Positions 1-41,614 of a DNA stretch of 41,614 bases are shown piece by piece. The stretch is taken from positions 1 through 41,614 of the forward strand of contig VXQO01000070.1 in assembly GCA_009838975.1 (NCBI GenBank), written 5' to 3'. The position numbers were made by a program, and so were the translations under genes. The notes under the pieces are model-generated. The model saw nothing but the letters and a program-made list of their open reading frames with translations. It was not told the DNA's origin and did no database searches. The stretch is from Gemmatimonadota bacterium. Lineage in GTDB: Bacteria > Gemmatimonadota > Gemmatimonadetes > Longimicrobiales > Gaopeijiaceae. Every line of letters starts with the position of its first letter. The stretch's first letter is position 1.

Positions 1-59
1 TGGTTCAGAGCGCCTGCCTTACAAGCAGGAGGTCGGCGGTTCGAATCCGTCAGCGCCCA
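1..59 (+). tRNA. tRNA-Val (anticodon UAC), 5' end cut by window
   Basis: The window opens inside a tRNA. The anticodon arm is CCTGC-CTTACAA-GCAGG, so the loop puts TAC at positions 34-36, which reads valine GUA (and probably other GUN) codons. It is followed by a five-base variable loop, a T arm GGCGG-TTCGAAT-CCGTC, the 3' acceptor strand AGCGCCC and discriminator A at 59. CCA is not encoded. About 16 bases (5' acceptor strand and start of the D arm) lie upstream of the window. Confidence 0.95.
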
Positions 60-135
60 TTCGAGTCGACGATGGTAACCTTCTACCGTCTCCGGGGTTC
101 CATCGCAGAGAATCCCCTCATTCAGGCAAGGCTCC

Positions 136-1608
136 ATGTCAAGAGCGAATCCAGCTTCGGCGTCCTTTGTGATCGCCACAATGCTCCTGCTCTCCTGCGG
201 CGGTGAGGAAGAGTCCACCGTCGCTCCGCCTCCGCCGCCCCCACCACCGCCTCCTCAGGAGCCCAACCAGCTTCCGACGGCGTCCTTCACGGTGGACGTC
301 GATCGTGGCCAGGCTCCCCTGGAGGTGAGCTTCGACGGGTCGGCTTCCTCTGACCCCGACGGCAACCTCGTCTCCTACGAATGGACGTTCGGGGACGGCG
401 GGACGGCGTCCGGCGTGCGCGTCACCCACACCTACAACGGGGCCGGAGTGTTCGAGGTCGAGCTCACGGTCAGGGACGACCGGGACGGCGAGGCTTCTGA
501 CGAGGGCAGGGTGACGGTGGCGAGTCCGGCGGCCAGCGGCCCCAACATCATTCAGGGGACGGTCTGGTTCGACCGCAACATGGACGAAGTCATGGACGGG
601 GACGAGCGCGCTCTCGAGGGCTTCACGGTCTTCCTCGACCTGGACGGCAACGGCACATACGACAACGGCGAGCCGCTCACCTTCACGGCCGCGGACGGCA
701 CCTACCAATTCGCCGGTCTGGATGCCGGACAAAGCTATACGGTCTCCCAGATCCTGGAGTTCGGGTGGACGAGCACCTACGCCGGGCCTTCAGCGACGCT
801 GTCCGGAACCATGCCTCCCGGCGTGGCCGCGATCGTCAACGGAGAAAACGCGGACATCGGGGACTTCCCCTTCCAGGTCGCACTGCGCACCAGCGAGACG
901 CAGTTCCAGTTCTGCGGGGGAACCTTCGTCAACAGCCGCTACGTGCTCACAGCTGCCCACTGCGTCTTCGGAGCTCCCGCCGGCGAGATCGAGGTCTACG
1001 CCGGAAGCGCCGATCTGAACACGGGTGGCGAGCAGATCAAGGTCCAGGCGGTACGGTCGCATCCGGAGTTCGGTCAGACGATCGACTACGATGTCGCCCT
1101 TTTGCGCCTCGAAGGCTCGCATCTCCGCCACCGCGTTTACCTGCAATCTCCCGGCCAGCCCGAGTACTCGAATCCGGGTGACACGGCCACGGCGATCGGC
1201 TGGGGACAGATAGGGGAAGGGACGGATGGCTTGGATACCGACATACTGCAGCGGACCACGATGCCCCTCATCACCAATGATGAATGCGACAAGGTCGCGG
1301 GGTTTCTCTTCTCCAGCATCACCGACCGCGTGATCTGCGCCGGGGCGGAGCGGTTGGGGCGTGGCGTCTGCTTCGGTGACAGCGGCGGCCCGCTGATGGT
1401 CCCCTACGAGGAATCGTGGATCCAGGTGGGCATCACCAGCTTCGCGGTAAACCGGGACCAGTGTGGCAACATTCCGGCGGCCTTCGCACGTGTCTCTGCA
1501 CTCTACGACTTCATCGTTGCGGTCGCCCGCATCGAGGACTCACTGACCTACGAGGTCGATTGGAGCGAAGGGACGACGGCCCGGGTGGACTTCGGCAACT
1601 TCCACTAA
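136..1608 (+). CDS. Modular lipoprotein: PKD, SdrD-like and trypsin-family serine protease
   Basis: A 490-residue exported protein. The N-terminus has a hydrophobic stretch ending in a lipobox-like LLSC (Cys about 21), then a run of ten prolines as a spacer. A PKD domain (about 47-130, with YEWTFGDG) is followed by an SdrD/Cna B-like domain (about 138-215) and an S1 protease domain from about 232 (IVNGENAD) to near the end. The catalytic triad is complete: His275 in TAAHC, Asp319 in DYDVALL and Ser416 in GDSGGPL. The domain appears to start with its own IVNG, as in trypsinogen, so the upstream 230 residues may act as a propeptide or surface stalk that is cut off on activation (inference). It lies alone, 76 bases after the tRNA, and faces the next gene tail to tail. 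Confidence 0.9.
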   Translation: MSRANPASASFVIATMLLLSCGGEEESTVAPPPPPPPPPPQEPNQLPTASFTVDVDRGQAPLEVSFDGSASSDPDGNLVSYEWTFGDGGTASGVRVTHTYNGAGVFEVELTVRDDRDGEASDEGRVTVASPAASGPNIIQGTVWFDRNMDEVMDGDERALEGFTVFLDLDGNGTYDNGEPLTFTAADGTYQFAGLDAGQSYTVSQILEFGWTSTYAGPSATLSGTMPPGVAAIVNGENADIGDFPFQVALRTSETQFQFCGGTFVNSRYVLTAAHCVFGAPAGEIEVYAGSADLNTGGEQIKVQAVRSHPEFGQTIDYDVALLRLEGSHLRHRVYLQSPGQPEYSNPGDTATAIGWGQIGEGTDGLDTDILQRTTMPLITNDECDKVAGFLFSSITDRVICAGAERLGRGVCFGDSGGPLMVPYEESWIQVGITSFAVNRDQCGNIPAAFARVSALYDFIVAVARIEDSLTYEVDWSEGTTARVDFGNFH

Positions 1609-1684
1609 CAGGCCGAGGACATTCCTCGCGTCGCACGATGGGCGCCGAGGCCTGGCAAGCGCTGTCAAAATGTAAAAATAACAC

Positions 1685-1709
1685 GACAACATGTAATGTT
1701 GTCATTACA
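1685..1709. terminator. Two overlapping hairpins in an AT-rich convergent gap
   Basis: The 109-base gap between two convergent genes contains an AT-rich island. GACAACAT-GTA-ATGTTGTC (1685-1703) is a perfect 8-bp stem. TGTAATG-TTGT-CATTACA (1692-1709) is a perfect 7-bp stem that shares bases with the first, so only one can form at a time. Position between two gene ends suggests a bidirectional terminator, but there is no GC-rich stem or T tract. A related sequence occurs at 12851-12893. Confidence 0.35.
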
Positions 1710-1717
1710 ATTCCCGA

Positions 1718-2728
1718 TCACGACAGGTAGGCGCGCAGCTTCCTGACCTGCTCGTTCTCGCCGAGGACGATCACGTCATCTCCCACGCCGAGTTCGGTGG
1801 CCGCGTCGGGGTTGAAGTCGACCTCGTCGTGCCCGTGGCCGTCCTTGCGGATGGCGATGACCACGAGGCCCGTAACGTCGGGAATGCGTGCCTCGTCGAG
1901 CGTCTTCCCGGCAAGGGCGCATTGCGGGCCGACCGTCGCATGGTCGATTCGGCGCGACACGTCGTGCGAGGGCGCGGTGACGTTCAGGAGCGCGGCCACG
2001 GACGGGCGCACCAGCACCGAGGCCACCCAGATCGCTCCGGTCACGTTCGGGCTCACCACGTGGGTTGCTCCGGCCCTGTACATCTTGTCGATCGCGGGCT
2101 TCCCCTCGGCGCGCGCGATCACGGTGAGATCGGGGTTGAGGTGGTGGGCGGTGAGACACACGTAGAGGTTGTCCGCGTCATCGGAGAGACACGTGACCAG
2201 CCCCTTGGCGCGCTCCACGCCGGCCTCTACCAGGGCCCTGTCCTTCGTTGCGTCGTCGGCGAGGATCAACACTTGTGGGGTAGCCTTCTGCAGCGATTCC
2301 GCAGCGTCCTCGTCCCGCTCGATCAGGACGAATTCCTGCCCGGCGTGGTCCAGCTCGCGGACGATCTGGAGTCCCATTCTTCCCGCGCCACACACAATGA
2401 CATGGTCCCTGATGCGCTTGAGCCGTTTCATGGTCTTGCGTTTCTCGTTGTTGCCGAGGTCCATCCTGACCATCGCCGCGGTGACGAGGGCGAACCACAT
2501 GCCCAGACCGATCAGGCCGCCCCCCAGCACGAAGGTCGTCCAGGTGCGCCCCGCGCTGGTCAACGGGTGCACTTCGTGAAAGCCTACGGCAGTGGTCGTG
2601 ATCACTGTCATGTAGAGGGCGTCGTCCCAGCTCCAGCCCTCGATCCACCGGTATCCGGCGGCGCCCACCGCGTTCAGCACGACGATGAACACCAGGACGA
2701 TGATGACCTGAGATCGTCGAAAGATCAC
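1718..2728 (-). CDS. Two-helix potassium channel with RCK (TrkA-N/TrkA-C) domain
   Basis: A 336-residue inner-membrane ion channel. Two membrane helices (about 7-27 and 62-87) flank a pore loop. The selectivity filter region reads TTTAVGFHEV (filter at about 46-52), so VGF-H replaces the usual VGYGD. A cytoplasmic TrkA-N/RCK domain follows, with the nucleotide-binding GAGRMG (114-119), and then a TrkA-C domain in the last 80 residues. Family members gate K+ in response to ligands bound by the RCK ring. It starts with GTG, 13 bases after the stop of the serine hydrolase gene, so the two are probably cotranscribed. No clear Shine-Dalgarno site is seen, which fits translation coupled to the upstream gene. 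The changed filter leaves K+ selectivity uncertain. Confidence 0.88.
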   Translation of the reverse strand: MIFRRSQVIIVLVFIVVLNAVGAAGYRWIEGWSWDDALYMTVITTTAVGFHEVHPLTSAGRTWTTFVLGGGLIGLGMWFALVTAAMVRMDLGNNEKRKTMKRLKRIRDHVIVCGAGRMGLQIVRELDHAGQEFVLIERDEDAAESLQKATPQVLILADDATKDRALVEAGVERAKGLVTCLSDDADNLYVCLTAHHLNPDLTVIARAEGKPAIDKMYRAGATHVVSPNVTGAIWVASVLVRPSVAALLNVTAPSHDVSRRIDHATVGPQCALAGKTLDEARIPDVTGLVVIAIRKDGHGHDEVDFNPDAATELGVGDDVIVLGENEQVRKLRAYLS

Positions 2729-2741
2729 CGCCGCGCCACGT

Positions 2742-4172
2742 CTACTGCTGCCGCTCGAAGATCAGGTCGCGCACCCGGCCCCCGGTCACCGTGAAGCCGC
2801 TGATCCGCCCACCGCCATCGCGCACGAAACGCACCTCGGGCAGGAACCACTGATCGCCCGCGAACTCGTCGGTGCCGGTCGGCGACAGCACGCTCGGATC
2901 GTTTCGCCAGTGGCCGGCCACGAGGCGCCCGTCCGCGTCCACTTCGAGGTCGTAGGTGCTGTCCAGCTCGGGACTCCGGTAGCTGCCCGCGTACTCCTGC
3001 AGCTGCTCGGGGCTCAGCACGGGCCCTTCCGCTTCGGCCTCGGCTTCGGGCGTATCCGGCTCGGGCCCCATGAGGTCGCCGATGAAGACCTCGGCCACCC
3101 TGCGCGCACGCCCCGCGGGATCGCAGTCCGAGACGTTGCAGAACACCGCGATCGAGAGGTTCTGCTCGGGGAAGCTCGTGAAGTTGGTACGGTAGCCGAC
3201 CCATGAGCCTCCGTGGCCGAAGGTCGGCAGCCCGCGATAGTCCCCGACCGAGAGTCCGTGCGCGTAGTCGAGCGTGTCGCCACCCGTCAGCACACCCCGC
3301 TGCACCATTGTGCGGAGCATCTCGTCGCCGCCGACCTGTCCCGTTTCGTAGTTGCGCATCCAACGTGCGAAGTCGTCGATCGACGTGTGCAGCGACGAGG
3401 AGGCCAGCGCCGTGAGCTGGTTCGGCAACCGCTGAAAGCCCTCGCCATCGGCGATCGGCGTGTAGGACTCGGCGCGTCCCGGCACCACCTCCAGGTAGTC
3501 GTCCGAGAAGTGGGTGCTCGTCATCCCGAGCGGCCCGAAGATCCGCGACTCGGTGTATTCGCGGAATGTCATGTCCGACTGCACCTCGATCACCCGCGCC
3601 AGCAGGTTGTAGCCGGTGTTCGAATACGCGTACTCGGATCCCGGGTCGAAGTTGATCGCCTGCTGGTGATAGAGCATCCGCAGGATCTTCTCGAACGAAA
3701 TGACGTCGGTGAAGCCGATCCCGCCGAGTGCCATCGTGTGCGGCCAGTCCCGGATCCCGCTCGTGTGGTGGATCAGGTGCCTGGCCGTGATGGCCGCACC
3801 GAAGTCGGGCAGTTCCGGGACGTAGTCGCGCACATCCGCATCCAGGTCCAGTTTGCCTTCGGATTCGAGGAGGAGAGCGGCCATGGCGCCGAACTGCTTG
3901 GAGATCGACGCGATATCGAAAACCGTGCCCGGCCCGATGGGAATGGCGTGGTCCAGGTGCGCGGTGCCGTATCCCGCGCGATGCACCACCTCGCCATTCC
4001 ACAGGACCCCCACCGCCGCACCGGGACGGTCGCCCTCGAGGTCGGCAAAGATCGCGTCGACTTCCGGGTTGGTGGGTCCGTCGGACCCGCCCGTCGTCGG
4101 GGCGCACGCTGGAAGGAGGAGGGGGATGAGCGCGGCCATCGTGGCCCGCGCGATCGAGGTTCGCCGTGTCAT
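2742..4172 (-). CDS. Serine hydrolase, class C beta-lactamase / DD-peptidase family, lipoprotein
   Basis: A 476-residue protein of the beta-lactamase (PF00144-type) fold. The N-terminus has a signal peptide ending in LLPAC (Cys23), so it is probably a lipoprotein. The catalytic motifs are present: SxxK as S89-I-S-K92, Y183-S-N185, and a late HGG in GHGGSWVGYRT. The last 100 residues form an added beta-rich domain of the kind often attached to these enzymes. Family members include esterases, D-amino-acid peptidases and beta-lactamases, and sequence alone does not tell which applies. It precedes the K+ channel gene by 13 bases on the same strand. Confidence 0.9.
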   Translation of the reverse strand: MTRRTSIARATMAALIPLLLPACAPTTGGSDGPTNPEVDAIFADLEGDRPGAAVGVLWNGEVVHRAGYGTAHLDHAIPIGPGTVFDIASISKQFGAMAALLLESEGKLDLDADVRDYVPELPDFGAAITARHLIHHTSGIRDWPHTMALGGIGFTDVISFEKILRMLYHQQAINFDPGSEYAYSNTGYNLLARVIEVQSDMTFREYTESRIFGPLGMTSTHFSDDYLEVVPGRAESYTPIADGEGFQRLPNQLTALASSSLHTSIDDFARWMRNYETGQVGGDEMLRTMVQRGVLTGGDTLDYAHGLSVGDYRGLPTFGHGGSWVGYRTNFTSFPEQNLSIAVFCNVSDCDPAGRARRVAEVFIGDLMGPEPDTPEAEAEAEGPVLSPEQLQEYAGSYRSPELDSTYDLEVDADGRLVAGHWRNDPSVLSPTGTDEFAGDQWFLPEVRFVRDGGGRISGFTVTGGRVRDLIFERQQ

Positions 4173-4288
4173 CGCTTTGTTCCCTTTCCGTCAGGATCCG
4201 CTGGGGCAGGGCGGCCGGGCCGCCTGACTCGACGAAGTGAGGATGACGACGCGGAAGGGCGATTGCAAGCGACGGGGCGGGGCGGCCG

Positions 4289-5572
4289 CTAGTCCCCCTT
4301 CACAAGCCGGTAACGCACGATGTACTCGACATCGAGTTCGTCGCGCTCGACGCCCCACACCGCGTCGGACAGGATCGTCCGAAGGCGCAGTCGCGCAGGC
4401 GTGACCGCACGCGCCCGCGGATGGCCTTCGGCGTCCAGTACCCACCACTCGTATACCTCTTCTCCCCCTTCGGTCGTGGTGGGGTCGAAGCGGCGCAGCC
4501 AGATCGTCCCGTCCCTTCCCGCCATGATTGCGCCCACTGGTGGCACGTGGGAAGGGCGGTAGGTCGCCGCTCGGATGTCGCCCTCTGAATAGTTGCTTAG
4601 CCTTTCGGTAGTGGCGCGAACAACGGAGTCCACGCGTTCCGAGGCCAGAGGTGCAGGCGTGTACGGGAAACTCCGGGCAAACATCGTGTCACCTGCCAGG
4701 TCGATCCCCGTGACCCCAATCATCGCGGGGCCGCTGCCGGTCCAGGCGGCTCTGTCGACCACCAGGAGGCCGTGTTCCAGCGCGGCTCTGAGCGGAGCGT
4801 CGCGGAAAGCCTGAATCGAGAACATTCCTCCGCGCCCACCCTCGTCGAGCAGGGCCAGCAGGTCGAGGGGTTTGTAGGGTTCCAGCCAGATCGTCCCCAG
4901 GGCATTGCCTTCCGCGTCAACGCGCATAAGGGGGTTCTCGGTCAACTCACCGGTCGCGATCTGAAGCGAGCCCGCGCCGGGCCGTGCCGCGAACGTCCCA
5001 TCACGCAACGGGTAGCTCGGCCGCACCGCCCTCCCGTTGGGGCCGACGAGCGAAATGTCCGGGGACACTGATCCGAGGAACTCTCCCGCAAGGTCGAAGT
5101 AGCTTGCCCGGTTCAGACCGGAATCCATGACCCAGAGTGAATCCCCGAAGAACCCCATCCTGCCGGGCTGCGTGAATTCGCCCGGACCCTGCCCCGGCCG
5201 TCCCATGGTGCCCGCCGGAGTCCCATCCGCGGTCCAACGCCGGACAACGGCGTCGCGCGGGTGCAGCGAGTACACGAAGCCGTCGGGGCCCGGCACGACG
5301 GCACCGACCAGCCCGAAGAGATAGTCGGGATCGTCGAGTGACCCGATTCGGACCTCGGGGCCGTCAAGCGTCCAGGGGTGATCGGGAGAGAGCTCTGTTC
5401 CGGAGTCTGCGCCGCCCGCGCAACCCGTTGTGAGGAGGACCGCGAGGGCGACGCCCGGCGATAGCGGTGCCGCGCGGGAAAGCCTCCAGGACGCGTGAGA
5501 GAGCAATGCGGGGCTAGACGGCGAAGGGTGAATCGGGGAATTGTCCAGGTGGCGAAGTGACGTGGGAAGCAT
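4289..5572 (-). CDS. Six-bladed beta-propeller lipoprotein, function unknown
   Basis: A 427-residue exported protein. The signal peptide ends in LTTGC (Cys51 from the start used here). The long 40-residue stretch before the hydrophobic core suggests that translation begins further in, but I see no clear better start. The body has propeller-blade features such as GPDGFVYSLH and a GRPGQGPGEF motif, typical of NHL-like or six-bladed propeller lipoproteins in Bacteroidota and Gemmatimonadota. No catalytic motif is seen. It diverges from the TonB receptor gene across a 119-base gap, so the two may share regulation. Downstream, 116 bases separate it from the serine hydrolase gene. Confidence 0.75.
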   Translation of the reverse strand: MLPTSLRHLDNSPIHPSPSSPALLSHASWRLSRAAPLSPGVALAVLLTTGCAGGADSGTELSPDHPWTLDGPEVRIGSLDDPDYLFGLVGAVVPGPDGFVYSLHPRDAVVRRWTADGTPAGTMGRPGQGPGEFTQPGRMGFFGDSLWVMDSGLNRASYFDLAGEFLGSVSPDISLVGPNGRAVRPSYPLRDGTFAARPGAGSLQIATGELTENPLMRVDAEGNALGTIWLEPYKPLDLLALLDEGGRGGMFSIQAFRDAPLRAALEHGLLVVDRAAWTGSGPAMIGVTGIDLAGDTMFARSFPYTPAPLASERVDSVVRATTERLSNYSEGDIRAATYRPSHVPPVGAIMAGRDGTIWLRRFDPTTTEGGEEVYEWWVLDAEGHPRARAVTPARLRLRTILSDAVWGVERDELDVEYIVRYRLVKGD

Positions 5573-5691
5573 CTGGTTCGGCGGCCTTTCCCGGAGTTTG
5601 AGTCGACCCGGTGCACGCTATTGCGCCACCCAGGGCGTTGTGGTGATGATATCGCGACCCCGATAACTCGGAGCGAATTCCAAATGCCGAA

Positions 5692-8496
5692 TTGTGCAGC
5701 CGATGGCGGTTGCGGATTCAGGTCTCCAAGCGCCCGCCAAAGCCGCTCGTCCAGACCCGGACATCTGCTCGTATACACGGCACTGTGCTGGTGTTGCACC
5801 TGCTGCCAGCCTCCGCAGCGGGGCAGGGGGCGATCGAGGGTACCGTTCGCAATGCCGCGACGGGGGCCCCGCTGGCCGGCGCACAGGTCGCCATCATCGC
5901 CCTCAACCTCGGCGGGATTACCGACCCGGGCGGGCGCTTCGAGGTCACCGATGTCCCTGCCGGGACCCACACGGTGCAGGTCAGCCTGATCGGATACGCG
6001 ACCGAGACTCGCGAGGTCACCGTGGCCACCGGCCAGCGCACACGCCTCGACGCGGAGCTGAGCGAAACCGCGGTCGCGCTCGAGGGGCTGGTCGCGGTCG
6101 GGAGCCGGGCCAGTCCGCGCACCGTCACGCAGTCGGCGGTGCCGATCGACGCCATCGCCGCGCAGGACTTCATCGATCAGGGCGACACCGACCTGAACGA
6201 CCTGCTCCGCACGGTGATTCCGTCGTTCAACGTCAACCCGCAGGCCGTGGGGGACGCGGCCCGGATCATCCGGCCCGCCAGTCTACGCGGACTGGCTCCC
6301 GACCACACGCTCGTGCTCGTCAACGGCAAGCGGCGCCACCGCGCGGCGGTGATCACATGGATCGGCGGCGGGTTCGCCGACGGCGCCCAGGGGCCCGACA
6401 TCTCGTCGATCCCCGCGATTGCCGTGCGCCAGGCGGAGGTGCTTCGTGACGGGGCGTCGGCGCAGTACGGTTCCGACGCGATCGCCGGGGTGATGAACTT
6501 CACGCTCAAGGACGCGTCTTCCGGCGGGAGCATCGAGTTCCGCACGGGCACGTTCATGGAGGGCGACGGCGAGTCGTACACGCTGGCCGGCAACGTCGGG
6601 CTCCCGCTCGGCGACAACGGCTTCGCCAACCTCAGTGCCGAGTTCGGCGCGTCGAACCCGACCAGCCGCAGCGTGCAGCGCGACGACGCGGCGGCGCTGA
6701 TCGCGGCGGGGAACACGCACGTGCGCGACCCAGCCCAGATCTGGGGGGCGTTCGACGTCGACAACGACCTCAAGTTGTGGGGCAACTTCGGACACTTCGT
6801 CCGCGACGGCCTGCAGCTCTACGGGCACGCCAACTACTCGGCCGAGACCATCACCGGCGGCTTCTTCTTCCGCAACCCGAACACGCGGGCGGGAGTGTAC
6901 AGCCTGGACGGCGGCAAGACGCTACTGGTGGGCGACGTGCTCGACGCCCGCGACGGTGTGCTCGACGGCTCGGCCGGGTGTCCGGTGGTGAACATCACCA
7001 ACTGGGTCCCGGACCCGGTCGCGCTGGCCCGCGTGTTCGAGGACCCCAACTGCTTCACCTTCCAGGAACTCTTCCCCGGGGGGTTCACGCCGCAGTTCGG
7101 GGGCGACGCAATGGACGCATCGGTCGTGGCGGGGATCAAGGGACAGACCCGGGGCGGGCTGCTGTGGGATGCGAGCGTCAGCGCGGGCCGCAACGCGATC
7201 GACTTCTTCATCGACAACACGGTGAACGCGTCGCTGGGTCCGGAGTCCCCTTCGTCCTTCGACCCCGGCATCTACCAGCAGTCGGAGCTGAATCTCAACG
7301 TCGACCTGAACTACGCGGTGAACGATGTGGTCAACGTCGCCGGGGGCGCGGAGTTCCGCGACGAGCACTTCAGGATCGGACTCGGAGAGGACGCGTCGTG
7401 GGTGATCGGCCCCTTCGCCGCTCAGGGCTTCAGCTCCGGGTCGAACGGGTTCCCCGGCTTCAGCGACATCGCGGCGGGGGATTGGCACCGGGTGAACTTC
7501 GCCGTGTACGGGGACCTGGAAATGCGGAGTCGGGACGACCGCTGGACTCTCGGTGCCGCGCTCCGCACCGAGCGCTTCGCGGACTTCGGCACCACGGCTA
7601 ACGGGAAGCTGGCCGGGCGGCTCGCTCTGGGTGAAGCGCTGGCGGTCCGTGGCAGCTTCAGCACCGGGTTCAGGGCGCCGACGCCGGGGCAGCAGAACGC
7701 GTTCAACGTGACCACCGGGTTCAACCGGACGCTGCGGGAGCTGGTCAACAACGGCACGATTCCCTCGACGTCCAGAGTGGCGGAGGTCGTGGGGGGCAAG
7801 CCGCTCGACGCCGAGAAGTCGGTCAACGCCAGTCTCGGCTTCGTGGTTGACGCGGGGGCGTTCAGCGTGTCGGCGGACTACTTCCGGATCGCGCTCTCGA
7901 ACCGGATCGCGCTGAGCCAGGTGTTCTCGCTCGAGCCGGCGGACGCCGAGCGCCTCATCGCGGAAGGGATCACCAGCGCGCGGAACCTGGCCAACTTCCG
8001 CTTCTTCACCAACGAGTTCGACACGCGCACGCAGGGGTTGGACGTGGTGGCGTCGTTCGTGCCCGGCGGCACAGGCGGCACGGAGTTCAGCCTCGCCTTC
8101 AACCACACGAACACGAGGGTGACCCGTTACAGCCCGCAGGTGCTCGACGAGGTGCGCATCCGGCAGCTCGAGGATGCGCTGCCCGGCACGCGCTGGATGG
8201 CATCGGCGCGGAGGACCCTGGCTGGCGTCTCGGCGCTCGCGCGGCTGAGCTACTACGCCGGCTGGTTCGACGCACGCGACGACCGTGCCTACCCCGGCGA
8301 GTACCTCGTCGACCTGGAAGCGTCCTACCCGGTGACCGAGGCGGCGAGCGTCACCATCGGCGCGCAAAACGCGCTCAACCGATACCCTCAGGAGAACCCC
8401 GACGCGGCCACGGTGGCGGGCAACCGCTACAGCTCACAGACGCCCTTCGGCGCGAGCGGCGGGTTCGTGTATGTGAAGGCCGGGTACCGCTGGTAG
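5692..8496 (+). CDS. TonB-dependent outer-membrane receptor
   Basis: An outer-membrane gated channel. After the signal region comes a carboxypeptidase-regulatory-like domain (starting GAIEGTVRNAATGAPLAG), then a plug domain (with LVLVNGKRRHR and VLRDGASAQYGSDAIAGV) and a 22-strand type barrel ending in YVKAGYRW, whose terminal aromatic fits the barrel-assembly signal. At up to 934 residues it is of usual size. The substrate cannot be told; siderophore, peptide and glycan receptors share these features. The start is doubtful: 5692 is a TTG without a clear ribosome site, TTG 5710 is possible, and the hydrophobic core (LVLHLLPASAAG) begins only near 5785. It diverges from the propeller lipoprotein gene. 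Confidence 0.92.
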   Translation: MCSRWRLRIQVSKRPPKPLVQTRTSARIHGTVLVLHLLPASAAGQGAIEGTVRNAATGAPLAGAQVAIIALNLGGITDPGGRFEVTDVPAGTHTVQVSLIGYATETREVTVATGQRTRLDAELSETAVALEGLVAVGSRASPRTVTQSAVPIDAIAAQDFIDQGDTDLNDLLRTVIPSFNVNPQAVGDAARIIRPASLRGLAPDHTLVLVNGKRRHRAAVITWIGGGFADGAQGPDISSIPAIAVRQAEVLRDGASAQYGSDAIAGVMNFTLKDASSGGSIEFRTGTFMEGDGESYTLAGNVGLPLGDNGFANLSAEFGASNPTSRSVQRDDAAALIAAGNTHVRDPAQIWGAFDVDNDLKLWGNFGHFVRDGLQLYGHANYSAETITGGFFFRNPNTRAGVYSLDGGKTLLVGDVLDARDGVLDGSAGCPVVNITNWVPDPVALARVFEDPNCFTFQELFPGGFTPQFGGDAMDASVVAGIKGQTRGGLLWDASVSAGRNAIDFFIDNTVNASLGPESPSSFDPGIYQQSELNLNVDLNYAVNDVVNVAGGAEFRDEHFRIGLGEDASWVIGPFAAQGFSSGSNGFPGFSDIAAGDWHRVNFAVYGDLEMRSRDDRWTLGAALRTERFADFGTTANGKLAGRLALGEALAVRGSFSTGFRAPTPGQQNAFNVTTGFNRTLRELVNNGTIPSTSRVAEVVGGKPLDAEKSVNASLGFVVDAGAFSVSADYFRIALSNRIALSQVFSLEPADAERLIAEGITSARNLANFRFFTNEFDTRTQGLDVVASFVPGGTGGTEFSLAFNHTNTRVTRYSPQVLDEVRIRQLEDALPGTRWMASARRTLAGVSALARLSYYAGWFDARDDRAYPGEYLVDLEASYPVTEAASVTIGAQNALNRYPQENPDAATVAGNRYSSQTPFGASGGFVYVKAGYRW

Positions 8497-8511
8497 GACC
8501 GGGTATCGGCG

Positions 8512-9588
8512 TCAGGCGCGTTCGGCGTCGGGCTGGCTGGCAGGGTCGGCGTCCGCGGGGCGGGCCTCCGGCGCGCCGCCTTCCCCCTCTGCCCGGCCCT
8601 CCCGGTGCTCGCGCATGTAGTCCTCCGTCCCCTCGGGCAGGAACAGGTTGTCGGAAATGTCCGCGATTTCCTCGGCTTCCCGCCAGGCTTGCTCCAGCAG
8701 CCACAACTCGCCCTCGAGCGCCCGCCGCTCCTGCTCTTCGTGTAGCGCCATCTCGAGCGCCAGCTTGGTCGGCCTGGGCATCTTGTTGATGTAGCCGGGC
8801 ACCCCCTTCTTGTCCTGGAAGCGGTCTCCGGCGGCTACGTCGAGAAGGAAGTGCTCCGGGTGGCCAAGCGCTTCGATCTCGTCCACTGCTCCCTGGACGA
8901 TCTCCTTCGTGCCTCCCATCGAGTTCATCCTGGGCAGAATCGATCCGGCGAAGCGGCGGGCCTCGGGGCCCTCGTGCCACGTCTTCTTCTTCCCCTTGCG
9001 GACCTGGAGCTTGAATCCGAAGTCGTCGTCGGCCGGGCGCACGCGCGTGCCCAGCAGGTCCTGGCGCTTGAGCCTGATCGTGCCCCCGTCGTCGGGATGG
9101 AGCTTGACGAGTGTACGCGCATTCATCCACATGTTGACGAAATTGCCCGACTGGCTGAGCATGAAGCCGCTGAAGATCCCCGCGGCGGCTCCCCCGATCA
9201 TGATTCCTCCGAAGACGGCGACACCGGCGGCGCCATACAGGATCGTCTTGCGCCGCCGCCGGCCGAACTGGTCCCCATAGCGCCACGCCGCGAACTCGGG
9301 CCGCATAGGCTCGCCGATCCGCACGAGAGTCAACCCCTCGGGGTGTCGCGCAAGACCGATATTGTCGGTGGAAACGCGGATGCGGGTGTCACGGAAGATC
9401 CGCTCGCACTCCTCGACCGCCTCCCACCGTTCCTCGAGTGGCGACAGGTTCCAGCGCTCACACTTCCTGCAGACCACCCAAAGGCGCCCCCGGGAGGCGT
9501 CGAAGGCGAGTCGGCGCCCGACGGGGAACGACTCGATGACCTCGTTGGCACCCAGAGGCTTCCGGCAGAACATACAGGACTTGTACAC
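8512..9588 (-). CDS. Zinc-ribbon membrane protein of unknown function (paralog A)
   Basis: I do not recognise a named family. The protein is 358 residues from a GTG start at 9588, chosen because AAGGAG sits just upstream and the paralog at 10938 begins at the same point (YKSCMFC versus YRNCMYC). Two CxxC pairs (Cys5/Cys8 and Cys40/Cys43) suggest a zinc ribbon. A conserved stretch (PEFAAWRYGDQFGRRRR) leads into a hydrophobic segment at about 115-144. The C-terminal part holds a charged helix ending in EAEEIADISDNL, which is nearly identical in the paralog, and then a low-complexity tail. The layout suggests a membrane-anchored sensor or adaptor (inference). The gene is divergent from the DUF819 gene. 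Confidence 0.75.
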   Translation of the reverse strand: MYKSCMFCRKPLGANEVIESFPVGRRLAFDASRGRLWVVCRKCERWNLSPLEERWEAVEECERIFRDTRIRVSTDNIGLARHPEGLTLVRIGEPMRPEFAAWRYGDQFGRRRRKTILYGAAGVAVFGGIMIGGAAAGIFSGFMLSQSGNFVNMWMNARTLVKLHPDDGGTIRLKRQDLLGTRVRPADDDFGFKLQVRKGKKKTWHEGPEARRFAGSILPRMNSMGGTKEIVQGAVDEIEALGHPEHFLLDVAAGDRFQDKKGVPGYINKMPRPTKLALEMALHEEQERRALEGELWLLEQAWREAEEIADISDNLFLPEGTEDYMREHREGRAEGEGGAPEARPADADPASQPDAERA

Positions 9589-9708
9589 GGTGCTCCTTGT
9601 TTGCCCTGATCGGGGATCGCAGGTTTCCACGCGAAGATACGCGGGCGCTTGCGATTTCATTCCCCGAGCGTGGGAATCTACCAGAGAACATCGAGCGAGG
9701 TGAGGGCC

Positions 9709-10902
9709 ATGCCGCAGGAGACCACGGCGCTGATCAACGACCCCATGGGGGTATTCGCTTTCCTCGCTGGACTGGTCGCGCTGATCTTCTGGGTCTCGGA
9801 ACTGCCACGGTGCAAGAAGCTCTTCGAGGTAGTTCCCCCGGTCATCTACGTCTACTTCCTGCCGATGCTGGCGACCACCGCCGGGATCACGCCGGCCGCG
9901 TCGCCGCTATACGATTGGACTGTTCCCTACCTGCTTCTGTTCGCGCTCCTGATGTTGATGGTGTCGGTCGACCTGGGCAGCGTCGCAAGGCTGGGGCCGG
10001 TCGCCCTGTTCATGGTGGCGGCGGGCACCATCGGCATCGTGATCGGCGGGCCGATTTCGCTGATGCTCTTCGGCGGCATGCTGCCCGAGGACGCCTGGAC
10101 GGGGTTTGCCGCGCTGTCGGGAAGCTGGATCGGGGGGACGGCCAACATGGTGGCGATCGCCGAAAGCGTGGGGACTTCGCCCGACGCGATGGGGCCGGTG
10201 ATCGTGGTGGACACGGTGGTCGGGTACGGGTGGATGGGCGTGTTGATCGCCATGGTCGGGCTTCAGGGCCGGTTCGACCGCCGGACAAAGGCGCGCACGG
10301 ACGCCATCGAGCAGACCAACCGTCGTCTGGAGGAAATGAAGAGCGAGAGACGCCCTCTCACGCTCCGCTACGCAGTGGTGATGATCGGCTTCGGGATGGC
10401 GTGCGCGGTGTTGGCCCAGCGGCTGGGACAGAGGTTCCCCGCGGTCGGCGACCCCACGATCATCAGCGGCACCACCTGGGCCATCCTCATCGTCGTGACC
10501 GGCGGGCTGGTGCTCTCATTCACCCCGCTCAGGAAACTGGAGACGGTGGGCGCTTCGCACCTCGGCTACACGGCGCTGTATCTGCTGCTGGCCGGGATCG
10601 GGGCGCAGGCGGATCTCCGGGCGGTGCTCGATGCGCCGGTGTACCTGCTGGCGGGCGCCGTCTGGATCGCGATCCACCTGGGCGTCCTCCTCATCGCCGC
10701 CAGAATCGTCCGCGCGCCTCTCTTCTTCGTCGCTACCGGCAGCATGGCGAACGTCGGCGGAGCGGCGTCGGCGCCGGTCGTCGCCGGGGTCTACCACCGC
10801 GCCATGGCCCCGATCGGGCTGCTGATGGCGGTCGCGGGCTACATCCTCGGGATCTACGCGGCGATCGTGTGCGCGTGGCTGCTGGGGCTGGTGGGGGGCT
10901 GA
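9709..10902 (+). CDS. DUF819 family integral membrane protein
   Basis: A 397-residue polytopic membrane protein with about ten hydrophobic segments. Glycine-rich motifs typical of the DUF819 family are present (GSWIGGTANMVAI near the first third, SMANVGGAASAPVVAGVYH near the end). The two halves look like an inverted repeat, as in secondary transporters. No substrate has been established that I can point to. The ATG at 9709 is preferred because AGGTGAGG lies 5-8 bases upstream; an in-frame ATG at 9649 would add 20 polar residues. It sits between two inverted copies of the zinc-ribbon membrane protein gene, and the second copy follows 35 bases downstream on the same strand. Confidence 0.88.
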   Translation: MPQETTALINDPMGVFAFLAGLVALIFWVSELPRCKKLFEVVPPVIYVYFLPMLATTAGITPAASPLYDWTVPYLLLFALLMLMVSVDLGSVARLGPVALFMVAAGTIGIVIGGPISLMLFGGMLPEDAWTGFAALSGSWIGGTANMVAIAESVGTSPDAMGPVIVVDTVVGYGWMGVLIAMVGLQGRFDRRTKARTDAIEQTNRRLEEMKSERRPLTLRYAVVMIGFGMACAVLAQRLGQRFPAVGDPTIISGTTWAILIVVTGGLVLSFTPLRKLETVGASHLGYTALYLLLAGIGAQADLRAVLDAPVYLLAGAVWIAIHLGVLLIAARIVRAPLFFVATGSMANVGGAASAPVVAGVYHRAMAPIGLLMAVAGYILGIYAAIVCAWLLGLVGG

Positions 10903-10937
10903 TCGCGGCCTGAGGAGTCCGGGGATAGTGGGTTGCC

Positions 10938-12006
10938 ATGTACCGGAACTGCATGTACTGCCAGAAGGACCTCGGCAGTAACGGGGTAATCGAGGAGTTT
11001 TCCGGTGGGCCGCCGCCTGGCCTTCGACGCGGCGAAGGGGAGGCTCTGGGTCGTGTGTTGCAGGTGCGAGCGCTGGAACCTCACGCCGCTGGAAGAGCGA
11101 TGGGAGGCGGTGGAGACGTGCGAGAAGCTGTTTCAGGGCACGCGTGTCCGCGTTTCGACTGAGAACATAGGGCTGGCGAAGCACCCTCAGGGTCTGCAAC
11201 TGGTGCGAATCGGCAGGCCGCTGAGGCCCGAGTTTGCGGCGTGGCGGTATGGGGACCAGTTCGGCCGGAGGAGGAGGCGCACCTTCGTACTGGGAGCCGC
11301 CACGACGGTGGCTGGAGTTGGCGGCCTGGTCCTGGGTGGTGCATTGGTGGGGTTGGGGGGTATCGGCCTCGTGGGGCCGGTCTTCCACTCGATCGAGGTC
11401 TGGACCAGGTTTCGTCCGTCGGTATTCTTCCGCCCACAGGACGGGCGACTGAGGTGGATGAATGGACACCGCATTCGCAGCGCTCGACTGGTGCCGGCCG
11501 ACGACGAATCCGGCTTCAGCGTTGAAGCGACGGCCCGGGGTGTGGTCTCCGCCGAGGAGCGGTTCGAGGAGGAGGATGGGGTGCGTGCTCTGAACGCGAT
11601 CATGCCGAGGGTCAATGCCGGAGGCGGTTCCCGAGGGACCGTCCAGGACGCTGTCGCGAGGATTGCCTTTGCGGGGCACGCCGACCGGTTTGTGCGGCGC
11701 CTTGCAAACGGGCGAGCATCTCCATACTCACCGGCAGGCGTACAGTTGAGTACGCTGACGAGGCCCACTCGCCTTGCGCTCGAGATGGCACTCCACGAAG
11801 AACAGGAACGTAGGGCGCTGGAAGGCGAGCTGTGGATGCTGGAGCGTGCATGGCGGGAGGCTGAGGAGATTGCTGCCATCTCGGACAATCTGTTGGTGCG
11901 CAAGAGTGCGGAGGCTTTTGTCCGGGAGCACCGGGACGAGCGCGAGGGCAAGGGTGGACTCCGGGCGGGTGAGAGTGGACCCCCGGAAACCGAGGAACGC
12001 GAGTGA
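10938..12006 (+). pseudogene. Zinc-ribbon membrane protein (paralog B) with a one-base frameshift
   Basis: This is the second copy of the protein at 8512-9588. The ATG at 10938 encodes YRNCMYCQKDLGSNGVIEEF, after which the reading frame shifts. Removing one T from the TTTT run at 10998-11001 restores EEFPVGRRLAFD, exactly matching paralog A, and the frame then stays open to 12006. A GTG at 11005 with GAGGAG seven bases upstream could restart translation and give a 333-residue protein that lacks the first CxxC but keeps CCRC, the membrane segment and the conserved C-terminal helix. It may be a decayed gene, a sequencing or assembly error, or a real slip site. The stop overlaps the start of the next gene (GTGA). 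Confidence 0.8.
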
Positions 12007-12731
12007 GCACACTTAGGGTCGAGTACCCCGGGCCGCAGCGGACGGAAGGAACCGCGGCGAAGCACCGGCGTCCGAAAGGCTCGGGCGGCGGTCGAGTGCG
12101 GCGGCTGCCACTGCGTCTGCTCCGTTGGGCCGCGCTCGCCGTCGTACTGGCCATCGTCCCCTTCTTCCTCCTGATTCGGGGCGGCGTGTTCGCCTACCAG
12201 CAATGGGGGTTGGGTCCATGGCCATCGCTGGTGGTGTCGGCTGCGGCGACGGCGCTTCTCCTGGTGCTCTACGCCTGGGCTCTGGGCCGCCGCCTCGGGG
12301 CGGGGAAGGGGCTCAAATGGTTGATGACCCGGGGCGCGGCGGCGCTGGCGGTCGCGTACGTGGCCTACTCGGTCGTGTATGTCGGAAGCGCCAACGTGAA
12401 GTCCGAGGAAGTGCGCGCCGAATATGCGGCGCTCCACCCACTGCTGCGCCTGGCCGCGAGCGCCGTCATCCTTGCGGACCAGGGCGCGGTCATCACGGAC
12501 GCGAGCCGCACTCCCGACTTCTACCGCCGGATGGGGCTCTCACCGAACGAGTCGTCACTGCATTTCAGACAGGATGACGGCTTTGTGCACGCGCTGGACC
12601 TGCGTACGGTCGGCCGTCCCGAGTGGCGGAACCGCGCCGTCGAGCTGACGTTCCGGGCGCTGGGCTTCAATACGCTGCGTCACGTGGGGACGGCCGACCA
12701 TCTGCATGTGTCGGTGAAGGCCCCGGGATAG
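12003..12731 (+). CDS. Small membrane protein with M15-like (Hedgehog/DD-peptidase fold) C-terminal domain
   Basis: A 242-residue protein of no family I can name. A basic N-terminus is followed by three hydrophobic segments (about 40-60, 75-95, 111-128). The last 90 residues contain SSLH187, HALD199 and D232-HLH235, resembling the SxH...D...HxH zinc ligands of M15 D-alanyl-D-alanine peptidases and related folds. If so it would be a membrane-tethered cell-wall peptidase; this is inference from spacing, and the gap between SLH and the Asp (12 residues) is longer than usual. It starts with GTG at 12003, overlapping the stop of the zinc-ribbon gene by four bases, so translation of the two is coupled. 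Confidence 0.65.
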   Translation: MSTLRVEYPGPQRTEGTAAKHRRPKGSGGGRVRRLPLRLLRWAALAVVLAIVPFFLLIRGGVFAYQQWGLGPWPSLVVSAAATALLLVLYAWALGRRLGAGKGLKWLMTRGAAALAVAYVAYSVVYVGSANVKSEEVRAEYAALHPLLRLAASAVILADQGAVITDASRTPDFYRRMGLSPNESSLHFRQDDGFVHALDLRTVGRPEWRNRAVELTFRALGFNTLRHVGTADHLHVSVKAPG

Positions 12732-12850
12732 GTCCATCAAGGCCATCAGCGACTGTCGACTCCAGGTCGCTCCAATCCTCGTCCGCAGCTTGCATCGCGC
12801 GGAAGGTCTCCTCCCAGGACAACTTGTCGCGTGGGACACCCCGCTCAGGA

Positions 12851-12893
12851 AATGACAACCGTACATTACATGATGACAAGTACAGTTTACGCC
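12851..12893. repeat. AT-rich intergenic element related to the one at 1685-1709
   Basis: It lies in the 192-base gap between two convergent genes. It holds two imperfect 21-base tandem units, each beginning ATGACAA (12852-12872 and 12873-12893). Read on the minus strand it contains CATGTAATGT and TTGTCATT separated by four bases. The same two blocks lie directly joined at 1690-1706 on the plus strand. In both places the element follows the end of a gene in its own orientation. The rest of this gap shows nothing I can support. Confidence 0.45.
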
Positions 12894-12923
12894 ACTGCGA
12901 CATCAATGAGATCCGCGCGCCCC

Positions 12924-13985
12924 TCAGTTGTGCTCGTGCCCCGTCTCGTAGTGGCGTGCCAGCGCGTCGCCGCCGAAGTCGTTCTCCAGGTCGCGCCACA
13001 CCGAGTGCACGTGGTTGGCGTTGCCCTGGGTGTTGTCGTACTCGATCAGGAACGAAGCCGCGTGGACGCGGTAGTAGTGGCCCTCTCCGTACTCGGTGGA
13101 ACCCGCCCAGGCGAAGTAGAGGTCGTCGGGGGAGATCTCGCTTTCGATCCGCGCCATCCACGCGTGTGCGGCAGCAGCGTCCATGTTCCACACGTACTCG
13201 CCGATGACGGCCATGAGCACGCTGCGCTGCGCGTCGGTGAGTTGTGACGCGGGGATTCCCTCGAAGCCGTCAAGCCGTGCCTCGCGGTCGTTGCCCGTGA
13301 TGATGTCGCGGGGCGCCTCGTCGGCGATCATCGCCATCTCGAGCTGTTCGGACGTGAGGCTCTGCACGAGGGAGCGCGCCAGATCCTCCTCGCGGCCGAG
13401 GGGGCGCCAGCCGGCCTTCGGGCCGGATGGGACGGTCGCCGGGTTCGACCCCATGAAGGCGGGCCCGGTGATGGTCAGCTCGTTCGACGGCGAGGAGAAG
13501 TTGAGCGACAGGTGGTGTCCCTCGAAGCGCCACGCCCAGGGCCCGCCCGCAGTGGGCGTTCCGAAGATGACGACGTAGTAGTCCTCCGGATCGCGCCGCT
13601 CGGGACGGCCTTCGATGACGCCGAGGATCCGTTCCAGTTCGATGATCGCGTTGGCCTTGTGGTATCCCTGGCTGCTCAGGGTCGCCTGCAGCATGGCGTG
13701 GGCCGCGGTGCGCTGCTCCAGCGTCATGTCCTTGAGCGGGAGGCCGTTGCGGGACACGGGCGTGAAGGCCCAGTTGAAGCGTTCCTCGTCGCCGAGGTCG
13801 TAGGTGGCCCGGTCGAGGGCGTCGCCTTCGAGGAGCGACAGGAAGGACGCCGCGGCCCCTGCAACGCCGTCCTCGCTGGCCGTGGGCGCGGGGGTGGCCT
13901 TCGGCATGGCTTCCCAGGCCACCACGGCCAGCGCCGCGACCCCAAAGCCCGCCATGAACAGTCTGGAATTCTTCGTCTGCTTCAT
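12924..13985 (-). CDS. DUF3500 family exported protein
   Basis: A 353-residue protein with an N-terminal signal or anchor (FMAGFGVAALAVVAW) followed by a DUF3500 domain over most of the length. Recognisable family features are the tract RFNWAFTPVSRNGLPLKDM, GYHKANAIIELE, and a region rich in histidine near the end (HYYRVHAASFLIEYDN, ANHVHSVWRDLENDFG). No reaction is established for the family that I can cite. The start ATG has GGAAG six bases upstream and lies 7 bases after the stop of the M19 dipeptidase gene, so the two form an operon and may act on related extracytoplasmic substrates. Confidence 0.88.
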   Translation of the reverse strand: MKQTKNSRLFMAGFGVAALAVVAWEAMPKATPAPTASEDGVAGAAASFLSLLEGDALDRATYDLGDEERFNWAFTPVSRNGLPLKDMTLEQRTAAHAMLQATLSSQGYHKANAIIELERILGVIEGRPERRDPEDYYVVIFGTPTAGGPWAWRFEGHHLSLNFSSPSNELTITGPAFMGSNPATVPSGPKAGWRPLGREEDLARSLVQSLTSEQLEMAMIADEAPRDIITGNDREARLDGFEGIPASQLTDAQRSVLMAVIGEYVWNMDAAAAHAWMARIESEISPDDLYFAWAGSTEYGEGHYYRVHAASFLIEYDNTQGNANHVHSVWRDLENDFGGDALARHYETGHEHN

Positions 13986-13992
13986 TCTCTTC

Positions 13993-15318
13993 CTACCCTT
14001 CCTCTGCTTGAATCTTCGCGGCGACTTCCTGCACCTCGTCGAGAACGCGAAGCAGGTTGCCGCTCCAGAGCATGCCGATCTCTTCTTCCGTGTAGCCGCG
14101 CCGGACGAGCTCCAGCGTGACGTTGAACGTCTCCGATGCGTCGTCCCAGCCCGCCACGCCGCCGCCGCCGTCGAAGTCGGAGCTGATGCCGACGTGCTCG
14201 AGGCCGATCAGGTTGACCATGTAGTCGATCTGGTCGACGAAATCGGCCACGCTGACGTCGGGGGGGATGTCCATGTCGGCCGCCCGCTCCGCCGCCGTGG
14301 CCCGGACCTGGGACATCTGCTCGAAGTAGGCGTCGCGTTCGTCGGGGGGAAGGGCGAACATTCCGCCCCGTCCGAGTATCTCGACGCCCATTTCGGCTGC
14401 GACCTCCGCCTCGATCGCGTCCATGGCCTCGCGGTGAGCCGCGTTCCGGGTCGTGTTGACGAAGGAGCGGAGCGCGACGGTCTGCACCACGCCGCCGTTG
14501 GCAGCCACCGCGTGCAGCTGCTCGTCGTCGAGGTTGCGGCTCACGTTGCTCAGCCCGCGGGCGGACGAGTGCGACGCCATCACGGGCGCCCGCGTCATTT
14601 CCAGCGTCTGCATGATCGAGGGCTTCGACGGGTGGGAGATGTCGATCATGATCCCGAACCGGTTCATCTCCTCGATCGCCTTGCGGCCCATCTCGCTCAG
14701 GCCGCCGTGCAGGAAGTCGCCGTCGTTCTCGCCGGAGTGCGCGTCGGACAGCTGGTTCGGGCCGGTGTGCGCGAGCGACATGTAGCGCGCGCCCCGCTCG
14801 TGGAACTCCTCGACGCGCGAGATGTCGGTGCCCAGCGGATACGCGTTCTCGACCCCGATCATCGCGACGAGCCTGCCTGAGGCCGCGACCTGGCGGACAT
14901 CGTCGGAGGTCAGCGCCAGCCCGATCCGGTCGGGCGCGTACTCGTTCACCATGCGGTGGATGGCGTCGAACTTGTCGACCGCGTTCTCGTAGGCCGTCGC
15001 GTAGCCTTCGTCGTTGAGCAGGCCCTGCGAGGTGTAGACGACGAACCAGCCGACGTCCAGCCCGCCCGCTTCCATCTTGGGCAGCGTCACCTGGGTGGGC
15101 AGGTCAGACGTGTAGTTGCGCTCGGCGGTGAAGTTCGCCGTGCTGATGTCGATGTGCGTGTCGAGCGTGATGACCCGGTCGTGGATCTCGCGGGCGCGTT
15201 GGGCCATCGCCTCTTCGGATTCCTCGGCGGGGTCGTCGGCGGGGGTGCAGGCGGCGCCGCTGACCGCGAGTGCGAGCGAGAGCGCGAGGGAGCAAGTGGC
15301 AATGCGGGGAATGGTCAT
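13993..15318 (-). CDS. M19 (membrane/renal-type) dipeptidase, lipoprotein
   Basis: A 441-residue zinc dipeptidase. The ATG at 15318 is chosen because GGAG lies eight bases upstream and it begins a signal peptide ending in SGAAC (Cys24), giving a lipoprotein; an earlier in-frame ATG at 15450 would bury this signal. M19 features are present: THID (His55, Asp57), the glutamate in GVENAYPL, DISHPS, SHSSARGLSNVSRN, and GISSDFDGGGG. Family enzymes cleave dipeptides, often including D-residues, with a two-zinc centre. Its location at the cell surface next to peptidase and transporter genes fits peptide scavenging. It is followed 7 bases later by the DUF3500 gene. Confidence 0.92.
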   Translation of the reverse strand: MTIPRIATCSLALSLALAVSGAACTPADDPAEESEEAMAQRAREIHDRVITLDTHIDISTANFTAERNYTSDLPTQVTLPKMEAGGLDVGWFVVYTSQGLLNDEGYATAYENAVDKFDAIHRMVNEYAPDRIGLALTSDDVRQVAASGRLVAMIGVENAYPLGTDISRVEEFHERGARYMSLAHTGPNQLSDAHSGENDGDFLHGGLSEMGRKAIEEMNRFGIMIDISHPSKPSIMQTLEMTRAPVMASHSSARGLSNVSRNLDDEQLHAVAANGGVVQTVALRSFVNTTRNAAHREAMDAIEAEVAAEMGVEILGRGGMFALPPDERDAYFEQMSQVRATAAERAADMDIPPDVSVADFVDQIDYMVNLIGLEHVGISSDFDGGGGVAGWDDASETFNVTLELVRRGYTEEEIGMLWSGNLLRVLDEVQEVAAKIQAEEG

Positions 15319-15392
15319 GTGTGGTGCTCCGGTCTCCGGTTGCAGGGCGGTACCGGGTTCAAGATAGGGTTTGCGGAGGCGGACGGCATCCC

Positions 15393-15404
15393 GGCAGGCC
15401 TGCC
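15393..15404. promoter_or_regulatory. Twelve-base palindrome in a divergent gap
   Basis: GGCAGGCCTGCC is a perfect palindrome in the 149-base gap between the divergent dipeptidase and cupin genes, where both promoters must lie. It could be an operator. In GC-rich DNA such a palindrome can arise by chance, so support is weak. Confidence 0.2.
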
Positions 15405-15467
15405 CGGCATCTACCTTGGTGGACACGGTTTTGCCAAACCTGCCCGTCACTCGACCCGGAGCCCGCC

Positions 15468-15791
15468 ATGGGAATCATCGACTCCACCCGCCAGCGCCGC
15501 TTCTCGCCCGAGAAGATGCAGAAGCTCAACCTCTTCGAGACCGGTCAGATGTTCTGCGACGTCTATTGCCTGGGTCCCGGGCAGGCCCAGCACGTACACA
15601 CGCATGCGGGCGCAACGAAGTTCTATTATGTGATCGAGGGCGAAGGCCGCTTCACGGTGGGCGACCGGCGCGAGCGCCTGGGTCCCGGTGCGGTGGCGTG
15701 GTCAGAGCCGGACGAACCGCACGGCGTGGCCAACGAGTCCGAGGGCGACCTGGTCCTGCTGGTGGCAATGGCGCCGAACCCGAACCGGTAG
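15468..15791 (+). CDS. Small single-domain cupin
   Basis: A 107-residue cytoplasmic protein with one cupin fold. The metal-site motif is seen as HVHTH (His42, His44, His46) and a later His85 in EPHGV, with the conserved glycine turn EGEGRFTVG between them. Small cupins bind a metal and range from isomerases to dioxygenases and sensors, so the reaction is unknown. The ATG at 15468 has GGAG eight bases upstream and starts just before the conserved fold. It is followed 9 bases later by the ICMT-like methyltransferase gene and is probably cotranscribed with it. Confidence 0.85.
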   Translation: MGIIDSTRQRRFSPEKMQKLNLFETGQMFCDVYCLGPGQAQHVHTHAGATKFYYVIEGEGRFTVGDRRERLGPGAVAWSEPDEPHGVANESEGDLVLLVAMAPNPNR

Positions 15792-15800
15792 GGGCCGCGC

Positions 15801-16349
15801 ATGTCCAACATTCTCTTCGGCGTCGCCGTCCTGATCCTCCTGGCGGCGCTGGCGGGTGCAGTCTGGTCGGTGGCGGTCCCGGACAGGCGTCTGTGGCCCC
15901 CGCCGAGCCGTGGTTCCTGGCCGTACCTGCTGAACTGGCTCGGCTTCTACGTCGTGTGCGGGATCAGCCTCCTGCTGCTTCTCATGTACTGGAACTCCTG
16001 GATCTTTCCGAGCCCGCTCCGCTTGGTCCTCGGTGTGCCCCTGGCCGTGCTCGGCGGCTCGCTGGCACTCTGGGCAACGTTGGCCGCGGGCTGGAAGAAC
16101 ACGAGCGGGCTGAAGGACGGGTTCGTGTCCTCGGGCCCCTACAGGTTCTCGCGGAACCCGCAGTACGTGGGCCATATCGCATTGTTCATCGGCGTGAGCG
16201 TGATCGCGAACTCACTGCTCCTGTGGGTCACGCACCTGTTGATGGCGGTGTTGTTCGTGCTGGCGCCGTTGGCGGAGGAGCCCTGGCTGGAGGAGCAGTA
16301 CGGCGACGCCTACCGCGAATATCGGAAGAGGGTGCGGCGGTTCCTGTGA
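15801..16349 (+). CDS. ICMT/PEMT-like membrane methyltransferase
   Basis: A 182-residue integral membrane protein of the isoprenylcysteine carboxyl methyltransferase superfamily. It has about five hydrophobic helices and the family's C-terminal S-adenosylmethionine signature: GPYRFSRNPQYVGHI (about 112-126), the pair EEP and a final EEQYGDAYREYRKRVRRFL. Bacterial members methylate lipids or small molecules of unknown identity in most cases. The gene is 9 bases downstream of the cupin gene. It converges with the NCS2 permease gene across an 84-base gap holding inverted repeats. Confidence 0.87.
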   Translation: MSNILFGVAVLILLAALAGAVWSVAVPDRRLWPPPSRGSWPYLLNWLGFYVVCGISLLLLLMYWNSWIFPSPLRLVLGVPLAVLGGSLALWATLAAGWKNTSGLKDGFVSSGPYRFSRNPQYVGHIALFIGVSVIANSLLLWVTHLLMAVLFVLAPLAEEPWLEEQYGDAYREYRKRVRRFL

Positions 16350-16355
16350 GGGTTC

Positions 16356-16433
16356 AGCAGTCCGCGGAGCACCGCGGATCAGCGCGGATGCATCGCCTCC
16401 CGAACGCAGCGGGGACCTGTCCCACGGACTGCT
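16356..16433. terminator. Nested inverted repeats between convergent genes
   Basis: The 84-base gap between the methyltransferase and permease stops is bounded by a perfect 9-bp inverted repeat, AGCAGTCCG (16356-16364) and CGGACTGCT (16425-16433). Inside it is a 7-bp hairpin TCCGCGG-AGCA-CCGCGGA (16361-16378), which competes with the outer left arm. The position fits a bidirectional terminator. No T tract follows. Confidence 0.5.
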
Positions 16434-18209
16434 CTAATCCCACCCCACCTGACCCGCGCGCCCCACGGCATCCACCCGGATCGTCAGGATGTCGATGTCG
16501 TGATACTGCTGGTGGCGAATCGACGACGCGTAGTGCCGAAGGAGCCGCAGCGGCGTCTCGGTCTCGACGGGGACGCTGGCCGTTGCCTCGCTGAGCATCG
16601 CCAGCTGATCCTCGATGTTGGTCGCATCCGTGGTGGCGATGAACTCCAGATCGGCGGCGTTGCCGTCGCTGCGTGCAATCAGCAGCAGGCGCCGCTCCCC
16701 GTCCGCCGTCTCTTCCGCGTCGCCACTCGTCAGGATCTGCATCGTTTCTTCGCCCACGGCGCGCAGCCGCGTTTCCATCTCCTCGCCCCAGCGCTTGCGG
16801 GCGGCGAACCTGGTCAGGAAGGCGTCCACCTCCGGCCACGTCGCGGCGGTCAGGCGGGTCTTGAGGCGTGATCTGCCCCCGCCTCCGATCTCCCCGAACA
16901 CCGTCAGCAGGATCACGGTCAGGCCGCCGACGGTCATGCCGTTCCCGAGCAGTTCACCCCATGCGCCCTGCAGGTACTCCGGGTAGATCCAGCCGAACTG
17001 GAAGGCGATGCCGAGCCAGAAGGCGACGCCGACCACCAGACTCTTCCGGTAGTCCAGTCCTTCCGAAAGCAGGATCTTCATGCCGAAGACGAAGATCAGG
17101 GCGACGAGGATCACGTAGTACGCCGCCACCACCGGCCCCGGTATCGCAACGATCAGCGTGACGAACTTGGGCAGGAACGCGAGCACGATGAAGACGGCCC
17201 CGACGCAGATCCCGATCCGGCGCGCGGCGACCCCGGTCAGTTCGGCGACCGCGATGCTCATGCCGTACGTCGTGTTCGGGACGGTGCCGGCCAGGCCGGA
17301 GAGGAGATTGCCCACGCCGTCGGCGCCGATCGCCCCCTGAATCGAGCGGAAGTCGATCGCGCGAGGCTTGCGCCAGGAGACCCGCTGGATCGCGATGGCG
17401 TCTCCGAGGGTGTCCATCGCGCCGACCAGGGTCACCATGATGAACGAGGGCAGAAGGGCCCAGAACTCGGGCCGGAAAGAGAGGTCGATCCCGGGATAGG
17501 CCAGATCCGGCAGGCCGATCCACGCGGCTTCGGCGACGGTGGTCATGTCGTAGATCCCGAAGCCGAGGGCGGCGACGAGGCACCCGGCTACGATACCCAG
17601 GGCCGGCGCCCACAGCCGCAACACACCCGAAAAACGCAGTGGGACGAGGAGGGTGACGAGCAGCGTTACGCCCGCCGTGACCGGCCCGGCCAATGGTGAG
17701 GCGTCCGCGGGTACCTCGGCCAGCTTGCGCAGGATGAGCGGCGTGAGCGTAATCGGAATGAGGATCAGCACGGTGCCCGCCACCGTCGGTGTAAACACCT
17801 TGCGCAGGAGCGCCATGCGTGCCGCCAGGACGAACTGGACCAGCGCGGCGGCGATGATCAGAGTGGCGAGCATGCCCGGCCCGCCCCGCTCGATGGCGGT
17901 CACGCTCACGGCGAGAAACGCGCTCGTGCTTCCCATCACGAGGATGTAGCCGGCGCCGATCCGTCCCAGCTTGCGGGCCTGAATCGCAGTGGTGAGGCCA
18001 CTGATCACGAGCGCGGCAAACACTGCCCACGAGAGGTATTCGTCACTGCCTCCCGCGAGGGTGATCATGATCATCGGGGTTAGCACGATGCTCGCGATGC
18101 AGAGCATGGCATACTGCAACCCGAGTCCGACGGTTATGGGCAGCGGGGGCCGATCGTCGGGCTGGTAGCGGACGTCCTGGCGCGTCTCGGCGGGGCCTGA
18201 GCCGCTCAT
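16434..18209 (-). CDS. NCS2/SLC23-type nucleobase permease with a fused C-terminal cytoplasmic domain
   Basis: A 591-residue inner-membrane transporter. Residues 25-440 form the nucleobase:cation symporter-2 core, with about 14 hydrophobic spans and the family signature PNTTYGMSIAVAELTGVAAR (311-330). Family members import xanthine, uric acid or uracil with protons or sodium. Residues 450-591 are an extra soluble domain not found in ordinary permeases of about 450 residues. It has an EEMETRLRAVGEETMQIL helix, a beta pair (RRLLLIARSD and DLEFIATTD) and a final LRLLRHYASSIRHQQYHDID. This order recalls an RsbW-type ATPase fold without its Asn box (inference). The ATG overlaps the decarboxylase stop by four bases (ATGA), so it ends a coupled operon. 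Confidence 0.88.
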   Translation of the reverse strand: MSGSGPAETRQDVRYQPDDRPPLPITVGLGLQYAMLCIASIVLTPMIMITLAGGSDEYLSWAVFAALVISGLTTAIQARKLGRIGAGYILVMGSTSAFLAVSVTAIERGGPGMLATLIIAAALVQFVLAARMALLRKVFTPTVAGTVLILIPITLTPLILRKLAEVPADASPLAGPVTAGVTLLVTLLVPLRFSGVLRLWAPALGIVAGCLVAALGFGIYDMTTVAEAAWIGLPDLAYPGIDLSFRPEFWALLPSFIMVTLVGAMDTLGDAIAIQRVSWRKPRAIDFRSIQGAIGADGVGNLLSGLAGTVPNTTYGMSIAVAELTGVAARRIGICVGAVFIVLAFLPKFVTLIVAIPGPVVAAYYVILVALIFVFGMKILLSEGLDYRKSLVVGVAFWLGIAFQFGWIYPEYLQGAWGELLGNGMTVGGLTVILLTVFGEIGGGGRSRLKTRLTAATWPEVDAFLTRFAARKRWGEEMETRLRAVGEETMQILTSGDAEETADGERRLLLIARSDGNAADLEFIATTDATNIEDQLAMLSEATASVPVETETPLRLLRHYASSIRHQQYHDIDILTIRVDAVGRAGQVGWD

Positions 18210-19729
18210 CCGCCTCGGCCCGCCGCTGCCACCGTCGGGCGCCACCGTTCGGGGTGGGCCTCGAGCCGCTCGAGCGCCTCGCGCAGCACCGCGAGCGCCA
18301 GATCGATCGTGTCGAGATGCGTGCGAAACGCCAGCGCCGCCATCCGCAGCATGAACTTTCCCTTTACCGTCGTGGACGACATGAATACCCGGCCGTCGCG
18401 GTGCGTTTCTTCGACGAGCGCCTGGTTGAACGCATTCGCGCTGCCCGACTCGGGCACCCACCTGAAGGTCACCACGGTGAGATCCGGCTCCGGCCCCAGT
18501 TCGAAGCCGAGCCTTTCGACCTCGCGGTGGAAGTACTTCGTGAGTTCCAGCTTCTCGCGCAGGCACGCCCGGAACGGCTCCTCACCGTGCAGGAGCAGCG
18601 GCAGCCATACGCGCAGTGCGCGGAAGTGCTTGGTCAGCTCCGGCGATACCGCAGCGGGCGAGCGGCCTCCGCCCTCCGACTCCACCGTGTCCTGCAGGTA
18701 GGCGGCGTAGTAGGCGTGCGCGTCCTGGAGCGCATCGCGGTTCCGGACGAGGACGGCGCCCGTGCCGTAGGGCAGGAACATGCTCTTGTGCGGGTCGAGA
18801 ACCAGCGAGTCGGCGCGTTCCAGTCCGGCGAGCTGCGGACGAAACTCGTCGAGCAGGGCGAAGAAGCCCCCGTACGCGGCGTCGACGTGGAACCAGAGAC
18901 CCTCCCGCCGGCAAATGTCGGCGACCCGGTCGAGCGGGTCGATGGCACCCGTGTCCGCGGTGCCGGCCGAGCCGAGAACGAGCCAGGGCCGCAGCCCCTG
19001 CGCCCGATCCGCGGCGACGAGTTCGGACAGCGACCGGGGGCACATGCGGAAGCCCTCGTCGACGGGGACGTCGCGGGGCACGGTTTCCCCCATGCCGGCC
19101 ACCCGGATAGCCTTGTGGAGGCACTGATGAATGTGGGGGGTGGCGTACACGACGGCGCTATCGAAGTCGCGGGCCTTGAGCCCGGCCGCTTCGCGTGCCG
19201 CGACGATCGCGGTCAGACTCGCAATCGAGCCGCCCGACGCGAGGTTGCCGTCGGCGGTAGGGGGGAAGCCGACGACCCGGGCCATCCAGTCGAGGATCAT
19301 GTCCTCCATTTCGACCGATCCCGGGCCCACGAAGCGGACGCCGGCGTATTCGTTCGTGACGGCGGCGAGGTAGTCGGCGAGCGACGAGGCGTAGAGCCCG
19401 CCACCCGGGATGTATGCCAGGTGTCCCGGATGGGACGGAAGGAGGCCGGGCCGCACGACGGATTCGTCGAAGCGGGCGATGAGCTGCTCGATGGGATGGG
19501 GTCCGTCGCCCGTCCCGAGCCTTCGGATCTCCTCGACCGCCGACTTGTCGTGGCTGTAGGCGGGCTTGTTCGCGATGTCGCTCAGGAGGTGTTGTGCGAA
19601 CCCGTGCGCCGCGCGCATGAGGCGGTTGCGCTCACGTTCATCGGGGTCGAGCGCCCGTGCCCGCTCCTCCAGTTCGAGAATCCGGGCCCGGGCCCGGCCT
19701 GAGTTGCGATGCATGGAGCTATCGATCAC
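18206..19729 (-). CDS. Group II pyridoxal-phosphate-dependent decarboxylase
   Basis: A 507-residue enzyme of the aromatic amino acid/glutamate decarboxylase family. The PLP lysine is Lys315 in DPHKSMFLPYG, and the aspartate that pairs with the cofactor is in FHVDAAYGG. The family's substrate-loop region GLLPSHPGHLAYIPGGG is near the N-terminus. The length is usual. Substrates in the family include aromatic amino acids, glutamate, aspartate and histidine, and I cannot choose between them. It starts with GTG at 19729, overlapping the LanC-like stop (GTGA); an ATG five codons in is another possible start. Its stop overlaps the permease start. Tight coupling on both sides suggests that its product or substrate is shared with the LanC-like protein or the permease. 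Confidence 0.92.
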   Translation of the reverse strand: MIDSSMHRNSGRARARILELEERARALDPDERERNRLMRAAHGFAQHLLSDIANKPAYSHDKSAVEEIRRLGTGDGPHPIEQLIARFDESVVRPGLLPSHPGHLAYIPGGGLYASSLADYLAAVTNEYAGVRFVGPGSVEMEDMILDWMARVVGFPPTADGNLASGGSIASLTAIVAAREAAGLKARDFDSAVVYATPHIHQCLHKAIRVAGMGETVPRDVPVDEGFRMCPRSLSELVAADRAQGLRPWLVLGSAGTADTGAIDPLDRVADICRREGLWFHVDAAYGGFFALLDEFRPQLAGLERADSLVLDPHKSMFLPYGTGAVLVRNRDALQDAHAYYAAYLQDTVESEGGGRSPAAVSPELTKHFRALRVWLPLLLHGEEPFRACLREKLELTKYFHREVERLGFELGPEPDLTVVTFRWVPESGSANAFNQALVEETHRDGRVFMSSTTVKGKFMLRMAALAFRTHLDTIDLALAVLREALERLEAHPERWRPTVAAAGRGG

Positions 19730-21117
19730 CAGGGATCATCGGGCAGTATCACGCTCGGCCCCACGCCCCGCTCCTCTATCGCGTCCATGTGGAGAAAGTA
19801 CTTGCCGACCCCCGCCGCGCCCTGCATGTGGCCGGTCTGCGCGACGATCAGGTCGGGCTGTACGCGGTGCTCGGCCTGCGTCCACTTGCGGCCCGCGCCG
19901 GCGGGGGTGTCGACGCTCGCGGCGCGGCCCAGCATGTCGGCGTTGAGCCGCTCCACGAAAGCCCTGTACTCGTCGTTGCCGGTGGTCCGGTGCAGCGTCA
20001 GGAAGTGCTCGGCTACGCCGGCGGTGCCGCAGCACTGGCTGATGTTCTCCCAGAACCCGGGGGTGCGGGTCTCGGGGATGCCGGTTGCAATGACCCCGCG
20101 GGCGCCGCGGGCGACCCACGCGTGCCACTCGGCGTCGCCGGTGATCTCGCCGAGCAGGTGGAAGAGGCGGTTGGTGCCGACGGGGCCGTGGCACCACGAC
20201 AAGTAGTAGAGGTCTTCGCCGCCGGGACGGGAGTGGAAGAGGCGGTAGCCATCGCCCTGGGTGACCTGCGAGGTGAGGTAGCGGGCGCCGGCCAGCGCGG
20301 CGTCGAGGAAGTCACGCTCCCCGGTCGCCCGGTGCAGGGTGGCGAGGAAGTATGCGATGCCGGCGGTGCCGTGTGAGAAGTTGGGCATTTCGCGCGCGTA
20401 GCCGGGCCACATGTCCCAGCGAAGGCCGTTCGAGGTCTCGATGGCGCGTTCGAGGAGCCTCCTTCCCGCTCCCTCGGCCGCTTCCAGTGCGCCACGGTGA
20501 CCGAGCGTGCGGTCGAGTTGGATGAGGGCGAGCCCGGTGCCGGCGGTGCCGCTGATGATGTCGTTGGATTCGACGGCGTCGGTGCCCGATCCCTGGGGCC
20601 AAGCCACACCCGCGCCGACCGTGCGGGCGCGGTCGACGAGGAGCTGGGTGGCGAGCCCGGCGTGGGACCGGTGCATGTCGAGATTGGTCGCGCGCCAGGT
20701 CTCGGTCAGAACGAATGCAATGCCGGCGAGGCCGGTGTAGAGGCCGGCGCCGGGGACGTCCGAGAGGGTGGCGGCGAGGTGCGCGGCGCCTTCCACCGCG
20801 GCGTCCAGGTACTGCTGGTCGCCCGTGGCGTAGTGGAGCTCGAGGGCGAAGGGGAGGACGCCGGGGCCGTGTGTATAGAGTGTGTATCCGGTGGATTCGG
20901 GGTCCGTCGGGTCGGCCGGCCAGGTCGCGCCGCGGCCGGTGCTGATGCGCGACGCGTCGACCCAGTTCCAGGCCTCGAGCGCGACCTGGAGGTGCGGGCG
21001 GTCGTGTTCGGCCAGCGCGCGCAGCAGGGCGGGTGAGAGCGCGAAGGCGGCGGCGGCGCCTGCCGAACCGGCGAGGAACGAGCGCCGCGTGAGGACGTGG
21101 TCGCACAGTCGGCACAT
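19726..21117 (-). CDS. Tat-exported LanC-like protein with a CCG zinc motif
   Basis: A 463-residue protein with seven GxxG-type repeats (such as HGPGVLPF, YTGLAGIAF, SGTAGTGLA, SHGTAGIAY, GAAGVGKY), the mark of the alpha/alpha barrel of lanthionine synthetase C. Zinc ligands match NisC as Cys309 (WCHG), Cys362 and position 363, which is Cys instead of His. His249 in SHGTAG and Asp186 in NDIISG match other active-site residues of the family. The N-terminus has CRLC followed by a twin-arginine signal, TRRSFLA (10-16), and a hydrophobic stretch, so it is probably exported folded. LanC enzymes add thiols to dehydroamino acids; no precursor peptide or dehydratase is seen here. It starts one base after the amidohydrolase stop, with GGAGG nine bases upstream. 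Confidence 0.85.
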   Translation of the reverse strand: MCRLCDHVLTRRSFLAGSAGAAAAFALSPALLRALAEHDRPHLQVALEAWNWVDASRISTGRGATWPADPTDPESTGYTLYTHGPGVLPFALELHYATGDQQYLDAAVEGAAHLAATLSDVPGAGLYTGLAGIAFVLTETWRATNLDMHRSHAGLATQLLVDRARTVGAGVAWPQGSGTDAVESNDIISGTAGTGLALIQLDRTLGHRGALEAAEGAGRRLLERAIETSNGLRWDMWPGYAREMPNFSHGTAGIAYFLATLHRATGERDFLDAALAGARYLTSQVTQGDGYRLFHSRPGGEDLYYLSWCHGPVGTNRLFHLLGEITGDAEWHAWVARGARGVIATGIPETRTPGFWENISQCCGTAGVAEHFLTLHRTTGNDEYRAFVERLNADMLGRAASVDTPAGAGRKWTQAEHRVQPDLIVAQTGHMQGAAGVGKYFLHMDAIEERGVGPSVILPDDPW

Positions 21118-21118
21118 G

Positions 21119-24100
21119 TCAGTTGCCTCCCACTCCGGGCAGCGCGCCCGGCTCGTCGTCCCACCACCACATCGGCCCGACCTCGCGGTCGCCCGGGTAT
21201 TGCTCGGCGAGCGTCTCGGCGTCGAAGAGGCGCCCGTTCATCATCACCATCGCGATCCGGTTGGTGTTGCGGATGTCGTCGAGCGGGTTGGCGTCCAGGA
21301 TGACCAGGTCGGCCAGTTTGCCGGTCTCGATCGTGCCGAGGTCCTCGTCGAGCCCGATCGCCTCGGCGCCCAGGATCGTGGCCATGCGCAGCGCGTCGAG
21401 TTCGCCGATCCCGCCCGCGGCCATGGCCCACAGCTCCCAGTGGTACCCCAGCCCCTGGAGCTGGCCGTGGCTGCCGACGCCCGCGCGGCCCCCCGCCTCG
21501 ACCAGGTCCTTCACGAAGACCGCGTGGTCGGCGAACACGTGCTCCTCGTCGCGGAACCACTGGGCACGGCGGCGCGTCCCCGAGTCGATCACCGAGTGGG
21601 GGACGAAGCGGCGGAGCTTCTCGTCGTCGTGCGGGTTCTCGCGGCTGAAGAAGTAGTTCTCGGCCCAGGGCCCGCCGTAGGAGACGAGCAGGGTGGGGCT
21701 GTAGGCGCGTTTGGTGGCCACGAAAATCCGGACATAGTCGTCGTAGACCGGGTATATCGGGATCGAGTGCTCCAGGCCCGGATACCCGTCGATGGTCTCG
21801 TTCAGGTTCTGGCGGAGGTTCAGCGACCCCTCGGTCGTGGGCATCAGCCCCAGTTCGCGGGCCGCCATGATGATCCACTGGCGCTGCTGGCGATTGCCCG
21901 CCACGTACATCTTGATCGTCTTCGTGTCGAAGTAGTTCGCGTACTTGGACATGATGTCGCGCGCCTCGTCCTCGGAGTCGATCATGTGCTGCCAGAAGAC
22001 GCCGGGGCCGGTCGAGTAGACGCGCGGACCGACCAGCTCGCCGGTGCGGACCAGATCGGCGTAGCTGAGCACGTCGGTGGTGCCGGTCTGCGGGTCGCGC
22101 GTGGTGGTGACGCCGTACGCGAGGTTCGCGAGGTAGGGCCAGACGTCGGCGCGGTGCAGGTTACGCGCGGGCCGCATGTGGGCGTGCGTGTCCACGAAGC
22201 CGGGCACGATGGTCTTGCCGGAGACGTCGATAACACGGGCGTCGGAGGGTACGTCGAGGGAGCCCGAAGGGCCGACCGCGGCAATGCGGTTGTGGCGCAC
22301 CAGGATATCGCCCCGCTCGATCGTCCCCGCGCCGGCCACGGTCACCACGCGCGCGCCGCTCAGCAGCGCGGTCCCGCGCGGAATGTCACGCCCGGCCTGA
22401 ATGTCGATCCACACCTCGACGGGCGTGTAGCCATCGTCGTCCTCGTCGGGGTCGTCGCCCTCCTCTCCCTCCTCCTCTTCTTCTTCGGCCTCGGCGGCCT
22501 CCTCGGCTTCCTGCGCCTCCTCGAATGCCTCGGCCGCATCCAGGTCGTAGGTGAAGAACGCGCGGCCCAGCGACCAGTGCACGGCGCGCCCGCTCGCGGC
22601 CCACACGGGGAACTCACCGCCCATGTCCGTAAGGCGGCGGGCGGGCATGGCGGCGCGCGAGGGATTGCCGACGTTGATGAGCGGGGCATCGCCGCCGACC
22701 ATCGGCACGGTGGCGGTGTAGATCTGCCCCTCGATCAGCGCCATGACCTGGTCGCCCTGCGGGGCCATGCGCAGCACGGAGGGGGTGAGCGCGTTCTGGG
22801 AACCCGGTGGGGTCGCGCCGCGGATGCGCACGTGTTCGCGCTCGTCAGTGCCGTCCCAGCGGATCGAAGCCAGCATGTCCTGACCGCTCTGGAAATGGAT
22901 GCGGTCGCCCGAGCCGGCCGTGAAGTGGGGCCCCCGGCGTCCGTCGACCGGCGCGATCAGCGTGGCGGCACCCGGCCCGTCGCCGTCGGCTACCCAGACG
23001 ATCTCGCCGGGCTGGGGGGCGCCCGACCCGAATCCGCCCGCCGACTCCTGGAAGTCACGCGCGAAGCTGCGCAGCGCCACGACGCGGTCGCCCCCGGGAG
23101 ACCACGCCGGAGTGATATAGACCGCACCGCGCTCGGTCAGCCGAACCGGCGAATCGCCGCCGGCCGCGCGGACCTTGTGGAGGTGGCCCGCTTCTCCGTC
23201 CCAGGTGGCGTAGGCGATCCAGTCGGCGTCCGGGGACCAGGCGGGGTAGTGCTCGGAGTGCTCATCGGCGGTGAGGCGCCGGGGTTCGGTGCCGTCGGCG
23301 TTGGCGACCCAGAGGCGGTCCAGCGCCGTGAACGCGATCCGGGAGCCGTCGGGCGAGGGCACGGCGTCGCGGATCTGGCGCACGGTGAAGGTGGGGGTGT
23401 CCTCGATCGGGTAGTCGAATTCGACGAGCGGCCCGAGTTCGAGGTCGTACTGGACACGGAACGGGATCTGCTCCGCACCGCCGTCGACGACGTCCAGCTT
23501 CCATATCCTGCCGCCGTAGCTGGCCACAAGATGGCGCGAGTCGGGTGTGAACGACATGCCGGGCAGCACGTCGAGGGTGCCGCGCGACTCCTGGTCGTCG
23601 TGCTGCACCGGGTATGCCAGCCAGCGCTCGGCGCCCGACTCGAGGTCGCGGATGATCAGCCCCGTGCGGGCGTCGTGCCGGGTGCCGTAGACGAGCCAGC
23701 GCCCGTCAGGCGACGGGGTGGGGCGGATGCCCGAGCCGTACCGCGACGTGCGCGTGTAGGTCTCGCCGGTCTCGCGGTCGTAGACGGCGAGCTGGTACTG
23801 CGGGAACTGCGCGTTGTAGGTCCAGTCACCGGTCCGCCGCGCATGCCAGATGTAGCGGCCGGTCGGATCGAACGCGGCCCCGAGGGTCTTGAGGTTGTCG
23901 GGCTCGTCGATCAGCTGGACGCCGGATCCGCCGTCCACGTGGTGCAGCCACAGCTTCGGCAGGCCGCCGCCGCGAAATCCCCCCTTCGACGACACGACGT
24001 ACTCCCCGTCGGGCGCCCAGTCCGGCGACTCGGTGCGATTGGCCCCGCCCGTGGTGACCTGCGTGGTGTCGGACCCGTCCAGCGACATGATCCAGACGTT

Positions 24101-24424
24101 CTGCCCCCCGCTCCGATCCGAAGTGAACACGATCCGCGTCCCGTCGGGCGAAAAACGCGGCTGCGCGTCGAAGGCCATCCCCGACGTCAGCTGCGTCGCG
24201 TCCCCCCCGGTGATCGGCACCGTGAAGAGATCGCCGAGGTGGTCGAAGACGATCGTCTGCCCGTCGGGACTCACGTCCAGCGAGATCCACGACCCGACGG
24301 TCATGTCGATCGCGAGGGTGCGGTCGGGTTGGAGGGGGAGGTCGGCGTTCCCGCCGCTGCCGGAGTCCTGGGCGAGGAGGCCGGTGGGGACAAGGAGTGC
24401 GGCGGCGAGGAGAGGGGTCCGCAT
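21119..24424 (-). CDS. Exported TolB-like beta-propeller fused to an amidohydrolase
   Basis: A 1101-residue secreted or periplasmic protein. A signal peptide (MRTPLLAAALLVPTGLLAQ) is followed by a WD40-like/TolB propeller (about 40-600) with repeated blade motifs such as FSPDGTRIVFTSDRSG and WAPDGEYVV. A strongly acidic linker (about 640-670) leads to a metal-dependent amidohydrolase domain with the metal motif THAH (His747, His749) after GKTIVPGFVD. The C-terminus ends with a typical NPLDDIRNTNRI segment. Family members hydrolyse cyclic amides or peptides; the substrate is unknown. It is the first gene of a four-gene operon and diverges from the DUF2784 gene across 119 bases that should hold its promoter. 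Confidence 0.9.
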   Translation of the reverse strand: MRTPLLAAALLVPTGLLAQDSGSGGNADLPLQPDRTLAIDMTVGSWISLDVSPDGQTIVFDHLGDLFTVPITGGDATQLTSGMAFDAQPRFSPDGTRIVFTSDRSGGQNVWIMSLDGSDTTQVTTGGANRTESPDWAPDGEYVVSSKGGFRGGGLPKLWLHHVDGGSGVQLIDEPDNLKTLGAAFDPTGRYIWHARRTGDWTYNAQFPQYQLAVYDRETGETYTRTSRYGSGIRPTPSPDGRWLVYGTRHDARTGLIIRDLESGAERWLAYPVQHDDQESRGTLDVLPGMSFTPDSRHLVASYGGRIWKLDVVDGGAEQIPFRVQYDLELGPLVEFDYPIEDTPTFTVRQIRDAVPSPDGSRIAFTALDRLWVANADGTEPRRLTADEHSEHYPAWSPDADWIAYATWDGEAGHLHKVRAAGGDSPVRLTERGAVYITPAWSPGGDRVVALRSFARDFQESAGGFGSGAPQPGEIVWVADGDGPGAATLIAPVDGRRGPHFTAGSGDRIHFQSGQDMLASIRWDGTDEREHVRIRGATPPGSQNALTPSVLRMAPQGDQVMALIEGQIYTATVPMVGGDAPLINVGNPSRAAMPARRLTDMGGEFPVWAASGRAVHWSLGRAFFTYDLDAAEAFEEAQEAEEAAEAEEEEEEGEEGDDPDEDDDGYTPVEVWIDIQAGRDIPRGTALLSGARVVTVAGAGTIERGDILVRHNRIAAVGPSGSLDVPSDARVIDVSGKTIVPGFVDTHAHMRPARNLHRADVWPYLANLAYGVTTTRDPQTGTTDVLSYADLVRTGELVGPRVYSTGPGVFWQHMIDSEDEARDIMSKYANYFDTKTIKMYVAGNRQQRQWIIMAARELGLMPTTEGSLNLRQNLNETIDGYPGLEHSIPIYPVYDDYVRIFVATKRAYSPTLLVSYGGPWAENYFFSRENPHDDEKLRRFVPHSVIDSGTRRRAQWFRDEEHVFADHAVFVKDLVEAGGRAGVGSHGQLQGLGYHWELWAMAAGGIGELDALRMATILGAEAIGLDEDLGTIETGKLADLVILDANPLDDIRNTNRIAMVMMNGRLFDAETLAEQYPGDREVGPMWWWDDEPGALPGVGGN

Positions 24425-24543
24425 GGTCGTGCTGCCTTCCTGATTTCGCGTGGCTCGGCTGTACTCGCGGCGGAGGCGCGTTCCGGCGTAATATGCGGGC
24501 GTGAGTCGTTGCGCGGCTACCTTTCGCAGGTGCTGATACCCCG

Positions 24544-24948
24544 ATGAGCGATCTGGCCCTCTACCGCCTCCAAGACATTCTCTTCGTCGTCCTCCACACG
24601 GCGCTGATCGGGTTCAACGTGCTCGGCTGGGCCTGGCGGCGAACCCGCAGGTTCCACCTTGTGACCATCGGCGCGACCCTGCTTTCCTGGTTCGGGCTGG
24701 GCGCGGTCTACGGGTGGGGGTACTGTCCGCTCACGGACTGGCACTGGCGGATCAAGCTGATGCTGGGAGAGACCGATCTGCCCGGGTCGTGGATCAAGTA
24801 CTACCTGGACCGGATCACGGGGTTGGACTGGAGCCCGATGGTGGTCGACTGGCTCGTGGTGGGTACGGCGCTCGGGGCTCTCGGGCTTTCGGTGGTGCTC
24901 AACCTCAGGGATCGTCGTCGGTCAGGCGCGTCAGCCGCAGCGTCCTGA
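24544..24948 (+). CDS. DUF2784 family small membrane protein
   Basis: A 134-residue integral membrane protein with three or four hydrophobic segments. The family signature is the short loop GWGYCPLTDWHWRIK near residue 60, with a conserved CPLT. The function of the family is not known to me. It is divergent from the amidohydrolase operon. AGGTG lies about 12 bases upstream of the ATG, which is rather far. The S10 peptidase gene follows after 110 bases. Confidence 0.8.
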   Translation: MSDLALYRLQDILFVVLHTALIGFNVLGWAWRRTRRFHLVTIGATLLSWFGLGAVYGWGYCPLTDWHWRIKLMLGETDLPGSWIKYYLDRITGLDWSPMVVDWLVVGTALGALGLSVVLNLRDRRRSGASAAAS

Positions 24949-25058
24949 TGGATCATCGGGTCGGCGCGCACACCGCACGGCTTCGCCTCGCTGGCATGAC
25001 GCCGCCGGCGGACCGATACTACCGGCGGCGCACATTCCAACAACAGAGGAGATGACAG

Positions 25059-26588
25059 GTGACGAAGACTCGGTTCGCGTTCGTTTGGGCCCTCGTGCTG
25101 CTTGCCGGCATCCCCGCCCACGCCCAGGAGGCTGATTCCGCCGCGGATCCGGCCCGCTGGGAAACCAGCCACTCGATCGTGATCGAGGGCGAGACGGTCG
25201 AATACGACGCGGTCGTCGCGGGCACCACCCTGACCAGCGATAGCGGCGATCCTGCTGCCGAGCTCTGGTATACGGCCTACTTCCGCACCAACGGAGCTCC
25301 GTCGCGGCAGCGGCCGGTCGTGTTCTCCTACAACGGGGGACCGGGGTCGGCGTCCTTCTGGCTGCACATGGGGATCATGGGGCCGCGGCGGGTGGTGACG
25401 CCGGACGTGGGCCCGCAGGGAGCGCCCCCCTATCCGCTCGAGGACAACGCGTACACCATCCTCGACATCGCCGACATCGTGATGGTCGACCCGATCGGAA
25501 CCGGGTTCAGCCACCTCCTCGGCGATACGCCCGGTTCGGACTACTGGGGCATCGACGAGGACGCGCGCTCGCTCACCCAGTTCATCCGGCGCTTCCTGAG
25601 CGAGTACGACCGGTGGAACGCGCCCCGCTACCTCCTCGGCGAAAGCTACGGGACGACGCGCTCGGCCGTGCTGGCGAGCCACCTGCAAAGGGCCAACATC
25701 GACCTGAACGGCATCGTGCTGGTGTCGTCGGTGCTGCAGTTCAACACGATCCAGTTCGCACCGGGAGACGACCTGCCCTACATCGTCAACCTGCCGTCGT
25801 ACGCGATCACGGCGCGCTACCTGGACGCGCTGCCGGGCGAGAACCCGCCCGACCTGGAAGGCTTCATGGCCGAGGTGGAGGAATGGTCGCTCACCGAATA
25901 CGCCACCGCGTTGCTGGCGGGCGCGACGCTCGACCCGGACACCCGCGCCCGCGTGATCGATCAAATGCACCGCTACACCGGGCTCAGCCACGACTACATC
26001 GACAAGTCGGACCTGCGCGTCACCGCTCCGGCCTTCGAGGCGGAGCTGCTGCGCGACCAGGGGCGGATCGTCGGGCGTCTCGACGCACGCTTCACTGGCC
26101 CGGCGGGCGACCTGCTCGGGGGACGGCCCTCGCACGATCCGCAGTCCACCGCGATCAGTTCGGCGTACACCTCGGCCTTCAACAGCTATGTGCGCGACGA
26201 ACTCGGCTACGACGGTGACCGGGAGTACGTGCCCAGCGGCGGCACCCGCAACTGGAACTGGGGCCGGCAGGGCGGTGGCGGCGCCTTCGTCCGCGGCGGC
26301 GGCACGCCCAACGTCGCTCCGGATCTGGCCAACGCGATGAAGCGCAATCCGCGGCTCGAAGTCCTTCTCATCAACGGGATCTACGACTTGGCGACGCCCT
26401 ATTTCGCGGCCGTCTGGACCATGGATCGCATGGGTCTGCCGCCCGAGTTGCGCGACAACATCGAGCGGTCCGACTTCGCTGCCGGACACATGATGTACGT
26501 GGAGCAGTCGCTGCTGCCGCAGTGGAAGGAGACACTGGACCGCTTCATCCTCCGGACTTCGGGCCGGTCCGTTCCCGTTTCAGACTAG
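25059..26588 (+). CDS. S10 family serine carboxypeptidase, exported
   Basis: A 509-residue protein with a signal peptide (MTKTRFAFVWALVLLAGIPAHAQ). The S10 motifs are present: SYNGGPGSASFW (oxyanion region, 90-101), the nucleophile Ser196 in GESYGTT, Asp443 in NGIYDLATP and His477 in AGHMMY. Family enzymes remove C-terminal amino acids from peptides, often at low pH. The start is a GTG with GAGGAG about eight bases upstream. It probably works with the other exported peptidases of the window in protein breakdown. The EamA gene follows after 78 bases. Confidence 0.93.
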   Translation: MTKTRFAFVWALVLLAGIPAHAQEADSAADPARWETSHSIVIEGETVEYDAVVAGTTLTSDSGDPAAELWYTAYFRTNGAPSRQRPVVFSYNGGPGSASFWLHMGIMGPRRVVTPDVGPQGAPPYPLEDNAYTILDIADIVMVDPIGTGFSHLLGDTPGSDYWGIDEDARSLTQFIRRFLSEYDRWNAPRYLLGESYGTTRSAVLASHLQRANIDLNGIVLVSSVLQFNTIQFAPGDDLPYIVNLPSYAITARYLDALPGENPPDLEGFMAEVEEWSLTEYATALLAGATLDPDTRARVIDQMHRYTGLSHDYIDKSDLRVTAPAFEAELLRDQGRIVGRLDARFTGPAGDLLGGRPSHDPQSTAISSAYTSAFNSYVRDELGYDGDREYVPSGGTRNWNWGRQGGGGAFVRGGGTPNVAPDLANAMKRNPRLEVLLINGIYDLATPYFAAVWTMDRMGLPPELRDNIERSDFAAGHMMYVEQSLLPQWKETLDRFILRTSGRSVPVSD

Positions 26589-26666
26589 CCAGGCAATCGG
26601 AGCAGCCGACAGGGGTCGCGCGGCCCCCACGCTGGCGCACCCGCCGGAACGGACCCGACCACGCCC

Positions 26667-27542
26667 ATGTCGCTGACCGCGCTCGCCCTCGTGACCGCCG
26701 CCGGACTGATGCATGCCCTGTGGAACCTCGTCCTCAAGCGATCGTCCGCACGGCTCCTGGTCACGACGTGGGCGCTGCTCGCAGGCGCCGCCGTGTTCTC
26801 CCCGATGCTCGTGCGGGCATGGCCGCCGCCCCCGCAGGTATGGCCGTTTGCGTGCGCCAGCGCGCTGGTGCTGCTGGCCTACTACACCTGCCTGGCACGA
26901 GCCTACGAGCGCGGCGATTTCTCGCTGGTCTACCCGGTGGCGCGGGGCACCGCGCCCGCCATGCTGGCCCTGTGGGCGATCGTGTTCCTGGGGGAGCGCC
27001 CTTCGGCGCCCGGCTACATCGGGATCGCGGCGATTCTGGCGGGGTTGGTGGTGTTGGGCGCGGCGCCCCTCTGGACGGGGCGGCATCGGGGCCCCGACCT
27101 GCGGGCCACCCTGCGGACGCACGCACGCGGATCGGGCATCGCATTCCTCGTGGCCTTTCTCATCTCGGTGTACTCGGCCGTGGACGGCGCCGCGGTGAGA
27201 CACTGGACGCCCATCCCGTATCTGGTCCTGACCTTCGGAATCTCCGGCCTGGTCCTGATACCGCTTCTCGCGCTTCGTGAAGGGACGCGCGTGTTCCGCG
27301 TCGTGCGCACCCACACCGTCCCCATCGCGTTGATCGCCGTGATGATGCTGGGAGCCTATTCGCTGGTGCTGCGAGCCTTTCAGATCGCGCCGATCAGCTA
27401 TGCGGGGGCGGGCCGCGAGATCGGCATCGTATTCGGTGCGATGGCGGGCTGGCTGGTGCTGGGTGAGCGGTTCGGCGGCGTGCGCACGGCGGGAGCGGCC
27501 CTGGTGTTCGTCGGAATTCTCGTGCTGGCGGTGGCCGGATGA
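26667..27542 (+). CDS. EamA/DMT-superfamily transporter
   Basis: A 291-residue inner-membrane protein with about ten hydrophobic helices arranged as two repeated EamA halves. The first half has HALWNLVLKRS, the second the typical end SYAGAGREIGIVFGAMAGWLVLGERFGG. Members export amino acids, metabolites or drugs, and the substrate here is unknown. No clear ribosome site precedes the ATG. Its stop overlaps the start of the acetyltransferase gene (ATGA), so the two are coupled. Confidence 0.88.
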   Translation: MSLTALALVTAAGLMHALWNLVLKRSSARLLVTTWALLAGAAVFSPMLVRAWPPPPQVWPFACASALVLLAYYTCLARAYERGDFSLVYPVARGTAPAMLALWAIVFLGERPSAPGYIGIAAILAGLVVLGAAPLWTGRHRGPDLRATLRTHARGSGIAFLVAFLISVYSAVDGAAVRHWTPIPYLVLTFGISGLVLIPLLALREGTRVFRVVRTHTVPIALIAVMMLGAYSLVLRAFQIAPISYAGAGREIGIVFGAMAGWLVLGERFGGVRTAGAALVFVGILVLAVAG

Positions 27543-28144
27543 GCGCGCAGCGGAGGGGGGCGGGCGGGGTGCGTCCCGAAGGCGGAGCAGTGCCGGTGGA
27601 CCTCTCGTTCGCGCCCGTCGATTCGGCACGCCGGGCGGACTTCGAGCGCCTGTTCGAGGCGCGGGGAGGGCCCAGGTACTGCTGGTGCATGGCAATGCGC
27701 AGGGACGAGGCCGGCAGGATTCCGCGCACCAACGCCGAGCGCAAACGGGCCATCGTGTCGAAGATCCGGTGTGGGACGCCGGTGGGGATTCTTGCCTACC
27801 ACAACGGAGAGCCTGTCGCATGGTGCTCGGTCGCACCGCGGAAGACGCTTGCCGTGTACAGGGGACTGGATTGGCCGAAGGGCGATCCCTCGACCGTGTG
27901 GTCGATCAACTGCTTCTACGTCAAGCGGGCGCTTCGGAGAGGTGGCGTCATGTCCCGGCTGATCGACGAGGCGGTGGCCCACGCCCGCCGCAACGGGGCC
28001 ACGGTCGTCGAGGCGTATCCGGTCGCGCCCGATTCACCCAGCTACAGGTTCTGCGGCTTCGTGCCGACCTTCGCGGCGCACGGATTCGTGGAGGTCGGGC
28101 GCGCCGGGCTGAGGCGGCATGTGATGCGCCGCGATCCTGGTTAG
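27539..28144 (+). CDS. GNAT family N-acetyltransferase
   Basis: A 201-residue protein with a GNAT fold. The conserved cores are the strand GEPVAWCSVAPR, the acetyl-CoA-binding region VKRALRRGGVMSRLIDEAV (near residue 130) and the late strand YRFCGFVPTF. Cysteines near the front (YCWCMAM) are a feature of this subfamily. The acceptor is unknown. Coupling to the EamA exporter by a four-base overlap suggests the pair modifies and exports the same small molecule, possibly as a resistance or overflow module (inference). Confidence 0.85.
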   Translation: MSAQRRGAGGVRPEGGAVPVDLSFAPVDSARRADFERLFEARGGPRYCWCMAMRRDEAGRIPRTNAERKRAIVSKIRCGTPVGILAYHNGEPVAWCSVAPRKTLAVYRGLDWPKGDPSTVWSINCFYVKRALRRGGVMSRLIDEAVAHARRNGATVVEAYPVAPDSPSYRFCGFVPTFAAHGFVEVGRAGLRRHVMRRDPG

Positions 28145-28222
28145 CGTCAGCATGGGCCGCCAGGGGCGGGGCGCGTCCCGCACTCGTACGGCCGGCATCC
28201 CGCAGGCCAACCGGAGACAGCC

Positions 28223-29011
28223 ATGTACCGACGCATCGTTTGCCTGACCGAAGAGCCGACGGAGATCCTCTACCGCCTCGGAGAGGAGCGCCGAATCGTC
28301 GGGATTTCGGGGTTTACCGTGCGGCCGCCGCGGGCCCGCAGGGAGAAGCCGAAGGTGTCGGCGTTCACAAGCGCGAAGATCGATCGCATCCTCGCGCTGG
28401 AGCCGGATCTGGTCTTCGGGTTTTCGGACATCCAGGCGGACATCGCGGCCGACCTGATTCGGCAGGGGGTCGAGGTCCACATCTTCAACCACCGCTCCGT
28501 CGCCGAGATTCTGCGGACGGTAAAGGTGATCGCGGCGATGGTCGGGTGTCCGGAGAAGGGCGCGCGGCTGGCGGGCGAACTGGAGGAGGGGCTGGACCGG
28601 ATTCGTGCGAGCGCCGCCGAACTGCCACGCCGTCCGCGCGTGTACTTCGAGGAGTGGTACGACCCGCTGATCTCGGGGATCCGGTGGGTGTCGGAGTTGA
28701 TCGAGGTCGCGGGCGGGGACGACTGTTTTCCCGAATTGCGAGCGGGGTCGCTCGCCAGGGAGCGGATCATCGCCGATCCCGGGGAGGTGGTGCGTCGGGC
28801 GCCGGACGTGATCGTTGGATCGTGGTGCGGGCGCAAGTTCCGCCCCGAACGGCTGATGGCCCGTGAGGGCTGGTCCGGGGTCCCCGCCGTCGTGAATGGA
28901 CAGGTCCACGAAGTGAAATCCTCGCTGATCCTCCAGCCGGGACCCGCGGCGCTGACCGATGGGGTCGAGGCGCTTCATGGAATCATCAGCGAATGGGCGC
29001 GCGCGCGGTGA
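28223..29011 (+). CDS. BtuF-like (Peripla_BP_2) protein without signal peptide
   Basis: A 262-residue protein of the periplasmic binding protein fold used for cobalamin, haem and siderophores. Typical features are ILALEPDLVFGFSDIQAD and VRRAPDVIVGSWCG. It begins directly with the first strand (RRIVCLTEEPTEILYRLG) and has no signal peptide, and the ATG has GGAGA seven bases upstream, so a missed exported N-terminus is unlikely. No ABC permease or ATPase lies next to it. It is therefore probably cytoplasmic, and a role in binding a corrinoid or similar cofactor inside the cell is an inference. Confidence 0.85.
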   Translation: MYRRIVCLTEEPTEILYRLGEERRIVGISGFTVRPPRARREKPKVSAFTSAKIDRILALEPDLVFGFSDIQADIAADLIRQGVEVHIFNHRSVAEILRTVKVIAAMVGCPEKGARLAGELEEGLDRIRASAAELPRRPRVYFEEWYDPLISGIRWVSELIEVAGGDDCFPELRAGSLARERIIADPGEVVRRAPDVIVGSWCGRKFRPERLMAREGWSGVPAVVNGQVHEVKSSLILQPGPAALTDGVEALHGIISEWARAR

Positions 29012-29103
29012 AGCAGCTGCGTTCGCGCGGACATTGTTGGCGATACTCTGATTGCGCGACCCCATGATTCACGTGGGAGAAATGGACGGTCACGACGAAC
29101 ACC

Positions 29104-30909
29104 GTGCGCGAGAGAATGCCACAACAGACTTACGGATCCTTCGAAGAGTGGAGACGACAGGAACGGGACAGGCGACTGCGGGCGGCGACTGAGCGCGCGC
29201 CGGTGGTGGGAGGCGCGGCAGGCGGGCGGCTGCGCGTCGAGGCGGAGTTTGCGGCCAACGCGGCCCTGTCCGCCGTTCAGGAATGCCGTACCATCGCAGT
29301 GGACTGGTTGCAGCAGGTCCTGGGACGCAGGTTGCCCCGCAGGGCGTGGCGCCACCGTCCGTTTTCGGTGCGGACCGACCACGTCGCCATCCGTGCCGTG
29401 CGGCTCCGCGACAGGATGCGCGACCACTGGGCCGTTCAGGTTGCCCGTGCCCCGGGGCCTGATCGGGAAGTGGTGACCGAGGTGGTGATCGGGCGTACCG
29501 GCGTGGATGCTCCATCGGTCGGCGTGACCGTGCACGACCGTTCCGTGGTGCCGTTGGAGTCCGTGGACGACTACCCGGCCGAAATGTTGGCGTCGATGGC
29601 GGAGGTGGTGCCCCTCGTGCAGGGAGGCAGGCGGCTCGCCCACGCGCCCATCTTGGTCGATTCGGACGTCGCGATGAACACCTTCCTGAAGATGCTGGTG
29701 GATCCGGTCCGTGAAATGCCTTTCGCCGTCATTTCGGTCCCCCCCGACGACGATGATCGCGAAGCTGGGCAGCTCCTCTGGACGTCGCTCGCCCGCTCAC
29801 TCACCGGACTGGCGCTCACCTGGGTGCTGCCTTCCGGGATGACCTTCCGTCTGAGCGACACGGTGGGCAAGCCGCTGTCGGTGTTCCTGGGAGCCTGGCG
29901 GTTCTACCGCCCCGGGTTCCGGCCCGGCGCGAACCGTTCGGACCACCCGCTGATCCTGGGAAACCGCCTCGGGGACGAGCGTGCCGTGGCCGAGGCCTCC
30001 CGGGTCTTCCTGCGGATGGCGGTGGAGGAACGGATGCGGACCTCCTCCAGTGAAGAGGGTGAGCCGGACTACGCCGCCCTCGTGACCGAGTCCGCGAACG
30101 TAACGAGTGGCCCCGCGCGGCTGGTCTCATTCCTGCGCAGCTCCATCCTGGACATCGCTGCCCCGCGATCACAGGTGAGCTACCCGGGCTCGAAGTCGCA
30201 CGCGGACTCCCCGAACCCCGCGGTCGTCCGCGAGCCGCCGCCGGCTTCCCCGGCTGCCCGGGCGGGGATGCCGAGCGCACGCGAAGCCGCCGCGAGGGAG
30301 ACACCGGCGCTCCGCCGCAAGCTCCGGGCGGCCAGAGAGACCGCGCGGGTTCGCACGAACCGCTACGAGCACGCAAGGAAGCGGGCCGAGCGGGCCGAGC
30401 GCGAGCGGGACGACGCGCTGCGACGCGCAGAGCAGCTGGCCGGACTGGTGCGTGCCATGGGAGGCAATCCCGACGCGGCCATTCCGTTCCCGACCGCCTG
30501 GGACGAGTTCGCGGCCTGGTGCGACGAGCACCTCGCGGGGCGTCTCGCCCTCACCGGCTCCGCCAGGCACGAGCTCAACGGTGCCGAATTCGCGGACGTG
30601 GGTGTCGCCGCGCGCTGTCTCCGATGGCTCGCGGGCGAATACCGCGATGGACGGCTGCAGGGCGGGAACCCCCGGCTCCACGGCCGCATCGACGACGGCG
30701 AGACCGGCGTCTACAACGTACCCTGCGGCGGCGACGCCTTCGAGTGCTCCTGGGACGGACGGACGCACAGCGTCGATTGGCACATCAAGCGGGGCGCCAA
30801 CACGCGCGATCCACGCCGCTGTCTGCGCATCTACTACTTCTGGGACGAGCAGACGCGACAGGTGGTGGTCGCTTCGATGCCCGCGCACCGAAAGAGCTCG
30901 TTCTCGTAG
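29104..30909 (+). CDS. Large coiled-coil protein of unknown function
   Basis: I do not recognise this 601-residue protein. The N-terminal part (about 40-330) is a soluble alpha/beta region with LLWTSLARSLTGLALTWVLP (224-243) and TVGKPLSVFLGAWRFYRPGF (253-272). A low-complexity linker (about 355-395) leads to a highly charged coiled coil (about 398-450). The C-terminal domain (535-601) holds GGDAFECSWDG, HSVDWHIKRGANTRDPRRCL and IYYFWDEQTRQVVVASMPAH, which looks like a small compact domain with conserved Arg and His. No signal or membrane segment is seen. The start is unsure: GTG 29104 or ATG 29116. It is a stand-alone gene converging with the S9 peptidase gene after 20 bases. A self-contained defence or toxin-like role is possible but not shown. 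Confidence 0.75.
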   Translation: MRERMPQQTYGSFEEWRRQERDRRLRAATERAPVVGGAAGGRLRVEAEFAANAALSAVQECRTIAVDWLQQVLGRRLPRRAWRHRPFSVRTDHVAIRAVRLRDRMRDHWAVQVARAPGPDREVVTEVVIGRTGVDAPSVGVTVHDRSVVPLESVDDYPAEMLASMAEVVPLVQGGRRLAHAPILVDSDVAMNTFLKMLVDPVREMPFAVISVPPDDDDREAGQLLWTSLARSLTGLALTWVLPSGMTFRLSDTVGKPLSVFLGAWRFYRPGFRPGANRSDHPLILGNRLGDERAVAEASRVFLRMAVEERMRTSSSEEGEPDYAALVTESANVTSGPARLVSFLRSSILDIAAPRSQVSYPGSKSHADSPNPAVVREPPPASPAARAGMPSAREAAARETPALRRKLRAARETARVRTNRYEHARKRAERAERERDDALRRAEQLAGLVRAMGGNPDAAIPFPTAWDEFAAWCDEHLAGRLALTGSARHELNGAEFADVGVAARCLRWLAGEYRDGRLQGGNPRLHGRIDDGETGVYNVPCGGDAFECSWDGRTHSVDWHIKRGANTRDPRRCLRIYYFWDEQTRQVVVASMPAHRKSSFS

Positions 30910-30929
30910 TCGATACCCCCGGGGGGATA

Positions 30930-33749
30930 TTACCTCTTGACGCCTCCTGCCACCCGCTTCTTCTCGTCCTCCAGCGCCCCCAGCGCGACCCCGTCCGTGA
31001 TCCAGGCCGGAGCCGGCTCGCCCTTCAGGTAGTGCCCGAACCACTCGAGGATCCGCCGGTGGTAGTCCCGTTGGTTCGCCTCCTGACGGAAGCCGTGATC
31101 CTCGCCCTCGTAGACGAGCAGGACCATCTGCTTCTCCGCGCGGCGCGCGAAGTTGAAGAACTCGGTCCCCTGGTCCCAGTCCACGACCCCGTCGTCGTCA
31201 CCGAAGGCCATCAGCAGCGGTGTCTCCATGTTGTGCACCTCGTGGATGGGCGAGTTCCTCCGGTGCGCCTCCGGATCCTCCCAGAACGGCACCTCCATCC
31301 GCGCCTGGCCGGTCTCCCAGTGGCTCACCTCCGCGATCCCCGGGTTCCAGTGCAGCTGGCCCATGAAGCTCACGAAATCGGTTAGCGGCGCGCCCGCCAC
31401 CGACGCCGCGAAGATGTCCGTCCGCGTGGGCAGGAACGTAGCCTGGTAGCCGCCCCACGAATGCCCGATCAGCCCGACCGCATCCGGGTTCGTGACGCCC
31501 ATCTCGACGGCCTTCGCAACGGCCGCGCGCACCGATTCCAGCGCGCTTACCCCCGGGTCCCGCGCCCGGTACACGATGTCGGGCAGCAACACCGCGTACC
31601 CGTACTGCGTCCAGGCCGTGTAGTTGTAGTAGTCCCGCTCACTGGGAACGCGGAAGAAGTGCATTTGGGGGGACAGCATCTCGTAGGTGTACACGATCGT
31701 GGGGACCGCGCGTCCCTCCTCGTGGTTCGCGGGACGAAGGAGTACGAACTGGAGGTCGCGGCCCGATTCGCTTACGAAGTCGACCAGCTCCGCCCGGCCC
31801 CACGCCACCTCGTCGATGAAGGGGTTGATCCCTGTCACCTGGACGGGTTGCGCGAGGTCCGGGCCGGCCACGAAGTAGTCCGGCGGGTCGTCGAAGCGCT
31901 CGGCGCCGTAGAGCAACACATCGGCGCTGTCGGCGCGGACCAGGCCACCCACGAATGCGTCCTCGAGAATCAGGGTCTCGGCCAGCTCCCAGCCGTCGGC
32001 GAACCGGGCGTAGCCGCGTTGCTCCGTCTTCTCGTTGTAGAGGGTCAGGTACGGGCGCGAGTCGCGATCGAGACCGGGTTCGTCGCCATCGTCGCCGAGG
32101 CTGACTATCCGGTGAGTGACGCCTGCTTCCGCGCCACGGGTAAGCCGCGAGCCGCCCGAGCCGTCGGGCGCGACCCGCCAGATGTCGTGCTTGTCGTACA
32201 GGAGCACCGCGTCGTCGCCCCGCAGCCAGCGCGGGGCGCCGAAGCCGTGCGGCGGCGTCACGTCGGTGGGAGTGTCGTACTCGGTATTGGCGAACTCGGC
32301 ATCCAACCCTGACGTAACGTCATGCTCCGCGCCGGTGCGCAGGTCCAGGGTGTGATACGCCGCACCGTCCCACCGGAGCATCCAGTTGCCCCCTTCGCTC
32401 GGCCACGCGTATCGCACCCGTGTCATGACCCTCTCGCGCTCGCCGCTCTTCGTGTCGATCGCCCAGACGTCGCGGTAGGGGCGGCCGAACATCGCGCCCC
32501 AGGGGTACGGCTCGTCGGTCTCCTCCAGGGCGGTCTCCCAGCCGTGAAGCAGACGCGTGCTCGCCATGAGGTCCGTGCCGAGCGGCACCACGCGCCCCTC
32601 GTCCAGGTGCCAGACGGCCAGCAGGGTCCGGGCGGCGTCGCGCCCCTCGGCGACCTTCTGCTCCGGGAAGAGGCGGACGTCGCTGGTGTGCCATATCTGC
32701 AGGGTGGGGAGGTCGGGTTCCTCTTCGGCACCGTCGTCCGACTCGGCCGCGTCAGCGTCGGATACCGCGCCCGCACCCGTATCGACGCCCTCCTCCTCCT
32801 CCGCCTCGTCCTCCTCTGCTTCGACCGGTCTCAGGCCAATCGAGATCATGGTCCCGTCGTCGGACCAGGCCGGGGCGCGGTGGCGGACGACTTCAAGCGA
32901 ATCGGGGATCCCCGCGGCGTTCGCGTCGAGGGTAGTGGTTTCCACCCGCCGGTCCAGGTCGCGCCAGGCGAGTACGTCGTACGCGATACCGTCGGCCGAC
33001 GCGTCCTGTCGTGAGCGGAGCGCCGCGAGGTCGGAGGAGTCGTCGCGCCAGGCAAGGCTCCGGTAGGCGCTTCCGGATGCGTCGGCAGAGCGGAGAGTGC
33101 CGGTGGCGGCGTCGTGGATCTGCACGCCGTTGCCCAGGTCGGTGCCGGTCGCGATGGCCAGCGCGAGGAGCGATGCGACGGGGCTCCACGCCATCTCGCC
33201 CACGTTGCCGAAGACGGTCTGAGCGCCTGTGTCCAGCTCCACGACCCGGACATCGGCGCCCTTCCCGGCCGGCTCGTCGGGTGCGTAGCCACGGAGCGCG
33301 AGGAAGCGCCCGGTGGCGTCGAAGGCTCGCTGGGCGACGGCGTCGAACTCGCGGGTATTGCCGTTGCCGAGGTCCATGACAGTGGCCTTGTCGCGGACGG
33401 GCTGGTCCTCCGCTTCGAGCCGCTCGCGTTCGTCGGGCGGGAGGTCGACGGTCCACGCCAGCCACCGGCCGTCAGGAGAGAAGGTCGGCGCCGATCCCCA
33501 AGGGAAGACGCGCGTCGAGTCCTCATCGAGCTTGCGGACCCGCAGCTCCGAGTTCTCGTCGACCCGCTCGACGACGTACGCGATCCAGTCGCCGAAGGGG
33601 GACACCTCCAAACCTCGCACGTCCTCCCAGCGACCGTAGTCGTCGGGCGTAACGAGGGGACGGGTTTGGGGTGAGGCGGAGGAGGGGAGGGCGACAGTGT
33701 CGAAAGCGGCGAGAGCAAGGAAAGCGGCGATGAGGTTCCGAGCGGTCAT
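30930..33749 (-). CDS. S9 family peptidase (prolyl oligopeptidase/acylaminoacyl type), exported
   Basis: A 939-residue enzyme from the ATG at 33749, chosen because AAGGAG lies five bases upstream and a signal peptide (NLIAAFLALAAFDTVALPSSA) follows at once. A long propeller domain precedes the C-terminal alpha/beta-hydrolase. Ser764 in GHSWGGYQ is the nucleophile, with the aspartate in FGDDDGVVDW and histidine in GEDHGF completing the triad. An acidic insert (about residues 300-350) interrupts the propeller. Family enzymes cleave short peptides, often after proline or from acylated ends. It converges with the coiled-coil gene and diverges from the toxin-antitoxin operon. Confidence 0.92.
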   Translation of the reverse strand: MTARNLIAAFLALAAFDTVALPSSASPQTRPLVTPDDYGRWEDVRGLEVSPFGDWIAYVVERVDENSELRVRKLDEDSTRVFPWGSAPTFSPDGRWLAWTVDLPPDERERLEAEDQPVRDKATVMDLGNGNTREFDAVAQRAFDATGRFLALRGYAPDEPAGKGADVRVVELDTGAQTVFGNVGEMAWSPVASLLALAIATGTDLGNGVQIHDAATGTLRSADASGSAYRSLAWRDDSSDLAALRSRQDASADGIAYDVLAWRDLDRRVETTTLDANAAGIPDSLEVVRHRAPAWSDDGTMISIGLRPVEAEEDEAEEEEGVDTGAGAVSDADAAESDDGAEEEPDLPTLQIWHTSDVRLFPEQKVAEGRDAARTLLAVWHLDEGRVVPLGTDLMASTRLLHGWETALEETDEPYPWGAMFGRPYRDVWAIDTKSGERERVMTRVRYAWPSEGGNWMLRWDGAAYHTLDLRTGAEHDVTSGLDAEFANTEYDTPTDVTPPHGFGAPRWLRGDDAVLLYDKHDIWRVAPDGSGGSRLTRGAEAGVTHRIVSLGDDGDEPGLDRDSRPYLTLYNEKTEQRGYARFADGWELAETLILEDAFVGGLVRADSADVLLYGAERFDDPPDYFVAGPDLAQPVQVTGINPFIDEVAWGRAELVDFVSESGRDLQFVLLRPANHEEGRAVPTIVYTYEMLSPQMHFFRVPSERDYYNYTAWTQYGYAVLLPDIVYRARDPGVSALESVRAAVAKAVEMGVTNPDAVGLIGHSWGGYQATFLPTRTDIFAASVAGAPLTDFVSFMGQLHWNPGIAEVSHWETGQARMEVPFWEDPEAHRRNSPIHEVHNMETPLLMAFGDDDGVVDWDQGTEFFNFARRAEKQMVLLVYEGEDHGFRQEANQRDYHRRILEWFGHYLKGEPAPAWITDGVALGALEDEKKRVAGGVKR

Positions 33750-33978
33750 TGGGGCTCCTTGTGCGCGGTCGTCCTGATGCCTGCCCCTGTAGGCTACAGC
33801 GATCGGCGGTGGCGTGGTGGATGTCACGCGCTTCGCCAGTGAACATCGACTGCTTCCGGCGGTGTCGGCTCAGCGCCAGAAACCTGATGCTCTGGCTTCC
33901 GCGGGGGCCACTACAGGGGTCCGCAGGACACGGAACCGACGTGGTGTTCATTCTGGCGGGCCGGGGCGCCTCCGTTAC

Positions 33979-34011
33979 GTTCATATGGACACATAAGAGG
34001 TTCATATGAAC
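33979..34011. promoter_or_regulatory. Double palindromic operator over the antitoxin start codon
   Basis: GTTCATATGGAC (33979-33990) and the perfect palindrome GTTCATATGAAC (34000-34011) lie 21 bases apart, centre to centre, about two helical turns. The ATG of the antitoxin gene at 34006 is inside the second copy. Such paired palindromes at a toxin-antitoxin start are typical of autoregulation by the antitoxin. The site is also AT-rich against a GC-rich background. Confidence 0.6.
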
Positions 34012-34524
34012 AAAATCGAAGACCTCTCACAGATTCCGGAACATCCCCAGCGGGCTGGCGAGGCCCATTGCCGGGAGTCCGAGGGAGTGGAAGACCTCGT
34101 TGGGCTCCCCGCCACGCTGGTCCGCGAAGCCCGTCCGGTCTACGGAGAGCCGATCGAGCTTGAGCGGCTACGCCAGGCCGCCGAGACGGGCCTTCCAGTC
34201 GGCGCGGTGAAGGTCCTGCAGGCAGAGTTGAAGCGGTTCGGAGTACAGCGGCCATCCGACTTCGTGAACAGAATCATCTCGCGGGCGACGCGGCAGAGAC
34301 GAGACCGGCTGAACAGAGAGGAGAGCGAAGTGGTGCTGCGCGTGGCGGCGGTGATGGCACTCGCCGTGTACGTTTGGGGCGAGGAGCCAGGGGCGGCGAT
34401 GTTCCTGACCCACCCCCACCGGATGCTCGGAGGCGCCGTACCCATAGAGATGGCCCTGTCGGAGGTGGGTGCGCGCCACGTGGAGGACATCCTGTGGGGC
34501 CTCCACTACGGCCTTCCCGCATAG
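34006..34524 (+). CDS. Xre/MbcA/ParS-type antitoxin (DUF2384)
   Basis: A 172-residue protein. The middle (about 50-110) is the Xre-like helical region with LPVGAVKVLQAELKRFG and RIISRATRQRRDRLNREE. The C-terminal toxin-binding domain (about 110-172) has the family pattern VYVWGEEPGAAMFLTHPHRM, LGGAVPIEMAL and the end GLHYGLPA. In this family the C-terminal tail blocks the NAD-binding site of the RES toxin and the N-terminal part binds DNA. The RES gene follows 10 bases downstream. The paired palindromes at its start codon are the likely autoregulatory operator. The first 45 residues (acidic, without predicted fold) are longer than usual. Confidence 0.88.
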   Translation: MNKIEDLSQIPEHPQRAGEAHCRESEGVEDLVGLPATLVREARPVYGEPIELERLRQAAETGLPVGAVKVLQAELKRFGVQRPSDFVNRIISRATRQRRDRLNREESEVVLRVAAVMALAVYVWGEEPGAAMFLTHPHRMLGGAVPIEMALSEVGARHVEDILWGLHYGLPA

Positions 34525-34534
34525 GACGCTGTCC

Positions 34535-34978
34535 GTGGACGTCTATCGGATCCACGACCGTCGCTTCCATGCCCTCAGCGGATTCGGCGCCAACGCAAGG
34601 GGCGGGCGATGGAATCCGCGCGGAGTACCCGTCGTATATACCTCGCCCGCCTACGAAGGCACGCTTCTCGAAGTCCTCGCACACATGGAGGCGAGTCACA
34701 TTCCGCGTGGACATGTGGCATCCCGCATCGTCCTCCCGAATCGTCGCGACGTGCAAGTCCTTGATGAGGCCGACTTCCCGGATTGGTCCGACCGCACGGC
34801 TTCCAGGGACATCGGGCGCGACTGGATCGAATCGCAGCGATCCCTGGCCCTCCAAGTCCCCTCCCATGTCGCACAGCCCTGGGGGCGGAATGTGCTCCTC
34901 AACCCGCGTCACGCCGATTTTGATCGGGTTCGTGTCGCGGAGGTCGTGGATGTCGGCTGGGATCCGCGGTTGTTTTGA
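34535..34978 (+). CDS. RES-domain toxin (NAD+-degrading family)
   Basis: A 147-residue protein covering one RES domain. Conserved residues are Arg5 (VYRI), Arg25 and Trp26 in GGRWNPRGVP, Tyr35 in VYTSPA, Glu46 in LLEVLAH and Ser110 in VPSH, followed by the typical LLNPRHADF. The family (MbcT, ParT and relatives) breaks down NAD+ or uses it for ADP-ribosyl transfer. The GTG at 34535 is preferred: AGGAC lies about eight bases upstream, next to the antitoxin stop, and the length fits the family. An ATG at 34469 would overlap the antitoxin gene by 56 bases. All expected residues are present, so the toxin looks intact. Confidence 0.88.
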   Translation: MDVYRIHDRRFHALSGFGANARGGRWNPRGVPVVYTSPAYEGTLLEVLAHMEASHIPRGHVASRIVLPNRRDVQVLDEADFPDWSDRTASRDIGRDWIESQRSLALQVPSHVAQPWGRNVLLNPRHADFDRVRVAEVVDVGWDPRLF

Positions 34979-35125
34979 TTTCGAAGGCATCGGCCACCGG
35001 TAGGGCCAAGAGCGCTCAAGGGATGCGCCTGAGCCCCGCCCTGCGGTATAGTCCACACGCACAGGTGCCGCCATCTCCAACCTCGGCAAACCCCGATCAC
35101 AGACCCCGACCCCGGAGTCCACCCC

Positions 35126-36142
35126 TTGCAATACACCCTTCTGGGAAACAGCGGCCTGGTCGTCTCGCGGATCGCGCTCGGCTGCATGAGCTTCGGCAGC
35201 CGCAAATGGCGCCCCTGGATGCTCGAAGAGGACGAGGCGATGCCGTTCTTTCGGCGCGCCGTCGAGCTCGGCATCAACTTCTTCGACACCGCCGACGTGT
35301 ATTCGCTGGGCGTGAGCGAGGAGATCACCGGCAGGGCGGTGCGCGAGTACGCGGTGCGCGACGAAGCGGTGGTGGCGACCAAGTGCCGCATGCGCATGGG
35401 CACCGGGCCGAACCGCGGCGGCCTCTCGGCCAAGCATATCATCCAGTCGTGCGAGGCCTCGCTGCGGCGGCTCGGACTGGACCGCATCGACCTCTACCAG
35501 ATCCACCGCGCCGACCCGAGCACCCCGATCGAGGAGACGCTGGCCGCGCTGCATCGCCTCGTCCAGGACGGCAAGGTCCTCTACCTGGGCGCCAGCTCGA
35601 TGTTCGCGTGGGAGCTGATGAAGATGCTCTCGGTGTCGGAGCGGAACGGCTGGGCCCGCTTCGTCTCCATGCAGAACCACTACAACCTGGTCTACCGGGA
35701 AGAGGAGCGTGAGATGATGCCTTTGTGTGTGGATCAGGGTCTCGGTGTCATTCCCTGGTCGCCCCTTGCGCGTGGCCTGCTCACCGGCAAGCGCTCCCGG
35801 GGGATGCACGAGGCCTCCGCACGGGACGAACACGACGCGCCTCTCGCCGACGAGCTCTACGACCACGCCTCGGACTGGGACGTGGTCGACGCGACGGTGC
35901 GCGTGGCCCGGCGACGGGGCGTCGAGCCGGTGCAGGTGGCGCTCGCCTGGCTGCTGTCGCGGCCTGCGGTTGCGGCGCCGATCGTCGGCTTCACCAGGGT
36001 CGAGCAGATGGATGCCGCCGCCGCCTCGGCCGACCTGGTCCTCAGCGAAGAAGAGTGCGCCGAGCTCGAGGCGCCCTACCGACCCCACGAGGTTCGCGGC
36101 TGGCTCGGCGGTCCCCTCAAGCTTCCGGGAATCAGCTCATGA
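35126..36142 (+). CDS. Aldo/keto reductase
   Basis: A 338-residue NADPH-dependent oxidoreductase with the TIM-barrel fold. The catalytic tetrad is complete: Asp54 and Tyr59 in FFDTADVYSLG, Lys86 in ATKCRM and His127 in QIHRADP. The sequence is closest in style to the YajO/YghZ type that works on small aldehydes. The start is a TTG with GGAG about ten bases upstream, placed exactly at the conserved beginning (QYTLLGNSGLVVSRI). Its stop overlaps the start of the threonine ammonia-lyase-like gene by four bases, and the upstream 147-base gap is presumably the operon promoter. Confidence 0.92.
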   Translation: MQYTLLGNSGLVVSRIALGCMSFGSRKWRPWMLEEDEAMPFFRRAVELGINFFDTADVYSLGVSEEITGRAVREYAVRDEAVVATKCRMRMGTGPNRGGLSAKHIIQSCEASLRRLGLDRIDLYQIHRADPSTPIEETLAALHRLVQDGKVLYLGASSMFAWELMKMLSVSERNGWARFVSMQNHYNLVYREEEREMMPLCVDQGLGVIPWSPLARGLLTGKRSRGMHEASARDEHDAPLADELYDHASDWDVVDATVRVARRRGVEPVQVALAWLLSRPAVAAPIVGFTRVEQMDAAAASADLVLSEEECAELEAPYRPHEVRGWLGGPLKLPGISS

Positions 36143-37116
36143 TCGCGATACCGGGCCTGACCCTCACCAGAGAAGACTTCGAGGCGGCGTACAGAAACGT
36201 CGGCCCGCACGTCTACAAGACGCCGCTGCTGACCAGCCGTTCACTCAGCGAAGCGTGCGGCCTCGACGTGCGGCTGAAGGCCGAACTCTTCCAGCGCGGC
36301 GGTTCGTACAAGGTGCGCGGCCCGCTCAACAAGATCGCCAGGCTGACCGACGAGGAGCGCGCGCGGGGCGTAGTCTGCTCGTCGGCGGGCAATCACGCGC
36401 AGGGGGTGGCAATCGCGGCGCGGCACTACGGTGTGAAGGCCGTGGTGTGCATGGCCGAGAACGCCACCCCCGCAAAGGTCGCGGCCACGAAAGGCTACGG
36501 CGCGAGCGTGGTCCTCCACGGAAGCATCTGGGACGAGGCCAACGAGAAGGCGCTCGAGCTCGTCGAGACGGAGGGCTACACCTACGTCCACCCCTTCGAC
36601 GATCCAGACCTGATCGCGGGGCAGGGCACCCTCGGCCTGGAGATCATGGAGCAGTTCCCCGAGGTGGAGCTGGTGGTGGTGCCGATCGGGGGTGGCGGAC
36701 TGATCTCCGGGATCTCGATGTCGGTGAAGGCGTTCAGGCCGGAGATCCGGGTGGTCGGGGTGGAGTCGTCCGGGGCGCCCGCCATGAAGCGCAGCGTGGA
36801 GGGGGGCTCGCGTGTGACGCTGGACCGCGTGGACTGCGTCATCGACGGGCTCGTAGTGAAGCGGGTGGGAGGAAACACCTGTTCCGTCGTGTCCCGCTTC
36901 GTGGACGAGATCGTGACGCTCCCCGACGAGCAGATCTTCGACGCCGTGCTGTGGCTGATGACCCGCGCGAAGCTGGTGACGGAGGGGGCGGCCGCGTCGC
37001 CGGTGGGTGCGCTGCTGCAGGGGCTGGTGGACGCGCCGGCGGGGACAAAGACTGTCTGCGTGCTCAGCGGCGGGAATCTCGACGTGAAGAAGCTGCGGGG
37101 AATGTCCTGGAACTGA
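36139..37116 (+). CDS. Threonine ammonia-lyase / serine dehydratase-like PLP enzyme
   Basis: A 325-residue fold type II PLP enzyme. Lys58 in GSYKVRG carries the cofactor, SSAGNHAQGVA binds the substrate carboxylate, and GGGGLISG holds the phosphate. The end CVLSGGNLD is typical of the family. There is no regulatory ACT domain, so it resembles the catabolic threonine/serine dehydratases, which make ammonia and 2-oxobutyrate or pyruvate; serine racemases have the same signature and cannot be excluded. The ATG at 36139 overlaps the aldo/keto reductase stop (ATGA). The thiI gene follows after 17 bases. Confidence 0.9.
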   Translation: MIAIPGLTLTREDFEAAYRNVGPHVYKTPLLTSRSLSEACGLDVRLKAELFQRGGSYKVRGPLNKIARLTDEERARGVVCSSAGNHAQGVAIAARHYGVKAVVCMAENATPAKVAATKGYGASVVLHGSIWDEANEKALELVETEGYTYVHPFDDPDLIAGQGTLGLEIMEQFPEVELVVVPIGGGGLISGISMSVKAFRPEIRVVGVESSGAPAMKRSVEGGSRVTLDRVDCVIDGLVVKRVGGNTCSVVSRFVDEIVTLPDEQIFDAVLWLMTRAKLVTEGAAASPVGALLQGLVDAPAGTKTVCVLSGGNLDVKKLRGMSWN

Positions 37117-37133
37117 GTTGAGTTGGGAGTCGA

Positions 37134-38597
37134 ATGGATAAATCGTCAGCCCAATACCTTGTCCGCATCGCCGCCGAAGTCGCGAGCAAGTCCAACCGCA
37201 CGCGCCGGCGCTTCCAGAAGCAGCTGGTCCGCAATCTGGACGACGCCCTTCGTTCCGATGGCGCCAATCCCCGGATTCGCGACCGCTGGAGCCGCCTGTT
37301 CATCACGCTGGCAGAGCCGGGTGGGGCTTCGGCGGACGGCGAGGCGATGGAGGCAGCGACCCGTGTCTTCGGCCTCAGCTCCTATTCAAGGGTCGACGCG
37401 GTCATCGACGCGGACCTCGATGAAATCGTCCGCGTGGGCCACGACCTCTACCGTGACGCGGTTTCCGGCCGCCGATACGCCGTCGCTCCCCGCCGCACGG
37501 GCCGTCACTCCTTCTCGTCGCGCGACATCGGCATCCAACTCGGAGCCGCGCTCAACCCCTACGGCACCGTCGACCTGACCACGCCCGAAGTCACCGTCCA
37601 CGTCGAGGTGCGCGACCACCACGCCTACCTCTTCAGCGGCCGCACAGGGGGTCCCGGCGGCCTGCCGGTGGGTGTCCAGGCCCGGGCCGTCTGCCTGATC
37701 TCCGGGGGATTCGACTCGGCCGTCGCGGCGTGGCTCCTCCTCAAGCGCGGTGTCCCGCTCGACTACGTCTTCTGCAACCTGGCCGGGCCGGCCTTCGAGC
37801 ACTCGGTCATCCGCGTCACCAGGGTCCTCGCCGACCGCTGGAGCTACGGCGACCGCCCGCGCATGCACATCGTGGACTTCGACGAGCCGGTGCGCGAACT
37901 CCAGCGCAGCGTGACGCCGCGCTACTGGCAGGTCGTCCTCAAGCGCCTGATGTACCGGGCCGCCGAACAGGTGGCCACCGAGATCGGTGCCGATGCGCTG
38001 GTCACCGGCGAGTCGCTGGGCCAGGTGTCGTCCCAGACGCTGCGGAACCTGCGCGCGATCGAAGCGCCCGCGACCCTTCCCGTGCTGCGTCCGCTGGTCG
38101 GATTCGACAAGGAGGAGATCATTCGCATCGCCGAGCGGATCGGGACGGGCGCTCTCTCCGCGCGCGTCAAGGAATACTGCGCAATTCTGTCGGGCAAGCC
38201 GGTCACTGCCGCAAAGGTGTTGGCGGTGGACCGCGAGGAGGCGCCGCTCGACCCCGGCCTCGTCGACCGCGCCGTCGCCGCGCGCAAGGTGCTGGACGTG
38301 CGGAGGGTCGCGGACTCCGACCTGCAACGCGACTACCTGTGGGTCGATTCCCTCCCGGCGGAAGCCAGCGTGATCGATTGCCGCTCCCCGCAGCAAGACG
38401 ACGGGTGGCGGCATCCCGGCTCGAAGCGAGTGCTGCCCGGCGACTTCCCCGACCTGGTCACAATACTAAATAAAGATGTTAAATATGTATTGTTCTGCGA
38501 CAACGGGATTCAGTCGGGACAGTTCGCAAACCTTTTGCAGACAGTGGGTTACGAGGCTTACGCATTGAAGGACGGGACGAAGGCGCTGCGGGGATGA
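37134..38597 (+). CDS. thiI: tRNA 4-thiouridine synthase ThiI with rhodanese domain
   Basis: A 487-residue enzyme that adds sulfur to uridine 8 of tRNA and can also supply sulfur for thiazole synthesis. A ferredoxin-like/THUMP region (about 60-170) is followed by the PP-loop ATPase with SGGFDS (190-195) and the reactive Cys349 in EYCAILSGKP. The C-terminal rhodanese domain has Cys455 in FCDNGIQS, matching the persulfide cysteine of the E. coli enzyme. All key residues are there. GGGAG lies six bases upstream of the ATG. The rhodanese part (38460-38560) is clearly AT-richer than the rest. The stop overlaps the start of the solute-binding protein gene. Confidence 0.93.
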   Translation: MDKSSAQYLVRIAAEVASKSNRTRRRFQKQLVRNLDDALRSDGANPRIRDRWSRLFITLAEPGGASADGEAMEAATRVFGLSSYSRVDAVIDADLDEIVRVGHDLYRDAVSGRRYAVAPRRTGRHSFSSRDIGIQLGAALNPYGTVDLTTPEVTVHVEVRDHHAYLFSGRTGGPGGLPVGVQARAVCLISGGFDSAVAAWLLLKRGVPLDYVFCNLAGPAFEHSVIRVTRVLADRWSYGDRPRMHIVDFDEPVRELQRSVTPRYWQVVLKRLMYRAAEQVATEIGADALVTGESLGQVSSQTLRNLRAIEAPATLPVLRPLVGFDKEEIIRIAERIGTGALSARVKEYCAILSGKPVTAAKVLAVDREEAPLDPGLVDRAVAARKVLDVRRVADSDLQRDYLWVDSLPAEASVIDCRSPQQDDGWRHPGSKRVLPGDFPDLVTILNKDVKYVLFCDNGIQSGQFANLLQTVGYEAYALKDGTKALRG

Positions 38598-40207
38598 GTC
38601 CACCCACCCGCTTGTGCATCATCGCCCTGTCGTTGTTGCTTCTCGCCGCGTGCGGCTCGCCGGATGGCCCCGGCGATGCCACCGACGAACTCGTCATCGC
38701 CTGGCCCGGCTCCCGCGAACCCGCGTCCCTGGACGGGCACATCGAGCCCTACCAGACTGCGTGGCTCATCGACTACATGATCGCCGACCCGCTGCTGATC
38801 ATCGGCCCCGACGGCGGCTTCCACCCCGCTCTCGCGACCGGCTGGTCGTCCAATGAGGTGGCGGACGAGTGGACATTCACCCTCCGGAGCGACGTCGTCT
38901 TCCAGGACGGCACCCCGTTCAACGCAGAGGCCGTCCGGTACAACGTCGAGCGCATCCTCGATCCTGCCACCCGGTCCGGCGAAATGGCCGCGCACGTCGG
39001 ACCGGTCGAGCGCGTGGAGATCGTCGACGACACCACCGTCACGCTGCACTACGAGGCCCCCTGGGTCACCGTCCTCGACGCCTTCCGGCGGGTTCCGATC
39101 TGGTCGCCGGCCGCGGCCGAACGGTGGGGCATCGAGGCGTTCGACCGCCACCTGGTGGGCGCGGGGCCGTTCCTCCTCGAAGAATGGGTCCCCAACGACC
39201 GGGTCACCGTGCGGCGCTGGAACGGCTACGGCGGCTGGAACTCGATCAGCAGGGAGCCCGGCCCGGCGAAGGTCGAGCGCGTCACCATCCGCTTCATCGG
39301 CGAGGAGGCCGTCCTGGGCAACATCGTGCGCACCGGCAACGCGCACATCGCCATGAACCTGCCCACCGCCTACATCGACGACTACCGGAATGCGGAGGGC
39401 TTCTCGCTGCTGACCGGCTATCAGGCCGGAACCGGCCTCCAGATGGTGATGAATGTGCGGCGGCCACCGTTCAACGACATCCGGGTCCGGCAGGCGTTGC
39501 TGTACGGCACCGACCAGCAGGCACTCAACGACCTGCTGTACGACGGTCACTACCTGACCGCCGACGGCCCCCTCAACACGGTTCACCGCTGCTACCGGGA
39601 AGGCAACGCCGACTACTATCCCCACGATCCCGAGACCGCGATGCGGCTGTTGGAGCTGGCCGGGTACACCGACCGTGACGACGACGGCGTCCGCGAGGCG
39701 TACGGCGTCGCCGGCGTCGAAGATGGTGCCCCGTTGCGTGTGCGATGGACCATCCTCGACCGCGAGGAGATGAGCGAGGCGGTGCAGGCGCAGTGGCGTC
39801 CCCTCGGCGTCGATCTGGTCATTGAGATCGTGCCCGGCCCGGTGCAGTTGGAGCGGGTGAACGCCCGCGACTTCGATCTCATCTACGAGCGCCAGCGCAG
39901 CCCGGATCCCCTGCTCATGGACATGCTCTGGAACTCGGCCTACGACGTGGTGGGGGGGTGGGCATGGACGGGGTTTGTCGATGCCGAACTGGACAGTATC
40001 GTGAGCCGGCTCAGGGTGATTCCCGATCAGGCGCGGCGGTGCGAGCTGGCGCAGGAGGCGCAGCGGGTCATCATGGACAATGCGCTGATGCTGCCGACAC
40101 TGAGCGAGCCGATCTTCTATGCGGTGTCAGACGAGGTGCGGGGATTCGAACTGGCGTCGGAGGGGCAGTTCTACTTCGTGCACAATGCGGAGGTGCTGAG
40201 GGAGTAG
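38594..40207 (+). CDS. Family 5 ABC solute-binding lipoprotein (peptide/nickel type)
   Basis: A 537-residue surface or periplasmic binding protein. The signal peptide ends in LLAAC (Cys20). The SBP_bac_5 fold is recognisable from ATGWSSNEVADEWTFTLRSDVVFQDGTPFNAEAV and the later IRVRQALLYGTD segment. Members deliver di- and oligopeptides, nickel or sugars to Dpp/Opp-type permeases. A DppB-type permease gene begins 550 bases downstream on the same strand, with a reversed VOC gene between them. Translation is coupled to thiI by the ATGA overlap, although the functions are unrelated. Confidence 0.92.
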   Translation: MSPPTRLCIIALSLLLLAACGSPDGPGDATDELVIAWPGSREPASLDGHIEPYQTAWLIDYMIADPLLIIGPDGGFHPALATGWSSNEVADEWTFTLRSDVVFQDGTPFNAEAVRYNVERILDPATRSGEMAAHVGPVERVEIVDDTTVTLHYEAPWVTVLDAFRRVPIWSPAAAERWGIEAFDRHLVGAGPFLLEEWVPNDRVTVRRWNGYGGWNSISREPGPAKVERVTIRFIGEEAVLGNIVRTGNAHIAMNLPTAYIDDYRNAEGFSLLTGYQAGTGLQMVMNVRRPPFNDIRVRQALLYGTDQQALNDLLYDGHYLTADGPLNTVHRCYREGNADYYPHDPETAMRLLELAGYTDRDDDGVREAYGVAGVEDGAPLRVRWTILDREEMSEAVQAQWRPLGVDLVIEIVPGPVQLERVNARDFDLIYERQRSPDPLLMDMLWNSAYDVVGGWAWTGFVDAELDSIVSRLRVIPDQARRCELAQEAQRVIMDNALMLPTLSEPIFYAVSDEVRGFELASEGQFYFVHNAEVLRE

Positions 40208-40227
40208 AAGCCCGTTACTCCATCGCC

Positions 40228-40656
40228 CTACAGCCGTTGCAAGAACCACCAGTGATGCCCCTCGAGGTCCTCGGCCTCGTAGGTTCGCTCCGTCCAGTAC
40301 TCTTTTCCGTAGTCCTGAGTGGCCGGTTCGGTCGCTATGACTGCGCCGGCGGCGCGCGCCGTCTCGCAATGCGCGTCGACGTCGTCGACGAACACGGCCA
40401 GTGCCTGAGTGTTCGCACCTCCGACAGCCCGGGGTGATCGGGGGTAGGTCCGGCCTGGTGTAAGGCCCGCCTGTCCGACCATGATGAGGCCACCGTTCAT
40501 GGCGAGCTGGGAATGCACGATCTGTCCCTGGTCGTTCTCCACCCTGACCCGCACGGTGAATCCAAAGGCACTGACCAGCCAGTCGATCGCGGCCGCGGCG
40601 TCGTCATAGAACACCGCGGGAGCTATTCTCGGCCATCCTTCCGGCGGGCTGTCCAT
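40228..40656 (-). CDS. VOC (glyoxalase/bleomycin-resistance-like) superfamily protein
   Basis: A 142-residue protein with two beta-alpha-beta-beta-beta modules. The first contains VFYDDAAAAIDWLVSAFGFTV, the second AVFVDDVDAHCETARAAGAV, ending in EAEDLEGHHWWFLQ. This resembles the PhnB-like branch of the superfamily. Members range from metalloenzymes to drug-binding proteins. The ATG at 40656 is chosen because GGAGG lies about six bases upstream and the fold begins immediately after. The gene sits in reverse orientation between the solute-binding protein and permease genes of one transporter. Confidence 0.85.
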   Translation of the reverse strand: MDSPPEGWPRIAPAVFYDDAAAAIDWLVSAFGFTVRVRVENDQGQIVHSQLAMNGGLIMVGQAGLTPGRTYPRSPRAVGGANTQALAVFVDDVDAHCETARAAGAVIATEPATQDYGKEYWTERTYEAEDLEGHHWWFLQRL

Positions 40657-40758
40657 TCTGCTCCTCCATCTTTCGCGCAATTCTCGCCGGCACTGATCGT
40701 ACCCAGTAGTTTCCCGCCCGAAAACAGCCACTCCCAACTCAGCCCGTCAACCGCCCCA

Positions 40759-41614
40759 GTGCCAGCCACCTACCTCGCCCGCCGCTTCGCCCAGCTCGGC
40801 GTCGTCCTCCTGCTCGTCTCGGTGGCGGTCTTCTCGATCATGCACGCCCTTCCCGGGGACCCCGTGCAGCTCATGCTCTCCGGCGCCGAGAGCGGATCCG
40901 TCACCCCGGAGCGCCAGCAACAACTGCGCGAGGAGATGGGGTTGAACGACCCGCTGCCGGTTCAGTACGGCCGCTTTCTGAGCGGGGCCGCCACCGGTGA
41001 TCTCGGCACCTCCGTCAGGCTCCGCCAACCCGTCCTCGACCTCATCCTCGACCGCCTCGGCTCCACCCTCGCCCTCAGCTTCGGCGGCATTCTCTTCGCG
41101 GTGCTCATCGGCGTCACGACCGGCGTCCTCGCCGCGCTCAGACAGGGTTCATGGATCGACGGATTCAGCCGCGTTCTCGCCTACGCCGGCGTCTCGCTGC
41201 CACTCTTCTGGCTCGGCCTCCTCCTGATCCTGGCCTTCGCCTTCTGGCTGCCGTGGTTTCCACCGGCGGGGTCGGAGGGTGTCCGCTCTCTCGTCCTCCC
41301 CAGCCTCTCGCTCGGTCTCGTCTCGGCGGGCGTCATCGCGCGTCTCACCCGTGCCTCGCTCCTCGAAGTCCTGGTCCAGGATTACATCCGCACCGCCTGG
41401 GCCAAGGGCCTCCCGAAACGCATCGTCTACCTCCGCCACGCGCTCCGGAACGCCCTGATTCCGGTGCTCACCATGCTCGGCCTGCAGTTCGGCGCGATGC
41501 TGGCCGGCGCGGTCGTCACGGAGACCGTCTTCAGCCGGCCCGGGCTGGGTCGACTGGTCGTGAGCGCGATCCTCTGGAAGGACTATCCGCTGGTGCAGGG
41601 GATCGTGCTGTTCA
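40759..41614 (+). CDS. DppB/OppB-type ABC transporter permease, 3' end outside window
   Basis: An open frame from a GTG at 40759 runs to the window edge (285 codons visible). It starts ATYLARRFAQLGVVLLLVSV, the usual first helix of DppB-like permeases, with HALPGDPVQLML next. The cytoplasmic EAA-type loop that contacts the ATPase reads AWAKGLPKRIVYLRHALRNA, followed by LIPVLTMLGLQFGAMLAGAVVTETVF and RPGLGRL. It pairs with the family 5 solute-binding protein at 38594-40207. No ribosome site is obvious before the GTG. The 102 bases before it lie divergent to the VOC gene, so it may have its own promoter. Confidence 0.9.
   Translation, partial: MPATYLARRFAQLGVVLLLVSVAVFSIMHALPGDPVQLMLSGAESGSVTPERQQQLREEMGLNDPLPVQYGRFLSGAATGDLGTSVRLRQPVLDLILDRLGSTLALSFGGILFAVLIGVTTGVLAALRQGSWIDGFSRVLAYAGVSLPLFWLGLLLILAFAFWLPWFPPAGSEGVRSLVLPSLSLGLVSAGVIARLTRASLLEVLVQDYIRTAWAKGLPKRIVYLRHALRNALIPVLTMLGLQFGAMLAGAVVTETVFSRPGLGRLVVSAILWKDYPLVQGIVLF

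Follow-up and report, generated by a model that had tools for sequence, protein, structure and literature searches.

LanC proteins are known for two roles, the cytoplasmic cyclisation of lanthipeptides and, in eukaryotes, the addition of glutathione to dehydroamino acids of proteins. The locus described here raises the question of what a LanC-like protein with an export signal does among the genes of an amidohydrolase, a PLP-dependent decarboxylase and a permease, and whether these four genes serve a single pathway, as the initial annotation of this DNA had suggested. The window, which is the whole stretch of 41,614 nucleotides that was analysed, is part of the 4.5-Mb genome of a marine Gemmatimonadota bacterium (contig C149), and its closest named records are Gemmatimonadota MAGs, Longimicrobiales assemblies and Candidatus Palauibacter. 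Members of the Palauibacterales inhabit sponges, marine sediment and saline soils, and peptidases, amidohydrolases and lanthipeptides go unmentioned in the main text of the paper on this order (PMC10469786).

The four-gene locus and its partner proteins

The four genes lie on the minus strand and encode, from 5' to 3', an amidohydrolase with a PD40 propeller, the LanC-like protein, the decarboxylase and an NCS2-family permease; their coordinates and close spacing were confirmed, and all four products match their families above the Pfam cut-offs. The first gene (21119..24424) encodes a protein of 1101 residues, which by inspection has a secretion signal at its N-terminus and which matches both PF07676 and PF01979. 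Its N-terminal PD40 β-propeller was absent from the initial annotation. The HAH motif, the Lys and the β6 His of the active site are kept, while TTEG stands at the position of the β5 His and SHG at that of the β8 Asp, so the canonical amidohydrolase set (HxH, Lys, His, His, Asp) is incomplete although the protein is above the PF01979 cut-off. The β5 His and β8 Asp are likewise missing in the PD40 paralogs of this enzyme, which belongs to a large paralogous family with nine strong matches in the window genome.

The LanC-like gene (19726..21117, minus strand) is followed by the gene of a PLP-dependent group II decarboxylase (18206..19729, minus strand), which has no signal peptide, matches PF00282 with an E-value of 2e-57 (195 bits against a cut-off of 27) and contains the PLP-binding Lys motif DPHK (DPHKSMF). 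It is a divergent member of its family (DPHKSMFLPYGTG) and falls under the cut-offs of the named equivalogs for L-2,4-diaminobutyrate, aspartate and tyrosine decarboxylase, its best NCBIfam match scoring 177 bits against a required 900. The permease (16434..18209, minus strand), which has a C-terminal extension of ~150 residues and is one of ~10 paralogs in the genome, matches PF00860 with an E-value of 8e-46 (157 bits against 27). It stays under the curated cut-offs of both PbuX (196 against 414 bits) and the NCS2 superfamily (181 against 292 bits), and a nucleobase specificity is rejected for this reason.

A single base (21118) separates the amidohydrolase and LanC-like genes, and overlaps of four bases join the LanC-like gene to the decarboxylase gene (19726-19729) and the decarboxylase gene to the permease gene (18206-18209); for the decarboxylase, ATG 19714, which lies 15 bases further in, is a possible start in place of GTG 19729. 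Joint production of the four proteins had been deduced from these junctions. The GTGA overlap at the LanC-decarboxylase junction is kept in all relatives because the LanC-like protein ends with a Trp codon followed by TGA (TGGTGA), which forces the overlap. This junction is therefore weaker evidence of coupling than its appearance suggests, and as proof of coupling it is rejected.

Upstream of the operon lies a divergent intergenic region of 119 bases (24425..24543), the presumed promoter region, across which a DUF2784 gene starts on the plus strand at 24544. A sigma-70-like site was not found in this region, and scans for promoter and terminator consensus sequences were empty. Two conserved syntenic neighbours stand outside the tight operon, an M19 membrane dipeptidase (13993..15318, minus strand) and a divergent S10 serine carboxypeptidase-like protein (25059..26588, plus strand).

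Fold, active site and export signal of the LanC-like protein

The stand-alone LanC-like protein (463 residues), which was characterised by profile, alignment and structural model, matches PF05147 with an E-value of 8e-31 (107 bits, cut-off 23.2) and is closest by sequence to the cyclase domains of LanL and LanM synthetases and of CuvL. Its AlphaFold2 model (pTM 0.80, mean pLDDT 72.6), which is weak at several active-site loops (pLDDT <50), predicts a LanC fold, and the best PDB matches of the model are CuvL, Arabidopsis GCR2, MadC, LanCL2, NisC and LanCL1, with Z-scores of 27-31 over ~343-375 residues.

The active site was compared in an alignment of 46 homologs, of which 39 are exported. Residues D186, H249, C309 and H310 are present in all 39 exported sequences, and C362-C363 in all but two of them, one of which is a contig-end copy and the other a frameshifted copy; the segments Cys309-His310-Gly and Cys362-Cys363-Gly are essentially invariant. 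All exported members also have the WCHG motif, in which a His at the LanCL1 277 position follows the first zinc Cys. In LanCL1, Dhb is attacked by a thiolate that is bound to zinc, and the resulting enolate receives its proton from His219 and is stabilised by His277, which adjoins the first zinc Cys; the equivalent of residue 277 is Tyr in stand-alone bacterial LanC and Lys, Asn or His in LanM (PMC9934072). By sequence, the window protein keeps the whole LanC/LanCL catalytic site, with H249 as the proton-donor His and the His of the LanCL type at the 277 position, and is predicted to bind zinc through three Cys residues, C309, C362 and C363.

Eukaryotic LanCL1 and LanCL2 resemble the window protein in being stand-alone α/α toroids (Z 28) with no dehydratase partner, in the proton-donor His and in the WCHG motif with its His at the 277 position. 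They differ from it in being cytosolic, whereas the window protein has a twin-arginine signal, in having His (CHG) and not Cys (CCG) as the third zinc ligand, and in standing outside an operon of the kind seen here, with a hydrolase and a PLP decarboxylase. The class IV and class II synthetase domains (CuvL 8car, LanL, LanM) are closest in both sequence and structure, and CuvL shares the QCCG segment, but the window protein is exported and has none of their kinase, lyase or dehydratase domains and no precursor peptide. NisC, a class I LanC, is also a stand-alone cyclase fold with the Asp, His and Cys positions kept; the window protein differs in having His for Tyr285 and CCG for CHG, in its lack of a LanB/LanT/LanA context and in its export. 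A further group, from Actinomycetota and Bacillota and annotated as lanthionine synthetase LanC family proteins (such as L102, L103, L105 and a Mesobacillus protein), is stand-alone, has CCG and shares 30-35% identity over ~90% of the length. A signal peptide is not seen at the N-termini of these proteins, and no hydrolase or decarboxylase partner is directly adjacent to them in the annotated plasmid regions.

The export signal covers approximately residues 1-36 (21010..21117, minus strand; MCRLCDHVLTRRSFLAGSAGAAAAFALSPALLRALA) and contains a TRRSFL segment. It has the (S/T)RRxFL-type n-region and the moderately hydrophobic h-region of a Tat signal (TRRSFLAGSAGAAAAFALSP), the RR pair stands in a signal-like N-terminus in every member of the exported family, and R11 and R12 are invariant in alignment A1. 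With TatC encoded in the window genome, the Tat export that had been proposed for this protein stands as a prediction, and the LanC-like protein is a predicted Tat substrate by its sequence features. The tree places the exported Gemmatimonadota proteins in a single clade, to which the Actinomycetota and Mesobacillus proteins do not belong. The literature searched contains no description of an exported LanC. The protein represents a known enzyme family in a new, exported form.

Conservation and neighbours in the genus and the phylum

The genus set consists of 23 genomes, of which 14 carry the LanC gene with identities of 70-95%; an extra record (L021) brings the LanC loci to 15. The LanC gene adjoins the decarboxylase gene in 14 of these 15 loci despite insertions nearby, the exception being L021, where the two are ~7 kb apart, with a KGGVGRT ATPase and a predicted NTPase encoded in between. 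Nine of the 15 loci (the window, L019, L020, L022, L023, L025, L030, L031 and L032) have the four genes in one uninterrupted row, and the permease is lost, broken or truncated, or displaced in five (L021, L026, L027, L028 and L029). Of the 14 LanC carriers, 12 have the amidohydrolase ortholog, against none of the nine non-carriers (Fisher p 7e-5, with kinship ignored).

The decarboxylase and the permease remain paired at the same syntenic place in six genomes that lack LanC, and the amidohydrolase is absent from these six as well. In five of the six loci the amidohydrolase and LanC are replaced by c19 (HATPase/STAS-like) or c20 (a small membrane protein); in the sixth the gene calls end short upstream, and the amidohydrolase-LanC position is seen in the five only. 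Two loci retain traces of the lost gene: L039 keeps 21 residues of the LanC C-terminus (YLDAVEQRGEGPRVVFPDDPW-stop) directly upstream of the decarboxylase, and L037 has a 15-residue C-terminal remnant fused to c19. LanC was therefore once present there and then lost, and its gain by the window lineage is rejected for at least two of the LanC-minus genomes by these in-frame remnants. Since the decarboxylase-permease pair is kept when the amidohydrolase and LanC are gone, the coherent unit is the amidohydrolase with the exported LanC, placed before an older and independent decarboxylase-permease pair.

At the level of the phylum, a PF05147 protein is found in 72 of the 395 sampled genomes and many of these proteins are of the exported type. 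The window protein is thereby one member of a monophyletic family of stand-alone proteins with Tat signals that extends across the Gemmatimonadota. The neighbours of the phylum loci, which were identified with Pfam and NCBIfam, vary in kind, with enzymes that cut amide or peptide bonds in the place of antibiotic genes. In family f4, a Thr ammonia-lyase-like (TdcB-like) PLP enzyme and an Amidohydro_3 protein, which by inspection resembles N-acyl-D-amino-acid deacylases, are encoded directly upstream of LanC (L077, L085, L087 and L094); the contig of L091 holds the amidohydrolase only. Beside other LanC genes are Xaa-Pro-dipeptidase-like amidohydrolases (L090 and, divergently, L082), M19 dipeptidases (L084 and, convergently, L086), a penicillin amidase (L099) and an M14 carboxypeptidase (L043), and a diaminopropionate ammonia-lyase with an M20 dipeptidase stands upstream in L100. 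These hydrolases come from different families, and a single substrate is therefore not implied. A PF00282 decarboxylase is encoded directly downstream of LanC in another family of the phylum (L089 and L097); it groups with paralogs from the window genome and not with the window decarboxylase, so the LanC-decarboxylase pairing arose separately there.

The loci were collapsed by hand into 20 contexts, about half of which have no informative neighbour, and compared with a small background of 308 random genes. An amidohydrolase-superfamily gene stands at most one position away in six of the 20 contexts against 9 of 268 random genes (p 4e-5; a background of 8% would give 4e-3), and a PF00282 gene stands beside LanC in two or three of the 20 against 2 of 268 (p 0.01-0.0004). 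Ammonia-lyase neighbours are not significantly enriched near LanC in these 20 contexts against the 308-gene background (p 0.15).

The arrangement exceeds chance, as LanC occurs with the decarboxylase again in the group's other LanC-bearing genomes; across the genus the neighbourhood is conserved, and a PLP decarboxylase beside LanC is found in a second family as well. The amidohydrolase-LanC and LanC-decarboxylase links are neither confined to the window genome nor dissolved in its relatives, and for the permease link dissolution is half true. The case for the LanC-like family is stronger than the initial annotation could know, and the single four-step pathway is weaker than it claimed and is rejected, given the decarboxylase-permease pair of the six LanC-minus genomes, the defective or displaced permeases and the different decarboxylase subgroup in the other family. 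These same six genomes and five permease loci, together with LanC neighbours that differ between lineages, would fit a reading in which the two gene pairs are unrelated, co-transcribed by position, and the chemistry of LanC has nothing to do with its neighbours. This is a serious alternative but an unlikely one, as it must account for a LanC-decarboxylase adjacency that is held through insertions in 14 of 15 loci and re-arises elsewhere with another decarboxylase subgroup, and for the over-representation of amidohydrolase-type neighbours.

Candidate roles of the exported LanC-like family

We tentatively favour a role as an exported zinc enzyme that performs thiol addition or elimination at dehydroamino-acid or thioether residues of peptides, with an amide or peptide hydrolase as its partner and a PLP enzyme of the cytoplasm as the next step. 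The LanC-like enzyme would fold and acquire its metal in the cytoplasm before Tat export. Outside the inner membrane it would add a thiol to, or remove one from, dehydroalanine, dehydrobutyrine or thioether residues in small peptides, by a chemistry analogous to the intermolecular glutathione addition of LanCL1. The window genome has BshC, which makes bacillithiol a possible cellular thiol, although no such compound is known from beyond the inner membrane; a glutathione ligase is only weakly matched there, and ergothioneine is rejected as the thiol, an EgtD-family methyltransferase not being found in the window genome. The partner amidohydrolase or dipeptidase would release the modified amino acid from its peptide or acyl linkage, and the cytoplasmic PLP enzyme, which is the decarboxylase here and a Thr or diaminopropionate ammonia-lyase elsewhere, would consume the product. 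The overall role would be the scavenging or detoxification of unusual peptides and not antibiotic synthesis.

LanC chemistry gives a D-configured α-carbon at the former Ser or Thr, and N-acyl-D-amino-acid-deacylase-like enzymes and M19 dipeptidases are of kinds known to accept D- or dehydro-residues, which may link the expected product with several of the partner types. A literature search on lanthionine catabolism returned no relevant results. Extended to the whole phylum-wide Tat-exported family, the proposal becomes a shade more cautious: its members may carry out thia-Michael chemistry, or the reverse, in an extracytoplasmic peptide-catabolic or detoxifying route with amidohydrolase or dipeptidase and PLP partners, which would be a bacterial use of LanC outside RiPP synthesis.

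A purely protective function, in which an exported LanCL-like enzyme caps dehydroamino-acid peptides or electrophiles with a low-molecular-weight thiol and serves no catabolic purpose, is improbable. The WCHG active site with its His277-type residue is that of the eukaryotic LanCLs (PMC9934072), and BshC in the window genome is a gene of bacillithiol synthesis. Low-molecular-weight thiols are mainly cytoplasmic, however, and the hydrolase partners suggest substrate processing over capping.

The full cyclase residue set and the closeness to class II and IV cyclase domains would suit a lanthipeptide-type maturation, in which an unrecognised dehydratase would prepare a peptide for cyclisation by the LanC-like protein, but this is a poor candidate. 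A dehydratase had been noted as lacking at the locus, and the LanM type (PF13575/DUF4135) is absent from the whole window genome by profile search and from 13 of the 14 LanC carriers, with one exception (PF13575 matches occur in genus genome G016). The window genome has a single PF05147 match, so LanL and LanKC, which have a LanC domain of their own, are absent as well, and a lanthipeptide cluster is rejected on these two absences. A LanB search (PF04738) gave zero matches in the 23 genomes and likewise zero in the control genomes, the operon shows no conspicuous precursor-like ORF, and known cyclases work in the cytoplasm before export, whereas the window protein has a Tat signal. Least probable of all, and rejected, is a toroid repurposed for sugar chemistry as a GH127/GH76/epimerase-like hydrolase or isomerase, for which the shared fold, a weak sub-threshold Pfam GH127 match and glycosidases and epimerases at Z ~20-21 speak, but against which stand LanC relatives ~7-10 Z units higher, a PF05147 score far over its cut-off, an intact and invariant LanC-specific zinc Cys/Cys-Cys triad with its proton-donor His, and neighbours that are peptide or amide enzymes and not sugar enzymes.

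The exported family combines an intact site with recurrent hydrolase partners and, if the favoured reading is true, it would bring thioether chemistry into peptide scavenging or envelope defence. For stand-alone bacterial LanC-like proteins beyond lanthipeptide clusters, this suggests a role that is undescribed and extracytoplasmic.

Active site of the PD40-amidohydrolases

The PD40-amidohydrolases of the genus, including the enzyme encoded at 21119-24424 in the window, do not have the canonical β5 His and β8 Asp, and carry TTEG and SHG at these positions. The active site is thus altered across the whole subgroup. For this family, the window's genome contains nine strong matches.

NCS2 permeases

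Within the genus, NCS2 permeases that carry an additional C-terminal domain of about 150 residues, such as the window copy (16434-18209), have expanded, with about ten copies per genome.

Surroundings of the LanC-like gene

In LanC-minus genomes, a HATPase + STAS-like protein occupies the place of amidohydrolase-LanC (L037 7879-8994, an in-frame fusion with a C-terminal remnant of LanC; L039 8187-9101; L035 7169-8089). Candidatus Palauibacter poriticola has a LanC C-terminal fragment (L034 4427-4888; 26 residues, 81% identical) joined to an ADP-ribosylglycohydrolase-like fragment and lying apart from the decarboxylase.

In two genomes, inserted giant Ig/cadherin-like repeat proteins flank LanC-decarboxylase on either side (L026 2794-6984 and 13364-16975, >1,200 amino acids; L029 1973-5881 and 13347-15599). 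Elsewhere in the phylum, at L099 (~4517-5900), a penicillin amidase lies upstream of a LanC gene that appears to be split into two ORFs by a frameshift.

At the related locus L021 (11451-16945), an insert of ~7 kb separates LanC from the decarboxylase. It encodes an HTH/zinc-finger regulator, a KGGVGRT-type ATPase whose tail is TPR-like, and a predicted P-loop NTPase with pentapeptide-like repeats at its end. Judging by this gene content, the insert looks like a defence-type island.

Follow-up and report, generated by a model that had tools for sequence, protein, structure and literature searches.

The window, by which we mean the whole analyzed stretch of 41,614 nucleotides, carries on its minus strand a gene for a protein of 591 amino acids, whose ATG start codon begins at 18209, whose final residue extends to 16437 and whose stop codon occupies 16434-16436 according to the reading of the open reading frame (Table 1). 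Pfam assigns the protein to a single family, Xan_ur_permease (PF00860; E 1.3e-45), and finds no match in its C-terminal 142 amino acids; the NCBIfam models recovered with it are exclusively of the NCS2 type, and every one of them scores under its own cut-off. In the full-length AlphaFold model of the protein (41 sequences; mean pLDDT 79.0), helices spanning residues 23-442 are followed by an alpha/beta domain. An earlier note on this DNA, all of whose quoted sequence strings are found in the protein, had placed an extra domain behind the final membrane span. The model bears out this position, although it moves the proposed boundary at residue 450 (16860): since the final membrane helix (residues 424-442) ends at 442, the extra domain starts slightly earlier, at about residue 446 (window 16874). 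Both the fold and the fusion are well supported.

Table 1. Features of the permease gene and its upstream neighbor in the window.
Feature	Position in the window	Strand	Evidence or conservation
Group II PLP-dependent decarboxylase, upstream of the permease	18206..19729	(-)	Sequence; Pfam (PF00282, E 2.1e-57)
CDS of 591 aa, NCS2 permease with degenerate domain of predicted RsbW fold	16437..18209	(-)	ORF; PF00860; full-length model
Permease part, residues 23-442, UapA/UraA fold	16884..18143	(-)	Model helices; Foldseek UapA, SVCT1, UraA
TM8 motif, residues 264-270 (AMDTLGD); D266 for UapA E356, D270 kept	17400..17420	(-)	UapA alignment
TM10, residues 311-320 (PNTTYGMSIA); NAT Gln-Asn of UapA replaced by Met-Ser	17250..17279	(-)	UapA alignment
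C-terminal cytosolic domain, residues 446-591, predicted RsbW/SpoIIAB (HATPase_c_2) fold	16437..16874	(-)	Model; Foldseek; VIA-align; Pfam on homologs
Helix 476-495, equivalent to the N-box helix; E487/E488 kept, Asn lost (EETMQIL)	16725..16784	(-)	E42/E43 in 85/85
G1 box region, residues 525-534 (ATTDATNIED); DxGxG lost, N531 (domain N86) kept	16608..16637	(-)	N86 in 84/85
G2 box region and family signature, residues 551-573 (ETPLRLLRHYASSIRHQQYHDID)	16491..16559	(-)	L112, H114, A116, H121 and D128 in 85/85; R110 in 84/85

When the membrane part was compared with solved structures by Foldseek, UapA (5i6c) was the best match (E 3.7e-16); SVCT1 and UraA were recovered too, as were SLC26 and SULTR. 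The protein thus has PF00860 and the UapA/UraA fold in common with the NAT/NCS2 transporters, and the acidic residue of TM8 and the GD that follows are mostly kept: as read from the alignment table, 81 of 82 rows have Asp or Glu as the TM8 acid, and position 270 is Asp in 81 of 82. In contrast to the NAT/NCS2 proteins, the Gln-Asn of the NAT signature is absent from the letters listed for these 82 aligned rows. The segment Q408-N409-N-G411 of UapA reads M317-S318-I-A320 in the window protein, and we found neither a Gln at position 317 (letters listed for 81 of the 82 rows) nor an Asn at position 318 (letters listed for all 82). In UapA, xanthine is contacted by Q408 and E356, and the substitutions N409D or Q408P render transport undetectable (excerpts of PMC4837479). 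Since the Gln-Asn pair is absent, a purine substrate cannot be assumed. Among the nine fusions of the window's own genome, four have replaced the TM8 acid by Lys (contigs C140 and C130) or Arg (C132 and C118) and have kept the domain. By analogy with UapA, these copies may be without transport activity; that they may not transport and yet keep the domain favors a receptor-like role. The annotation of these genes as xanthine/uracil permeases may be wrong in substrate as well as in role.

The extra domain is not a chance product, as it recurs in 36 of 98 relatives (matches at E <= 0.01), and its AlphaFold model was based on an alignment of the window domain with 39 homologs (A2; 40 members). With a mean pLDDT of 77.8 and a pTM of 0.75, and with pLDDT values below 50 in three loops or tails (domain residues 53-58, 97-106 and 139-146), the model does not point to a disordered region, an outcome that the earlier note had named as fatal to its proposal. 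The secondary-structure elements follow the order E-H-H-E-E-H-H-E-E, which is that of RsbW and agrees with the helix and strand layout of HATPase_c_2 kinases that had been read from the letters. Ranks 1-18 of the Foldseek search against the PDB are all taken by UsfX, SpoIIAB, RsbW or SigF/anti-sigma chains (E 6.4e-6 to 1.3e-3). In VIA-align comparisons, the anti-sigma kinase group reaches Z scores of 12.7-14.8, with no other entry above 10.8: the predicted model aligns to RsbW (6m37) with a Z score of 14.8 and an rmsd of 2.1 over 113 residues at about 10% identity, and scores of 14.5, 13.8 and 13.4 were obtained for UsfX, Rv1364c and SpoIIAB, respectively. SiaB (10.8) and LvrC (10.6) follow, and the remaining entries score 7.7 or less (histidine kinases at most 7.7). 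The modeling check against RsbW/SpoIIAB therefore turned out in favor of the anti-sigma kinases, which rank top in both searches. A STAS or ACT fold, the other outcome feared for the proposal, was considered and dropped: the Foldseek list contained no STAS entry and a single ACT-like entry at rank 49 (E 0.05), with the proviso that a fold missing from such a list is not thereby disproved.

A link to the anti-sigma kinases is also provided by Pfam. Two of eight fused homologs pass the cut-off of 27.4 bits for HATPase_c_2 (PF13581), L178 with 32.3 bits (E 1.1e-7) and L179 with 28.6 bits, and the other six score 22.3-26.9 bits, under the cut-off; L131 scores 26.6 bits, and two paralogs from the window's own genome 23.2 and 17.6 bits. 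Among the 40 members of A2, the same family was matched in two (best E 6.7e-6), with every other family at 0.0043 or worse. The window protein gave no significant match to PF13581, its copy being too divergent by sequence, and neither phmmer nor hmmsearch with the domain returned anything significant from the PDB sequences. Weak matches to the NCBIfam model of RsbA-type anti-sigma regulators (NF041045) were seen in four of six proteins (3.5e-4 to 2.2e-3), far under the curated cut-off. The profile-profile comparison, a kind of check that the earlier note had called for, failed: when 62 sequences of the domain were compared by hhalign with canonical HATPase_c_2 sequences from the same genus (up to 32, with duplicates removed), the probability was 0.2, below the values of up to 3 reached by 30 column-shuffled controls. 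No alignment extended over the whole domain, and other settings did no better. Similarly, an HMM built from the canonical same-genus set scored the domain at 3.4 bits at most. Since the profile comparison with canonical members failed, the claim of homology is based on the Pfam HMM and the predicted fold, and we regard the resemblance of the modeled domain to RsbW/SpoIIAB as supported.

The ATP site of the GHKL fold is built from three segments. We assessed the conservation of the corresponding regions in 85 copies of the domain (62 NCS2-fused, 17 stand-alone, 5 divergent NCS2-fused and 1 RND-fused). The Asn of the N box (Glu-x3-Asn), whose loss from the window copy had been pointed out before, is indeed missing there in both possible registers (Q46 after E42 or I47 after E43), and Asn is found at position 46 in 2/85 and at position 47 in 2/85 copies. 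However, this loss is just one of several, and to call the domain degenerate was an understatement, since all three ATP motifs (N, G1 and G2) are gone. No conserved Asp/Gly pattern of the G1 box (Asp-x-Gly-x-Gly) exists at positions 80-85; position 80, which corresponds to the G1 Asp by our reading of the strand, is Ala, Ser or Val in 85/85 copies, and a DxGxG string occurs anywhere in only two of the 85 rows. The Gly-x-Gly of the G2 box before the last helix is likewise not found: at positions 106-109 most copies have E/D, a variable residue, S/P and L, with a Gly at position 108 in 5/85 copies and the looser GxG string anywhere in at least 10 rows. Where canonical members have the segment MDEV, an alignment by eye shows ASSV in the domain.

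In place of these motifs, another set of residues is strictly kept. E42, E43, L48, L112, H114, A116, H121 and D128 are identical in all 85 copies, and N86 and R110 are each present in 84. This set is common to the NCS2-fused and the stand-alone copies and, with the exception of N86, to the RND-fused one, which argues that these residues are intrinsic to the domain and do not serve in docking to the permease. We take the invariant polar residues to be located within these three ATP-site segments of the GHKL fold. Judged from these sequence patterns, ATP use has likely been lost, and since the architecture is kept while the conserved polar set has been swapped, the domain has probably been given another ligand or interaction. 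The strict conservation of a different polar set suggests new chemistry or a new ligand for a well-known switch fold.

The genome from which the window derives contains ten PF00860 genes, nine of which carry the domain, so that the RsbW-type domain is the norm among the multi-copy permeases of this bacterium. The tenth (contig C134), which from its sequence we presume to be AzgA-like, lacks it. A search of the same genome with the domain returned ten places, namely the nine NCS2 fusions and a stand-alone gene on contig C101 (L204:6032-6544) for a protein of 171 amino acids that consists of one hydrophobic helix and the domain, with no transporter. A domain that is present about ten times in this genome, and once without a transporter, looks like an undescribed regulatory module. 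Throughout the genus, the domain is present in 23/23 genomes with 3 to at least 10 copies each, and a stand-alone gene (defined by a match with E below 1e-34 in a frame of 140-273 amino acids) exists in 21 of them, with G001 and G003 having fused-type matches only. Five of the 23 (G002, G006, G012, G018 and G021) possess a second, soluble copy that adjoins the anchored one. The stand-alone copies, of which L204 and L237-L248 are examples with one helix, form one branch with an SH-aLRT value of 99 in a quickly computed tree, which is based on few columns and has long branches. As separate observations, the fusion on C118 (L040) is split over two frames, reflecting either a recent pseudogene or an assembly error, and in G001 (L105 / L050) and G030 (L019 / L053) most of the permease is missing from the frame while the C-terminal domain remains, with only the second half left in G001; these remnants are probably decaying genes.

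Within the phylum, we found the domain in 49/395 genomes, representing 8/138 genera, and a pattern scan of genome contigs with its most conserved stretch yielded 365 confirmed places. The following locus-level counts cover 80 of these places and are not a census. By record titles, which are the labels of the submitters, the 80 loci belong to Gemmatimonadota, classes of Acidobacteria, Alpha- and Gammaproteobacteria, Binatota and Rhodothermales. The match coordinates of four loci titled Gammaproteobacteria (L089, L090, L094 and L097) are identical to those of genomes from the window's own family (G271, G159, G405 and G315), and these titles therefore look wrong. Going by genome names, many of the genomes presumably come from sponges. 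The domain ends an NCS2 frame in nearly all 80 loci; the exceptions are the remnant L105 and frames that are broken or cut in the assembly (e.g., L057, L076, L100, L103 and L121). We also selected 21 genomes in which the domain had not been found, from within the same family, order or class; the permease half was matched in two of them (E 1e-10; 31-33% identity), indicating that the domain and this group of permeases occur together. On the complete Vicinamibacterales chromosome OY282382.1, the domain stands in frame at the end of an AcrB-type exporter (L284:2475-5999; ACR_tran at residues 11-987, E 1.7e-148); this copy has an insert before its last helix and an Asp at the position of N86. Its presence on one RND exporter points to modular use of the domain. 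RND fusion as a general feature was rejected, since it was found once among 60 relatives and the nearest RND orthologs end without the domain.

Among known systems, RsbW, SpoIIAB and UsfX (PF13581) are the closest in fold and in the order of elements over the whole domain, with Pfam matches in the fused homologs; the domain studied here differs from them in that it lacks the ATP motifs, possesses another invariant polar set, and is tied to a membrane transporter or a membrane helix. The nearest architectural precedent is SLC26/SulP, in which the same 7+7 membrane fold is joined to a cytosolic C-terminal regulatory domain. That domain is STAS (excerpts of PMC6497670), whereas the NCS2 permeases described here append an RsbW-type domain, the partner of STAS. 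Given that RsbW-type kinases pair with STAS proteins, as in the complexes recovered by Foldseek, one half of a single switch is found on each of two transporter groups that have their membrane fold in common; we regard this as a striking parallel and no more. The nearest functional precedent is CbrA, a two-component sensor kinase that likewise unites a transporter and a GHKL-fold domain in one chain; its SLC5 transporter is coupled to a histidine kinase (excerpts of PMC13022988 and PMC7096432), and transport does not need the kinase domains (excerpts of PMC7096432). In contrast to CbrA, the transporter described here is of another family and the ATP motifs are absent; no histidine-kinase family or active kinase core was matched in the window protein. 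Among open PMC papers, none came to light that describes an NCS2 permease bearing an RsbW-type or HATPase_c_2 domain. The NAT/NCS2 classification paper PMC6308229 (excerpts) does not use the words 'C-terminal', 'fused' or 'extension', and 'permease', 'purine', 'xanthine' and 'nucleobase' are absent from PMC10469786, which deals with the Palauibacterales. Transporter-borne regulatory domains are already known; new are the combination of an RsbW-type domain with a nucleobase-transporter fold, its scale and the undescribed motif set.

The reading that we favor, with somewhat better than even confidence, is that the domain is a divergent descendant of the RsbW/SpoIIAB fold without ATP motifs that now serves as a regulatory module at the membrane, on its cytosolic side, in the manner of a transceptor. 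A regulatory or signaling role suggested by the sequences is likely in general terms and plausible for this domain. The domain, which in this protein continues from the final helix of an elevator transporter of the NCS2 type, would change its state upon substrate binding or movement of the permease. NCS2 proteins and RsbW-type proteins are both known as dimers, and the domain would for this reason probably act as a dimer as well. It would then bind or release a cytosolic partner or ligand through a putative new pocket comprising E-E, N, R-x3-H, H and D, and the stand-alone anchored and the soluble copies may share this partner or compete for it. The stand-alone genes (21/23 genomes), the soluble copies (5/23) and the fusions with Lys or Arg in TM8 (4/9) suggest that the function of the domain is separable from transport. 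In a bolder version, about which we are doubtful, anti-sigma kinases would have given rise to a new family for signaling or ligand sensing, in which a site formed by E-E, N, R-x3-H, H and D replaces the ATP site. Its carriers, namely a multi-copy set of receptor-like permeases, proteins anchored by one helix and soluble proteins, would make up a partner-switching network that extends over the membrane and operates without kinase chemistry, in uncultured bacteria from several phyla.

It is also conceivable, albeit on balance unlikely, that the domain is an autoregulatory tail that would gate its own transporter upon sensing a metabolite in the cytosol, without any outward signaling. The SLC26 proteins with their C-terminal STAS domain set a precedent for such an arrangement, almost every copy of the domain is joined to the final permease helix, and its invariant polar residues suggest a ligand site. 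However, these residues are the same in fused and stand-alone forms, and anchored and soluble copies without a transporter are present in 21 of the 23 genomes of the genus.

We consider it distinctly improbable that the domain has kept the protein-binding surface of RsbW and, devoid of kinase activity, serves as a membrane-located docking platform by which STAS proteins or sigma factors are sequestered. The closest solved structures in the Foldseek search are in fact complexes (RsbW with RsbV, UsfX with RsfB, and SpoIIAB with its partners), and the true HATPase_c_2 genes of the window's own genome have STAS-like frames, identified by sequence reading, alongside (L188 and L189). In contrast, we noticed no STAS, PP2C/phosphatase or sigma gene when the predicted genes beside 21 fused loci (23 chosen, minus L093 and L117) were inspected by eye, and none of STAS, PP2C or sigma alongside the stand-alone genes (that of L241 escaped the gene prediction); moreover, the canonical MDEV segment has become ASSV. 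Very unlikely, in our view, is an active kinase or ATPase that still binds nucleotides via a rearranged site: E42/E43, which coincide with the N-box Glu, and the other invariant polar residues would fit such a site, but the Asn and the DxGxG and GxG motifs are not conserved. A different fold altogether, with the resemblance to RsbW reflecting a common alpha/beta arrangement, is hardly credible in view of the Z score of 14.8, the rmsd of 2.1 over 113 residues, the gap to all other folds and the independent Pfam matches spanning the domain in homologs, notwithstanding the failed direct profile comparison and an identity to RsbW of only about 10%.

A partner of the domain encoded next door was considered and set aside, since the only recurrent neighbor that we found is the PLP-dependent decarboxylase (25/80 loci), and the other neighbors differ among the selected loci. 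In the window, the stop codon of the decarboxylase gene overlaps the start codon of the permease gene (ATGA). The nearest solved relatives of this PLP protein are decarboxylases for several amino acids, and it is our guess that the substrate of the permease is related to the product of the decarboxylase. Further away in the window, two proteins encoded on opposite strands (8515-9660 and 11005-12003), the first of which has no Pfam match, share the string VGRRLAFDA and have a gene for a DUF819 membrane protein between them. On the other side of the permease, a gene for a LanC-like protein (PF05147; 19729-21117) adjoins that of the decarboxylase.
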